Positions 1-42,054 of a DNA stretch of 42,054 nt are shown here, one piece after another. Source of the stretch: a virus; IMG/VR virus record IMGVR_UViG_3300042507_001474, positions 1 through 42,054 of that record, one strand, 5' to 3'. A model generated the notes under the pieces. The model saw only the letters and a list, made by a program, of their open reading frames with translations. It ran no database searches and was not told the origin of the DNA. The position numbers and the translations under genes are program-made. Positions within the stretch are counted from its first letter, which is position 1; every line of letters starts with the position of its first letter.

Positions 1-593
1 AAAAATATTTTGTACAGACCCCTTGAGAAACGCCCATCCTCTAGCCCCCTATATAAGTGTAACGGCGGAGTTCCACGAAGCCGTAAAACGCGGGCTGAAC
101 GCCCGCTTTAAGTTTGGTTATGCTTATGTGGGGATACCTCTGTCAACCCCCTTGTAGACCCCTACAACCTCTGGAGTGACATTGGAAAGAAATCTAAATC
201 CCGAAGAAGCTCGGAAAGAACTAATCAGCTTGGTACGCCAAGGGCGCACCATCGCTGATGCCCTAAAGGTTGTTGGTAGAAGCCGAAGCTGGTACGACAC
301 TCAACGACGTGAAGCCCCTGGCTTTTCGGCTTTGATTGACAACGTTCGGTTTAGAACCCAAGACCTCGCAGAAGATGCTCGGTCTAACCTATCTGACTTT
401 GCTGAGTTCTCTGAGAAATATCTGGGAGCCAAAGTTTGGGACCACATGCTCAACGTAGTTGACATGTTGGAAGGTAAAGAGCCCCGCTGGATTGACCCAG
501 CGATGACATACGAAAAAGGGTCGGCGGGTCTGTCCCGCCTCTTGGTAAATGTTCCACCAAACCACGCCAAGACGATGACCATTACGATTAACT
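1..593. repeat. Left copy of terminal redundancy
   Basis: This segment recurs at 41462-42054, offset by 41461. Reading the two copies side by side, the first 450 bases are identical. Six substitutions follow, at 451, 457, 460, 463, 559 and 583, and all are third-codon-position synonymous changes in the terminase gene. The repeat implies a circular or circularly permuted genome, or an assembly that ran past its own start. The mismatches argue against a clonal exact direct terminal repeat. Confidence 0.95.
90..109 (+). terminator. Hairpin upstream of terminase
   Basis: The stem GCGGGC (90-95) pairs with GCCCGC (101-106) around a TGAAC loop. It is preceded by AAAA and followed by TTT. It resembles a short intrinsic terminator or leader hairpin between the stacked terminators at 41.2-41.4 kb and the terminase start. 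A second small dyad, TTGTAG-ACCC-CTACAA (152-167), lies just before the ribosome binding site. The hairpin recurs in the right-hand copy at 41551-41570. Confidence 0.5.
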
Positions 594-2071
594 ACGTGAC
601 CTACCGTATTGTAAAGAATCCGAATATCTCGGTTATCGTTATTTCTAAAACCCAAGAGCAAGCCAAGAAGTTTCTCTACGCTATCAAGCAAAGACTGACT
701 CATCCTCGGTATGCTGACATGCAGGTTGCTTTCGGACCAGCAGACGGTTACAAAGCTACGGCTGACCAGTGGTCGGCTAATAAGATTTATCTAGGTGGAG
801 ACATCCGCGACAACGATGCTAAAGACCCTACGGTCGAAGCTATCGGTATGGGCGGTCAGGTCTACGGCGCACGTGCTGACCTAATCGTTCTCGATGACGT
901 TGTCACTCTCTCTAATGCGGGAGAGTGGGCTAAACAACAGGAATGGATTCGTCAGGAAGTTGCTTCTCGTCTCCCACCTGGTGGCGGACAGCTACTTGTT
1001 GTTGGTACACGAGTATCTGCAGTCGACCTCTACAAAGAACTGCGTAACCCGCAGCATTATACCGATGGCATATTGCCATGGTCATACTTGTCCATGCCTG
1101 CCGTACTTCAGTACGCAGACGACCCAAAGGATTGGAAAACTCTTTGGGCTAAGTCAGAACAACCACTCACCGAAGACGATGTCCCAGATGAGAATGGTAA
1201 CTATGACCGATGGACTGGACCGCGTTTAACGGCGGTCCGCAATGAGGCTGGTCCATCAAAGTGGTCTTTGGTATACCAGAACCTCGATATCGCGGAGAAT
1301 GCAATCTTCGACCCGCTGTGCGTTAGAGGCGCAGTAAACGGAATGAGAAAAGCGGGTGCGTTAGTTGCAGGCGCAGCAGGACATCCTGATAACAGTTCAA
1401 ACTTTTATCGGGTTATTGGTATAGACCCAGCAATGACTGGTGATACCGCTGCTGTTGCTTATGCGGTTGACCGCAGGACACACAAGCGCTATGTCATGGA
1501 CGTTCACGTCATGAGCAGCCCCACACCTGCAGCAATCCGTTCGTTGATTAGAGAATGGACAGATGCTTACAAGCCACATACTGTCATAGTTGAGTCAAAC
1601 GCTTTTCAGCTTTTCTTGACTCAAGATGAGGAAATCAGAAACTTTCTCTCCACTCGTGGAATTAATTACCGACCACATTACACTGGTAATAATAAGCAAG
1701 ACCCAGAGTTCGGCGTAGCCTCTCTGGCTCCGTTATTTGGAACCGTCATTAAGCGAGACGGCAACAATAACAACTTGAAACATGCAGGCGATAACATGAT
1801 TGAACTACCTGACTCTTCAAGAAATGAACATATTAAAAAGCTAGTAGAACAACTTGTAACCTGGCAACCAGGAGTACAGGGCAAGCGATTAAAGATGGAT
1901 GCCGTGATGGCACTCTGGTTTTGTGAAATCGTAGCTCGTGACGTTCTACTTACTTCAGCAAATGTACCGAACTTCCTCAAGAATGAATTCACACCTCAGT
2001 CTGATATCGAATCAAGGTACATCGTCAACTTAGATGACTTAGCTGCAGCGCAGCGAATAGCGAGATTGTGA
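176..2071 (+). CDS. terL: Terminase large subunit
   Basis: ATPase and nuclease that packages DNA into the prohead through the portal. Residues are counted from the GTG at 176. A helix-turn-helix-like segment lies at about 24-45. A Walker A-like loop NVPPNHAKT is at 125-133, Walker B DLIVLDD at 235-241, and a coupling motif VVGTR at about 275-279. The C-terminal RNase H-like nuclease has candidate metal-binding acids D417 (GIDPAMTGD), E473 (IVESNAF) and D575 (KMDAVMALW). The GGAG at 173-176 overlaps the GTG but sits 5 nt before the TTG at 182, so TTG 182 is the better-supported start. No separate small terminase is seen, and the N-terminal DNA-binding-like segment may partly replace it. Confidence 0.95.
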   Translation: MTLERNLNPEEARKELISLVRQGRTIADALKVVGRSRSWYDTQRREAPGFSALIDNVRFRTQDLAEDARSNLSDFAEFSEKYLGAKVWDHMLNVVDMLEGKEPRWIDPAMTYEKGSAGLSRLLVNVPPNHAKTMTITINYVTYRIVKNPNISVIVISKTQEQAKKFLYAIKQRLTHPRYADMQVAFGPADGYKATADQWSANKIYLGGDIRDNDAKDPTVEAIGMGGQVYGARADLIVLDDVVTLSNAGEWAKQQEWIRQEVASRLPPGGGQLLVVGTRVSAVDLYKELRNPQHYTDGILPWSYLSMPAVLQYADDPKDWKTLWAKSEQPLTEDDVPDENGNYDRWTGPRLTAVRNEAGPSKWSLVYQNLDIAENAIFDPLCVRGAVNGMRKAGALVAGAAGHPDNSSNFYRVIGIDPAMTGDTAAVAYAVDRRTHKRYVMDVHVMSSPTPAAIRSLIREWTDAYKPHTVIVESNAFQLFLTQDEEIRNFLSTRGINYRPHYTGNNKQDPEFGVASLAPLFGTVIKRDGNNNNLKHAGDNMIELPDSSRNEHIKKLVEQLVTWQPGVQGKRLKMDAVMALWFCEIVARDVLLTSANVPNFLKNEFTPQSDIESRYIVNLDDLAAAQRIARL

Positions 2072-2075
2072 ATCG

Positions 2076-3845
2076 ATGAAAGAACTTGTACAAGCATTCG
2101 AGCAATTAAAAACTCGAAACTCCGAGCGCGATAAGCGCATGCGCGAGGTTGCCTTGGTTCGTGCTGGTCAAGCAGACCAGGTATTCAAAGGCTTGTTCCC
2201 AGAGGGAACATGGTCACGACCAATCATTGCTAACCTCATTGACGTTGTAGCTCGTGATGTATCTGAGCAAGCTGGTGTTCTACCTACCATTACTGCTGCT
2301 GGCGATTCGTCATTAGACGATAACCAGCGTACCAAGGCTGACAAGAGAACAAAGATTGCTAACTACTACGTAGCATCCTCACGTCTAGGTACGGAACTAC
2401 TGCGTGGCGCAGACCAGTTAGGTACATACGGATTCTGTGTATTCCGTGTAGAACCTAACTTCAAAGAAAAAAGACCACACATCCATGTTGAAAACTCTAT
2501 GGGTGCGTATTATGACGTTGATAGATTTGGCGAAGTACAGGTTTATGCACGTTCTTACTATCGTAAAGCTGGAGATTTAGCAGCACATTTCCCAGAACAT
2601 GCAGATGCTATCTTGCAAACAGGTGCATTCTCACGTGGCGATACAAACCAACTACTAGAAGTAGTACGTTGGACTGATAAAAAGCAAACAGTTATGTTTA
2701 TTCCAGAACGTGGGGGAACCGTTCTTGCACAAACACCAAACAAAATCGGTCGTGTACCAGTTGCGATTGCTCAACGCCCTTCACTTGACGGCGAAGTTCG
2801 CGGGTCATTCGACGATGTTCTGCCAGTGTATGCAGCAAAAGCACGTCTTGCGTTGCTTACTATGGAGGCTGTTCAAAAATCTGTTGAAGCTCCTCTGGCT
2901 CTTCCCACCGATGTTACTCAACTATCTGTTGGTCCTGATAGTGTCATCCGTTCGAACAGTCCTGAAAAGATTCGTCGCATTAATCTTGACGTTCCTCAGT
3001 TTGCTTTCGCGGAGAACAATGTTTTAGCAGATGAAATGAAGCTAGGCACTCGCTTTCCTCAAGCTCGTGCTGGGCAATCAGAAGGTTCTATTGTTACAGG
3101 TCAAGGTGTTAAGGCACTTATGGCAGGTTTCGACTCACAGATTAAAATTATTCAGTCTGTACTTGGAGAAGCTATTGGTCAAGCTCTCTCAATCGCCTTC
3201 GCAACTGACCAAGCATATTTTAATGATGTCACTCGTGAGGTATCTGCCACAGCAAACGGCGTACCTTACAAGTTAAAGTACAAGCCAGCAGTTGATATCA
3301 ACGGTAACTACGGAGTTACAGTTGAATATGGACTAATGGCAGGGCTGGACCCTAACCGAGCCCTCGTCTGGGGACTACAGGCTCGTGGTGACAAGCTTAT
3401 TTCACGTGGCATGCTACGTAGAAACCTACCGATTTCGCTCAATGCTGGAGAAGAAGAGCGAGCAATCGACATTGAAGAGATGCGTGACTCACTTAAGGGT
3501 TCAATTGCATCACTTGCCCAAGCAATTCCTCAAATGGTAATGCAAGGTCAAGACCCAATGCAGATTGTTGAAAAGATGGCTGCAGTTATTGATGAACGTA
3601 AAAAAGGCACACCGCTAGAAGATGCGGTTGCTAAAGCGTTCAAGCCAGAACCAGCACCAAAGCAACCTGAAATGCAACCAGGAATGCCAGCAGAACCAGC
3701 ACCAGAAGAAATGGGTGGAGGAATGGGTGGCGAATTGCCACAAGCCCCACAAGGTAGACCAGCAATGCAAGAACTTCTTGCAGGTCTTACAGGTTCAGGC
3801 AGTCCAGTTCTATCAGGTCGCGTAACTCGTCAAATACCAGCATAA
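2076..3845 (+). CDS. Portal protein
   Basis: Ring protein at the capsid vertex through which DNA is packaged and ejected. The 589 residues begin 4 bases after the terminase stop, the usual terL-portal order. The N-terminal half has the alpha/beta character of phage portals (for example TELLRGADQLGTYGF followed by PHIHVENSMGAYYDVD). The C-terminal tail from about residue 520 is rich in Pro, Gln, Met and Gly and probably disordered. The call rests on position, length and these segments. No clip or stem element was mapped individually. Confidence 0.85.
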   Translation: MKELVQAFEQLKTRNSERDKRMREVALVRAGQADQVFKGLFPEGTWSRPIIANLIDVVARDVSEQAGVLPTITAAGDSSLDDNQRTKADKRTKIANYYVASSRLGTELLRGADQLGTYGFCVFRVEPNFKEKRPHIHVENSMGAYYDVDRFGEVQVYARSYYRKAGDLAAHFPEHADAILQTGAFSRGDTNQLLEVVRWTDKKQTVMFIPERGGTVLAQTPNKIGRVPVAIAQRPSLDGEVRGSFDDVLPVYAAKARLALLTMEAVQKSVEAPLALPTDVTQLSVGPDSVIRSNSPEKIRRINLDVPQFAFAENNVLADEMKLGTRFPQARAGQSEGSIVTGQGVKALMAGFDSQIKIIQSVLGEAIGQALSIAFATDQAYFNDVTREVSATANGVPYKLKYKPAVDINGNYGVTVEYGLMAGLDPNRALVWGLQARGDKLISRGMLRRNLPISLNAGEEERAIDIEEMRDSLKGSIASLAQAIPQMVMQGQDPMQIVEKMAAVIDERKKGTPLEDAVAKAFKPEPAPKQPEMQPGMPAEPAPEEMGGGMGGELPQAPQGRPAMQELLAGLTGSGSPVLSGRVTRQIPA

Positions 3846-3859
3846 CTAAGGAGAAATAA

Positions 3860-4009
3860 ATGTTCGGAAAGCAAGGAAAAGCTGCAAAGGCTCCAACTTC
3901 AGGCGCAATCATGGGCAAGAAGCCAGCAGGCAAGGGTGTCGGTCTAGGTGCAGTCAAGCAAGGCGTAACACCAAAGGGCATCAAGGGCAACAAGAACAAG
4001 CTTAAGTAA
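3860..4009 (+). CDS. Basic 49-aa microprotein
   Basis: ATG at 3860 follows AAGGAG by 7 nt, so initiation should be efficient. The 49 residues are dominated by Lys, Gly and Ala (begins MFGKQGKAAK, ends NKNKLK), with no acidic residue and strong net positive charge. It lies between the portal and a Lys/Ala-rich LysM protein, so a DNA-binding or virion-interior role is conceivable. No family is recognised. Confidence 0.7.
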   Translation: MFGKQGKAAKAPTSGAIMGKKPAGKGVGLGAVKQGVTPKGIKGNKNKLK

Positions 4010-4038
4010 TACCTAACGTCTTTAAGTAAAGGATAAAC

Positions 4039-5643
4039 ATGGCAGCCAAAAAGGGCAAGACCACTCGAAAGTATAAGCAGGCAAAGCAGGCTGCCAAACC
4101 TGCTGCTAAGGCAGCATTTTCTGGCAAGAAGCAAGCTTCTCGCAAAGACCCAAAGATTAAAATCAGTGCTGAAGATAAGATGGCACTGAAGGACATGAAG
4201 GATACTGCTAAAGCAGACCTTGGTAAGAATGCTTACCTCAGCAGAGCTGAGTATGAAGCAAATCAAGCTAAGGCACGTGAGGCATTCCGCTCAGCAATGC
4301 GTACCGAGTTCGGTGAGTATGGCGGAAAGAAAGCATCACCCGCAGAAGCAGCGATGAAGGATACTAAAGCAGGCGGACGTACAACTCCAAAACCTAAGAC
4401 AGCAAAAAAGGCAGCAGTTAAAAAAGCTGCGCCAACAAAGCTTGACAAAAATTTTGGTAAATACGGCGCTCTTGATGAATATCAAATTGAAAAGAATCTT
4501 GAAAAAGAAGAAAAGGCAGCAAAGAAATCTGCACCGAAAAAGAAAGCAGCAGTCAAGAAGCCTGCTGTAAAGAAAGCAGCAGCATCGAAGCCATCTGCTC
4601 CTGCGACTTCGAAGTCTGCCACTGCAGCAGAACCGAAACAAAAACCTGCTGTTAAGAAGCCAGCGCCTAAGAAAAAGGCTGCAACAAAAAAGGTTTCTTC
4701 TCCAAAGGTGACACGTCCAACCGACGCATCTCTTACAGCGATGGAAGATGAAAAGATAAAGAAGACTACAGAAAAGCTTATCAAAGAAGGCAAGCTTTCT
4801 GGGTCTAAGGAATTAGCAATCCGTCCAAAGGGTACTGTTGCCAGCACACGTACAGGTACAGTTGCAACAACTACATCACCAGTAAGACCAATTCCTGGTA
4901 GCGATACAGTTGTAAAAAAGAACAGCAAACTCAAGAAGCTTGGAAAGTTTGGCGTTGTAACTGCAGCACTAGCAGCAGCACTTGATGTAAAGAATATGAC
5001 TGAAGGTCAGAAGCGATTGGCTCAGGCTGAAGCGGAATTGTTCTATGCAAAGAAAGGTCGCAACCGCAACGTTGGAGAACGTATTGCAGATGTCGCAACC
5101 AAGTCACTTCCTGCATCTGCTAAGCAACTTGGCAAGTATTTTACAATGGGTCTTGTTGGTGAAGATGTCGGAGTTGCTGCAACAAAAGCTGAAAAGAAAC
5201 TTGCTCAATACAAGCAAAAGAAAACTGCTGCAGCCAATAAGGGATTACGTTATGGTCCAATGGGCGAAAGCCTGGTTCCAGGAACTGATGCTTACAAGAA
5301 GGGTTCCAAGATTGCTCCTAAGTTCAAGGATGGCAAAGTAATCCCTGGCGCAATGCCAGGAGCTAAGCCTGGAACAGCTGGCGGAGCAACTGGCGGTAAG
5401 TCAGGCGGAGCAACTGGCGGTAAGTCAGGCGCAACTCCAGGTGCGGGTGGTTCAACAATCAAGGCAACACCAGGTAGCACATATATAGTTAAATCAGGTG
5501 ACACACTTAGCGCAATTGCTAAAGCATCTGGCGTATCTCTTTCAGAGATTCGTAAAGCAAATAAGAAGTTTGCGACCAATCCTAAGTACAAGCAAGGCAA
5601 CATGATTTGGTCAGGAACTAAGGTAAACATTCCAAAGAAGTAG
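4039..5643 (+). CDS. Lys/Ala-rich protein with C-terminal LysM
   Basis: This 534-residue protein is sharply bipartite. Residues 1 to about 300 are histone-H1-like, with repeated Lys/Ala/Pro motifs such as KKAAVKKA and KKPAPKKKAA, highly basic and probably disordered. A middle helical section follows, then a Gly-rich linker with a near-exact repeat (GGATGGKSG, about 448-465). The last 55 residues form a LysM domain (YIVKSGDTLSAIAKASG...), a peptidoglycan-binding fold. The gene lies in the virion module, so the protein may contact both packaged DNA and the host wall during entry. That role is inferred; the LysM call is secure. Confidence 0.8.
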   Translation: MAAKKGKTTRKYKQAKQAAKPAAKAAFSGKKQASRKDPKIKISAEDKMALKDMKDTAKADLGKNAYLSRAEYEANQAKAREAFRSAMRTEFGEYGGKKASPAEAAMKDTKAGGRTTPKPKTAKKAAVKKAAPTKLDKNFGKYGALDEYQIEKNLEKEEKAAKKSAPKKKAAVKKPAVKKAAASKPSAPATSKSATAAEPKQKPAVKKPAPKKKAATKKVSSPKVTRPTDASLTAMEDEKIKKTTEKLIKEGKLSGSKELAIRPKGTVASTRTGTVATTTSPVRPIPGSDTVVKKNSKLKKLGKFGVVTAALAAALDVKNMTEGQKRLAQAEAELFYAKKGRNRNVGERIADVATKSLPASAKQLGKYFTMGLVGEDVGVAATKAEKKLAQYKQKKTAAANKGLRYGPMGESLVPGTDAYKKGSKIAPKFKDGKVIPGAMPGAKPGTAGGATGGKSGGATGGKSGATPGAGGSTIKATPGSTYIVKSGDTLSAIAKASGVSLSEIRKANKKFATNPKYKQGNMIWSGTKVNIPKK

Positions 5644-5651
5644 GGTAAAAA

Positions 5652-6047
5652 ATGTCAATGATGCAGCCTTCGGGTCCAGGTAAGTTCTCAAAGAGAACTG
5701 ACCGACAGGGCGCAAAGCAACTTCCAAATGCTGCCTATGGTGAGCAAAAGCAATTCCAGGCAGAACAAGCAGGCGCACCAATGGCTAAAGCACCTAACCC
5801 AATGGCAGATGTTGTTCCATTAACTGCGCCTACACGCAGACCAGATGAACCTGTTACAGCAGGTGTTGATGCTGGTCCAGGTCCAGGTAGTGAAATCCTA
5901 GGTCTTAAGACACCGACAGATGTCACATTAGAAGACCTAAGCAAGTTATCTCGCTACATGCCGTTAATGATGCAGTATGCAGATTCACCACAATCAAGTG
6001 GAACAATGAAAGCGTTTGTAAAGTATCTGAGGAGCCAGACAGGATGA
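5652..6047 (+). CDS. Small virion-module protein
   Basis: 131 residues, starting 8 bases after the LysM gene. The N-terminal 80 residues are rich in Pro, Gly, Gln and Ala (PSGPGKFSKRTDRQ, then PGPGSEILG) and probably unstructured. The C-terminal 45 residues look helical. The stop overlaps the next start as ATGA, so the pair is translationally coupled. No function recognised. Position suggests an assembly or minor capsid component. Confidence 0.75.
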   Translation: MSMMQPSGPGKFSKRTDRQGAKQLPNAAYGEQKQFQAEQAGAPMAKAPNPMADVVPLTAPTRRPDEPVTAGVDAGPGPGSEILGLKTPTDVTLEDLSKLSRYMPLMMQYADSPQSSGTMKAFVKYLRSQTG

Positions 6048-6223
6048 AGATTCTCAAGAAGTTCGAAGAGAACCTTGAGTACCTTGGATTTGATTTAGCT
6101 CCTGTCGCTTGGGATATAGCAAAGATAAAGTTTGATTCTGACGATGACCGCTTAGCTTTGCTAGAGGAATTAACAACAACGAAGGAGGCTGAGCCAGTTG
6201 TCAATGACGGAATGGTGGAATGA
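6044..6223 (+). CDS. Small acidic helical protein
   Basis: A 59-residue reading frame that begins in an ATGA overlap with the previous stop and ends 26 bases inside the next gene. It starts MKILKKFEENLEYLGF and contains an acidic patch (FDSDDDRLALLEEL). Its 3' end carries AAGGAGG (6182-6188), the ribosome binding site of the large downstream gene, so it probably couples translation. Function unknown. Confidence 0.7.
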   Translation: MKILKKFEENLEYLGFDLAPVAWDIAKIKFDSDDDRLALLEELTTTKEAEPVVNDGMVE

Positions 6224-9200
6224 CCCACGTTATACTGACCAGCCTACTTCGACTCCTCCATCAAAGGTAGATGGGTTTAAGAAAAATCAATTCGACAATA
6301 CCAAGGTTGGAAAGATTGAGGAAGCGGTTGTTCCTAAAGTAATGGGAGCGATTGAATCCGCACAAAAAAGTAAATTTGGATTTATAGTTAATCCAGCAAT
6401 GCGTGTTCTTGAATACTTTGGTGAAAATGTTGTGCAGCCAATTACTCAAGGCGTATCTACTGGTCTGCTTACAGCAGAAGCTGCTCGCCAAAAGAAGGGC
6501 AGCAACATTGTAGAAAACTTTAGGTTTGCAAAAAAGCAGGCTAAAAAAGTTTCTATGGGACAGGCATTGGCTACAACTGCAACACGTGCCATCGCACCTG
6601 TAGTTGGTTCATTTACTAACCCTACATTTCTTGACGAAGATTTTAATGTGTTTGATGACAAGCAACGCGACAAGGCATTCCGCGATGAATGGATTGGTGT
6701 GTTTGCATCTGGTGGTACTGACCTAGCACTTGCAATGCTTGGTACTAAAGGTGCTGGCACTGCTATTCGTGCAGGTGGTAAAAAGGTAGTTGGACCAAAG
6801 AAAATTGTAACTGGCGAAGATATGAACCAGTTCCGCAACAACCTCAACAACATTGTTAATGAGGTGGAGGCTGGCGTGGTTGCGGAAGCACGTACACGTA
6901 CAGGTCTTAGCGTTCTTGTAGATGATGCAGTAGAGACACGCGACGTGTCTAAGCTTGCTGCAAACCCGCTTATTAGCGAAACATCTAACCCATACCGTAC
7001 AGCAACAATCGTTTCACGATTAGATAACCACCGCGATGTAGCAGATTATCTGCTAGCAGAACGCGGTGATGCTGCTGCATTCAATCGATTCTTTGCTAAG
7101 AATCCACTTGATGCAGACCACGTTGATGACTATGGGTTTGACAAGACAACACCTATTACAGATTTTGCTGACATTGGCAAAGACATGCTGTCACCAAAGT
7201 TGGAAACTCGCTTTCAGCGAATCATAGATGCAAAGAAAGCATCAGACCCACAATTTGCTAGAGCTCTTGAAGAGTTCGCAAGTAACGTACCACGTGGCGT
7301 TGGCGTTGAATCATGGCAGCCAGGACGATTTGCTGCGCTTGAATCAGTTGGTCTAGCCAAGAAGAAGCTTGCTATCCAAGCACAGTTTGGTGACTTAAAG
7401 TTATTTGGTGACGATGGTTCCAGCAATTGGAAAACCGAAGTTTATCAAAGCAAGCCTTACGACCGTGTAATCCGTACAATTGCATGGGTTGGTTCAGGTC
7501 GCCCACAAGGTCATATTAATATTTCTAACCCACGTAAGTTTGAAGCATCAAGCGATTTGTTATCAGACCTCAACCGTCTTCAATTCCTTAGCGGAGCCGA
7601 AGGCGCTAAGTTTAAGCGACGTATGGTTGAGCAGTTCCTTAACGCACAAGATGACACACAACGTGCTATTGCACTTGGTCGCATCGAAGAACAGGTAATG
7701 GTTCGTCTTGCTAAGGCGTACGGCATTGTAGATATGCAAGACATTCGTTCTGCATCTGATGCTGTAAAAGAAATTACTCGCTGGCGTTCAAAGACTGCAG
7801 AGAACCGCGCAACTATTAAGCAGTATGCTGCTAAGAATGGTTGGGTTCCTGGAGAAGATGGTTCAATTAACGTACAGAACTTTATCTCTGTTGCCAACGA
7901 AGCTCAGACAATTCCTATGTTGGACTTCCGTAAGCTTGAGGTTGAAGTAATCTTCAACGCTCGTCGCATGGCTGGCAAGGGAACTAAAGTTACTGATGCT
8001 CAGTATTACGGAGCACGTGTATCAAAAGCGTTTATGAATACAGGTCAATTACTTGACCTTGCTAACATGGTGTTCAGCAACTTAAACTTGATTCGTCTTG
8101 CTTACATTCCTAAGAACTCTATTGTAGACCCAATGGCTCGTGCCAGCATGGCACTTGAGTCAATGGAATTAATTCGTAACGGCGCACCTGCGTTGGATAA
8201 TATTGTTTACAACTCAAGCCTTAGCAGAGAATCACTAAAAAGATTTATTCCAGGTACTCCAGCAGCACAGGCTCGCAAGCGAGCCAAGGATGCTAGGTTC
8301 CAAATCGAACGTTATCAAGCAGAGATTGAACCAAAGATTGCTGCATGGGAGAAGGCACAAGCTGCCGAAGATGCTGCACGTCAAGCAATTAAAGTTGCTG
8401 CAAAGCAGCGTGAATCTGCACTTAAAGTAGCAGCACGTAAGCAGGGTGACCCAGATGCACAAGCTGCAGTACATGCAGCAGATGATGCACTATTCGAGGC
8501 GCGTACCGCTTTGGCTAACGCAGAAGCAGAACTTGGTCGCGCAGCAGATTTGCTTAACGGATATGCCAAACTTATTCAAAAGCAGCGCAGAGATTGGGTT
8601 GACTTTGAAACAACAAAGCAAACTCGCAAAGCTGGCAAGAAGAGTCTTGGAAAAGATAAAGAAGTTATTGTAAGTGCTAGCGGTAAGAAGTACACAATTG
8701 ATGGTCTTGCAGACCCTAACGTGCGTGGTGTTAACGCATACATGGCAGAGGTTGACTCAGCACAGAACTTCTATTCAACTGCTATGCAGTCAGAAATTTC
8801 TCGCAGGCTTCAGGCAGACGGAACACGTTTTGTAAAGATTGACCGTAGAGATAGAGCAGAGTATATGAATGCTTTGGCTCATATTGCTAACCGACAGATT
8901 CGCAACGAAATCAATATGCCTATCGGCATGATGATGCGTGGAGATTCACCAGCAGATATTCTTAAGTGGCTTTATTCGCCAGCTGGCAAGGAATACCGTC
9001 TACGTATGCAGTCACGATTTGGTAAGGAAATGACCAAGGATGACTTTGCTGCATGGATTACACAGACAAGCGACAAGCTTGTCAAGATGTATCCAGACCC
9101 AGACCTACGCAAAATTATCTTGCAGCGCAACGTAAGCGTTGACGAAGTAGATGCAATGCTCTACGGACGTACTGACCTTCTTGAGTCAATTGATGGACCA

Positions 9201-11171
9201 AACATCAAGCTCAATGACCTTAACGTTGCAGAACGTGGACTTGTTAAGCTAGGCGGTGCAACCGACTACGCATGGCGCATACTTTCCAAGTCTGAAAACA
9301 AGCTTGCACGTAACCCACTGTTCTTGTCTTACACAAGAGCAGAGATGAAAGACCTTGTTAACGCAGCAGAACGTGCTGGTATCGATGTTAAAGATGCAGT
9401 AGTTAATAATGAGATTCGTCAGATTGCTTATCGCAAGGCACTTGCTCGCGTAGAAGAAACTCTTTACTCTTCACGTCGTTTGACCAACGGTATGTACGTG
9501 GCACGTTATGCCATGTCATTCCCACTAGCATTCTTTAACAGCCAACTTGTTGCTCTTCGCCTCATGGCTCGTAACCCAATGAATGCCTACTGGTACAACA
9601 GTATCCAGCAAGCATTCGACAACTACGAAGCTTATGAAGATAAAGAGGGTAATACCTACAGCAAGATATCTGACGTGCCTCGTGGCACACCAGTAACTGT
9701 TAAGTATCCGCTTCCGCTTGGCTGGGGCAATAAGGCACTTAAGCCGTTTATGGACCCACGTGGTGGTGGTATTAGGTTTAATCCTAAGCAACTAGAGTTT
9801 ATGGTTGCCGACCCATCAGTATCTTTCTTTGGTGGCATCGCGGTATCTGAGCTTATCAAAAATGGATTCATGGAGAACACCCCATGGGGTGTACATGGTG
9901 AAACCATTTCGCAAGCATTACGCGACTTCCTTGGCGATGACGTTTACGAAAGCAGTGTTCTCTATGGAGGATACCCAATTGAGGGGTCTAATTTATTAGA
10001 GACTACCAAGAACGCAATGCTTTCTGGATATCAGCAATCTCTTTACGATGCAGTCTATGCGTTGTTTGATGGCGGAAAGATTCGCGCTGGAGCCAGTGAC
10101 AGATATGTAGATGATGTAATGACTCACTACAAAGTAGCTTATGCTGAATGGGATAGAAACGGTCGTGTAGGTAACCCACCTAACATGAAGTCAGCTGCAA
10201 AGTCTGCTGCTAACATGGCGTTTATCAGAGCAATCGTGCAGTTCTCTGCACCAATTTCAGCAAGCTTTGACCCAGTTACTCGTGCTGCTACAGCCTACTA
10301 TGCCGACCTCGTAGAGTTGGCAAGCGGAGATTACAAGATAGCGCAAGACGTAATGATTGACGAGTGGGGTATCGACTCACTTGCACTTATTGGCTCTAAC
10401 AAAAAGAATGTTGCTGGCGTAGCCACAACATTAAATGACCTTAAGATGATTCGCAAGAATCCACAATTGCTAGAAACAATTGGTCGATTCAATACAAAGT
10501 ATGCTGGATTGTTGTCTTCTGGATACGGCGATTTAGCTGGTTCAGGTAGCGGTGTAGATGATTACTCAACAGAAGTGGCAGCTATCTATAAGAAGCTTAA
10601 CTTCCCTGGTGAGTTTAATAATCCAATCACACAGCAGAAGACATCTTCAGAACTTAAGCGTAGCGTAGAAGCCCGACGTGGTTGGGGTGAATACCAAAAG
10701 GCTGTTGATTGGCGAGATGCCAAGATGGCTGAGTACGGCATTGGCTCTACATACGAAACACGGTATGCAACTAGCGGTATCAAGCGAGTATTCGACGACA
10801 TGGTTCAAGATGTCGAAGATGAATTTAAGGGCTGGGTTGATGAACGTGACGAAGGTCGTAAAGACTACTGGGAAGGTTTAATCCCAACAATCGATAACAT
10901 CCTAAACGATACCAAGTGGAGAGCGCATGCGCTCAACCAAGGAAGCGTTAAGTGGGAAGAGATTGCTTATTGGACTGCGCGAGCAAAGCAGTTTAAGAAA
11001 GCCTATAGCAGACCAAATGAAACAGATAAAGGAAAGCTGATTCTAAAGCAGCAATTCAATCAGTTCCATTACAACTTCTTGCAGACAGCCTCCGAGGAAT
11101 TTGCAGTATTTTCCACACGATGGTTACAGAATATGCCAGAACTAGAAACAGAATTCGTGGTGAATAAATAA
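6198..11171 (+). CDS. Giant virion protein (internal or ejection candidate)
   Basis: At 1657 residues this is the largest gene, taking about 12% of the genome. The AAGGAGG at 6182-6188 is 9 nt from the TTG at 6198 but 15 nt from the ATG at 6204, so TTG is favoured. The protein is mostly helical. Residues about 690-810 form a long Ala/Glu/Lys/Arg-rich coiled-coil region, and a hydrophobic stretch lies near YVARYAMSFPLAFFNSQL. No enzymatic motif was recognised. It sits between portal and scaffold/capsid genes, with LysM proteins on both sides. Podovirus internal or ejection proteins of similar size occupy comparable positions. A tape-measure role is less likely because no other siphovirus tail genes are present. 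Confidence 0.7.
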   Translation: MSMTEWWNDPRYTDQPTSTPPSKVDGFKKNQFDNTKVGKIEEAVVPKVMGAIESAQKSKFGFIVNPAMRVLEYFGENVVQPITQGVSTGLLTAEAARQKKGSNIVENFRFAKKQAKKVSMGQALATTATRAIAPVVGSFTNPTFLDEDFNVFDDKQRDKAFRDEWIGVFASGGTDLALAMLGTKGAGTAIRAGGKKVVGPKKIVTGEDMNQFRNNLNNIVNEVEAGVVAEARTRTGLSVLVDDAVETRDVSKLAANPLISETSNPYRTATIVSRLDNHRDVADYLLAERGDAAAFNRFFAKNPLDADHVDDYGFDKTTPITDFADIGKDMLSPKLETRFQRIIDAKKASDPQFARALEEFASNVPRGVGVESWQPGRFAALESVGLAKKKLAIQAQFGDLKLFGDDGSSNWKTEVYQSKPYDRVIRTIAWVGSGRPQGHINISNPRKFEASSDLLSDLNRLQFLSGAEGAKFKRRMVEQFLNAQDDTQRAIALGRIEEQVMVRLAKAYGIVDMQDIRSASDAVKEITRWRSKTAENRATIKQYAAKNGWVPGEDGSINVQNFISVANEAQTIPMLDFRKLEVEVIFNARRMAGKGTKVTDAQYYGARVSKAFMNTGQLLDLANMVFSNLNLIRLAYIPKNSIVDPMARASMALESMELIRNGAPALDNIVYNSSLSRESLKRFIPGTPAAQARKRAKDARFQIERYQAEIEPKIAAWEKAQAAEDAARQAIKVAAKQRESALKVAARKQGDPDAQAAVHAADDALFEARTALANAEAELGRAADLLNGYAKLIQKQRRDWVDFETTKQTRKAGKKSLGKDKEVIVSASGKKYTIDGLADPNVRGVNAYMAEVDSAQNFYSTAMQSEISRRLQADGTRFVKIDRRDRAEYMNALAHIANRQIRNEINMPIGMMMRGDSPADILKWLYSPAGKEYRLRMQSRFGKEMTKDDFAAWITQTSDKLVKMYPDPDLRKIILQRNVSVDEVDAMLYGRTDLLESIDGPNIKLNDLNVAERGLVKLGGATDYAWRILSKSENKLARNPLFLSYTRAEMKDLVNAAERAGIDVKDAVVNNEIRQIAYRKALARVEETLYSSRRLTNGMYVARYAMSFPLAFFNSQLVALRLMARNPMNAYWYNSIQQAFDNYEAYEDKEGNTYSKISDVPRGTPVTVKYPLPLGWGNKALKPFMDPRGGGIRFNPKQLEFMVADPSVSFFGGIAVSELIKNGFMENTPWGVHGETISQALRDFLGDDVYESSVLYGGYPIEGSNLLETTKNAMLSGYQQSLYDAVYALFDGGKIRAGASDRYVDDVMTHYKVAYAEWDRNGRVGNPPNMKSAAKSAANMAFIRAIVQFSAPISASFDPVTRAATAYYADLVELASGDYKIAQDVMIDEWGIDSLALIGSNKKNVAGVATTLNDLKMIRKNPQLLETIGRFNTKYAGLLSSGYGDLAGSGSGVDDYSTEVAAIYKKLNFPGEFNNPITQQKTSSELKRSVEARRGWGEYQKAVDWRDAKMAEYGIGSTYETRYATSGIKRVFDDMVQDVEDEFKGWVDERDEGRKDYWEGLIPTIDNILNDTKWRAHALNQGSVKWEEIAYWTARAKQFKKAYSRPNETDKGKLILKQQFNQFHYNFLQTASEEFAVFSTRWLQNMPELETEFVVNK

Positions 11172-11989
11172 TGGAAGCTCCAGTACGTAGTGATTATCCC
11201 GCAGGTTCTGCGGGACAAAAGCAATATAACGCAGCGGTAGTTAAATACAAGAAGTACATTAAAGACCTGCAAGATAATGCAAATAATACGGAACTCAACT
11301 ATGCTCCTATTATTCTCCCTGGTATTCCAACCGATTCTGGTATTAGTGACGTACAAGCCAAGGCTTGGTTTAAGTACACCGCAGCAAAGGCTCCTAAAGG
11401 AAGTGCTGTCCGTCGGTATTACGATGACTTCGTTTCTACAGCAACTCGTATGGGTGTAGCCAAAGACAAGATTCAAGATGTTTGGGATGAAGCGGTTAAC
11501 TGGACTCAGGCTATTGGCTCTGGTTCAAAGGGCGACCCAGCAATGTATCTTGCTTCACTTAATCCATCTGACTTTGTTGATAAGACAGCGGTCAAGAAGT
11601 ATGGAACCACTAAGTCTAAGCAAACAACAATTACAGAATATAGCGCTTCAGGCGCTGGCGCGGATATCACAAAGACATTTGAATCAGAGCTTGGTCGTAC
11701 TGCTACATCTGCAGAATCTGCAGCATACCTTAAAGCAGTTAATGAAAAGGCTAAGAAAGAACCTTCTGTATATGAAGGAACTACTACAACATCACCAGGT
11801 AAAGGTGGAGTAGACCAGTCTGTAACAACAGCAACACAGAAAACTGGGTTTGACCCAACTATATTTGCACAGAACTTTGCTCGCAGCATGCCTGATTACG
11901 CAGAATCTTTTGCTGCAAAGAATGTGTTAAAGATTATTGAAGGTCTAATTGGCTCAGACCGTACAGCAATCGGCAAGGTGGTTGAATAA
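11171..11989 (+). CDS. Virion-module protein, 272 aa
   Basis: Starts in a TAATG overlap with the giant protein and ends in a TAATG overlap with the next LysM gene, so three genes are coupled. The N-terminal half is helical with aromatic residues (AWFKYTAAKAPKGSAVRRYY). The middle is Thr/Ser/Ala-rich and may be a linker. The C-terminal end is short and helical. No family recognised. Context suggests a structural partner of the giant protein. Confidence 0.75.
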   Translation: MEAPVRSDYPAGSAGQKQYNAAVVKYKKYIKDLQDNANNTELNYAPIILPGIPTDSGISDVQAKAWFKYTAAKAPKGSAVRRYYDDFVSTATRMGVAKDKIQDVWDEAVNWTQAIGSGSKGDPAMYLASLNPSDFVDKTAVKKYGTTKSKQTTITEYSASGAGADITKTFESELGRTATSAESAAYLKAVNEKAKKEPSVYEGTTTTSPGKGGVDQSVTTATQKTGFDPTIFAQNFARSMPDYAESFAAKNVLKIIEGLIGSDRTAIGKVVE

Positions 11990-13218
11990 TGGCACAGAAG
12001 ACAGTTACCGTAAAGAAGGGCGATACGCTTAGCGCTATCGCTAAAGCCAATAAGACAACTGTTGCTGCTATTGCAAAAGCTAATCCAAACATTAAGAATG
12101 TTAATGTTATTAGAGTTGGTCAGAAAGTTATTCTTCCTGGTGCAACACCACCAAAGACAACTACACCACCAAAGACAACTACGCCACCCCCTGCTGGAAG
12201 CACAACGGTTGTAACAAACCCAGCTACCTTGAGCACAACAGCGGTGCAAACAAGAGATACATTCTCAATGGCTGAACTTGAGTCTAGGTTCAAAATTGCT
12301 GCTGGTGTACTAAAGTCTAACCCATCATTGCAACAGGCTTTAGCCAAGATTCTTGGTGACCCAAAGACTGGCGAAGGAATGGTCACAGACCCTTACCTTC
12401 AGGAACAAATTATTAAAGCTAGTGACTGGTTTAGAACACAGACAGATAAGCAACGTCAGTTTGATTACGCTAAGCAGACAAACCCTGGTCAGTTTCAAGC
12501 AGACCTGCAGGCAAATGCCAGTGAAATTGTACGCAAGTTTTCATCAAACGGATTAAAGATTACTGCACAAGAAGCAATTACATACGCTGAACAGATGATG
12601 AAAGAATCTGTTATTCAAAACGGTAAGGTTATTAGTTACGATAAGAACTATCTTAACCAGGTTATGGCTAATGCAATTGACTTTACTCAAACTGGCAAGG
12701 TTGGAACTAACGACAAGGTTGTATACACCAAGCTAAGTGGCAACATGGAAACACTTGCAGCAAGCCTATACAAGCAGGCATGGGACTATGGATACGACAA
12801 GACTATGTCTAACACTGGCTTTACTAAGTGGTTTGAAACCAGCATGAAGGGTTTAGTTGCTGGGACATTGAACGCAGAGCAGGTCGATGACCAGCTACAA
12901 GCACGAGCAAAGTCATACGCTCCTGGTTTGGCTAATCTTATTGACCAAGGTCAGACACTTCGTCAGGCAGCAGACCCATGGCTACAAGCTATGGCTGATG
13001 TATGGGAAACAGATGCAAACCAAATTGACCTTAATGATGAGTATGTACAACGAGCACTCAACGTAACAGATGAGAAGGGCAATGTACAACCTATCAATCT
13101 ATACGATGCTAAGAAGTTAGCTCGTCGCAGCTCTAAGTGGGATACCACTCAAAACGCAAAAGAAGAAAAGACAAGAATCGCAAACCGCATTCTTCAAGAC
13201 TTTGGATTCCTGGGGTAA
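11989..13218 (+). CDS. Virion protein with N-terminal LysM
   Basis: Residues 3-50 form a LysM domain (VTVKKGDTLSAIAKANKTT, ending VIRVGQKVILPG). A Pro/Thr linker follows (PPKTTTPPKTTTPPP), then about 320 mainly helical residues. LysM binds N-acetylglucosamine-containing peptidoglycan. A tethered LysM in a structural protein could hold the particle or an ejected protein at the wall. It overlaps its upstream neighbour as TAATG and is followed after 3 bases by another LysM protein. Confidence 0.8.
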   Translation: MAQKTVTVKKGDTLSAIAKANKTTVAAIAKANPNIKNVNVIRVGQKVILPGATPPKTTTPPKTTTPPPAGSTTVVTNPATLSTTAVQTRDTFSMAELESRFKIAAGVLKSNPSLQQALAKILGDPKTGEGMVTDPYLQEQIIKASDWFRTQTDKQRQFDYAKQTNPGQFQADLQANASEIVRKFSSNGLKITAQEAITYAEQMMKESVIQNGKVISYDKNYLNQVMANAIDFTQTGKVGTNDKVVYTKLSGNMETLAASLYKQAWDYGYDKTMSNTGFTKWFETSMKGLVAGTLNAEQVDDQLQARAKSYAPGLANLIDQGQTLRQAADPWLQAMADVWETDANQIDLNDEYVQRALNVTDEKGNVQPINLYDAKKLARRSSKWDTTQNAKEEKTRIANRILQDFGFLG

Positions 13219-13221
13219 ACG

Positions 13222-14883
13222 ATGCCATATCTTAACGGAAGTTATGTTCCATTTGAAATTCCTGGTGTAACAACATCTACTCCAAGCCCAGCAGTAACAG
13301 TTGCCGATGCTACACAAACATTTACAGATGAGCAAAAAAGATTTCAGAATGCTCAGGCTAACGCAGCATCTGCTGCTGCAGCAAATTCTACTAAGGCTCA
13401 ACCAGCAGTTAAGCATACAGTAAAACGTGGTGAAACTGTCAGCGCAATCGCTGCAGCTAATAACATGACAACCAAAGAACTTCTTGCTATTAACCCACAG
13501 TTGACCAGCAATCCTAAGTACGATGGCGGTAGAACAGTCTTTGCTGGTACAAAGATTATTACTTCACCAGCAGTTAAAGCAGTAAAAACACCTACTCCAG
13601 CAGCTACAGATACGCCAGTTGAGGGTGACGGAAAATATACTGGTGACCAAGGGAGTGCAACGGTAGGTCAAGGCGAGGGAAGCACTGCTGAAGATGCTAC
13701 CACTGGAACAGATACAGGCACTGGAACAGATACAGGAACTGGTACAGGAACTGGTACAGGAACTGATACAGGTGCTAGCACTGGTATTGATAACGCTGCA
13801 ATGAATGCAGTGCTTGAGCAAATTGCTGCACTTACCCAGCAGATGGCAGATATGCAATCTGCTGCTGCAGCTGAAGCTGCCAAGCCAAAGGTTGTTGGCG
13901 TACGTACAGTACGTAAGACAGGTGGCGTAGTCGAAACAGTTCAAGTTATGTCTGATGGTACAGACGGCAAGGTCGTAGATACTTACAAAGACTTTGGTGC
14001 TAAAGATGCCGTCATGAAGATGTTTGAAAATACTGGTCTTGGTGCTACTTTTATTAAGTCACTTACCGATGCTATCGATAAGGTGTATGACGAAAATGTT
14101 ATGCCAACCGATGAGCAGATTCTTAACAGCATCTACTCAAGCGATGCATATAAGACTCGGTTTGCTGCTAACGAAACAATCAAGAAGCGTATGGCAGAGG
14201 GCAAAGGAATGCCTGGCGACCGCCTGCTTTCACCAAGAGAATACATCGCAGCCGAGGCTGGATACAGAGAGATATTGCAGAATGCCAACCTTCCTGTTGG
14301 ATTCTACGATACACAAGATGATTTTACTAAGCTTATTGAAAATTCAATTAGCACGGCTGAGCTAACAGAACGTGTAAACATTGCACAGAATGCACTTAAC
14401 AATGCGGATGCCAACATAGTAAAGGCTCTTAAAGATTTCTATGGCATGACAACTGGCGACCTTACCGCTTATCTTCTTGATAAGGACAAGGCATTCAATG
14501 TTATTAACTCACGCTACCAGTACAGCACAGAAGAAGCCAAGAAAATGTACGGCGCTGCTGAGATTGGTGGAGCTGCATCTCGTGCAGGCATGGGTGCAAC
14601 CAAGGGATTTGCCGAAGAGATTTATACAGCAGGCAAAGGCTCTATGGCAGAGCAAGCATTCCAAGGAGCAGCACGTCAGCAATCAGACTACAGCAGATTG
14701 CTTGGTCTTTATGGCGAGACTGCTGGTCAAGAAGATTTGGCTCGTGAAAATCTTGGTCTTGCAGGTGGCGCAGAGGTTGGCATTAAAACAAAGAAGCTCG
14801 CTTCTAAAGAGCGAGCAAAGTTTGCTACCCGCAGTGCTATTGACAAGACATCACTCGGTCGCGCTACAGCAGCCGACGTTTAA
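13222..14883 (+). CDS. Virion protein with internal LysM and TG-repeat linker
   Basis: 553 residues. Residues 1-60 are polar and Ala-rich. A LysM domain spans about 65-114 (HTVKRGETVSAIAAANNMT). A repetitive linker follows at about 160-188 (TGTDTG and TGTG units), then a short coiled coil (about 193-217) and a largely helical C-terminal domain. This is the third LysM protein in the virion module. The linker is encoded by near-identical hexanucleotide units and may vary in length by slippage. Function beyond wall binding is unknown. Confidence 0.8.
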   Translation: MPYLNGSYVPFEIPGVTTSTPSPAVTVADATQTFTDEQKRFQNAQANAASAAAANSTKAQPAVKHTVKRGETVSAIAAANNMTTKELLAINPQLTSNPKYDGGRTVFAGTKIITSPAVKAVKTPTPAATDTPVEGDGKYTGDQGSATVGQGEGSTAEDATTGTDTGTGTDTGTGTGTGTGTDTGASTGIDNAAMNAVLEQIAALTQQMADMQSAAAAEAAKPKVVGVRTVRKTGGVVETVQVMSDGTDGKVVDTYKDFGAKDAVMKMFENTGLGATFIKSLTDAIDKVYDENVMPTDEQILNSIYSSDAYKTRFAANETIKKRMAEGKGMPGDRLLSPREYIAAEAGYREILQNANLPVGFYDTQDDFTKLIENSISTAELTERVNIAQNALNNADANIVKALKDFYGMTTGDLTAYLLDKDKAFNVINSRYQYSTEEAKKMYGAAEIGGAASRAGMGATKGFAEEIYTAGKGSMAEQAFQGAARQQSDYSRLLGLYGETAGQEDLARENLGLAGGAEVGIKTKKLASKERAKFATRSAIDKTSLGRATAADV

Positions 14884-15023
14884 TTAGGTTCCGCTTCAGA
14901 CCGTCCAGCCCTGAAGTGTGTATAAGCCTGGAAGTCATCACGTCTACGAATTACTACCCCTGGTAAGGAGTACGTGTGGTGCAAACCCGATGAGGGTCAA
15001 CCAACTAAAAGGGAGAAAAAACA
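14884..15023. other. 140-bp leader before scaffold gene
   Basis: This is an unusually long gap for a densely packed genome. No open frame with a convincing start crosses it. It holds a TATAAG sequence at 14921-14926 without a good -35 partner and a small dyad, TACC-CC-TGGTA-like, near 14955-14970. AAGGGAG lies before the scaffold ATG. It may carry a promoter or RNA processing site separating the capsid genes from the internal-protein genes, but nothing here is decisive. Confidence 0.4.
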
Positions 15024-15476
15024 ATGGCAGATAACTACGAATACGATATCGAAGACGACGAAGACGACTTCAATGACACTGGTCTAGTGAAGAAACTTCG
15101 TAAGCAAATCGACGGACTTCAGAAACAATTGAAGGAAAGAGATACGCTTATTGAGGAATTCACAACCTACAGTCATGAAGCATCAGTCGGAGAAATCCTA
15201 GAGTCATTCGGACTAAATGCAAGAATCGCTCAGTTCATTCCATCAGATGTCGAAGCCGACCCTGATGCAGTAGCTGAATGGCTAAATGAATACGGTGATG
15301 CCTTTGGTATTGAAGCCGTTGAAGAGGGAGGGGAAGCCTCCCCAGATGCTCAAGCATATGAGCAAATGTCGGACTTTGAAGATGGAGAATACAACCCATA
15401 TGTCGGTCAGGACTTGCAATCTCGTATTGCAAATGCCTCATCGCCAGAAGAGTTGAAGTCCTTACTCAGAGGCTGA
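15024..15476 (+). CDS. Capsid scaffolding protein
   Basis: Acidic 150-residue protein directly before the major capsid gene. The N terminus is a run of Asp/Glu/Tyr (YEYDIEDDEDDFND). Next comes a coiled coil at about 22-45 (GLVKKLRKQIDGLQKQLKER). The rest is acidic and ends with a helical segment (SPEELKSLLRG) that could bind capsid. Composition, size and order match phage scaffolding proteins, which template prohead assembly and then leave. AAAAGGGAG precedes the ATG. Confidence 0.85.
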   Translation: MADNYEYDIEDDEDDFNDTGLVKKLRKQIDGLQKQLKERDTLIEEFTTYSHEASVGEILESFGLNARIAQFIPSDVEADPDAVAEWLNEYGDAFGIEAVEEGGEASPDAQAYEQMSDFEDGEYNPYVGQDLQSRIANASSPEELKSLLRG

Positions 15477-15508
15477 TAGTCCACACTCAACCCTAATAGA
15501 AGGAAATC

Positions 15509-16486
15509 ATGCCTACTACACCAGCAACGTCAACTACGACATCAACGATGTCGAACTTGATTCAGACCTCGTATGACAAGTTCATCGAGTTCAACCTTCG
15601 CTCTGAGCCAATGTTCCGCAAGTTCGCGGACAAGCGCCCAGTCGATGTTACAAACCCAGGTAACACTGTGGTATTCCAGGTCTACAAGGACCTCTCACGT
15701 CAGACAACAGCACTGACACAGACACAAGACCCAGATGCAGTAACACTTAACAACACCGATAAGGTGAACGTTACTGTTGATGAATACGGTAACGCAGTTA
15801 TCACAACAGAGCGTTTGGCTCTTGAGTCACTTTCAGCTGTAGACCCAGCAGTTGCAGACATGCTCGCATTCAACATGCGTGATTCATTGGATGCACTTGT
15901 ATGGGCTAAGCTAACAGGACTAGCAACAGGTCGCTTCACAGGAACAACATCTGCTGATGAGTCAACACTCAACGGTGAGAATGTTTCTTCAAGCACAACA
16001 GCGCCATACATTTCTTCAGCACTTGCTCGCAAGGCTGTTGCAAAGCTTCGTGGTGCATCAGTTCAGCCACGCGATGGTGGCTTCTATACAGCGCTTATCC
16101 ATCCAGATGTATCTTTCGACCTTCGTTCAGAAGCGGCATCTGCAGGTAACGTTTCATGGCAGCTCCCACACACATACACAGAGGCTGGCGTAGCTAACCT
16201 CTGGAATGGTGAAATCGGTATCTTCGACCAGGTTCGTTATATCGAAACACCACGTGCTGAGTCAATCTCAGGTTCAGGAACTTCAAAGGTTTACGCAACA
16301 GTAATCCTTGGAAAGCAGGCTCTTGTTGAGGCTGTTTCATATGAGCCAAAGACTGTTATCGGTCCAGTTACAGATAAGTTGATGCGCTTCCGCCCAGCGG
16401 GTTGGAAGGGTCTACTCGGATGGAACGTCTACCGCAAGGAAGCACGTTACGTCATCCAGACCAAGTCAAGCATCGCATCTGCGTAA
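15509..16486 (+). CDS. Major capsid protein
   Basis: 325 residues following the scaffold. The sequence begins with a helical, membrane-free segment (LIQTSYDKFIEFNLRSEPMF) and continues as alternating beta/alpha with Asp/Thr/Val-rich strands. This resembles HK97-fold capsid proteins of the N4-gp56-like family, which I judge the nearest recognisable group. AAGGAAATC precedes the ATG. A strong hairpin follows the stop, consistent with a separately regulated, abundant transcript. Family placement is by eye; the capsid role is strongly supported by order and length. Confidence 0.85.
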   Translation: MPTTPATSTTTSTMSNLIQTSYDKFIEFNLRSEPMFRKFADKRPVDVTNPGNTVVFQVYKDLSRQTTALTQTQDPDAVTLNNTDKVNVTVDEYGNAVITTERLALESLSAVDPAVADMLAFNMRDSLDALVWAKLTGLATGRFTGTTSADESTLNGENVSSSTTAPYISSALARKAVAKLRGASVQPRDGGFYTALIHPDVSFDLRSEAASAGNVSWQLPHTYTEAGVANLWNGEIGIFDQVRYIETPRAESISGSGTSKVYATVILGKQALVEAVSYEPKTVIGPVTDKLMRFRPAGWKGLLGWNVYRKEARYVIQTKSSIASA

Positions 16487-16493
16487 CTTTGAC

Positions 16494-16521
16494 AGAAGGG
16501 GGAGGGAAACCTCCCCCTTCT
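16494..16521 (+). terminator. Hairpin after the capsid gene
   Basis: A perfect 12-bp stem, AGAAGGGGGAGG (16494-16505) with CCTCCCCCTTCT (16510-16521), closes a GAAA loop of GNRA type. There is no downstream T run, so it may be a partial terminator or a 3' stabiliser that raises capsid mRNA over downstream genes. Confidence 0.75.
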
Positions 16522-16534
16522 ACTTAAGGAAGAT

Positions 16535-16726
16535 ATGCCAAAGAAAAAACCAGAACCAGACGTAAGCTTCTTGACACCTCTTAAGAACCATGCTGTTCAG
16601 GCACATGAGTTATACACAGAATACAAGAATGCTGGATTTACAGAAGGCGAAGCGTGGGAATTATTAATGCGCCAACTTCCTGATTTGGAATTAGAAACAA
16701 TCGGATTTATAGAAGAGGATGAATAA
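16535..16726 (+). CDS. Small acidic protein, 63 aa
   Basis: ATG at 16535 follows AAGGAAG. The protein is helical and acidic toward its C terminus (GEAWELLMRQLPDLELETIGFIEEDE). No family recognised. It is the first of a run of small genes between the capsid gene and the connector. Confidence 0.7.
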   Translation: MPKKKPEPDVSFLTPLKNHAVQAHELYTEYKNAGFTEGEAWELLMRQLPDLELETIGFIEEDE

Positions 16727-16727
16727 A

Positions 16728-17042
16728 ATGCCAGCAAAAAAGCCAATGGGAGAACTCCCAAAAAGAAATTCTAACCTAGCAAAATTTATTGCAGGTAACT
16801 CTAAGATTAACAAGTTAAACCCAGCGCAGTCACGTGTAGCTGCTGGAAAGTACAGAGAAATTGTAAAAGCAACTGGTGCTAAAACTATGGACCAAACAGG
16901 CGTTGCTCTAGGCAAGGCAATCAAAATAACACAAAAGAAGGCTGCACCCGCAAAAAGCAATTCACTGAAACAACTAAAGAAAATGTCAGAAATGCCAAAG
17001 CGCCCAGCAAAGAAACTTCTTCCAAAGAAGATGGGTCGCTAA
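16728..17042 (+). CDS. Basic protein, 104 aa
   Basis: The frame is open from an ATG at 16719, but GAGG at 16715-16718 is 9 nt from the ATG at 16728, so the latter is chosen. The protein then begins MPAKKPMGEL, like its downstream neighbours, which also begin MPAK or MPKK. It is Lys-rich throughout and ends KKLLPKKMGR. It could bind nucleic acid. No family recognised. Confidence 0.7.
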   Translation: MPAKKPMGELPKRNSNLAKFIAGNSKINKLNPAQSRVAAGKYREIVKATGAKTMDQTGVALGKAIKITQKKAAPAKSNSLKQLKKMSEMPKRPAKKLLPKKMGR

Positions 17043-17043
17043 T

Positions 17044-17100
17044 ATGCCAGCAAAAATGTGCAAGAAGTGTGGCAAAGCCAAGTCAAAGTGTAAGTGCTAA
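17044..17100 (+). CDS. 18-aa cysteine-rich microprotein
   Basis: A complete frame of 18 codons, MPAKMCKKCGKAKSKCKC, is framed by its neighbours: it starts 1 base after one stop, and its TAA overlaps the next ATG as TAATG. Four cysteines (C6, C9, C16, C18) among lysines give a CxxC...CxC pattern able to bind one metal ion. The ribosome binding site is weak. Spacing and composition suggest a real gene, but it could be chance. Confidence 0.5.
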   Translation: MPAKMCKKCGKAKSKCKC

Positions 17101-17258
17101 TGCCAAAGAAGAAGCAAATTTGGGATAAGCCAAACCCAAAGAAAGTTTCTAAGCCACTTACATCAGCGCAGAAGGCATCAGCCAAGGCTGCTGCTAAAGC
17201 AGGAGGACGTAAGTATCCAAACCTAGTTGACAATATGAGAGCAGCAAAGAAGAAGTAA
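17100..17258 (+). CDS. Small basic conserved-type phage protein, 52 aa
   Basis: Begins in a TAATG overlap and ends directly before the next ATG. The order is an N-terminal Lys/Pro stretch (MPKKKQIWDKPNPKK), a central Ala/Lys helix and the tail GGRKYPNLVDNMRAAKKK. I recall similar proteins in actinobacterial phages at this position, though that cannot be verified here. Function unknown. Confidence 0.7.
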   Translation: MPKKKQIWDKPNPKKVSKPLTSAQKASAKAAAKAGGRKYPNLVDNMRAAKKK

Positions 17259-17534
17259 ATGGACTCAAGACTAAAGCGAGCAGGTGTATCTGGTTTCAAT
17301 AAGCCAAAAGCTACACCTAACCACCCAAAGAAGTCACATGTTGTTGTAGCTAAATCTGGCTCACAGGTAAAGACTATTCGCTTTGGTCAGCAAGGTGTGT
17401 CTGGTTCACCAGAGAAATCTGGTGAAACCAGAGCATACAAACAACGTCGCCAAAGTTTCAAGGCACGTCATGCAAAGAACATTAACAAGGGTGTCATGTC
17501 GGCAGCCTATTGGGCAGACAAGGTGAAGTGGTAA
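17259..17534 (+). CDS. Conserved phage protein (DUF5872-like)
   Basis: 91 residues ending in a distinctive block (QSFKARHAKNINKGVMSAAY followed by WADKVKW). To my memory this matches a family of small proteins common in tailed phages and often listed as DUF5872. The N-terminal part is basic and Pro/Gly-rich; the centre is beta-like (SHVVVAKSGSQVKTIRFG). Function is unknown. The stop overlaps the next start as TAATG. Confidence 0.7.
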   Translation: MDSRLKRAGVSGFNKPKATPNHPKKSHVVVAKSGSQVKTIRFGQQGVSGSPEKSGETRAYKQRRQSFKARHAKNINKGVMSAAYWADKVKW

Positions 17535-17788
17535 TGGCAAAGATTTTCCGTGGACCAACTATGAAGATAAAGCTTGGGTTGGCAAACGACCTATGGTTTG
17601 TTTCATACCCATGGGGAAAGACTGTTGTTAAAGACAACGGAACCTGGAAGACAATCGTATCCCCGCAAGATTCATCTCTTGCCGATTATGACAAGGTTCT
17701 GCGCGGTGGGTATGACAACCCAATTACAGATGCGGAAGCAGCAGAGTTAACTGCTGCTGGTTATGGGGATTACATTGTCGAATTGTAG
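17534..17788 (+). CDS. Small beta-rich protein, 84 aa
   Basis: The frame is open from an ATG at 17510, but the ATG at 17534 shares its A with the upstream stop (TAATG), the commonest junction in this genome, so it is chosen. The protein starts MAKIFRGPTMKIKLGL and contains DLWFVSYPWGKTVV. The C-terminal half is acidic and helical. No family recognised. It overlaps the next gene by 26 bases. Confidence 0.7.
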   Translation: MAKIFRGPTMKIKLGLANDLWFVSYPWGKTVVKDNGTWKTIVSPQDSSLADYDKVLRGGYDNPITDAEAAELTAAGYGDYIVEL

Positions 17789-18017
17789 AAGCGGTTGCAA
17801 AACACAAGACCATGCAAACTGGGGCGAGTGTGCTCGTGCAGCCAATCTTAGTATTGGTAACGAGCAGGTTAGCAATACATTAAAGAGTAATGAAAAAGAA
17901 TTAACAGCCTATCGAGATGCTCGCAAGCTTGGTATACAACCAGCATCAACAAGGATGAAAGATATCCAGAAAGCCGTGAGGGTTTCTGAAGCTACTGGAA
18001 GGGCAGCGAAAGCGTAA
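17763..18017 (+). CDS. Small protein with GCKTQDH motif, 84 aa
   Basis: The frame overlaps its upstream neighbour; TTG at 17775 is an alternative start. Residues 8-23 hold three cysteines in a segment (CRSGCKTQDHANWGEC) like one I recall from many phage tail-region proteins. Helical, Arg/Lys-rich sequence follows. Function unknown. It ends in a TAATG overlap with the connector candidate. Confidence 0.65.
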   Translation: MGITLSNCRSGCKTQDHANWGECARAANLSIGNEQVSNTLKSNEKELTAYRDARKLGIQPASTRMKDIQKAVRVSEATGRAAKA

Positions 18018-18916
18018 TGGCAACATTAAACCAGCTAGTCGAACAGACTATTGCAGAGGTTGGTTCTTATGTAAAGAACCAGGAATCTGTTACAGTCATT
18101 ACATCATCAATGGATAGCGATGACCTGACAGTTGCAATCGATGATGCATCATCTCTTAGCAAAGGTATTGTCGAGATTGATGAAGAGCTTATCTATGTGA
18201 AGAAGTCAATCAAGGACAGCGGTACTATCCAGATTCTTGGCGTTGCAGGTAACCCTGTAGGTCGTGGCTGGCGTGGCACAACAGCAACAAGTCACGTTGC
18301 TGGCTCAGTTGTACGCAACAACCCGCTGTTCCCAAAGACTCAGGTCAAGCGAGCCATCCTAGAAACAATCAAGGGAATGTCATTCCCTGTTATCGCTAAT
18401 GAAACATTCCAGTTCAATGGGTCTGACTACTCATACATCATGCCAGATGCACTAGAAGATATCACTGGTATCTCATGGGATGTGCCAGACTCAACAGGGG
18501 TATGGCAGATAATTAAGAACTGGCGACTAGATACAAACTACTACGATGCCACATCAGGAACTACTAAGCAGGCTTTGGTTCTAAAAGAAACCCCTATGCC
18601 TGGTCGTGATGTACGAGTTCAGTACACAAAGTTCCCAACAGTTATTACTGATAATCAAGAATTAACCGTAAGCGGTCTGCCATCTTCTTGCGAAGATGTA
18701 GTTCGTCTCGGTGCTATGTATCGTCTACTGTCAACAGTAGATGCAGGAAAGGTTACCGCAGTATCTGTATCCGCAGATGCACTTGACCAACCAGTTGCAG
18801 CTGGTGCATCAACCAGTGCTGCTAAGTATATTTTCCAGCTTTACACTGTTCGCTTGGCGGAGGAAATCGCAAAGCAGCAGGCAAACTTCCTAAACACAAT
18901 CCAGTATACGAGGTAA
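18017..18916 (+). CDS. Head-tail connector or tail adaptor candidate
   Basis: 299 residues between the capsid cluster and the tail fibre, where short-tailed phages place connector or tail-tubular genes. An N-terminal beta domain (about 30-100) contains GRGWRGTTATSHVAGSVV. That segment resembles TRGVDGSTAKAHSVGATV in the following fibre, so the two share a module. The remainder mixes strands and helices and ends helical (EEIAKQQANFLNTIQYTR). No catalytic motif. The call is by position and structure class. Confidence 0.55.
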   Translation: MATLNQLVEQTIAEVGSYVKNQESVTVITSSMDSDDLTVAIDDASSLSKGIVEIDEELIYVKKSIKDSGTIQILGVAGNPVGRGWRGTTATSHVAGSVVRNNPLFPKTQVKRAILETIKGMSFPVIANETFQFNGSDYSYIMPDALEDITGISWDVPDSTGVWQIIKNWRLDTNYYDATSGTTKQALVLKETPMPGRDVRVQYTKFPTVITDNQELTVSGLPSSCEDVVRLGAMYRLLSTVDAGKVTAVSVSADALDQPVAAGASTSAAKYIFQLYTVRLAEEIAKQQANFLNTIQYTR

Positions 18917-18919
18917 CGA

Positions 18920-20590
18920 ATGCCAACACCGTCACGTTATTACAGTTCTACAGCTGCTAAGACAACGCTTTCAAGTTCTGTAGATTCATCAAGCGCAAGC
19001 ATCTTGCTTTCTGCTCCATCTGGTCTTCCATCCCAGTATCCATTTACTCTGATTCTTGAAAAGGATTCGGCTAACGAAGAAATCGTAACGGTTACTGCTC
19101 TAGTTGGTTCTTCTTATAGTGTGACTCGCGGTGTTGACGGAAGCACAGCCAAGGCTCACTCAGTTGGAGCAACAGTAGAACACGGCGTATCTGCTCGTGA
19201 CTATGCCGATTCTCGTACACACGAAGTATCAACCAACGCTCACGGTGTAACTGGAGATGTCGTCGGCACTGGCGGAGCGCAGACACTTACTGGTAAGACA
19301 CTTACCACAGCAACTCTTGGTTCAATCCTTGATGCTGGCGGATACAAGATTACAAACTTGGCTACACCTACATCATCTTCTGATGCAGTACGTAAAGACT
19401 TTGCCGATGTTCAGGTAGCAGCAGCAGCCACGTCTGCTGCATCGGCAGCAACCAGTGCTACAAGCGCACTTGCTTCTCAAACAGCTGCTGCTACATCCGC
19501 TGCTAGTGCAGCAACAAGCGTTACGGCAGCAGCCACCAGCGCAGCATCTGCTGCAACTTCTGCTACCGCTGCAGCAACAAGCGCTGCCAGTGCAGCGACA
19601 TCAGCCAGCACCATGTTGGCATCTGTTACAGCAGCAGCAACCTCTGCAGCCTCAGCGTTAGCATCACAGACAGCAGCAGCTACCTCTGCTGCTTCCGCTG
19701 CAACAAGCGCTACATCTGCTGCTAACAGTGCTACTGCTGCTGCTACTAGCGCAACCTCAGCTGCAAACTCAGCCACCGCTGCTGCAAACTCTGTAGCATC
19801 TATTGCATCATACGCAACCGCTGCAGCAACGTCTGCAACTAGTGCAGCCAACTCTGCAACAGCAGCTGCCACATCAGCAGCAAGCGCTGCTGCTAGCGCA
19901 ACCGCTGCATCTACATCGGCATCTTCTGCTGCAGCAAGTTTTGTATCCGTCACTGGTCTTACTGGTTCTGGTATTTTGCGCGACCTTGGAACAATTACCG
20001 AGTCTGATACAACCACAACAACTTATCTTAACGTTGCAACATTAACGGCATCTGCCCAAGCATCAGCCACTGCTGCTGCTACATCAGCAACATCCGCAGC
20101 AAACAGCGCAACAAGCGCAGAAGCATCTGACGTATCCGCACAAAACTGGGCTACACAATTAAGCACACCAGTTGCTGGTGGAGAATACTCAGCCAAGTAC
20201 CATGCACAGGCTGCAGCAACCAGCGCTACAAGCGCTGCCACATCTGCATCAAGTGCAGCGACTAGCGCTACCTCAGCAGCTAACTCCGCTAACCAAGCAG
20301 CGGTGGTGGTTGCTTCAGCGATTTCTGGCACTCTCATTAACGCTAAGGGTGACCTACTTGTTGGTGTTGCAGATGACACTGTCAACCGTTTGGCTGTTGG
20401 AACAGACGGATATCTTCTTACCGCAACATCTTCTACTACATCTGGCATCTCGTGGGCTCCAGCCCCTGTCAGTCTTCCAAGCCAAAGCGGTAACGGAGGA
20501 AAGTATTTAACGACCGATGGTTCAACCGCATCATGGGCAGCCATCGTTACAGACCCACTACCGCAAATCTTCTTATTGATGGGAGCATAA
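18920..20590 (+). CDS. Tail fibre protein with Ala/Ser/Thr repeats
   Basis: 556 residues. An N-terminal beta module (about 1-95) likely attaches to the particle. A typical tail-fibre motif follows (GKTLTTATLGSILDAGGYKI, then TNLATPTSS). From about residue 165 to 475 the protein is built of repeats such as AATSAASAATSATSA, interrupted by a short beta insert (VTGLTGSGILRDLGT), which suggests a long fibrous shaft. The C terminus (about 475-556) is a small beta domain ending LLMGA. The final codons GGGAGC double as the ribosome binding site for the next gene. Confidence 0.85.
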   Translation: MPTPSRYYSSTAAKTTLSSSVDSSSASILLSAPSGLPSQYPFTLILEKDSANEEIVTVTALVGSSYSVTRGVDGSTAKAHSVGATVEHGVSARDYADSRTHEVSTNAHGVTGDVVGTGGAQTLTGKTLTTATLGSILDAGGYKITNLATPTSSSDAVRKDFADVQVAAAATSAASAATSATSALASQTAAATSAASAATSVTAAATSAASAATSATAAATSAASAATSASTMLASVTAAATSAASALASQTAAATSAASAATSATSAANSATAAATSATSAANSATAAANSVASIASYATAAATSATSAANSATAAATSAASAAASATAASTSASSAAASFVSVTGLTGSGILRDLGTITESDTTTTTYLNVATLTASAQASATAAATSATSAANSATSAEASDVSAQNWATQLSTPVAGGEYSAKYHAQAAATSATSAATSASSAATSATSAANSANQAAVVVASAISGTLINAKGDLLVGVADDTVNRLAVGTDGYLLTATSSTTSGISWAPAPVSLPSQSGNGGKYLTTDGSTASWAAIVTDPLPQIFLLMGA

Positions 20591-20591
20591 G

Positions 20592-20795
20592 ATGCCAGCA
20601 TTTGCATTACAACTACGTCGAGGAACTACAGCAGAACACTCGACATTTACAGGTTTGGTTGGAGAGATTACGGTCGATACAACCAAGGACACCATCGTTG
20701 TACACGACGGTTCCACCGTTGGCGGAATCCCGCTAGCGAAAGCATCGGAAGCAGGTTCTGGTGGCTTAGACCCTTTTCTACTTATGGGAGCATAA
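20592..20795 (+). CDS. Small tail protein resembling an Mtd N-terminal domain
   Basis: 67 residues with a beta-prism-like pattern (ALQLRRGTTAEHSTFTGLVG, then EITVDTTKDTIVVHDGS). This is reminiscent of the N-terminal domain of major tropism determinants and other phage fibre-attachment domains. It ends FLLMGA, nearly the same C terminus as the preceding fibre, again embedding GGGAG before the next start. It probably belongs to the tail tip. Confidence 0.65.
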   Translation: MPAFALQLRRGTTAEHSTFTGLVGEITVDTTKDTIVVHDGSTVGGIPLAKASEAGSGGLDPFLLMGA

Positions 20796-20798
20796 CTA

Positions 20799-21119
20799 AT
20801 GGCATACAAAGTCTTGGCTCAGGTAAACCCTTCAGCCACAACAGCAACAACTCTTTACACAGTACCAGCTTCGTCTGCTGCTGTAATTTCAACAATCACA
20901 ATTTGTAACCAAGCAGCATCTGCTGCTACATATCGTATTGCAGTACGTCCAGCAGGAGCAACACTTGCTGCCGTTCACTACGTAGCATATGACATTGCTA
21001 TTGCAGCAAACGATACAACAGCACTAACACTTGGTCTTACTCTTGCTGCAACAGATGTTGTAACAGTTTACGCATCATCAGCAACTCTTTCATTCCACGC
21101 ATACGGCTCAGAAAACTAA
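20799..21119 (+). CDS. Small beta-sandwich virion protein
   Basis: 106 residues, almost wholly short strands rich in Ala and Thr (TLYTVPASSAAVISTITICN, later AYDIAIAANDTTALTLG). No charged core or catalytic motif. The pattern suits a decoration or tail-associated beta-sandwich. It starts 3 bases after the previous stop. Specific role unknown. Confidence 0.65.
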   Translation: MAYKVLAQVNPSATTATTLYTVPASSAAVISTITICNQAASAATYRIAVRPAGATLAAVHYVAYDIAIAANDTTALTLGLTLAATDVVTVYASSATLSFHAYGSEN

Positions 21120-21130
21120 TAGGAGATACA

Positions 21131-21718
21131 ATGGCAATCAGTAGATTTAAGACATCTTCGGTAGCTCAAGGGTTGCCAAAGTATCAAAAGTTTTGGGACG
21201 GTACTGCTGGTCAATATACTGGTGAAACTCAATCTGGTGGTTCTGGTTACAGCAACACTGGACTTCAACCATTTAGTTATAACAATAGAACAGACACATC
21301 TTTAACAAGGGACACTGGTTCAACCATTTTTAACGGTTCAAACCAAGGTGCATATTTTGGTGGAATCCAAAGTGTTAGCTTAGGTGGTGCAGGTTGTTGG
21401 CACATATCATTAAATAATGGAAATCCAGTTCCAGCTGGAACCTATAGTTTTTCAGCTACGGTATATCTTGATTTGAATAATCAAAATACATCTCACGATG
21501 GTGGATATTTCTGGTTGGTTACACCAACCAAGAAATACTGGCTTGGTCAAAAGACAACTCCACCAGATGCAAGAGATACACAACTTACATTAAGTACAAG
21601 CGGTCTTGTAATTACGGCATCAGAGACAATGAAGTTCGAGTCTAACTATTATGACGGTTCATCAGGTTGGGCTATGGGTGGGCGTAACTACGGATTTACT
21701 ATTACAAAGACAGCATAG
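21131..21718 (+). CDS. Tail-tip or receptor-binding candidate, 195 aa
   Basis: AGGAG at 21120-21124 precedes the ATG. The sequence is rich in Gly, Ser, Thr, Asn, Tyr and Trp, with beta periodicity (GCWHISLNNGNPVPAGTYSF). Such composition is common in receptor-binding domains. It lies in the cluster of small tail proteins after the fibre. Base composition is visibly more AT-rich than in the head genes, as often seen in host-range genes. Confidence 0.65.
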   Translation: MAISRFKTSSVAQGLPKYQKFWDGTAGQYTGETQSGGSGYSNTGLQPFSYNNRTDTSLTRDTGSTIFNGSNQGAYFGGIQSVSLGGAGCWHISLNNGNPVPAGTYSFSATVYLDLNNQNTSHDGGYFWLVTPTKKYWLGQKTTPPDARDTQLTLSTSGLVITASETMKFESNYYDGSSGWAMGGRNYGFTITKTA

Positions 21719-21726
21719 GAGCAAGA

Positions 21727-21879
21727 ATGGCTAACGATAGATTGCTAGAAAAAACAATAGACCCAGTTACTGGTGTCGAATCATTGCGTTGGTACACATC
21801 TGCTGAACTTATTGCTATGGGTACTGATGCACCAGAATATATTGCCCAACTTCGGGCAAGAGAACAGGCGGGCAACTAA
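21727..21879 (+). CDS. Small protein, 50 aa
   Basis: ATG at 21727 is preceded by AGGAGCAA and the frame ends in a TAATG overlap with the next gene. The sequence (MANDRLLEKTIDPVTG...) is helical and charged and ends QLRAREQAGN. It may be a chaperone or linker for the tail-tip proteins around it. No family recognised. Confidence 0.65.
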   Translation: MANDRLLEKTIDPVTGVESLRWYTSAELIAMGTDAPEYIAQLRAREQAGN

Positions 21880-22457
21880 TGGGAGTTCGTAGTTTATCAT
21901 CCGCCAGTATTTCTACTGGCGCTAAGCGGTCTAAGTTCTGGGACCAGTCTACCGTATTAAATTCTTATGAAGCCATTGGTACAACATATGTAACTTCAGC
22001 TACTCCATATGTAGAATTTAGTTCAATACCAAGCGGCTATAAAGACTTACAGGTCAGGATATCTGGCGTTGGTAATGGAACAACAATGGTTGCACGATTT
22101 AATAATGATACTGGAAGCAACTATTCTTTCCATAGAATATATAGACCATATTCTTCCAGCACAGCAAATAGCGATGGACAAACTGGAAGAACATCGCTAG
22201 CTGTTTCATATTTAGGAAACGCGCAAAGTACAACACAGTTTGCCAACATCATGAATATTCTTGATTATTCAAATGGTACAACATGGACTCATTTTGTTAA
22301 TCAAAATGGCATTGATGGAAATGGTTCTGGAAATCTTGGCGTATGGTCTGGAGCTTGGTTTAACACTGCAGCGGTTCATACAATAAGATTTTATGGTGAA
22401 GATGGTTCAAACGTTCAACCATTTTCTCGTTTTTCTTTATACGGAATCAAAGGATAA
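21879..22457 (+). CDS. Tail-tip paralogue 1, 192 aa
   Basis: First of three adjacent related proteins. Shared features are an early SIPSGYKDLQVRISG strand pair, the segment RFNNDTGSNYSFHRI, a central YSNGTTWTH-type region and a C terminus ending FSLYGIKG. The N-terminal 35 residues (up to AKRSKFWDQ) differ from the other two and may anchor this copy. Likely a beta-jellyroll receptor-binding or tip protein. Function inferred from position and fold type. Confidence 0.65.
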   Translation: MGVRSLSSASISTGAKRSKFWDQSTVLNSYEAIGTTYVTSATPYVEFSSIPSGYKDLQVRISGVGNGTTMVARFNNDTGSNYSFHRIYRPYSSSTANSDGQTGRTSLAVSYLGNAQSTTQFANIMNILDYSNGTTWTHFVNQNGIDGNGSGNLGVWSGAWFNTAAVHTIRFYGEDGSNVQPFSRFSLYGIKG

Positions 22458-22460
22458 ATA

Positions 22461-22967
22461 ATGCCAACACCTACTTATGATTCAATTTTTTCTCTTACAC
22501 TATCAACTTCTGCTGCAACTGTTACACTTGGAAGCGGTGGCACTGGAACTATTCCATCAACTTTTACTGATTTAGTTTTAGTAATTGATGGCACTCTTAC
22601 AAGTGGAGCAACCAATCCTTGTAGGATAAAATTTAATGGAGACAGCGGAAGTAATTATTCTTTTAATAGAATATTAACTACTGGTGGCGCTTTTGCAAAT
22701 GACCAATCAAGTAATAATAATAATGGAATTCTTGTTTCAGATTTAGCTGGTACTCACTTTTCAGTAATATATACTTTTATTGATTATGCTAATACAAGCG
22801 TTGTTAAAACAACACTAAGTCATCAATATCAATCTGAATATATGGGTCAATATGTTGGAAGATGGAATAGTACGTCTGCCATAAACAGCATATTATTAAC
22901 ACCAGTATCAGCTCCCTTTTCGGCTGGAACCACATTTTCTCTATATGGAATAAAAGCAGGTAGCTAA
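22461..22967 (+). CDS. Tail-tip paralogue 2, 168 aa
   Basis: Related to its neighbours through IPSTFTDLVLVIDG, KFNGDSGSNYSFNRI and the terminal FSLYGIKAGS. It lacks the longer N-terminal extension of paralogue 1. The DNA is notably AT-rich, with runs such as AGTAATAATAATAATGG. Its stop overlaps the next start as TAATG. Probable receptor-binding or tip component. Confidence 0.65.
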   Translation: MPTPTYDSIFSLTLSTSAATVTLGSGGTGTIPSTFTDLVLVIDGTLTSGATNPCRIKFNGDSGSNYSFNRILTTGGAFANDQSSNNNNGILVSDLAGTHFSVIYTFIDYANTSVVKTTLSHQYQSEYMGQYVGRWNSTSAINSILLTPVSAPFSAGTTFSLYGIKAGS

Positions 22968-23482
22968 TGACAATGACATATCAACTAATTAAAGGAATCA
23001 CTGGACAGGGGAATCCTTATACTGTTCCAGCTTCTAGTACTGTTGCTAATGTAACTTTCAGTAGTATACCTAGTACATATACAGACCTTATTGTTCGCGT
23101 AAGCGGTCGCTCAGCTTCTGCATCGCCAGAAGGAACATATATCACATTCAATGGAAGTCAATCAAATTTTTCTGGAACCTACATAATTGGCGATGGTGGT
23201 TCTCCTGGAATTGGAAATATTGCAAGATATATTGGTTCAATTTTTGGCGGTGGCAATACTAATGCATTTAATTGTTGTTATATATATATTCCCAACTATG
23301 CAGTTTCTGCAACTAAAACATTTACGGTTGTAAACTGTGCAGAAAATAGTGCAACCCAAGGATATAACAATATTATGGGTGGACAATGGGCTAACAATTC
23401 TGCAATCAATTCAATTACAATTGAAAGTTCTGGATTTACTCAGAACTCATCATTTACTTTATATGGCGTGACTAAGGCATAA
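22967..23482 (+). CDS. Tail-tip paralogue 3, 171 aa
   Basis: Shares FSSIPSTYTDLIVRVSG, TFNGSQSNFSG and the C-terminal FTLYGVTKA with paralogues 1 and 2. The internal loops differ strongly, as expected of a surface that varies with receptor. The tandem arrangement suggests duplication and divergence of one tip gene. Specific ligand unknown. Confidence 0.65.
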   Translation: MTMTYQLIKGITGQGNPYTVPASSTVANVTFSSIPSTYTDLIVRVSGRSASASPEGTYITFNGSQSNFSGTYIIGDGGSPGIGNIARYIGSIFGGGNTNAFNCCYIYIPNYAVSATKTFTVVNCAENSATQGYNNIMGGQWANNSAINSITIESSGFTQNSSFTLYGVTKA

Positions 23483-23498
23483 TAAACAAGGAGAAAAA

Positions 23499-23726
23499 AT
23501 GACAGATACACTTATGGCAATTGAAGTAAATTGCGAAACAGGCGAAGTTATTGAACGCCCACTTACTGCAGAAGAAATTGCACAACGTGATGCAGATGCT
23601 GCTGCTTATGCAGCAGACCAAGCTGAGCGTGAAGCAATTGCTCAGGCTACTGCTGCTGCTAAAGCATCTGCTGAAGCAAAGCTTGCAGCACTAGGACTTA
23701 CACCAGAAGAAATCGCAGCACTCTAA
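23499..23726 (+). CDS. Ala-rich helical protein, 75 aa
   Basis: AAGGAG precedes the ATG. A short N-terminal strand (LMAIEVNCETGEVIERPLT) leads into a long Ala/Glu helix (ADAAAYAADQAEREAIAQ) and the tail LGLTPEEIAAL. The layout resembles the C-terminal part of phage tail-fibre assembly proteins. It sits between the tip genes and the lysis genes. Role unproven. Confidence 0.6.
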   Translation: MTDTLMAIEVNCETGEVIERPLTAEEIAQRDADAAAYAADQAEREAIAQATAAAKASAEAKLAALGLTPEEIAAL

Positions 23727-23738
23727 AAGGAGAAACAA

Positions 23739-23927
23739 ATGAACGCAAAAGTACAATCAGCAGCACTATCTTGGTTTCGTGCAGCAGCAGCATCTGCTAT
23801 CGCACTTTACCTTGCAGGTCAGACAGACCTTAAGGTCTTAGCAACAGCAGCATTGACAGGATTCCTCGGACCAGTTCTTAAGTGGCTCGACGGTTCCTCA
23901 ACAGACTTCGGTCGCGGAGCAGAATAA
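23739..23927 (+). CDS. Holin candidate (r1t-like)
   Basis: 62 residues preceded by AAGGAG. One to two hydrophobic segments (AAAASAIALYLAGQ and VLATAALTGFLGPVLKWL) end in a polar tail, FGRGAE. The GFLGPVLKWLDGSSTDFG part resembles r1t-type holins as I recall them. A holin makes membrane lesions that release endolysin. It overlaps the next membrane-protein gene as TAATG and is two genes from the endolysin. Confidence 0.65.
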   Translation: MNAKVQSAALSWFRAAAASAIALYLAGQTDLKVLATAALTGFLGPVLKWLDGSSTDFGRGAE

Positions 23928-24130
23928 TGTCTACCAACGAATGGGCTGGTATCGCAGTAGCGGTTACCACAATAGTCGCCAGCTTTGCTGGCTCAGTTCG
24001 TTGGTTAGTAAAGCACTACCTCACAGAATTGAAACCAAATTCAGGCAGCTCGATGCGTGACTCAATTGATAGATTAGAGAAGCGTGTTGACAGCCTGTAT
24101 GAATTAGTAGCTGGAAAGAGACATGAATGA
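23927..24130 (+). CDS. Second small membrane protein (holin or antiholin candidate)
   Basis: The open frame extends upstream to 23882, but the ATG at 23927 forms a TAATG overlap and gives a protein beginning MSTNEWAGIAVAVTTIV, so it is chosen (67 aa). A single N-terminal membrane helix (about 7-28) is followed by a coiled coil (SIDRLEKRVDSLYELV). This arrangement is common for phage lysis-cassette partners. It overlaps the endolysin start as ATGA. Confidence 0.65.
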   Translation: MSTNEWAGIAVAVTTIVASFAGSVRWLVKHYLTELKPNSGSSMRDSIDRLEKRVDSLYELVAGKRHE

Positions 24131-24633
24131 AACCTGTAGTCAAGAAAGCCACACCTGCTGCTCTTGCTGTTCTCCGTCAAGCGACGGCGTTAAAACCAAA
24201 GCGGAAGAAAGCAAGCGATGGTCTTCTACCATCTGCAGCACATGTCAAGCAGAGTCCGAATTCGGACCACAATACTGGGCTAGCAGCAGACCTTACTCAT
24301 GACCCAGACAATGGTATTGACTGTGCAGAAATATTTGAAAAGCTTAAGGAAGACAAGCGTGTTTCGTATCTTATTTTCCAAGGAAAGATTTGGTCTAAAG
24401 AAAAATCCAAGCTGGGAAACAGACGGTACACTGGGAGTAATCCTCATAACAAGCATCTTCATATTTCTATTAACGCCTCTAGTGCTGCCGATACTTCTCC
24501 ATGGTTTTGGTGGATGAATCAACCAAAGATTATTAATCAGGTTAAAGCAGCTATCGCTGTAGTTCCAGTAAAGAAAGCGTACCCAGCAGAAGATACATCT
24601 AAATGCTGTCAGCACTGCCCATCTAAGAAGTAG
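24127..24633 (+). CDS. Endolysin, M15-type peptidase
   Basis: 168 residues. The zinc-peptidase motif SDHNTGLAADLT gives H48 and D55 as metal ligands, and NKHLHISI gives H112, as in D-Ala-D-Ala carboxypeptidase/VanY-like M15 enzymes that cut peptidoglycan cross-bridges. The N-terminal 35 residues are basic. The C terminus (KCCQHCPSKK) contains three closely spaced cysteines of unknown use. There is no signal peptide, so release through the adjacent holin is expected. Catalytic assignment is by motif only. Confidence 0.8.
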   Translation: MKPVVKKATPAALAVLRQATALKPKRKKASDGLLPSAAHVKQSPNSDHNTGLAADLTHDPDNGIDCAEIFEKLKEDKRVSYLIFQGKIWSKEKSKLGNRRYTGSNPHNKHLHISINASSAADTSPWFWWMNQPKIINQVKAAIAVVPVKKAYPAEDTSKCCQHCPSKK

Positions 24634-24643
24634 GAGATAAGTC

Positions 24644-26548
24644 GTGGCAACGAATAACAAAGCCCTAGTTGGTGACCTACCGATTATCCTGAGCCAGTCG
24701 ATTCCGACTGCGCTTGTAAAGTATAAGCGAGAAGACTTCGCAGCAAGCTATGCTATTGGTAATACTCCATGGCTATCTGCAGCCAATGACCAGAACCGTA
24801 TTAGTCGTATCACGACTACATACCAGAAGGAACGTATCGACCAGGGTTCATCTGCTGGCGAAAACTCTTTATCTAACTGGTGGCTTAGGTCTGCTACATC
24901 ATGGCATCATGGTGCTGGCGAACGTTACTACGATGCTGAAGCATCAGACTTATTTAGATTCTATGAGTCAAGCAACATAGATGTATGGACACAGGGTGAA
25001 CTCAAACTTCTCAAGAAAACAACCAATGTTAGTACGGCATCAGTTAACAGCCCCGCTACGGTAACAGGTGGAACATTCTATACATCTGGAAACAACGTAT
25101 TCTTTTTTAACCAGTCAACTTCAACCAGCACATCAACCAGTTTACCTGGTGGTGCTATAGCACAGAAGATTACATCCGACGGCGCTGTTGGAATTGTTGG
25201 CGCAAGCGATGGTATCTATATCGTTACAACAGCTATGGCTGTCAGTAAGATTTGGAACAAGCCAAGCTCTAATACAACATGGACTGTTCAAGCAATTGGT
25301 TATGTCAAAGATAGAATCGTCGTCGGTGTCCAATTAGATTCTGGTGAAGCCAACACGTACGAGCTTAGTAGAAATCCGTCGTCACCACCAAAGACAGTAA
25401 GCACAACAGAACTTAGATATTCATTCCCTAACTCAACATTGAACTATGTTTCAATTGCAGAGTTGAACTCTTCAATCATTGTTGGCTATACGGTTGGTAT
25501 CTATTCAAGAATCCATAGCCATGCTATTGACGAGGCATCACCATTGGCAGCAATCAAAGAACCAATTGTTGTAGCCGAACTACCACGTGGTGAAACCCTT
25601 AACCAGTTTAGAACCTACCTTAATGAGTATGTTGTACTGGCAACTAGCTCTGGTCTTCGTATTGGTACACAATCAACTGATGGGTTGGGGTTTACATATG
25701 GACCACTTACTATCAACACGGAAGTAAAAGACGTAGCGTTTAATGATTCGTATGTATATGCCACACGTTCCTATAACAATACCGCTGGTCTATGGCGTAT
25801 TGATTTAGGTACACCCCTTGGCAGCAGTTATGCATATGCATCCGACTTGTCTATAACTTCTGGGTCTGCAACTGGCGTTGCATTTATTGGAACATCTGGT
25901 CGTAAGTTTATTACCGCTACTTCTGGAGTATGGATTGAATCAGCAACAGAGCTAGAACAAACTGGGTTCTTAAAATCTGGCTGGATTCGTTGGGGTACAG
26001 CAGAGAAGAAGCAACCAGTATCAATTGCTATTCGTGCAACAGGTATAGGTGGAACAGTTAATTTTACGGTTGAAGACCAAGAAGGTCGCTCATCTGGTAT
26101 CGGTGCTGTCCCGCTGACAGGGTCTAACGACGTGCAGTTATCTGCTGCGTTGCAGCCAGCCGACCACTTTGAAATTACAGTAACTCTTAACCGCAGTACC
26201 AGTAGTGCAACAGTTGGACCAACACTAGAAGAATGGCAGTGTCGTGCATTGCCAGCACCTCTACGTTCAAGAACCATTACGGTTCCACTGCTGTGCTATG
26301 AAGAAGAGCGTGACTCTAATGGAGTCACTCGTGTCTCATCACCAGCAGAGAGAGTTAAGTACCTAGAACGTATTGAGCAAAATGGCGGAGCAGTCTTGTT
26401 CCAAGACTTCTCATGGGAAGAAGAACGTGTATGCACCATTCGTGCTATTCAGTTTGAGCAGAACTCGCCACCACCATTTGCCAGTGGCTTTGGTGGAATT
26501 GTTACCGTTCAATTGCAAACAATTGATACGGAGCAGGCGATTCAGTAA
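24644..26548 (+). CDS. Large tail protein, probably beta-propeller
   Basis: Starts at a GTG 10 bases after the endolysin, preceded by AGGAG. Its 634 residues are rich in strands and regularly repeated Ser/Thr/Gly segments with Asp turns (GIVGASDGIYIVTTAMA; FNDSYVYATRSYNNTAGLW). These suggest a propeller or stacked beta domains from about 130 to 450, with a C-terminal beta-sandwich. No enzyme motif seen. Location after lysis genes is unusual. Likely a tail hub, stabiliser or receptor-binding component. Confidence 0.6.
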   Translation: MATNNKALVGDLPIILSQSIPTALVKYKREDFAASYAIGNTPWLSAANDQNRISRITTTYQKERIDQGSSAGENSLSNWWLRSATSWHHGAGERYYDAEASDLFRFYESSNIDVWTQGELKLLKKTTNVSTASVNSPATVTGGTFYTSGNNVFFFNQSTSTSTSTSLPGGAIAQKITSDGAVGIVGASDGIYIVTTAMAVSKIWNKPSSNTTWTVQAIGYVKDRIVVGVQLDSGEANTYELSRNPSSPPKTVSTTELRYSFPNSTLNYVSIAELNSSIIVGYTVGIYSRIHSHAIDEASPLAAIKEPIVVAELPRGETLNQFRTYLNEYVVLATSSGLRIGTQSTDGLGFTYGPLTINTEVKDVAFNDSYVYATRSYNNTAGLWRIDLGTPLGSSYAYASDLSITSGSATGVAFIGTSGRKFITATSGVWIESATELEQTGFLKSGWIRWGTAEKKQPVSIAIRATGIGGTVNFTVEDQEGRSSGIGAVPLTGSNDVQLSAALQPADHFEITVTLNRSTSSATVGPTLEEWQCRALPAPLRSRTITVPLLCYEEERDSNGVTRVSSPAERVKYLERIEQNGGAVLFQDFSWEEERVCTIRAIQFEQNSPPPFASGFGGIVTVQLQTIDTEQAIQ

Positions 26549-26766
26549 TGGAACAGAACAAGTTAATATCACTAGTATCACCAGGTGAAAGAAGTGAGTT
26601 AGTCAATCAGGTCAGGCTAGCTCTTAATGTTGCTGGCGATGACGTGTTGGATGCTCCTCTAGCCGAAGTGCTTAAGGGTTTGCAGCACCAACTTTCCATC
26701 CCAGCAGTCGGGTGCATCAATATAGCCACGCTGGATGCGCTCGCAGTTGCTCCACCAGAATGGTAG
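26548..26766 (+). CDS. Small peptidoglycan-binding-like protein, 72 aa
   Basis: TAATG overlap with the tail protein. Two helices and a hydrophobic core (VNQVRLALNVAGDDVLDAPL, then VGCINIATLDALAV) recall the N-terminal half of peptidoglycan-binding helical domains, in which INIATLDAL-type ends are typical. The match is weak. It is the last gene before a strong terminator. Confidence 0.5.
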   Translation: MEQNKLISLVSPGERSELVNQVRLALNVAGDDVLDAPLAEVLKGLQHQLSIPAVGCINIATLDALAVAPPEW

Positions 26767-26778
26767 GAGATAGAAAAG

Positions 26779-26809
26779 GAGGGGGACTTAATCGTCCCCC
26801 TCTTTTTTT
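26779..26809 (+). terminator. Rho-independent terminator of the late operon
   Basis: The 9-bp stem GAGGGGGAC (26779-26787) pairs with GTCCCCCTC (26794-26802) around a TTAATC loop and is followed by seven Ts. It ends the structural and lysis transcript. Confidence 0.9.
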
Positions 26810-26826
26810 ATTTCTCTTTTTACCAC

Positions 26827-26849
26827 GGCTTGCCATCAGGCAAGCCTTT
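26827..26849 (+). terminator. Second hairpin after the late operon
   Basis: A perfect 8-bp inverted repeat, GGCTTGCC (26827-26834) and GGCAAGCC (26839-26846), closes ATCA and is followed by TTT. It backs up the stronger terminator 20 bases upstream, or acts as an independent element. Confidence 0.6.
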
Positions 26850-26881
26850 CCCGCCCTCCACCCCTCAACCCTATCAGATTA

Positions 26882-26940
26882 TTGGTAAAGATGTTCGGCG
26901 TGTCTATGCAGGTAACCTTTGGAAACCTTTGGTAACCTTG
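26882..26940 (+). promoter_or_regulatory. Possible promoter with three 10-bp tandem repeats
   Basis: A weak sigma70-like pair, TTGGTA (26882-26887) and TATGCA (26905-26910), has 17-bp spacing. Immediately downstream are three 10-bp units at 26911, 26921 and 26931: GGTAACCTTT, GGAAACCTTT and GGTAACCTTG. The 10-bp period places each unit on the same face of the helix, as in protein-binding arrays. The nuclease gene starts 5 bases later without a clear ribosome binding site. The repeats are certain; their role as an operator is inference. Confidence 0.5.
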
Positions 26941-26944
26941 GTGT

Positions 26945-27139
26945 ATGAATCAACTTCCTCCTCATCGGTCTTACAGTCAGCTTACCACGTGGCAATCCTG
27001 TCCTCAGAAATACTTCTTGAGTAAAGTAGCCATGGTTCCTGAGAAGCCAGCAGTCTATCTGGCTGCAGGGTCTGCAGTCCACAGCATGATTGAGTGGTTG
27101 AATCATGAGTTCTACAAGCAGCAGCAGGCGAATGATTGA
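26945..27139 (+). CDS. Cas4/RecB-like nuclease, N-terminal half
   Basis: 64 residues matching the start of PD-(D/E)XK nucleases of the Cas4/RecB class: SYSQLTTWQSCPQKYFLSK with C19, then LAAGSAVHSMIEWLN with G42 and H46 (motif I). The frame stops at TGA 27137-27139, before the acidic active-site residues, which appear 200 bases later in a separate gene (27337-28005). A zinc-ribbon gene starts 8 bases before this stop. Both halves keep their conserved residues, so I read it as a working split gene rather than debris. Assembly with the second half is inferred. Confidence 0.75.
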   Translation: MNQLPPHRSYSQLTTWQSCPQKYFLSKVAMVPEKPAVYLAAGSAVHSMIEWLNHEFYKQQQAND

Positions 27140-27350
27140 CCAACGTGGTATACCCAGTAATGAGTGTATCAATTGCGGTAGCAATGTCCAAGTAGTACGT
27201 GCTATATTTCAGGACTACGAACTTGTTATGTGGTTTACCGATAGCTTTTGCGGTACTTGTGGTTCTCCTATGACAACGCCTACACCAGTCGACCACCCCG
27301 ACTACGTGAAGCCAGAGCGACCAGAGGAAGAAGACGATGAGTTTAACTGA
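27132..27350 (+). CDS. Zinc-ribbon protein inserted within the split nuclease
   Basis: The frame is open from 27105, but the ATG at 27132, which overlaps the upstream stop by 8 bases, gives a compact 72-aa protein. Two pairs, CINC (about residues 12-15) and CGTC (about 40-43), form a zinc ribbon. The C terminus is Pro/Glu/Asp-rich (YVKPERPEEEDDEFN). It overlaps the start of the nuclease's second half by 14 bases. It could be a structural insert, a regulator or a third subunit of the nuclease. Confidence 0.7.
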   Translation: MIDQRGIPSNECINCGSNVQVVRAIFQDYELVMWFTDSFCGTCGSPMTTPTPVDHPDYVKPERPEEEDDEFN

Positions 27351-28005
27351 GAAGTGGCTAGAAGTATTTAATGATGAAGTAAAATCCATAGAGGAACAAT
27401 CAGGTATTCCATCGACGGAGTGGAAGACAGCTGGTCGCAAGACCACTGCTCGACCAGATGGAGAAGACCTATCGTTCTGGCAAAGCGATGGGCTCAAGCA
27501 GGTTGAGGCGTACCAGAAATGGTACGAGCAGTCTGGTTGGAAAATTGCCACAATGCCTGACGGTCGTCCTGGAATCGAGTGGTCAGCAGATGTACATTTC
27601 GGAGGTACACCTGTTCGATTTATTGTAGATGCCATCTATCAAGTAGGGGAAGACTTGGTAATCGTGGACTACAAGACTGGTTCCAGGACACCGTTCGGTG
27701 TAATCCAGAATGGCTTATATGCCAGCGGTATTGAAAAGATTTTTGGAATACGTCCTAAGTGGGGCGCATTCTTTATGACTCGCAAAGGCGAGCTTGATGA
27801 TTTGGTCGACCTATCCCACCTCAGTATAGATTACTACGAGCATGCATTTGCTTCTATGAATCATGGTGTACTCAACGGTTGGTTCCCAACATTTGTTGGA
27901 GAGAACTGTAGGATGTGTAGCTACATGGACAAGTGTCCAGCATGGGGCTCAAAAGATTTCCCATTACAAATACCAACAACAGGGAAAGAAAAGGAGAGAA
28001 AGTAG
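27337..28005 (+). CDS. Cas4/RecB-like nuclease, C-terminal half
   Basis: 222 residues with the catalytic core of PD-(D/E)XK nucleases: D98 (RFIVDAIY), D111 and K113 (LVIVDYKTGS) and motif IV Q124/Y128 (QNGLYA). C191, C194 and C200 (CRMCSYMDKC) match the C-terminal cysteine triad that, with one N-terminal cysteine, holds a 4Fe-4S cluster in Cas4/AddB enzymes. The fourth cysteine (C19) and the motif I histidine are in the separate N-terminal half. AGAGGAAG precedes the ATG. Likely role: DNA end processing in recombination or replication. Confidence 0.8.
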   Translation: MSLTEKWLEVFNDEVKSIEEQSGIPSTEWKTAGRKTTARPDGEDLSFWQSDGLKQVEAYQKWYEQSGWKIATMPDGRPGIEWSADVHFGGTPVRFIVDAIYQVGEDLVIVDYKTGSRTPFGVIQNGLYASGIEKIFGIRPKWGAFFMTRKGELDDLVDLSHLSIDYYEHAFASMNHGVLNGWFPTFVGENCRMCSYMDKCPAWGSKDFPLQIPTTGKEKERK

Positions 28006-28482
28006 ATGACTGAATCTATGTTCTCGTATACAGGTAAGTTGAATTCAACTGACCTATTCACCGTCCGAGGTAATAGCGTTAGTGAATTTAGAGCTAACCT
28101 AACCGCAGCAGTCGAAGCAATCGCTGAGGCTGTGCAACTACAAGCATCACTGTCTGGTCGTGTTGCAGCACCAGCAGGAAATGCATACACACCTAACGCT
28201 GAGCAAGCAATCCAGATGTTGCAGGATGCGGGTCTTAACCCACAGCCTGTAGTCGCTGGCACAACCCCACAATCAATTGAGGTTGTCAAAGATAAGTACG
28301 GTAATGAATGGACATATGGACATCCAGATGCTCCAGACCTACCAGACGGACGTGGCAAGTACGCCAAGAAGAAGGGCGTATCAAAAGCAGGCAAGGCTTA
28401 TGTTGGTTGGTTTGACCCAGCCAAGGGACCGAAGCCGTTCAAGCCAGGTGTTACTGAAGCCGAAACTATTTGGGCTAAGTAA
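28006..28482 (+). CDS. Hypothetical protein in the DNA module, 158 aa
   Basis: AAAGGAG precedes the ATG directly after the nuclease stop. The N-terminal 60 residues are mixed strand/helix (YTGKLNSTDLFTVRGNSVSE). Then comes a Pro/Ala linker and a basic, aromatic C-terminal part (GKYAKKKGVSKAGKAYVGWF). Its place between a nuclease and a RecA-like ATPase suggests a DNA-binding accessory role. An SSB-like function is possible, but the acidic tail typical of SSB is absent. Confidence 0.65.
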   Translation: MTESMFSYTGKLNSTDLFTVRGNSVSEFRANLTAAVEAIAEAVQLQASLSGRVAAPAGNAYTPNAEQAIQMLQDAGLNPQPVVAGTTPQSIEVVKDKYGNEWTYGHPDAPDLPDGRGKYAKKKGVSKAGKAYVGWFDPAKGPKPFKPGVTEAETIWAK

Positions 28483-28484
28483 TC

Positions 28485-29318
28485 ATGCGTAGCCTATTGC
28501 AAGTAGTGGGTGTCGAATCACCAGCTGGTATTCAGTTACCAGAAATCCTACCTCAACTCACCGCCAGTCAAGTTACTTTCCGTCAAGCGCAATTGCATTT
28601 GATTGCAGGTCAACCAGGCGGAGGTAAGACACTACTTGCATTATGGTACGCGATTACATCTAAGGTTCCATCGCTCTACATATCAGCAGACTCTGACTCT
28701 AGAACAATTGCAACTCGTGCAGGTGCAATCATTATGGATAAGGAAGTCGCTAACGTAGAGAAGTTGATGGATACAGATGCGAGTGTTCTCCTTGAGGATG
28801 CTCTTGCTGACGGCGCGAGTCATGTGCGATTCGCCTTCGACCCAGCACCTTCTCTTCAAGATATTGAAGAGGAGATAGAAGCGTGGATTGAATTGCATGG
28901 CTCCGCCCCAGCAGCAGTATATGTAGATAACTTAATGAACGTCGCTGCAGCCAGCGACAATGAGTGGACTGCATTGCGTGATGCAATGTCAGCCTTCCAC
29001 TACATGGCACGTGAGTATGAGTCAGCATTTATTGTGCTACACCATGTGTCTGAGAATGAACGTATGTCTAAGCCAAACTATCCAGCACCACGCAAAGCGT
29101 TGATGGGTAAGGTTGCTGCTCTACCTGAACTGGTATTGAGCGTAGCGTTAGACAGTGGGGCAAACGCTTATCGCGTTGCCGTTGTGAAGAACCGCCATGG
29201 TAAGGCTGACCCTAATGCAGAGGAGTATGTAACACTGGCAGCAGAAGCTAGCAAGATGGCTCTCTATAATTCCTCAGCGGAACTGTTCCGTCAAAGGACA
29301 TTAAGTCAGTGGCAGTAG
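28485..29318 (+). CDS. RecA/DnaB-like AAA ATPase
   Basis: 277 residues with Walker A GQPGGGKT at 42-49 and Walker B AAVYVDNL ending near residue 150 (D148). YISADSDSRTIATRAG and FIVLHHVSENER match the RecA-like core of phage helicase or recombinase ATPases. It probably acts as helicase or strand-exchange motor in replication or recombination, next to the split nuclease and primase genes. It lacks an obvious N-terminal DnaB domain, so an accessory RecA-fold NTPase is as likely as a full replicative helicase. Confidence 0.8.
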   Translation: MRSLLQVVGVESPAGIQLPEILPQLTASQVTFRQAQLHLIAGQPGGGKTLLALWYAITSKVPSLYISADSDSRTIATRAGAIIMDKEVANVEKLMDTDASVLLEDALADGASHVRFAFDPAPSLQDIEEEIEAWIELHGSAPAAVYVDNLMNVAAASDNEWTALRDAMSAFHYMAREYESAFIVLHHVSENERMSKPNYPAPRKALMGKVAALPELVLSVALDSGANAYRVAVVKNRHGKADPNAEEYVTLAAEASKMALYNSSAELFRQRTLSQWQ

Positions 29319-29698
29319 GTAACTCGGACTTCGATTTAGATTTTAGTTATGGTCACGAAGGCGAACAGTTAGTAGAGCAGTTACTAACTAATGGCAAAAC
29401 AGTAGAAGTTAAACGTGACCGCAAGTGGCATTCAACTGGAAATGTATATGTAGAAGTTGAATGCTGGTATAGGCGAAGCGAATCATGGGAACCATCAGGT
29501 GTGATGGTAAGCAAGGCAGATTACTGGGCATTCGTATTAGAACATGCGGTACTTATGATTCCAACTGGGCATGTGCTACATGCCATTCGTACATACGGCA
29601 GAGAGATTACTTGTGAGATTCCGCCCAATAGAAGTAAGGGCTACTTAATTACTGTAGATGATTTAATGAAAGCGACAAAGGAACTAATGCATGTATAA
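29309..29698 (+). CDS. PD-(D/E)XK-like nuclease, 129 aa
   Basis: Starts at GTG 29309, overlapping the ATPase end by 10 bases. The N-terminal part contains E-x-K in TVEVKRDRKW, preceded by D/E residues in LDFSYGHEGEQLVEQLL, and followed by TGNVYVEVE. This is the compact catalytic order of restriction-endonuclease-fold enzymes. Such small phage nucleases are often linked to recombination or DNA-end repair. Substrate unknown. Confidence 0.65.
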   Translation: MAVGNSDFDLDFSYGHEGEQLVEQLLTNGKTVEVKRDRKWHSTGNVYVEVECWYRRSESWEPSGVMVSKADYWAFVLEHAVLMIPTGHVLHAIRTYGREITCEIPPNRSKGYLITVDDLMKATKELMHV

Positions 29699-29840
29699 GA
29701 TATACGGTGCGTACATAAAGTATAAGGTGATGAGAAAGCTTGGCGTTTCAAGAAGAAAGTCCTTGAGACATATTGTAATTACCGACCGAGTTACGCTAGA
29801 TTATTGGAAGAAAGTGTACAGTCAAATTACTAAACCATAA
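29691..29840 (+). CDS. Small basic protein, 49 aa
   Basis: ATG 29691 overlaps the previous stop by 8 bases. The sequence begins MYKIYGAYIKYKVMRK and is rich in Lys, Arg and Tyr (GVSRRKSLRHIVI). Overlap and clean frame support translation. Likely nucleic-acid-binding by charge, but no family recognised. Confidence 0.6.
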   Translation: MYKIYGAYIKYKVMRKLGVSRRKSLRHIVITDRVTLDYWKKVYSQITKP

Positions 29841-29850
29841 GGAGTAGCTT

Positions 29851-30120
29851 ATGAATATGCCAGACTTATCCAAAGGTCTTTGTCGAGAAGTCGGTACAGA
29901 ATTTTTTTACCCAGATTCTGAAAATGACAGCGACACATCTATATATGCTTTTGGTAAGAAGATTTGTTCTGGCTGTGAAGTAAAGCAAGCTTGCCTTGAT
30001 TGGGCTGTAAGACATGAAGGTTATGGTTTATGGGGTGGTACTACCCCACGTGATAGAATGGCTATCCGTCGGACTCTCAACATAAAGCTAGAGTCTATTA
30101 TCCCAGGAGAATATGCATGA
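29851..30120 (+). CDS. WhiB-family iron-sulfur transcription regulator
   Basis: 89 residues with the four WhiB cysteines C11, C39, C42 and C48 (ICSGCEVKQAC) that hold a 4Fe-4S cluster, followed by the diagnostic turn YGLWGGTTPRDR and a basic C-terminal helix. WhiB-like proteins occur only in Actinobacteria and their phages, and act with the host primary sigma factor. AAGGAG precedes the ATG. The stop overlaps the next start as ATGA. It probably redirects host transcription or affects superinfection, as reported for phage WhiB proteins. Confidence 0.9.
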   Translation: MNMPDLSKGLCREVGTEFFYPDSENDSDTSIYAFGKKICSGCEVKQACLDWAVRHEGYGLWGGTTPRDRMAIRRTLNIKLESIIPGEYA

Positions 30121-30470
30121 CAACACCAGCAAAACGTAAGGGTTCCCAGTGGGAACGCGATACGGTTAAGTGGCTTATCGCCAATGGATTCCCATGTGCT
30201 GAACGTGCGTATGGTGCGGGCAGACACGATGATGTCGGTGACATCGACGGTATCAATGGCGTTGTCATTGAATGCAAGAATGAGAAAGCAATTAGAATTC
30301 CTCAGTACCTTCGGGAACTTGAGGATGAGATAACACATGCCGATGCAGAGACAGGTGTAGTGTTAGTCAAGAAGCGTGGCACTTCTAATGTTTCAGAGGC
30401 GTATGCCATTATGACAGCCGACCTCTGGATAAATCTGCTTAAACAGGCAGGTTACAATGGACATCAGTGA
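30117..30470 (+). CDS. Holliday-junction-resolvase-like nuclease
   Basis: 117 residues of the PD-(D/E)XK type. The order is KGSQWERDTVKWLIANGF (motif I glutamate), then GDIDGINGVVIECKNEKAI with D and E-x-K catalytic acids. This matches Hjc-like/VRR-type resolvases seen in many phages. Likely role: resolving branched DNA before packaging. It is the second small nuclease of this fold within 1 kb. Confidence 0.75.
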   Translation: MTTPAKRKGSQWERDTVKWLIANGFPCAERAYGAGRHDDVGDIDGINGVVIECKNEKAIRIPQYLRELEDEITHADAETGVVLVKKRGTSNVSEAYAIMTADLWINLLKQAGYNGHQ

Positions 30471-30508
30471 GACAGTGACAGTGACTCACAAAATGAAAAG
30501 AGGTAACT

Positions 30509-30886
30509 ATGCGGTTAATGTTAACGATGAGCTTGGCGATGGGAATAGTGCTGGCATCACCAGCCGAAGCCAAATCACCATTACTTACACACGAAGTTCT
30601 TATGTCCAGGATGGACAAGGAACAGAAGGTGGAGTATGCGATAGCTCAGTTCGTAACCGACAGCAAGGAACGACTATGCGCCAAGCGCATAGCCTACAAG
30701 GAGAGCCGATACAACGAGGACTCACTCAACAAAAAGAGTGGGGCTCGTGGAACTTGGCAGTTACTGTGGGCTCAACCAGGTTGGTCGTTACTGAAACAAA
30801 CACAGGAGGCACACGACTATGTGCTTCACAGATACGACACTTGGTGCGGAGCGTACAGGTTCCATCAGGAAAGGAATTGGTATTAG
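30509..30886 (+). CDS. Secreted lytic transglycosylase
   Basis: 125 residues. An N-terminal signal peptide (MRLMLTMSLAMGIVLASPAE, cleavage likely after ASPAEA) precedes a lysozyme-like/transglycosylase core. E65 in IAYKESRYNEDS is the expected catalytic acid, followed by NKKSGARGTWQLL. The C terminus keeps RYDTWCGAYRFHQERNWY. AAGAGG precedes the ATG. Sec export would let it reach the wall without the holin. Its position among DNA genes rather than lysis genes is odd. Confidence 0.85.
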   Translation: MRLMLTMSLAMGIVLASPAEAKSPLLTHEVLMSRMDKEQKVEYAIAQFVTDSKERLCAKRIAYKESRYNEDSLNKKSGARGTWQLLWAQPGWSLLKQTQEAHDYVLHRYDTWCGAYRFHQERNWY

Positions 30887-30889
30887 AAA

Positions 30890-31219
30890 ATGAATCAGTC
30901 TGAGTTCCTTGAAGCAGTCTTTAATCATTACGGATTGACCTTGCCACTCGGCGGGGAGAAATCAATCTTGTGTCCTGTACATGATGACTCTCGTAAGTCT
31001 GCTTCGGTTAATTCAGACAAGGGTGTCTGGGTATGTTATGCATGTAACGCAAGTGGTTCTGGTATACAGATAATCATGAGTCGTGAAAAGCTAACATACC
31101 CAGAGGCTCGTTCATGGGCAGAGAAGAACATTGGCAAGGAGTCCAAGCAATCTGCACCATCACGTGGACGTAAGAAGTCAAGCGGACGTTGGACTCCACC
31201 TAGATTGAGAGTTGGCTGA
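30890..31219 (+). CDS. Primase zinc-finger half
   Basis: 109 residues with a CHC2-type zinc finger: C28, H31, C49 and C52 (ILCPVHDD; VWVCYACNASGSG). The helix EARSWAEKNIG follows, then a basic tail (SRGRKKSSGRW). In bacterial and phage primases this finger precedes a TOPRIM catalytic domain in one protein. Here the TOPRIM part is a separate gene 527 bases on (31746-32393), with a protease-like gene between. The finger recognises template DNA. Association of the halves is inferred. Confidence 0.8.
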   Translation: MNQSEFLEAVFNHYGLTLPLGGEKSILCPVHDDSRKSASVNSDKGVWVCYACNASGSGIQIIMSREKLTYPEARSWAEKNIGKESKQSAPSRGRKKSSGRWTPPRLRVG

Positions 31220-31749
31220 TGACAACAATCGTTGGTATTCAAAGCGACAACGGCTGCATGCTAGTGGCTGACTCACGTACTACCGCAGGGAATAGACCGT
31301 ACTCACATCCAACGGTTACTAAGATTAACAAGCGTGGCAAGTGGCTTATCGCTGGCGCGGGTGACGTGCAACCATGCGACGTGGTTCAACACGTGTGGAA
31401 ACCACCAGCTATCCCAGCCAACATTAAAGATGAATATCATTTCATGATTACAACTGTGGCTCCTAGCATTAGAGAATGCATCAAGGAGTCTGGCTATGTG
31501 CCAGACAAAGATGATGCCGATGCTGGGTTCGAATTACTACTGGCTGTTAACGGAACCATCTACCAAGTAGATGATTCCTACTCTGTATATCTGCGTGATG
31601 ATGGGCTGTATGGCATAGGGTCTGGTTCATCGTGGGCATTGGGCGCACTAGCAGTAGGTGCAACTTGGAAGCAAGCAATGCAGACGGCAGCAAAGAACGA
31701 TGTGTATACTGCTCCCCCATTCATAGTGCATAGGCAGGAAAAGAAATGA
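31219..31749 (+). CDS. HslV/proteasome-like Ntn hydrolase
   Basis: 176 residues. After removal of Met1, Thr becomes N-terminal (MTTIVG), the nucleophile of proteasome beta and HslV proteases. D18 (VADSRTT) falls at the position of catalytic D17, and K35 (TKINKRG) is one residue from the usual K33. GAGD and the later GIGSGSSWALGALAVG match the family core. The protein lies between the two primase halves, coupled by TGATG upstream and ATGA downstream. It may process phage or host proteins. No HslU-like partner is encoded. Confidence 0.75.
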   Translation: MTTIVGIQSDNGCMLVADSRTTAGNRPYSHPTVTKINKRGKWLIAGAGDVQPCDVVQHVWKPPAIPANIKDEYHFMITTVAPSIRECIKESGYVPDKDDADAGFELLLAVNGTIYQVDDSYSVYLRDDGLYGIGSGSSWALGALAVGATWKQAMQTAAKNDVYTAPPFIVHRQEKK

Positions 31750-32393
31750 GAACAAACCCCAAGCTCATTGAACTTTGGACACGAGCAGCAAAGACTTATC
31801 ATGAATCATTGGCTGGTTCACCAGCCGAGGCATACCTTGAGAAACGCGGCATCTTAGATGGCGCTGAAAGATTTCAACTTGGCTATGTAACAGAGCCAGT
31901 TGCTGGTCATGAAGATAGACTCAAGCACCACCTATCTATCCCCTATCTAACAGAGGCTGGTGTAGTTGGGTTTAAGTTTCGTCGCATTGATGATGGTGAC
32001 CCTAAGTACATGATACCTACAGGACAGAAGCACCATCTGTATAACGTAGGTGCAATACTACATGCAGTAAGGGAGGTGTTAATAGTTGAAGGAGAAATTG
32101 ATGCAATATCTGCAACTCTTGCTGGTCATCCTGCTGTCGCTGTTGCTGGCGTTAACGCTTGGAAGCCTTATTTCTCACGTTGTTTTGATGGTATAGGTAG
32201 AGTAATCATTGCCACCGACAATGATGTTAAAGAAGATGGGTCTAACCCAGGGCAGGACTTAGCCCGACGATTGCAAGATGCAATCCCTCAAGCAATCCGC
32301 GTGTCGCTACCGCCTGATAGCGACATCAATAGTATAATTGTGCGCCAAGGAGCTCAAGCTTTAACCGATTTGATTAAAGCACTAGACGATTAG
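31746..32393 (+). CDS. Primase TOPRIM half
   Basis: 215 residues. An N-terminal part (about 1-105) contains EAYLEKRGILDGAERFQLGY and FKFRRIDDGDPKYM, typical of the region before the TOPRIM fold in DnaG-like proteins. TOPRIM motifs follow: EGEIDA (E115) and ATDNDVKEDG (D158, D160), which bind catalytic metal. It would synthesise RNA primers with the zinc-finger half encoded upstream. No helicase-interaction domain is obvious. Confidence 0.85.
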   Translation: MRTNPKLIELWTRAAKTYHESLAGSPAEAYLEKRGILDGAERFQLGYVTEPVAGHEDRLKHHLSIPYLTEAGVVGFKFRRIDDGDPKYMIPTGQKHHLYNVGAILHAVREVLIVEGEIDAISATLAGHPAVAVAGVNAWKPYFSRCFDGIGRVIIATDNDVKEDGSNPGQDLARRLQDAIPQAIRVSLPPDSDINSIIVRQGAQALTDLIKALDD

Positions 32394-32404
32394 AAGGGGC
32401 TGCC

Positions 32405-32719
32405 TTGGCTGAAGACACAACCATCCTTGAATTTGAAGAGGATGCTCAGAAAATATACGACGAGTTGCTTGCCATCTTGGTAAAGAAGCAACTTGATTAT
32501 GGTCCATACAACATCTGGCATGCGCCAGGTGGCGCAACCAATGGGCTGATGGTTCGTATGTCAGACAAGCTAGAACGTTTGAAGAATCTGATATACAAGA
32601 ATAGAGAGCCGAACAATGAATCTCTTGAAGATTCATTCGTTGACATGGCTAACTATGCAATCATCGCATTAATGGTGCAGCGTGGAGTGTGGGCTAAGTA
32701 TGCCGAGAAACAGAAATAA
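32405..32719 (+). CDS. Nmad1/MazG-like protein (DUF1599)
   Basis: Starts at TTG 32405, with AAGGGG 5-10 bases upstream. 104 residues. QLDYGPYNIW, RMSDKLERLKNLIYKNREP and ESLEDSFVDMANYAIIAL match the nucleotide-modification-associated family (DUF1599), an all-helical relative of dNTP pyrophosphatases. Likely role: hydrolysing or sanitising nucleotides, or supporting modified nucleotide pools. Biochemical substrate unknown. Confidence 0.75.
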   Translation: MAEDTTILEFEEDAQKIYDELLAILVKKQLDYGPYNIWHAPGGATNGLMVRMSDKLERLKNLIYKNREPNNESLEDSFVDMANYAIIALMVQRGVWAKYAEKQK

Positions 32720-32987
32720 AACTTACGAAGAGCAGCGCATCTCTCGCATACGGTCTTACGGTATTAGTGTCGAAGAGTACGACCGAATGTTTGCCGAGCA
32801 GAATGGTGGTTGTTACATTTGTGGGGAAGCTCCCACCACGAGAGCGCTCGATATCGACCATTGTCATACGTCTGGCAAGGTACGAGGACTTCTTTGCAGT
32901 AACCATAATCGCGCCCTTGGTTTATTAGGTGATGACCCTGACCTGTTGCTTAAGTCTATTGAATACTTGGTGAAGAGCCATGGTTGA
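32700..32987 (+). CDS. Endonuclease VII-type HNH nuclease
   Basis: A GTG at 32682 is possible, but the ATG at 32700 (95 aa, begins MPRNRNKTYEEQR) is preferred. Zinc ligands C38 and C41 (CYIC) pair with C66 and H69 or N70 (LLCSNHN). D53-H54 with H56 (IDHCHTSG) is the HNH active site, followed by RALGLLGDDPDLLLKSI. This matches recombination endonuclease VII, which resolves branched DNA before packaging. It overlaps both neighbours. Confidence 0.85.
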   Translation: MPRNRNKTYEEQRISRIRSYGISVEEYDRMFAEQNGGCYICGEAPTTRALDIDHCHTSGKVRGLLCSNHNRALGLLGDDPDLLLKSIEYLVKSHG

Positions 32988-33621
32988 ACTAACACGTGAC
33001 CATGAGATATGGACACAGGTAGATGACATAACTTCTATCATCGCCTACAACTTATCCAAGAAGTACCATCGGTTTGCTGAACGTGATGATATCAAGCAGG
33101 CAATGAATGAGTATGCGTGGAAGCGCAAAGATAAAGTCAGTGAGTATCTCATGCGTGAAGATGATATCGAACGGAAGATGGGATACAAAGCTTTCACTAC
33201 CTTCATGCGTAGGGCAGGCGAGCGATACGCTCGCAAGGAAAAGGCTAAGGCTTTAGGGTTTGAGCTTGGTGATGAATACTTCTATCGTATTGAGATGGTT
33301 GAGAATCTGATTAAAGTTCTTGGCTCGGAAGATTCCCACTTGGTTAACCAAGTAATGGACCCAGATATGCATGGTGTTCAGGCTAAGCGACAGGTTAGTG
33401 AAGGCAACAACTTGCTAGCTTTGCTAGCAGATGTAGACAAGGCGATGAAAAGATTAGACCCACGTACACAGGGGATACTTAACAGTCGCTTCGCTCAAGA
33501 CCTACCACTTACGGAGATAGCAACCGCTTGGGATATATCTCCGCAACGAGTAGAACAGATAGCCACACGTGGTGTTAAAGATATTATCGAACTACTCGGA
33601 GGTGCTACACCTTATGCCTAA
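32980..33621 (+). CDS. Sigma-factor-like protein
   Basis: 213 residues, overlapping the upstream gene by 8 bases. The C-terminal 45 residues resemble sigma region 4, with a helix-turn-helix (LPLTEIATAWDISPQRVEQI) followed by ATRGVKDIIELLGG. The N-terminal part is helical and basic and could be a degenerate region 2. It may direct host RNA polymerase to phage promoters, perhaps the repeated TATATA elements on the minus strand (inference). A DNA-binding regulator of another class is possible. Confidence 0.65.
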   Translation: MVELTRDHEIWTQVDDITSIIAYNLSKKYHRFAERDDIKQAMNEYAWKRKDKVSEYLMREDDIERKMGYKAFTTFMRRAGERYARKEKAKALGFELGDEYFYRIEMVENLIKVLGSEDSHLVNQVMDPDMHGVQAKRQVSEGNNLLALLADVDKAMKRLDPRTQGILNSRFAQDLPLTEIATAWDISPQRVEQIATRGVKDIIELLGGATPYA

Positions 33622-33793
33622 CTATAACTTTGCTTGTCCCATGTGTGACAAGCAGCAAGAGCTGTATCTTGGTTATGATGATGATGTCTTTCCTAAATGT
33701 GAAGACTGCAATGTTACTTTAAGTAAGGTGTTCACCCCACCTGCAATCCATTTCAAGGGTGGCGGATGGGGAGGAAACCATGGCGGACAATAA
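33614..33793 (+). CDS. FmdB-type zinc-ribbon protein
   Basis: 59 residues from the ATG at 33614, overlapping the sigma-like gene. The frame is open upstream, but MPNYNFACPMCDK is the canonical FmdB start. C8/C11 and C29/C32 (CEDC) form a zinc ribbon, and the Gly-rich end (KGGGWGGNHGG) is also typical. FmdB proteins are putative regulators. Its 3' end encodes GGGGAGG, the ribosome binding site of the next gene. Confidence 0.85.
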   Translation: MPNYNFACPMCDKQQELYLGYDDDVFPKCEDCNVTLSKVFTPPAIHFKGGGWGGNHGGQ

Positions 33794-34550
33794 GCGTGAA
33801 CTAGTTGAGAAGATGAAAGCTAAGACTAGCAAAGGTAACAACCAAATCATGTTGACTTGGTGTGACAATGGCACAGTCGATGGCAAGTTCATGGAAGGCG
33901 TGGTCTATTCGCTATTAACTGCGGGTCTACCGATTACATCAGCACAACGTGTGCAAGGTAATCAGATAGGTAGGCAGCGTGATACCGCGTTTGATACGTG
34001 GCATAAGAAGACAGACTTTGATTGGATACTATGGGTAGATAGTGACATCGTTCTAACGAACGAGTCGCTTAAGAAAGTGTGGGATTCAGCTGACCCAGTG
34101 GAACGACCAGTTGTATCTGGTACTTACTTCATTAGTAAGCAGATGGAATCCTCCATCATGCAACCATATCCCGCGCTATTTACAGCCCACGAATCTGGTG
34201 ACAAGTACACGATGACGTACGTACATCCACTACCACACGACCAGCTAATCCCTATCGACTACGCTGGGTTTGGATTCCTTCTGATGCATCGCAATGCAGC
34301 TAATAAGATACGAGAATTCCATGGTGATAAAGCTTTGTTCATCGAGACAGATGGTGGCGGTGATGATGGCAGAGATAGATTTATTGGTGAGGATATCCAG
34401 TTCTTCATGAACATGAAGGAGGCTGGTGTCCCACTATATGGTCACACTGGGGCAACGGTGAAACATATGAAACGATTTGCATTTGACGAAGAGTTCTACA
34501 AACTCTACTGGATTACGATGATGAACAGCATGAAAGCGCAGGCGGAATAA
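33780..34550 (+). CDS. Glycosyltransferase, GT-A fold
   Basis: An ATG at 33759 is in frame, but GGAGG lies 5 bases before the ATG at 33780, which is chosen (256 aa). D87-S88-D89 in WILWVDSDIV is the DxD metal and nucleotide-sugar site of family 2-like transferases. It is preceded by a Rossmann-like start and followed by GTYFISKQ and GFGFLLMHRNAA. GHTGATVKHMKRF lies near the end. It may glycosylate phage DNA, virion or host wall. Substrate not deducible. Confidence 0.8.
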   Translation: MADNKRELVEKMKAKTSKGNNQIMLTWCDNGTVDGKFMEGVVYSLLTAGLPITSAQRVQGNQIGRQRDTAFDTWHKKTDFDWILWVDSDIVLTNESLKKVWDSADPVERPVVSGTYFISKQMESSIMQPYPALFTAHESGDKYTMTYVHPLPHDQLIPIDYAGFGFLLMHRNAANKIREFHGDKALFIETDGGGDDGRDRFIGEDIQFFMNMKEAGVPLYGHTGATVKHMKRFAFDEEFYKLYWITMMNSMKAQAE

Positions 34551-34551
34551 A

Positions 34552-34581
34552 AAAAGGCGGGGGTGTGAGCCCCCGCCTTTT
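34552..34581. terminator. Bidirectional terminator between convergent operons
   Basis: GGCGGGGG (34556-34563) pairs with CCCCCGCC (34570-34577) around TGTGAG. AAAA before and TTTT after lengthen the stem and provide a T run on both strands. It closes the + strand module and the - strand operon. Confidence 0.9.
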
Positions 34582-34586
34582 CTCTT

Positions 34587-34730
34587 TTACTTCAGACTAA
34601 TCGAAGAGAAGAAAGCTTTCTTCGATTCCTCTGCGTTGTAGCAAAGCCGATACATCTCGGCTTCACCTTTCCTTTTACCCAACCGATAGGCAGTGAAACC
34701 TACAGCTATTGCTGTGATGATTGTAATCAT
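34587..34730 (-). CDS. Small membrane protein, 47 aa
   Basis: Starts in an ATGA overlap with the gene upstream on the minus strand. It begins MITIITAIAVGFTAYRLGKR: a single N-terminal membrane helix followed by basic residues and a polar tail ending SSISLK. Last gene of the minus operon. Unknown function; small membrane proteins at operon ends often target host envelope processes. Confidence 0.6.
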   Translation of the reverse strand: MITIITAIAVGFTAYRLGKRKGEAEMYRLCYNAEESKKAFFSSISLK

Positions 34731-35053
34731 CTCTTTAATTCTCCAATCCGTTCTAGTAATTTCTCTGGTTGTTCAAGGTGAACAACGACTGCTCGTCCAC
34801 CTTCAGCATCACAGGCTGCTAAGTTCTTCATGAACTTCTCAACCTGCAACTTGGTACTGAACTCACCCCACGCTTGGACTGGAGCCCATCGTGCCAACTG
34901 TGCTACGAGTATGTAGTTATCACGTTTCATTCTGGATTCATCCAGAGCTTCGATGATTTCTACTGCTAAGTCCGCAGCACTTTCGGAGTCAGTGTTGTCT
35001 GGGTCTAACAAGTTAGCAACTAACTTGATTTCAGTTGGGCGTGGTTTAGCCAT
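34727..35053 (-). CDS. Conserved-type actinophage protein, 108 aa
   Basis: Starts in a TGATG overlap with its upstream neighbour (MAKPRPTEIKLVANLLDPDN). LAVEIIEALDESRMKRDNY and WGEFSTKLQVEKFMKNL are like a small protein family I recall in mycobacteriophages. Helical and acidic. Function unknown. Confidence 0.7.
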   Translation of the reverse strand: MAKPRPTEIKLVANLLDPDNTDSESAADLAVEIIEALDESRMKRDNYILVAQLARWAPVQAWGEFSTKLQVEKFMKNLAACDAEGGRAVVVHLEQPEKLLERIGELKR

Positions 35054-35184
35054 CAGTAGTTCTTAATACACTGAACGTAGTTCTGATGTTGAGCCAACGC
35101 TTCGAGTGCCTCTCGTGATGTGCGCCTTTCTATCTCTGCATTGCAGTAATCGCAGATGATAGTAACGCTAGCGATATGTATCAT
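35053..35184 (-). CDS. Small cysteine protein, 43 aa
   Basis: ATG 35184 is preceded by AAGGAGG. The sequence MIHIASVTIICDYCNAEIER has CxxC (C11, C14) and one later cysteine, so a metal site is possible but incomplete. It ends CIKNY. Coupled to both neighbours by ATGA and TGATG overlaps. Confidence 0.6.
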   Translation of the reverse strand: MIHIASVTIICDYCNAEIERRTSREALEALAQHQNYVQCIKNY

Positions 35185-35462
35185 GCTTCCTCCTTGTTAA
35201 ACCAAGGAGCACCAGCGACATGCACTCTTGGCTTCGGTTCTGGGTCAGCAGAATGCTGACGTGTAGTTAGTTCGCATACATCACCGTCGACTTCCTTGTA
35301 ATGCATGTGAGCACCAGCCATGAAGAGGACTTCGTCCTCATCATCGCCGATACCGTAGGTGTCGTGATACCCACAGTACCACGACCACCCATCGATAGGA
35401 CGGATACGTAATGCTTGAGGTCTTACCTCAATCGTATCCTTGTCGGTCATCTTGCCCATCAT
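35181..35462 (-). CDS. Hypothetical protein, 93 aa
   Basis: AGGAGG before the ATG; a second ATG lies directly after the first (35459). Mixed strand protein rich in His, Asp and Glu (WYCGYHDTYGIGDDEDEV, then GAHMHYKEVDGDVCEL). The His/Asp/Cys content might bind metal. No family recognised. Confidence 0.65.
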   Translation of the reverse strand: MMGKMTDKDTIEVRPQALRIRPIDGWSWYCGYHDTYGIGDDEDEVLFMAGAHMHYKEVDGDVCELTTRQHSADPEPKPRVHVAGAPWFNKEEA

Positions 35463-35683
35463 TCCTCCTCTGGTGCATACATAATAACATCAGTAAGCAT
35501 AGCTTCTGTGTTGTCATGTCGTGGTTGTTCGACCAACTCTGGTTGGTTATGCAACCTGCTATGGATGACTAGGTAGTCAAGCGCTTTGAGAAGGTACTGC
35601 CCAACCTGCGCTGTTAACGCAGGCTGGACATACTCCTTCTTGTTGTCGATAGCATCGACATATTTCTGTAATGGATTATCCAC
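35459..35683 (-). CDS. Hypothetical protein, 74 aa
   Basis: GTG start (35683) preceded by AAAGGA. Helical, with QVGQYLLKALDYLVIHSRLH in the centre and an acidic tail, APEEE. The stop overlaps the next start. Function unknown. Confidence 0.65.
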   Translation of the reverse strand: MDNPLQKYVDAIDNKKEYVQPALTAQVGQYLLKALDYLVIHSRLHNQPELVEQPRHDNTEAMLTDVIMYAPEEE

Positions 35684-35685
35684 GA

Positions 35686-36666
35686 TTAGATTCCTTTCGT
35701 GATTAGTTCAAGAGCCTTGCTCTTGATGCGGTCAGCTGAGCCAGTGATGATTCGTTCGGCTCGTGTTGCTTCTGACTTGTGGCTGTAGTGGTCAGCGTAT
35801 TCGACGATTGCTTGGAACGCACCGAATGCTGTGCCGTACAGTTCTTCTTGAGTACCAGTAGCACCGTTGTAGATTTGCTTGACTGCATCTCTTGATGCAA
35901 TCGCTGAGTTGTACTGACGGCGTTGACCTGTGGTCAGCATATTGTATGGTGCATTCTCTACTGCAGTTGGTAGCGAGAACATCTTCTTGAAGATGGCATC
36001 TACCTCAGCATCGGATACCTTCTCATTAATGAGACGGTTACCCACTGTCTCATACATCTGGATACCAGCGTATGTTACTGGGATAATCTTGCGGATATCT
36101 TCGATACGGAATTCCGCATTGGTTGTATGCTTCAACGTAAACGTTGCAGTCTTTGAGAAGATACCAGCAATCTGGTTGGTGCATCGTAAACGATTGATGC
36201 TTGGTGCAATCTGCAAAGCAGTTGAACCATCATGTGAAGTGCGAGCCACAAGGTAAGCCTTGTGTTCATCGCCCTGAATCTTCACACCTTCTGGCAGTTC
36301 GAGCACCATGTATACCTGTGCTCCACCTTTTACTTCACCAGCATATGCATATCTGGCATCGCCAGAATCAACTAGTGCATCCAGTGCAGAGAACATCTCT
36401 CCATTCTGGAACACCTTGTATCGACCGCCAACTGTACCTAGTACAGACTGACCGCCATCTTGATTGGTACGGATAGTTGCGAAAGTGTTAGGCACTTCGA
36501 TAGTGCTGACACCCTTATCGTTCAAGGCTAAAGCTTGAACGTCTGCTAGTGATACGTTCCAGTCAAGCCCTGCTTGACGTGCTGCATCTACTGCTGATGT
36601 TGCTGATACTTCTTCTCCGATAATGCTATAAGCATTACGGCGTGACTTGATTGTTAGTTGTGACAT
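35686..36666 (-). CDS. DUF932 phage/plasmid-like protein
   Basis: 326 residues with the order of the DUF932 family: an N-terminal SLADVQALAL part, then TVGGRYKVFQNGEMFSALDA, YLVARTSHDGSTALQIAPSI and LRCTNQIAG. Function of the family is unknown; members are common early genes of phages and plasmids, and a DNA-metabolism or anti-defence role has been suspected. It is the largest gene of the minus operon. Its leader (36667-36700) shares the AACCAACC...GAAAGGA pattern with other minus genes but lacks the 17-bp dyad. Confidence 0.8.
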   Translation of the reverse strand: MSQLTIKSRRNAYSIIGEEVSATSAVDAARQAGLDWNVSLADVQALALNDKGVSTIEVPNTFATIRTNQDGGQSVLGTVGGRYKVFQNGEMFSALDALVDSGDARYAYAGEVKGGAQVYMVLELPEGVKIQGDEHKAYLVARTSHDGSTALQIAPSINRLRCTNQIAGIFSKTATFTLKHTTNAEFRIEDIRKIIPVTYAGIQMYETVGNRLINEKVSDAEVDAIFKKMFSLPTAVENAPYNMLTTGQRRQYNSAIASRDAVKQIYNGATGTQEELYGTAFGAFQAIVEYADHYSHKSEATRAERIITGSADRIKSKALELITKGI

Positions 36667-36705
36667 GGTACTTCCTTTCAGGTTGGGTTGGTTGTGAGGT
36701 ATATC

Positions 36706-36975
36706 TTACAGTCGGCTGTTGAAATCGTCAACTGCAGGGGAGAGTTGGTCATGGTAATGACCTTGGTAGCAGATGATTCCGTTGTCCTCTACACGTACGA
36801 ACCACGTTACATATGGGTCAACGGTACGTTGATAGGGCTCGGTACTCTGCCTGTCCTCTGTCCATAGACAGAGAGCTATGTAGCCAGATGAATCCCATGC
36901 TGGCTTTACATCTATGATGACCGCCCCATTCTTGCAGCGGTCACCACGTCGTGGCACTAGGGTTAATGTACCCAT
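36706..36975 (-). CDS. Hypothetical protein, 89 aa
   Basis: The upstream gene's last codons (ATGAAAGGAGTATAA) contain the AAGGAG ribosome binding site of this ATG at 36975, so the two are coupled. Beta-rich, with GTLTLVPRRGDRCKNGAVII and YVTWFVRVEDNGIICYQGHY. No recognised domain. Confidence 0.65.
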   Translation of the reverse strand: MGTLTLVPRRGDRCKNGAVIIDVKPAWDSSGYIALCLWTEDRQSTEPYQRTVDPYVTWFVRVEDNGIICYQGHYHDQLSPAVDDFNSRL

Positions 36976-36977
36976 GT

Positions 36978-37415
36978 TTATACTCCTTTCATTCCGACTA
37001 GGATTTCAGATGGCTGAGCCATCTTTGACTGCCATAGGTAGCAGTTAGAATCAAGGCGTGAGCCAAAGGTTCTGATGTAATCAGATAGGTCTTCTGTCTT
37101 GTCTGTTAAGCAAGACTTAACAACGTCGACTGATACGAACACACGTCCATTCCATAGACCCATCTGTCCGATGTTGGTTGGTACTTCGAGGCAACCATAT
37201 TCATCTTGTTCCCAGCCCACTCCTTCGGAGCAGATGAGAGCATACTTGTTATCACCGAAGACATTCTTCTCTTCGAGAGTCACGAACAGCAGGCTATCTA
37301 CTGTGCATGTGCTTGGTTCTGTGTACTGCAGTTTGTATATCTCGTTAGCAATCTTTGCTAACTTAACTCCGTCGACTATCTGTCCGACGTAGCCCTTTCG
37401 TCTGATGCTTGGCAT
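36978..37415 (-). CDS. Hypothetical protein, 145 aa
   Basis: ATG 37415, with GAAAGGAA just upstream and a copy of the 17-bp dyad at 37450-37466. Begins MPSIRRKGYVGQIVDGVKLA. Mixed alpha/beta with several aromatics (SKMAQPSEILVGMKGV at the end). Function unknown. Probably one of the early, dyad-controlled genes. Confidence 0.65.
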   Translation of the reverse strand: MPSIRRKGYVGQIVDGVKLAKIANEIYKLQYTEPSTCTVDSLLFVTLEEKNVFGDNKYALICSEGVGWEQDEYGCLEVPTNIGQMGLWNGRVFVSVDVVKSCLTDKTEDLSDYIRTFGSRLDSNCYLWQSKMAQPSEILVGMKGV

Positions 37416-37449
37416 ATCATTTCCTTTCGGGTCGGTTGGTTATACATAT

Positions 37450-37466
37450 GCACAGCGAAGCTGTGC
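37450..37466 (-). promoter_or_regulatory. 17-bp dyad copy A
   Basis: GCACAGC-GAA-GCTGTGC, flanked by TATACATAT on the downstream side and TATCTT on the upstream side (+ strand view). It lies 34 bases before the start of the 145-aa gene and overlaps the TAG stop of the gene before it. One of four copies with the same arms. Likely an operator or leader hairpin. Confidence 0.75.
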
Positions 37467-37936
37467 TATCTTGATACTTGCATTACGCGGTCGAAGTCAG
37501 ACTCAACTTCATCCACTGATGTGTTGTCAGAATCGATATCGAAATCTGGTTCAGAGTCGATGCGAATCTCTTCTGCGATTGAACGTGCATCATCTTCTGA
37601 TGCAGCCTTGATTCTGAATGTAGCACTGACATCGTAACGAACCTGCACTGTATATTCTTTTAAGAATATAAGTTCGTTGCCAAAGATATCATTGAGAATC
37701 TCAGATAAATCTGAGAAAGATATCTCATCATCTGGGTCTGACTCATTCTCCTCAATCACGTCATTGATTGCGGTGTATAGGTCACGTACCTTGTTGCGAT
37801 GGTCACTAACTAGCGTTGAGTAATTAGAAACCTTGGTTTCTAGGTCGGATAGTTTCGTATTGAGTTGTTGTACTAGTACATCTGGTGCAATGTAATCGGT
37901 AACTGTTGCACCGAATGGTGTTGTTTCTTCGGTCAT
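37466..37936 (-). CDS. Coiled-coil acidic protein, 156 aa
   Basis: The frame is open further upstream (to 37981), but the ATG at 37936 follows GAAAGGA by 7 bases and gives MTEETTPFGATVTDYI, so it is chosen. A coiled coil (VQQLNTKLSDLETKVSNYST) is followed by acidic and beta segments (VQVRYDVSATFRIKAAS) and an acidic tail (DFDIDSDNTSVDEVESDFD). Function unknown. It is preceded by dyad copy B. Confidence 0.65.
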   Translation of the reverse strand: MTEETTPFGATVTDYIAPDVLVQQLNTKLSDLETKVSNYSTLVSDHRNKVRDLYTAINDVIEENESDPDDEISFSDLSEILNDIFGNELIFLKEYTVQVRYDVSATFRIKAASEDDARSIAEEIRIDSEPDFDIDSDNTSVDEVESDFDRVMQVSR

Positions 37937-37977
37937 TTGTTTTCCTTTCGGTTGGTTGGTGTTGCCCTTATATATAT

Positions 37978-37994
37978 GCACAGCTTTGCTGTGC
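37978..37994 (-). promoter_or_regulatory. 17-bp dyad copy B
   Basis: GCACAGC-TTT-GCTGTGC at 41 bases before the 156-aa gene. On the minus strand it is followed by ATATATATAAGGG, which includes a -10-like TATATA. Arms match copies A, C and D exactly. Confidence 0.75.
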
Positions 37995-38009
37995 TATCTT
38001 TGATGCGTG

Positions 38010-38192
38010 TTAGCCACAACATGCACCATCATTGGTATCGGCACAGCATTCTGAACAGAATGGTTCATTGTCCTTCATGCTATTGCGACAGCCATATTCA
38101 TCCATCGTGTTGGTACATGGATGTCCTTCGTATCCGAAGCAGGTTAGTTGAGCCAACTCTTCGGCTGTCATATCGTAGATATGTTTAGTCAT
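38010..38192 (-). CDS. Cysteine-rich small protein, 60 aa
   Basis: Three in-frame ATGs lie within 10 bases (38201, 38195, 38192); AAGGA and GAGG best fit 38192 or 38195. The protein begins MTKHIYDMTAEELAQLTC and ends EPFCSECCADTNDGACCG. Eight cysteines, including CSECC and ACCG, suggest one or two metal sites. It overlaps the upstream gene. No family recognised. Confidence 0.6.
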   Translation of the reverse strand: MTKHIYDMTAEELAQLTCFGYEGHPCTNTMDEYGCRNSMKDNEPFCSECCADTNDGACCG

Positions 38193-38517
38193 CATCCTCA
38201 TCCTTCATATGGTGTGGGTCTAGTGCCAGTTTGCTATCTATTAGATAGGCTCTAACTGCATTGTCGATACCCTCATATCCATCTTCATCGATGGATACTG
38301 GTTGCCAATGGTCACGAAGAATCCATGCCATCAACACCTCTGGTGTAAAGACAGTGGTGATGTCGTACTCTTCTTGGTCTGCCACCATTGCTTGCAATGA
38401 GTGGAAGATTGCTAGGTCTGTCATGCTTGAACGCCAGCCATCTAATGATTGGCGGTATGCGGTCATGGTTTCGCTAGTCTTTGCTAGCAAAGCCACGCTA
38501 TCTTCGATTGTATTCAT
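38185..38517 (-). CDS. Hypothetical protein, 110 aa
   Basis: ATGA overlap with the gene upstream on the minus strand. Mostly helical (SETMTAYRQSLDGWRSSM), with a Trp-rich segment (VLMAWILRDHWQPVSI) and an acidic tail, DPHHMKDEDDD. Function unknown. Confidence 0.65.
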   Translation of the reverse strand: MNTIEDSVALLAKTSETMTAYRQSLDGWRSSMTDLAIFHSLQAMVADQEEYDITTVFTPEVLMAWILRDHWQPVSIDEDGYEGIDNAVRAYLIDSKLALDPHHMKDEDDD

Positions 38518-38636
38518 GCTGATACCCCCTTATTGGCGCAGTCATAGCAAGTCTTTTCGACTTGCACTCCTAGTACGAATGCATCTATTCCTGAATAGAT
38601 GATGTTGTCTTGTGTGTTACAGATGGTGCATCTCAT
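38514..38636 (-). CDS. Zinc-ribbon microprotein, 40 aa
   Basis: The frame stays open to 38711, inside the gp88-like gene, but AGGA is 6 bases before the ATG at 38636, which gives a tidy protein MRCTICNTQDNIIYSG... Two pairs, CTIC (C3, C6) and CYDC (about C31, C34), make a minimal zinc ribbon. Coupled to its neighbours by short overlaps. Confidence 0.65.
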   Translation of the reverse strand: MRCTICNTQDNIIYSGIDAFVLGVQVEKTCYDCANKGVSA

Positions 38637-38644
38637 TTGGTTCC

Positions 38645-39373
38645 TCATTTCTTTGCGATAGCAAAGCGAACATCCACCTTGCCATCGACACATAGTCGGC
38701 ATGTTGCACAAGCACTACCTTCGGTAGTGATGAGTGGGATTGAGCCCAGATTCTCTGGGCATTTGGCTCCCACTTTGCCTGTCATGTTGAGCATGGTGTC
38801 CTTTGCATCAGCAAAGGTGTCAGCAAGATAGGCAATCTTTATCTTGTCGGTTTGTTTACGTAAGTAAACAGCATCCGATTTGTTCTCATCATCTGTACTG
38901 AAGTACAGCGATAGGTTGTACAGTCCAGCCAGAATTGTGGCAGCGGACGGCACTCTTGTATAGACCCAGAACTGGGTCTTGTGATTGTGTAGTTCGATGA
39001 CTCGTCGCCATGCATAGGCATAGGTATCGGAGAAGAAATCCCCATCCCAATGGATGCGGAACATCGGCTCTGCATTCTTGGCTTTGCATTCTAATTCGAA
39101 TGCAGTAATCATGTCATCAAGGAGTGACACCATAGTGTCATAGTCTGCATCTTTGATGGTGTTCCAGTTGTGTAAGAGAGTATCTCTTACTGAGGGGAAG
39201 ATGCGTTCTAACTTTCCAGCGTAGCAAATCTTCTCGCATATGCTGGTTGCATTAGGACATGAGTAGGACTTGCCACTTGGCAAGCCGAATGTGTTGGCAA
39301 TTGCTGAGCGCTTGCCGTTCGGTGTTGGTAGGTTGGCTACCTTTCGGTCGTTAGACCGTTTGAGTCCTGCCAT
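38645..39373 (-). CDS. gp88-like cysteine-rich protein
   Basis: 242 residues resembling the mycobacteriophage gene-product-88 family as I recall it. An N-terminal block (KRSAIANTFGLPSG) precedes C39, C46 and C50 (SCPNATSICEKICYAGK). A core MFRIHWDGDFFSDTYAYAW follows, then FWVYTRVPSA. C205, C222, C225 and C228 close the protein. Seven clustered cysteines suggest an Fe-S or zinc enzyme; radical-SAM-like chemistry has been suspected for such arrangements but is not shown here. GGAG precedes the ATG, and dyad copy C lies 41 bases upstream. Confidence 0.7.
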   Translation of the reverse strand: MAGLKRSNDRKVANLPTPNGKRSAIANTFGLPSGKSYSCPNATSICEKICYAGKLERIFPSVRDTLLHNWNTIKDADYDTMVSLLDDMITAFELECKAKNAEPMFRIHWDGDFFSDTYAYAWRRVIELHNHKTQFWVYTRVPSAATILAGLYNLSLYFSTDDENKSDAVYLRKQTDKIKIAYLADTFADAKDTMLNMTGKVGAKCPENLGSIPLITTEGSACATCRLCVDGKVDVRFAIAKK

Positions 39374-39414
39374 GGTGTTGCTCCTTTCGGTTCGGTTGAT
39401 TGCTTCCTATATAT

Positions 39415-39431
39415 GCACAGCTTCGCTGTGC
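39415..39431 (-). promoter_or_regulatory. 17-bp dyad copy C
   Basis: GCACAGC-TTC-GCTGTGC, 41 bases before the gp88-like gene and followed on the minus strand by ATATATAGGAAGC. Upstream, the 118-aa gene stops within 4 bases of it. Confidence 0.75.
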
Positions 39432-39434
39432 TAT

Positions 39435-39791
39435 CTATGACTTTGCGTATGTGGTGAAGTCATCGGGGATTTGTACTACTGCCCCGCGATTGTTTAGCGC
39501 AGAGTAGATACAAGCCACTGCCAGATGGTCACTGCCACCGATGTGCCATCGATACGGAGTATCGAGGTCGATATCTTCGTACTCTTTGTAGTCGTAGATA
39601 TCTGCCACGATGTCGGGAATACCATTGCCCACTTCGAATAGAAGTGTCCAGTGATATTGCACCTTGTCCCCTTCGTACCTGTCCACGTTTCCAAACGCTA
39701 GGTTCAAGCCACGTCGGGTTGTTGTGATGTATCCCTTTAGGGATGTGCCATTGATATCTATCTCTGGCGAATTGATTGCCTTAAGTTTCAC
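39435..39791 (-). CDS. Hypothetical protein, 118 aa
   Basis: GTG start at 39791, preceded by GGAGGA and separated by no bases from the gene upstream. Beta-rich (KGYITTTRRGLNLAFGN; YHWTLLFEVGNGIPDIVADI). A Tyr/Asp-rich centre leads to a helix (SDHLAVACIYSALNN). No family recognised. Confidence 0.65.
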   Translation of the reverse strand: MKLKAINSPEIDINGTSLKGYITTTRRGLNLAFGNVDRYEGDKVQYHWTLLFEVGNGIPDIVADIYDYKEYEDIDLDTPYRWHIGGSDHLAVACIYSALNNRGAVVQIPDDFTTYAKS

Positions 39792-40064
39792 TTAGTCCTC
39801 CTCATTGTTGAGCCATGGCTCAAGGTGATGAGCCTCTACTATGGCGTAGGCTGGTGCTGTTGGATACCCTTTCCAAAAGACTCCTTTTGGAAGTTGGATA
39901 CTCTTATGAGTATCGCCGTCATCGACTGCATAGATGGCTTCTATGCATGGTTCCACCATGGTAAGTGGAACTGGCGGATAGTGATTACCACGTAAGTGGT
40001 AACCGATTGATTGGCGAATGTCAATGACATTCTCCACTAGGTCATGTGCTAGATTGCTACCCAT
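39792..40064 (-). CDS. Conserved-type actinophage protein, 90 aa
   Basis: The frame extends to 40106, but AAGGAGG and a TAATG overlap fix the start at 40064 (MGSNLAHDLVENVIDI). The block RQSIGYHLRGNHYPPVPLTM and the end IVEAHHLEPWLNNEED are like small proteins I recall in mycobacteriophages. Function unknown. Confidence 0.7.
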   Translation of the reverse strand: MGSNLAHDLVENVIDIRQSIGYHLRGNHYPPVPLTMVEPCIEAIYAVDDGDTHKSIQLPKGVFWKGYPTAPAYAIVEAHHLEPWLNNEED

Positions 40065-40387
40065 TAGTTGTCCTCCTTGTAGTAGTGTCTTGCGATAGCA
40101 AACCATTCACTATCGCCCCATCCACCCATGATTTGGCGGATGAGTAGTGTGGCTGGGGCATCATTGCCCCATTCACGTTCGGCTAGTCCTGCCACTTGAC
40201 CGACGTATTCATCCCACTCTTCTCGAAGAGTGTTGACGAACTCGTTGATATCAGCCGATTGGCTGGCGGTATCTTTGATACCACGCCATGCATCTTCATC
40301 GTTGTCCATTACCAATAGGTAATCATTGACGAATACATCACTTGCTAAAGCAAGTCTTCCTTCTCCTGCTACTGGTGGTACTGGCAT
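40064..40387 (-). CDS. Conserved-type actinophage protein, 107 aa
   Basis: ATG 40387 in a TAATG overlap, with AGAGGGG upstream. Helical and acidic (NDYLLVMDNDEDAWRGI; FVNTLREEWDEYVGQV) with a C-terminal GGWGDSEWFAIARHYYKEDN. It pairs with the next gene in a coupled set of three. Function unknown. Confidence 0.7.
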   Translation of the reverse strand: MPVPPVAGEGRLALASDVFVNDYLLVMDNDEDAWRGIKDTASQSADINEFVNTLREEWDEYVGQVAGLAEREWGNDAPATLLIRQIMGGWGDSEWFAIARHYYKEDN

Positions 40388-40557
40388 TAGTTTTGCCCCT
40401 CTCGGATTGTTGTTGCCCAGTGCTCCTCTTCTATTGCAGACCTACGGTCTGCTATCTTGATTGCGATTACATCCCACACCATGGCTGTAAGTAATACGCC
40501 AAGGATGCCGATGAGAATCCCGACGGCAAGATAATCGCCCCAATAAAGTGCTTCCAT
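40387..40557 (-). CDS. Small membrane protein, 56 aa
   Basis: A TTG at 40569 is possible, but GGAG is 7 bases from the ATG at 40557, which begins MEALYWGDYLAVGILIGI. One membrane helix (about 10-32) is followed by a cytoplasmic-looking charged tail (IADRRSAIEEEHW). First gene of the minus operon, behind dyad copy D and a consensus promoter. Early membrane proteins often alter host physiology or exclude other phages. Confidence 0.65.
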   Translation of the reverse strand: MEALYWGDYLAVGILIGILGVLLTAMVWDVIAIKIADRRSAIEEEHWATTIREGQN

Positions 40558-40604
40558 TTGATGCTCCAATCTGCCCCGATATTTTCGAGGCTCCCCTTAT
40601 ATAC

Positions 40605-40621
40605 GCACAGCTTCGCTGTGC
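40605..40621 (-). promoter_or_regulatory. 17-bp dyad copy D
   Basis: GCACAGC-TTC-GCTGTGC, 47 bases before the small membrane gene, followed on the minus strand by GTATATAAGGGG. It lies about 60 bases downstream of the TTGACA promoter, so here it would be in the 5' leader RNA. Confidence 0.75.
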
Positions 40622-40685
40622 TATCTTGAGATGCGTAGCGCCCGCATCATGGCGCTCCATTTGTGGGCTACCAATAGCCAACCCG

Positions 40686-40714
40686 CAGATACAATAGATA
40701 CCATCGGTTGTCAA
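40686..40714 (-). promoter_or_regulatory. Leftward sigma70-type promoter
   Basis: On the minus strand, TTGACA (40714-40709) and TATCTG (40691-40686) are separated by exactly 17 bases, giving a start near 40679. It would drive the minus operon. The perfect -35 box overlaps the edge of the operator-like dyad at 40713-40730. Confidence 0.7.
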
Positions 40715-40730
40715 GTACCTTTAGGTACTT
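40713..40730. promoter_or_regulatory. Operator-like dyad at the leftward promoter
   Basis: AAGTACCT-TT-AGGTACTT is a perfect 8-bp inverted repeat touching the minus -35 box. The size and position suit a dimeric regulator; activator or repressor cannot be told apart. Confidence 0.6.
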
Positions 40731-40792
40731 GCTATTAATTGCCCACACGTAAGGGCTACCTATTGCCAACGCATATGCGTGTATCGCGGGGG

Positions 40793-40837
40793 TGTCATGT
40801 CGCATGTATCGCATCATGTGTCATGTCATGTGTCATG
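40793..40837. repeat. Iteron-like TGTCATG repeats
   Basis: TGTCATG occurs at 40793, 40819, 40824 and 40831, the middle two overlapping, with degenerate GCATGTATCGCAT sequence between. It is followed by an AT-rich stretch (TTCAATAAAAGA). Such clusters can mark replication origins or repressor-binding arrays. The repeats are read directly; function is open. Confidence 0.6.
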
Positions 40838-40889
40838 ATTCAATAAAAGACACGACACACCGCATTTACGCTCAGCCGTCGGGCTGAAT

Positions 40890-40918
40890 TTGACAATGGC
40901 GGGGCATTCGTGTATTCT
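40890..40918 (+). promoter_or_regulatory. Rightward consensus sigma70 promoter
   Basis: TTGACA (40890-40895), a 17-base spacer and TATTCT (40913-40918). The expected start is near 40925, about 44 bases before the ATG at 40969, whose leader carries ACCGAAAGG. This is the clearest promoter in the window. Confidence 0.8.
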
Positions 40919-40968
40919 GGTGTCATCAAATCGGCGCTGGGTCGATTGATTAACCGAAAGGCAAAACG

Positions 40969-41238
40969 ATGAATACAGCATGGACACACGATGATTTACT
41001 AGTAAATCTAGATGCTGAAGTTAACGAAGTTAAATGGGAATTGGGTATCGATTCATTCAAAGAAATCCCTGATTTCTTGGTACTGAAATCTCATGAGATT
41101 CATCATGCGAAAATTGGAGATATTCTCCAATTGGCTAACGGTAAAAACGCTGTAATTTTCGACATAGTCGAAACACCGACGGCGCTTGAAATCACTGCAG
41201 TGACTGAGTCACTGAGAGTCATCGTCAAGCGGTTCTAG
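40969..41238 (+). CDS. Early hypothetical protein, 89 aa
   Basis: The only + strand gene of the control region, expressed alone from the strong promoter at 40890 and closed by terminators. It starts MNTAWTHDDLLVNLDAEVNE and shows a helical N-terminal third followed by a small beta domain (IGDILQLANGKNAVIFDIVE and LEITAVTESLRVIVKRF). Its isolation, strong promoter and position are typical of immediate-early host-takeover or regulator genes. Function unknown. Confidence 0.7.
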   Translation: MNTAWTHDDLLVNLDAEVNEVKWELGIDSFKEIPDFLVLKSHEIHHAKIGDILQLANGKNAVIFDIVETPTALEITAVTESLRVIVKRF

Positions 41239-41248
41239 GGATAGTCAG

Positions 41249-41284
41249 CCCATCCTTCTAGTCCTAAAGGACTAGGGGGGTGGG
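41249..41284 (+). terminator. Long hairpin after the early gene
   Basis: A 16-bp stem (41249-41264 with 41269-41284, three G-U pairs in RNA) closes a TAAA loop; its core is CTAGTCC/GGACTAG. It is followed by TTCTTCC and TTTT further on, so it is probably a terminator of the early transcript. Confidence 0.7.
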
Positions 41285-41312
41285 TTCTTCCCATTTTGAG
41301 CGTGTTTTTCGT

Positions 41313-41343
41313 GGGGCAGGGGGCAACCCTTGCCCCTTTTTTT
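41313..41343 (+). terminator. Rho-independent terminator
   Basis: A 10-bp stem, GGGGCAGGGG with CCCTTGCCCC (41313-41322 and 41327-41336, allowing one G-U pair), is followed by seven Ts. It acts as a second barrier before the terminase operon. Confidence 0.85.
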
Positions 41344-41461
41344 GTGCTCGCAGCCTAGGCTACCCCAGGGGTTTTTAACCCCACCCCCCACCTACCCCCC
41401 ACTATCATCAAAAATATTTTCACCAGAAAACCAGCTCTGACCAGGACTTATGTACATTTCC

Positions 41462-42054
41462 AAAAATATTTTGTACAGACCCCTTGAGAAACGCCCATCC
41501 TCTAGCCCCCTATATAAGTGTAACGGCGGAGTTCCACGAAGCCGTAAAACGCGGGCTGAACGCCCGCTTTAAGTTTGGTTATGCTTATGTGGGGATACCT
41601 CTGTCAACCCCCTTGTAGACCCCTACAACCTCTGGAGTGACATTGGAAAGAAATCTAAATCCCGAAGAAGCTCGGAAAGAACTAATCAGCTTGGTACGCC
41701 AAGGGCGCACCATCGCTGATGCCCTAAAGGTTGTTGGTAGAAGCCGAAGCTGGTACGACACTCAACGACGTGAAGCCCCTGGCTTTTCGGCTTTGATTGA
41801 CAACGTTCGGTTTAGAACCCAAGACCTCGCAGAAGATGCTCGGTCTAACCTATCTGACTTTGCTGAGTTCTCTGAGAAATATCTGGGAGCCAAAGTTTGG
41901 GACCACATGCTTAACGTGGTCGATATGTTGGAAGGTAAAGAGCCCCGCTGGATTGACCCAGCGATGACATACGAAAAAGGGTCGGCGGGTCTGTCCCGCC
42001 TCTTGGTAAATGTTCCACCGAACCACGCCAAGACGATGACCATCACGATTAACT
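41462..42054. repeat. Right copy of terminal redundancy
   Basis: Copy of bases 1-593 with six synonymous differences, all after copy position 450. It contains the terminase leader and the first 418 bases of the terminase gene. Confidence 0.95.
41637..42054 (+). CDS. terL: Terminase large subunit, 5' part (second copy)
   Basis: Repeats the first 139 codons of the gene at 176 and runs off the window. The encoded protein is identical to the first copy as far as it goes; the differences are third-base changes only (for example CTC to CTT and GTA to GTG). It is the wrap-around end of the genome, not a second gene. Confidence 0.9.
   Translation, partial: MTLERNLNPEEARKELISLVRQGRTIADALKVVGRSRSWYDTQRREAPGFSALIDNVRFRTQDLAEDARSNLSDFAEFSEKYLGAKVWDHMLNVVDMLEGKEPRWIDPAMTYEKGSAGLSRLLVNVPPNHAKTMTITIN

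Follow-up and report, generated by a model that had tools for sequence, protein, structure and literature searches.

Two adjoining phage genes that probably specify one Cas4-like exonuclease, with changeable genes at their junction

What does a phage genome encode when the two ends of one nuclease lie in separate reading frames with a third gene between them? The window studied here, the whole 42,054-base stretch of an uncultured virus record from IMG/VR, raises this question. Two of its ORFs, N and C, resemble the N-terminal and C-terminal parts of a Cas4/RecB-like nuclease and flank a zinc-ribbon gene, Z (Table 1). A sequence-only reading of this DNA, whose positions for the three ORFs were confirmed, had suggested a three-part nuclease. 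The comparisons described below favor another interpretation, to which we assign a probability of about 0.8: judging from its relatives, the window would encode a stable two-subunit Cas4-like exonuclease (PF12705, PD-(D/E)XK), the fission product of a single-chain phage gene. The gene block ahead of the nuclease genes is closed by a strong terminator-like hairpin, and a new block then opens with N. This second block extends through the helicase gene and includes, farther along, genes for a RusA-like resolvase and a DNA primase. An ORF similar in size to the one that follows C in the window is also found 3' of C in the E7-type (see below), L230 and L235 loci.

Table 1. Features of the nuclease gene block in the window.
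Feature	Position	Strand	Details	Basis
Terminator-like hairpin with T run	26767..26814	+	20-pair stem	pattern scan; consensus match only
N, nuclease N-terminal subunit	26945..27139	+	64 aa; motif I H46 and cluster-type C19	ORF, family matches
Z, zinc-ribbon protein	27105..27350 or 27132..27350	+	81 aa (ATG 27105) or 72 aa (ATG 27132)	ORF
AGAGGAAG, ribosome-binding-like site for C	27323..27330	+	within 3' end of Z	duplex energy
C, nuclease C-terminal subunit	27337..28005	+	222 aa; E81, D98, D111-x-K113, Q124, Y128, C191, C194, C200	ORF, family matches
Protein with no assigned function	28006..28482	+	158 aa; immediately 3' of C	ORF
DnaB-like helicase	28485..29318	+	same gene block as N-Z-C	PHROG 243, E 1.2e-73

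N and C match consecutive, non-overlapping stretches of one phage exonuclease family. On the Pfam PF12705 model (length 247), N covers positions 3-50 and C positions 90-247; on PHROG 1870 (length 313), the corresponding intervals are 11-69 and 74-306. These matches bear out the proposal that a Cas4/RecB-like nuclease is present in two polypeptides, and the residues singled out in the sequence-only reading are real family motifs, correctly numbered. Conservation was counted over 123 distinct split enzymes and 77 intact ones. The motif I histidine (H46 of N) is present in 123/123 and 77/77, respectively, and C19 of N in all 123 split enzymes. Across the combined set, D98, D111, K113 and Q124 of C are invariant save in one sequence (Val at D111), C191, C194 and C200 of C are invariant together with C19 of N, and the glutamate of the PGIEW motif (E81) is among the positions that are invariant or nearly so. 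Neither C (27 bits) nor the intact enzyme of contig L235 (35.5 bits) reaches the cut-off of 65 for the CRISPR Cas4 model TIGR00372.

In Cas4 and AddB the cluster is bound by a single cysteine close to the N-terminus plus three C-terminal ones (PMC3466216). PF12705 exonucleases combine this pattern with a single polypeptide; here the one N-terminal and three C-terminal cysteines are found by taking both chains jointly only, and the coding sequence consists of two ORFs with an insert. From the four cysteines it may be inferred that an Fe-S cluster site is present, probably for 4Fe-4S, although by analogy with the DUF3799 structure 3L0A the site may bind zinc in place of iron (PMC3466216). An archaeal protein became insoluble upon mutation of each of its cluster cysteines (PMC3466216).

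The search for the same arrangement in related phages that the sequence-only reading had suggested was productive: N, Z and C occur together in 154 of the 158 loci fetched near the window (some contigs having been fetched twice), the remaining four being cut by contig ends, and the relative frames of the three genes are identical in 85/85 distinct regions. Such recurrence places the arrangement far beyond chance. In the window clade, median pairwise dN/dS values (Nei-Gojobori script, overlaps excluded) are 0.018 (N), 0.058 (Z) and 0.102 (C); in the E7-type clade they are 0.052 (N) and 0.095 (C). The strongest purifying selection of the three genes is thus on N. No relatives were found in 84,980 prokaryote genomes with either query.

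One might ascribe the interrupted gene to a sequencing or assembly error, to decay or to an intron, considering that the window comes from an uncultured record and that a damaged N does exist in one relative, L068. A degraded or absent half in relatives had been named beforehand as an observation that would count against the split; L068 is the one case seen, and 85 distinct relatives keep the N-Z-C frames. In L068 (positions 1700-1965), N is without its 5' part, including C19, intergenic sequence joining N at approximately codon 20, with Z and C intact; we explain this by a deletion or by chimeric assembly. Against these explanations stand the agreement of the 85 distinct sequences, the presence of the split in cultured phage genomes as well, the low dN/dS values and the conserved coding of Z itself; as for an intron, a search of the window gap for group I or II introns gave no Rfam match. 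Error, decay and intron, to which we give hardly any credence, are refuted by these comparative data. The earlier argument against decay, that the conserved residues survive, extends to essentially all 123 split enzymes.

It could be imagined, instead, that C is the sole enzyme, or that N has been repurposed, the conserved residues of N being a relic. The D, D-x-K and Q motifs all lie on C, and C unaided also matches nucleases. Yet dN/dS is lowest in N, H46 and C19 have no exception among the split enzymes, and N and C adjoin in every lineage seen, all of which makes this explanation very unlikely. As in "genes in pieces", the two ORFs are complementary parts of one intact homologue and both are conserved.

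Relatives in which the gene is whole, or is split with other contents in the gap, bear on the role of Z. Actinophage homologues are single chains of approximately 260-285 aa, annotated as Cas4 or RecB-like exonucleases, and in the 60 records listed as a spread over 1,247 matching phage records, the sequences corresponding to N and C form a single aligned segment. The nuclease gene is also intact in the freshwater IMG/VR contigs L228, L229 and L231-L242, with a Z homologue encoded on the other strand some 200 bases upstream. Other freshwater lineages are broken at the same position as the window, with gap contents that vary. The clade that includes E7 and F5, two cultured phages of 'Ca. Planktophila' (OX376640.1 and OX376641.1, deposited unannotated as 'Caudovirales sp. 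ct2KA10'), has an empty gap, its halves overlapping by 8-20 bases, and the gap is likewise empty in further contigs whose halves overlap by 4 bases (ATGA). Elsewhere the gap holds a 64-aa membrane-like ORF (L230), a different ORF of 73 aa (L324), a Lys-rich ORF of 106-111 aa (L307 and L313), a 48-aa zinc-finger-like ORF (L330) or two ORFs of 107 and 218 aa (L279, L280 and L282). The 218-aa insert of L279 (positions 2361-3014) has a weak match to DUF7574, below the cut-off of that model, and a predicted coiled-coil-like stretch. No significant match to a homing endonuclease or other nuclease was obtained among the gap inserts, and E7-type phages carry no insert. The comparison of these lineages shows the split to be old and, as far as their sequences tell, independent of Z.

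According to the three-part proposal, Z would be an indispensable third component, bridging the halves or regulating them. In the window clade Z is single-copy and always lies between N and C, in fixed frames and under purifying selection, which speaks for such a role. However, the same split is found with an empty gap or with unrelated ORFs, and in the majority of relatives searched Z homologues, some of them weak matches, are encoded elsewhere in the genome (E7-like, L307, L279, L325 and L342), including relatives with an intact nuclease (L235 and L231). The proposal is therefore not supported, and we consider it very unlikely. Most likely, Z is a conserved, independent phage gene that relocated to the junction in a single lineage and is not needed by the enzyme. 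Z had no match among the named phages of the phage collection. Its similarity to the Lar restriction alleviation family (TIGR03655; 18.3 bits, E 0.002) does not reach the cut-off of 39.6 and provides a lead only; like Z, Lar family proteins are small, with two CxxC-type knuckles.

How are the two chains made? Overlaps of 8 and 14 bases between Z and its neighbors had been reported, and they are correct for the starts then chosen; for Z, however, position 27105 is a more likely start than 27132. The triplet at 27105 is A/GTG in 83/85 distinct relatives and the sole nearby start in 38 of these 83. The N codon that overlaps it is CAT or CGT in 83/85, whereas H46 is mostly encoded by CAC. From this conservation, Z probably begins at 27105, overlapping N by 35 nt. 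In the window clade, C has an ATG start, mostly a 14-base overlap, and a purine-rich site before it whose median duplex energy is -5.0 kcal/mol (-5.8 kcal/mol in the window), compared with a random-site median of -1.8. Overlaps of this sort suit the coupled translation of separate proteins, and the coupling envisaged in the sequence-only reading is likely.

The overlapping ORFs, with N, Z and C successively displaced by +1 in all 85 distinct regions, might also be taken to indicate programmed frameshifting, two +1 shifts yielding a fused N-Z-C protein. But, depending on the lineage, C is offset from N by 0, +1 or +2 in frame, and some inserts approach 1 kb, which renders a general frameshift fusion unlikely. 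In addition, C retains its ATG and ribosome-binding-like site, and the N stop codons differ across relatives, including TGA, TAA and TAG. Overall, frameshifting appears very unlikely.

The position of the break was placed on a predicted structure of the intact relative from L235 (mean pLDDT 90.3). In this model helix 41-60 carries the motif I histidine and is followed by helix 71-86, and the split point maps to the intervening loop, residues 61-70. Foldseek comparison of the model with the PDB retrieved ACE1 (an Argonaute-associated Cas4-family protein), AdnA, Dna2, EXO5, Cas4 and AddAB, and sequence profiles concur with these matches. When C of the window was modelled alone, pLDDT was 50-56 in the cysteine region and structure matches were poorer. 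These predictions suggest that N is required for the cysteine region of C, although the low confidence of lone C may stem from the alignment.

The two-subunit reading can be put together as follows. Fission of a single-chain phage nuclease gene would have occurred at one surface loop. N would contribute one cysteine ligand of the metal along with motif I (H46), C would contribute the other catalytic residues and three cysteines, and both chains would be produced from one mRNA by way of overlapping, coupled starts. Association of the chains would then complete the active site and the four-cysteine metal site, the latter probably holding a 4Fe-4S cluster; both association and cluster are deduced from the residues each chain carries. 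The enzyme would probably act in DNA-end resection within the phage replication/recombination module, nuclease activity and polarity being presumed. Z, as a separate conserved gene, would have come to lie at the junction in the same way as the unrelated genes seen in other lineages. More tentatively, one could envision an entire clade of abundant freshwater actinophages having a heterodimeric Cas4-type nuclease with an inter-chain metal cluster, in which the fission point serves as a standing docking site for small phage genes and so couples translation of the nuclease to changeable cargo; we regard this broader picture as possible but somewhat doubtful.

A maximum-likelihood tree built from 45 representatives places all split enzymes, along with three intact ones, in one freshwater group. 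The zinc-ribbon form probably has a single origin. There are two changes between intact and split states in the best tree, but the AU test does not reject monophyly of the split enzymes (p 0.20), so that one or two fissions are possible. Several long branches meet in the tree, which makes this history as a whole unsure.

Among the closest known counterparts is the actinophage 'Cas4 family exonuclease' (PF12705/PHROG 1870), with hosts in Mycobacterium, Gordonia, Rhodococcus, Propionibacterium and Streptomyces. Its catalytic and cysteine motifs occur in the same order as here, and the intact gene is also close to one for a DnaB-like helicase, but it is a single polypeptide, with about 30% identity. 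A pfam12705 clade comprising phages of Mycobacterium and Propionibacterium is described in a phylogenomic study of Cas4, from which the word "split" is absent (PMC5704561). The exonuclease is likewise absent from the main text of the paper on E7 and F5 (PMC10202952). The nuclease domains of Cas4, AddB, AdnA, Dna2, EXO5 and ACE1 have the predicted fold and motif order seen here; unlike here, each lies on one chain.

Phage genes in pieces have been described for other enzymes: nrdA of Aeh1 (mobE insertion), topoisomerase genes 39/60 of T4 (mobA insertion) and gene 43 of Aeromonas phages 25 and 44RR (PMC2988022). Aeh1 NrdA is functional as two pieces, and the pieces of the phage 25 DNA polymerase (gp43) co-purify (PMC2988022). 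In these cases too a single-chain enzyme is encoded by two neighboring ORFs, with an insert in some relatives. There, it is a homing endonuclease or a spacer that marks the break (PMC2988022); the present enzyme is a different one, no homing endonuclease was recognised at its junction, and the gap contains several kinds of small non-nuclease gene, or nothing. No split Cas4-type nuclease turned up in literature searches of an open-access library, and one with varied non-homing cargo seems to be new.

The locus would represent a naturally occurring and long-standing division of an enzyme in which the cysteine cluster is considered essential to structural integrity, allowing one to test directly whether such a cluster forms between two chains. 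It also offers a ready-made split nuclease, and an instance of a phage gene junction that has repeatedly accepted different small genes without evident homing endonucleases. The cultured lytic phages E7 and F5, which have the simplest form, make the two-subunit reading testable.

Some minor features of the window may be mentioned. Upstream of N, positions 26827-26877 contain a GGCTTGCC-ATCA-GGCAAGCC hairpin together with CCCTCAACCCTATCA, and this stretch is found again ahead of N in many window-clade loci. It is possibly a leader, promoter or origin element; the folding z-score is just -1.6. A repeated GGCGTGTC box has a single site in the window, as chance predicts. The window also encodes a phage HslV-like peptidase family protein (PHROG 1040) and a DUF932 protein, at 31219-31749 and 35686-36666 (-), respectively.

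Follow-up and report, generated by a model that had tools for sequence, protein, structure and literature searches.

Oriented hairpins that keep base pairing rather than sequence precede leftward gene groups in a putative podovirus of an actinobacterium

The window is the whole 42,054-nt stretch of DNA analysed here (IMGVR_UViG_3300042507_001474:1-42054), which comes from a 42-kb virus record. It codes for a terminase, a portal, a major head protein, a DnaB-like helicase and a primase, as well as for endonuclease VII, a WhiB protein and a sigma factor, and contains no tRNA genes. With their counterparts in Streptomyces podoviruses (Beephvirinae), the portal and the head protein share 40-46% identity, and the gene order is the Beephvirinae order, with a leftward block at the right end. 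The phage was therefore read, from its genes, as a podovirus of an actinobacterium without a close cultured relative, as searches by DNA and by the large virion protein found none. A host or provirus search of 84,980 genomes with the extended motif described below returned just four scattered matches, which were taken as chance. The features on which the analysis turns are the following.

32980..33621, plus strand: phage sigma factor gene (sigma-70 region 4), a putative candidate reader of the element
37438..37476, minus strand: site 4, GCACAGC-TTC-GCTGTGC (37450-37466), before gene 36978-37415; E 1.2e-7
37966..38004, minus strand: site 3, GCACAGC-AAA-GCTGTGC (37978-37994), before gene 37466-37936; E 3.7e-9
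38645..39373, minus strand: GP88-family gene (PF17338, E 2.7e-54), downstream of site 2 and used to find relatives
39403..39441, minus strand: site 2, GCACAGC-GAA-GCTGTGC (39415-39431), before GP88; E 1.4e-8
40424..40462, minus strand: fifth site, ATCAAGATA / GCAGACC-GTA-GGTCTGC (40436-40452); 41.5 bits, E 3.1e-7
40593..40631, minus strand: site 1, TCTCAAGATA / GCACAGC-GAA-GCTGTGC (40605-40621) / GTATATAAGGGG; 52.7 bits, E 2.8e-10

The dyad GCACAGC-NNN-GCTGTGC, which a sequence-only reading had reported four times, is present in exactly four copies in the window, all of them where that reading placed them and with no further copy, against none expected from 100 dinucleotide shuffles, and the four copies are real rather than chance occurrences. 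They stand 47, 41, 41 and 34 nt before start codons, in agreement with the earlier range of 34-47 nt, and the TATATA-like element described after the dyad corresponds to an A/T-rich box 3′ of all four. Conservation extends beyond the 17 bp, with A(A/T)AGATA or a close variant 5′ of every window copy, and the full oriented element reads TC-(A/T)AGATA, a 7-bp arm, a 3-nt loop, a 7-bp arm, the A/T-rich box, a leader of 20-40 nt and the start codon. The proposal of a shared leader holds for three of the four copies, whose leaders end in CCGAAAGGA, while the copy at 40605 has GATTGGAG instead. Similarly, stop codons of preceding genes lie in or near the dyad at three copies: the TAG of gene 39435-39791 overlaps the 5′ flank of site 2, the stop preceding site 4 (37466-37468) is the TAG of GATAG, and the one preceding site 3 is 15 nt off, at 38010. 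Site 1 is the exception, since it precedes the first leftward gene and has no gene just upstream on its own strand. The fifth, diverged copy shares the 5′ flank and falls within the first gene's coding sequence (40387-40557), 48 nt before the ATG of the second gene at 40387.

The earlier suggestion that related phages be scanned for the motif proved productive. When the extended motif was run against IMG/VR, 42 stretches of DNA were returned, almost all of them related, and tracing GP88 into further relatives revealed other dyads at the same place, such as GCACATC..GATGTGC, GCATAGA..TCTATGC and ACAAATC..GATTTGT, among more. After redundancy reduction, 145 sites remained; their arms fall into 18 types and follow the half-site pattern [GA]CAnANN, and in most relatives a single genome contains two to four of these types. 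The invariance of the arms that had been noted is thus a property of the four window copies and of close relatives only; elsewhere, even within one genome, both halves change together. A covariance model, which is able to score broken pairs, was built from the 49 distinct sites and recovered 62-63 sites on the sense strand of the window and of 16 full-length relatives taken together. Each genome has 3-5 of them, confined to the leftward block and always in gene orientation; outside that block there were none in the 0.69 Mb of the 17 genomes. The element is also absent from unrelated phages that carry GP88. Five more distant contigs gave no sites, which is uninformative, as they are without the leftward block. 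No Rfam family matched at gathering score, and one weak match (E 0.62) was attributed to chance. The relatives are metagenomic contigs. The site counts are not independent events, and at least about ten arm changes are independent of one another.

We then considered what is kept within the arms. The 49 distinct sites comprise 343 pair cells, every one of them Watson-Crick; changes on both sides occur in 76 cells compared with 22 in shuffles, and the covariation score is 0.549 against 0.120 for shuffled sites and only 0.03-0.08 for registers slid by 1-3 columns. All four Watson-Crick pairs occur at arm positions 4 and 6. In a mismatch-tolerant search of the 17 genomes, 439 of 439 pairs were Watson-Crick, with no mismatch and with G-U at none of 441 cells. 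Since the first searches had required symmetry, collections anchored on one arm alone were made as well. When the 5′ arm was the anchor, 102 of 119 sites were paired at 7 of 7 positions and the other 17 at no more than four; with the 3′ arm, 26 of 27 sites were fully paired and the remaining one at 1 of 7. Neither collection contains sites with intermediate pairing, and the sites with four pairs or fewer are unrelated noise. Judged from the sequences, this shows that selection acts on base pairing, that is on shape, and not on a fixed word, because the arm letters change between copies yet always pair.

This result bears directly on the reading favoured at first, in which the dyad is a double-stranded operator for a dimeric regulator. 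A partly conserved half-site ([GA]CAnA) and the four window copies with invariant arms agree with an operator, as does the invariant-arm 7-3-7 dyad of Cluster O mycobacteriophages, which is read as a dimer site (PMC4351075). However, positions 4, 6 and 7 vary freely and are always complementary, and a dimer reading [GA]CAnA would not force these positions to match. Moreover, several arm types coexist in one genome, the choice of loop is strand-biased, and even in the window the invariance extends to just four of the five sites. A plain operator is therefore very unlikely; from the original alternative of a protein-bound operator or a selected RNA hairpin, what stands is a selected element, while the operator does not fit arms that differ within a genome and remain complementary.

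The loops are strongly biased in gene sense, with AAA at 62 sites and TTT at 1, GAA at 36 and TTC at 6, TTTA at 25 and TAAA at none, and GTA at 12 and TAC at none; R-N-A loops lie on the sense strand at 113 of 145 sites. Hence, the hairpin of one strand is likely to be the functional form. The position is equally regular: the element stands about 30-50 nt before the start codon of the first gene in a group that is not coupled in translation to the gene before it, and the spacing is fixed to this downstream start even for copies within upstream coding sequence, which supports the view that it heads gene groups. In two genomes (G013 and G014) the neighbour of GP88, and not GP88 itself, has the hairpin before it, and in another an inserted gene does, which implies that the element marks a group boundary and not a particular gene. 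The idea of a mobile cassette was not borne out, as the copies keep corresponding junctions across the 17 genomes, stand at the 5′ edge of uncoupled gene groups instead of moving along with a gene, and are missing from the unrelated GP88 phages. A related proposal, that the element is a recombination joint or mobile repeat at the borders of gene modules, kept perfect by template-switch repair, could account for loops that flip (TTC versus GAA) or change wholesale (TTC versus AAA) in near-identical contexts, with flanks 93-100% identical in the former case and 99-100% in the latter, and for the presence of the element at borders where genes were gained or lost. The fixed orientation, the fixed distance to start codons and the confinement to the leftward block speak against it, and we give it hardly any weight.

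To place the element among the transcription signals of these phages, we compared it with their promoters and terminators, for which the following promoter served as a contrast.

36703..36731, minus strand: TTGACG-N17-TAAGAT, a promoter of sigma-A type before the DUF932 gene (35686-36666), where there is no hairpin

A TTGAYT-N17-KATAYT-like sequence is found in the same place at the DUF932 start in the other 16 genomes (17 of 17 in all), and the divergent gene at 40969 has TTGACA-N17-TATTCT or GATAAT upstream, which is kept in the relatives examined. Canonical sigma-A promoters thus stand at other gene starts of these phages and are absent from the hairpin sites, which do not as a set combine a TTGACA-like box with a TANNNT −10 box placed 3′ of the dyad at a spacing of 16-19 nt. 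In the box that follows the hairpin, TANNNT occurs at 9 of 145 sites compared with 37.5 ± 5 in shuffled sequences and so is avoided; the TATATA sequence was rejected as a sigma-A −10 box on this depletion, which makes a plain sigma-A promoter at the element unlikely. Upstream of site 1, no sigma-A promoter is common to all genomes. Hairpins and canonical promoters therefore occupy the same kind of position before different genes, a complementary distribution that would fit either mRNA ends made after transcription or a promoter of another kind.

The element was also considered as a short terminator or attenuator between gene groups, with a hairpin and a U-containing tail that lower read-through. 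Three copies are positioned after stop codons, and three to four U follow the stem within 8 nt, as a terminator would have it. The clear terminators of the window, at 34552 and 41313, are unlike the element: they consist of GC-rich stems of 10-13 pairs with a U-tract, whereas the element is followed by a box of alternating A and T (mean 3.6 T in 8) and shows no GC-rich stem with a U-tract. Upstream of copy 1 and of the fifth copy there is no completed gene to terminate, and no canonical promoter follows to restart transcription, so that termination is distinctly improbable.

A parallel is provided by the cultured Streptomyces Beephvirinae (Zeigle, Abafar, FlowerPower, Manuel and others), which like the window phage have the podovirus gene order and a hairpin before leftward early genes. 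In seven of these phages, a fully paired stem of 7 bp or more lies no further than 95 nt from the start for 51% of the leftward early genes, compared with 2.5% in shuffles; the share is 9% among rightward genes and, in two of the phages, 17% in the middle block. The loop is UNCG, the classical stable RNA tetraloop, in 21 of 56 stems, the arms compensate between phages at what is apparently the same gene (CGTCAGCC-TTCG, GCACGGGC-TCCG and GGGCACGTC-TCCG), and some hairpins contain a G-U pair or a mismatch. These three properties point to hairpins that act as RNA. They differ from the window hairpins in their UNCG loops, in their GC-rich stems of 7-9 bp and in being without the AGATA flank or the A/T box, and the window covariance model does not match them; they are therefore a parallel and not a demonstrated homology.

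Taking these observations together, we tentatively favour, at a little short of even confidence, the reading of the element as a transcribed hairpin that punctuates the leftward mRNA and that probably sets where each message starts, how stable it is or whether it can be used independently. In the RNA, a stem of 7-8 bp with a tiny loop would form between two A/U-rich single-stranded boxes, and cleavage may occur in a flanking A/U box, at AAGAUA on the 5′ side or AUAUAUA on the 3′ side. Such a cleavage would leave the hairpin capping an mRNA end, and each gene group might thereby gain an mRNA end of its own, stability and an unstructured leader for ribosome loading (CCAACCAACCGAAAGGAG). RNA punctuation is favoured by the fixed orientation, the Streptomyces parallel and the lack of a sigma-A signature at the site, and the helix covaries as that of a structured RNA does. 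In T7 early mRNA, intercistronic RNase III sites form hairpins between early genes, and the element resembles them as a podovirus early-gene hairpin that would yield single-gene mRNAs, although the T7 sites are longer and 7-8 bp is short for canonical RNase III. Several points count against RNA punctuation. The G-U intermediates usual in RNA, which are not strictly required, are absent from the roughly 440 pairs, which is unusual for so changeable an RNA stem, and R-N-A triloops closed by C-G, as well as TTTA, are more familiar from mini-hairpins of DNA. One copy is located well within translated sequence, certain stems have little stability (for ACAAATC, about −3.7 kcal/mol when folded as RNA), the promoter that would be needed upstream of site 1 was not found conserved in all genomes, and homology to the Streptomyces hairpins, whose flanks differ, is not established. 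Loop energies do not separate DNA from RNA, as ViennaRNA gives nearly equal energies for all triloops.

The main rival to RNA punctuation, which we hold to be a minority possibility, is a DNA hairpin promoter, in which the palindrome is extruded from supercoiled DNA, with an A/T box on either side, or, in an alternative form, spaces a TATAWA box from an upstream box of GATA type. It would be read by the host RNA polymerase with a phage factor, for example the sigma protein, and would give each gene group its own start. The phage sigma gene is present in every hairpin genome checked, a perfect co-occurrence that is confounded by common descent. The lack of any G-T pair, the complementary distribution of hairpins and canonical promoters, the lack of a conserved sigma-A promoter upstream of site 1 and the persistence of copies within coding sequence would all suit such a promoter. 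R-N-A loops closed by C-G belong to the class of DNA mini-hairpins with sheared pairs, and an AAA loop is known to form one (Chou 1996, listed in PMC5430850). The early promoters of N4 are likewise short hairpins with a 3-nt loop, a sheared G:A (here R:A) pair in the loop, C-G closure and stems that mix conserved with variable-but-paired bases (PMC4496689). However, N4 needs a virion RNA polymerase and its active hairpin, with a stable loop of G-R-A type, is on the template strand (PMC4496689), whereas the stable loop is on the sense strand here. The Streptomyces relatives, with their RNA-type UNCG loops and occasional G-U or mismatch, also argue against a DNA promoter.

A virion-packaged single-subunit RNA polymerase was not found in the 1657-aa virion protein or in the subset of predicted proteins tested. 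This protein, the only giant one, is predicted to be almost all-helical in low-confidence models and has no Pfam match, no PDB sequence match and no significant fold match; the closest PDB folds are insignificant and mostly coiled coils. A virion RNA polymerase in the 1657-aa protein was accordingly rejected for want of support from sequence or predicted fold. It is unlikely, though conceivable, that a hairpin-promoter system operates without such an enzyme, with the host RNA polymerase and a phage factor recognising a supercoil-extruded DNA mini-hairpin that has a C-RNA-G triloop (R, purine; N, any base), a perfect 7-bp stem of free sequence and A/T boxes on either side. If so, the identity of a promoter would reside in its shape and not in a word.

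The nearest look-alike found in the open-licence literature is the 17-bp repeat TGTTCGG-NNN-CCGAACA of the Cluster O mycobacteriophages (Corndog), given there as of unknown function, which is likewise a 7-3-7 dyad with an AAA/TTT-rich centre and many intergenic copies in a leftward block (PMC4351075). As described there, the Cluster O arms are invariant and about one third of the repeats lie within genes, with little orientation and a loose tie to starts, whereas in the window family changes in one arm are compensated in the other, the copies keep one orientation and a fixed distance to the start, and the loop shows a strand bias. The SAS and ESAS elements of Cluster K are also repeated just upstream of starts, for a subset of non-structural genes; according to the sections considered, SAS is a 13-bp asymmetric sequence and ESAS consists of two imperfect 17-bp repeats with a spacer of 4-13 bp in most cases (PMC3203893). 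The 13-bp GGGATAGGAGCCC was not found at the window start codons, where the leaders read CCAACC..CGAAAGGAG. The sections considered in the two accounts describe neither compensatory arm changes nor hairpin covariation for Cluster O or K (PMC4351075, PMC3203893). Dyads that recur upstream of phage genes have entered several catalogues, mostly with no more than the label 'probable dimer sites'; the divergent family described here, in which pairing is kept and sequence is not, argues against this usual interpretation. Whether the hairpin punctuates RNA or serves as a DNA promoter, it would account for the control of leftward genes in an uncultured actinobacterial phage group that is seen in many metagenomes, for which Abafar, a cultured relative that grows on Streptomyces coelicolor, offers a partial test bed.

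One further hairpin in the window looks related, its membership of the family being uncertain.

35708..35726, minus strand: TCAAGAGC-AAG-GCTCTTGA, at the 3′ coding end of the DUF932 gene

It is without the AGATA flank and stands 24 nt before the next start.

We compared the hairpin ahead of GP88, a PF17338-family gene, in three relatives (L008, L010 and L011) with that of the window, and found that the whole loop changes at once, by replacement or inversion (TTC, GAA, AAA). Since the flanks stay 93-100% identical despite this change, the sequence comparison suggests template switching or an exchange between copies. Other features of the window are as follows.

6198-11171: 1657-aa virion protein (phrog_10618)
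29851-30120: WhiB gene, rightward replication block
32682-32987: endonuclease VII gene, rightward replication block
32980-33621: sigma factor gene, rightward replication block
35708-35726: perfect hairpin TCAAGAGC-AAG-GCTCTTGA, in the DUF932 gene, at the 3′ end of its coding sequence
40770-40870, minus strand: CATGACA/TCATGTC repeat-rich noncoding stretch, upstream of site 1 (the hairpin element ahead of the first leftward gene)

The DUF932 hairpin lacks the AGATA flank, and the next start codon lies 21-24 nt downstream in most relatives. The sigma factor gene was present in all 16 hairpin-bearing relatives tested. In seven cultured Streptomyces Beephvirinae (Zeigle, Abafar, FlowerPower, WRightOn, Manuel, Dennebes and Stella; L412-L418), a stable hairpin precedes about half of the leftward early genes, 17-78 nt from the start and frequently with a UNCG loop; no description of these hairpins was found among the open-licence papers searched.

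Many copies of the CATGACA/TCATGTC repeats occur in the noncoding stretch 5′ of site 1, and changed forms lie likewise upstream of site 1 in relatives. This stretch is a possible origin of replication or a possible control region.

The large virion protein, predicted to be mostly helical, is probably an internal or ejection protein; its identity is at least 46% inside the clade and about 20% in the Streptomyces Beephvirinae.
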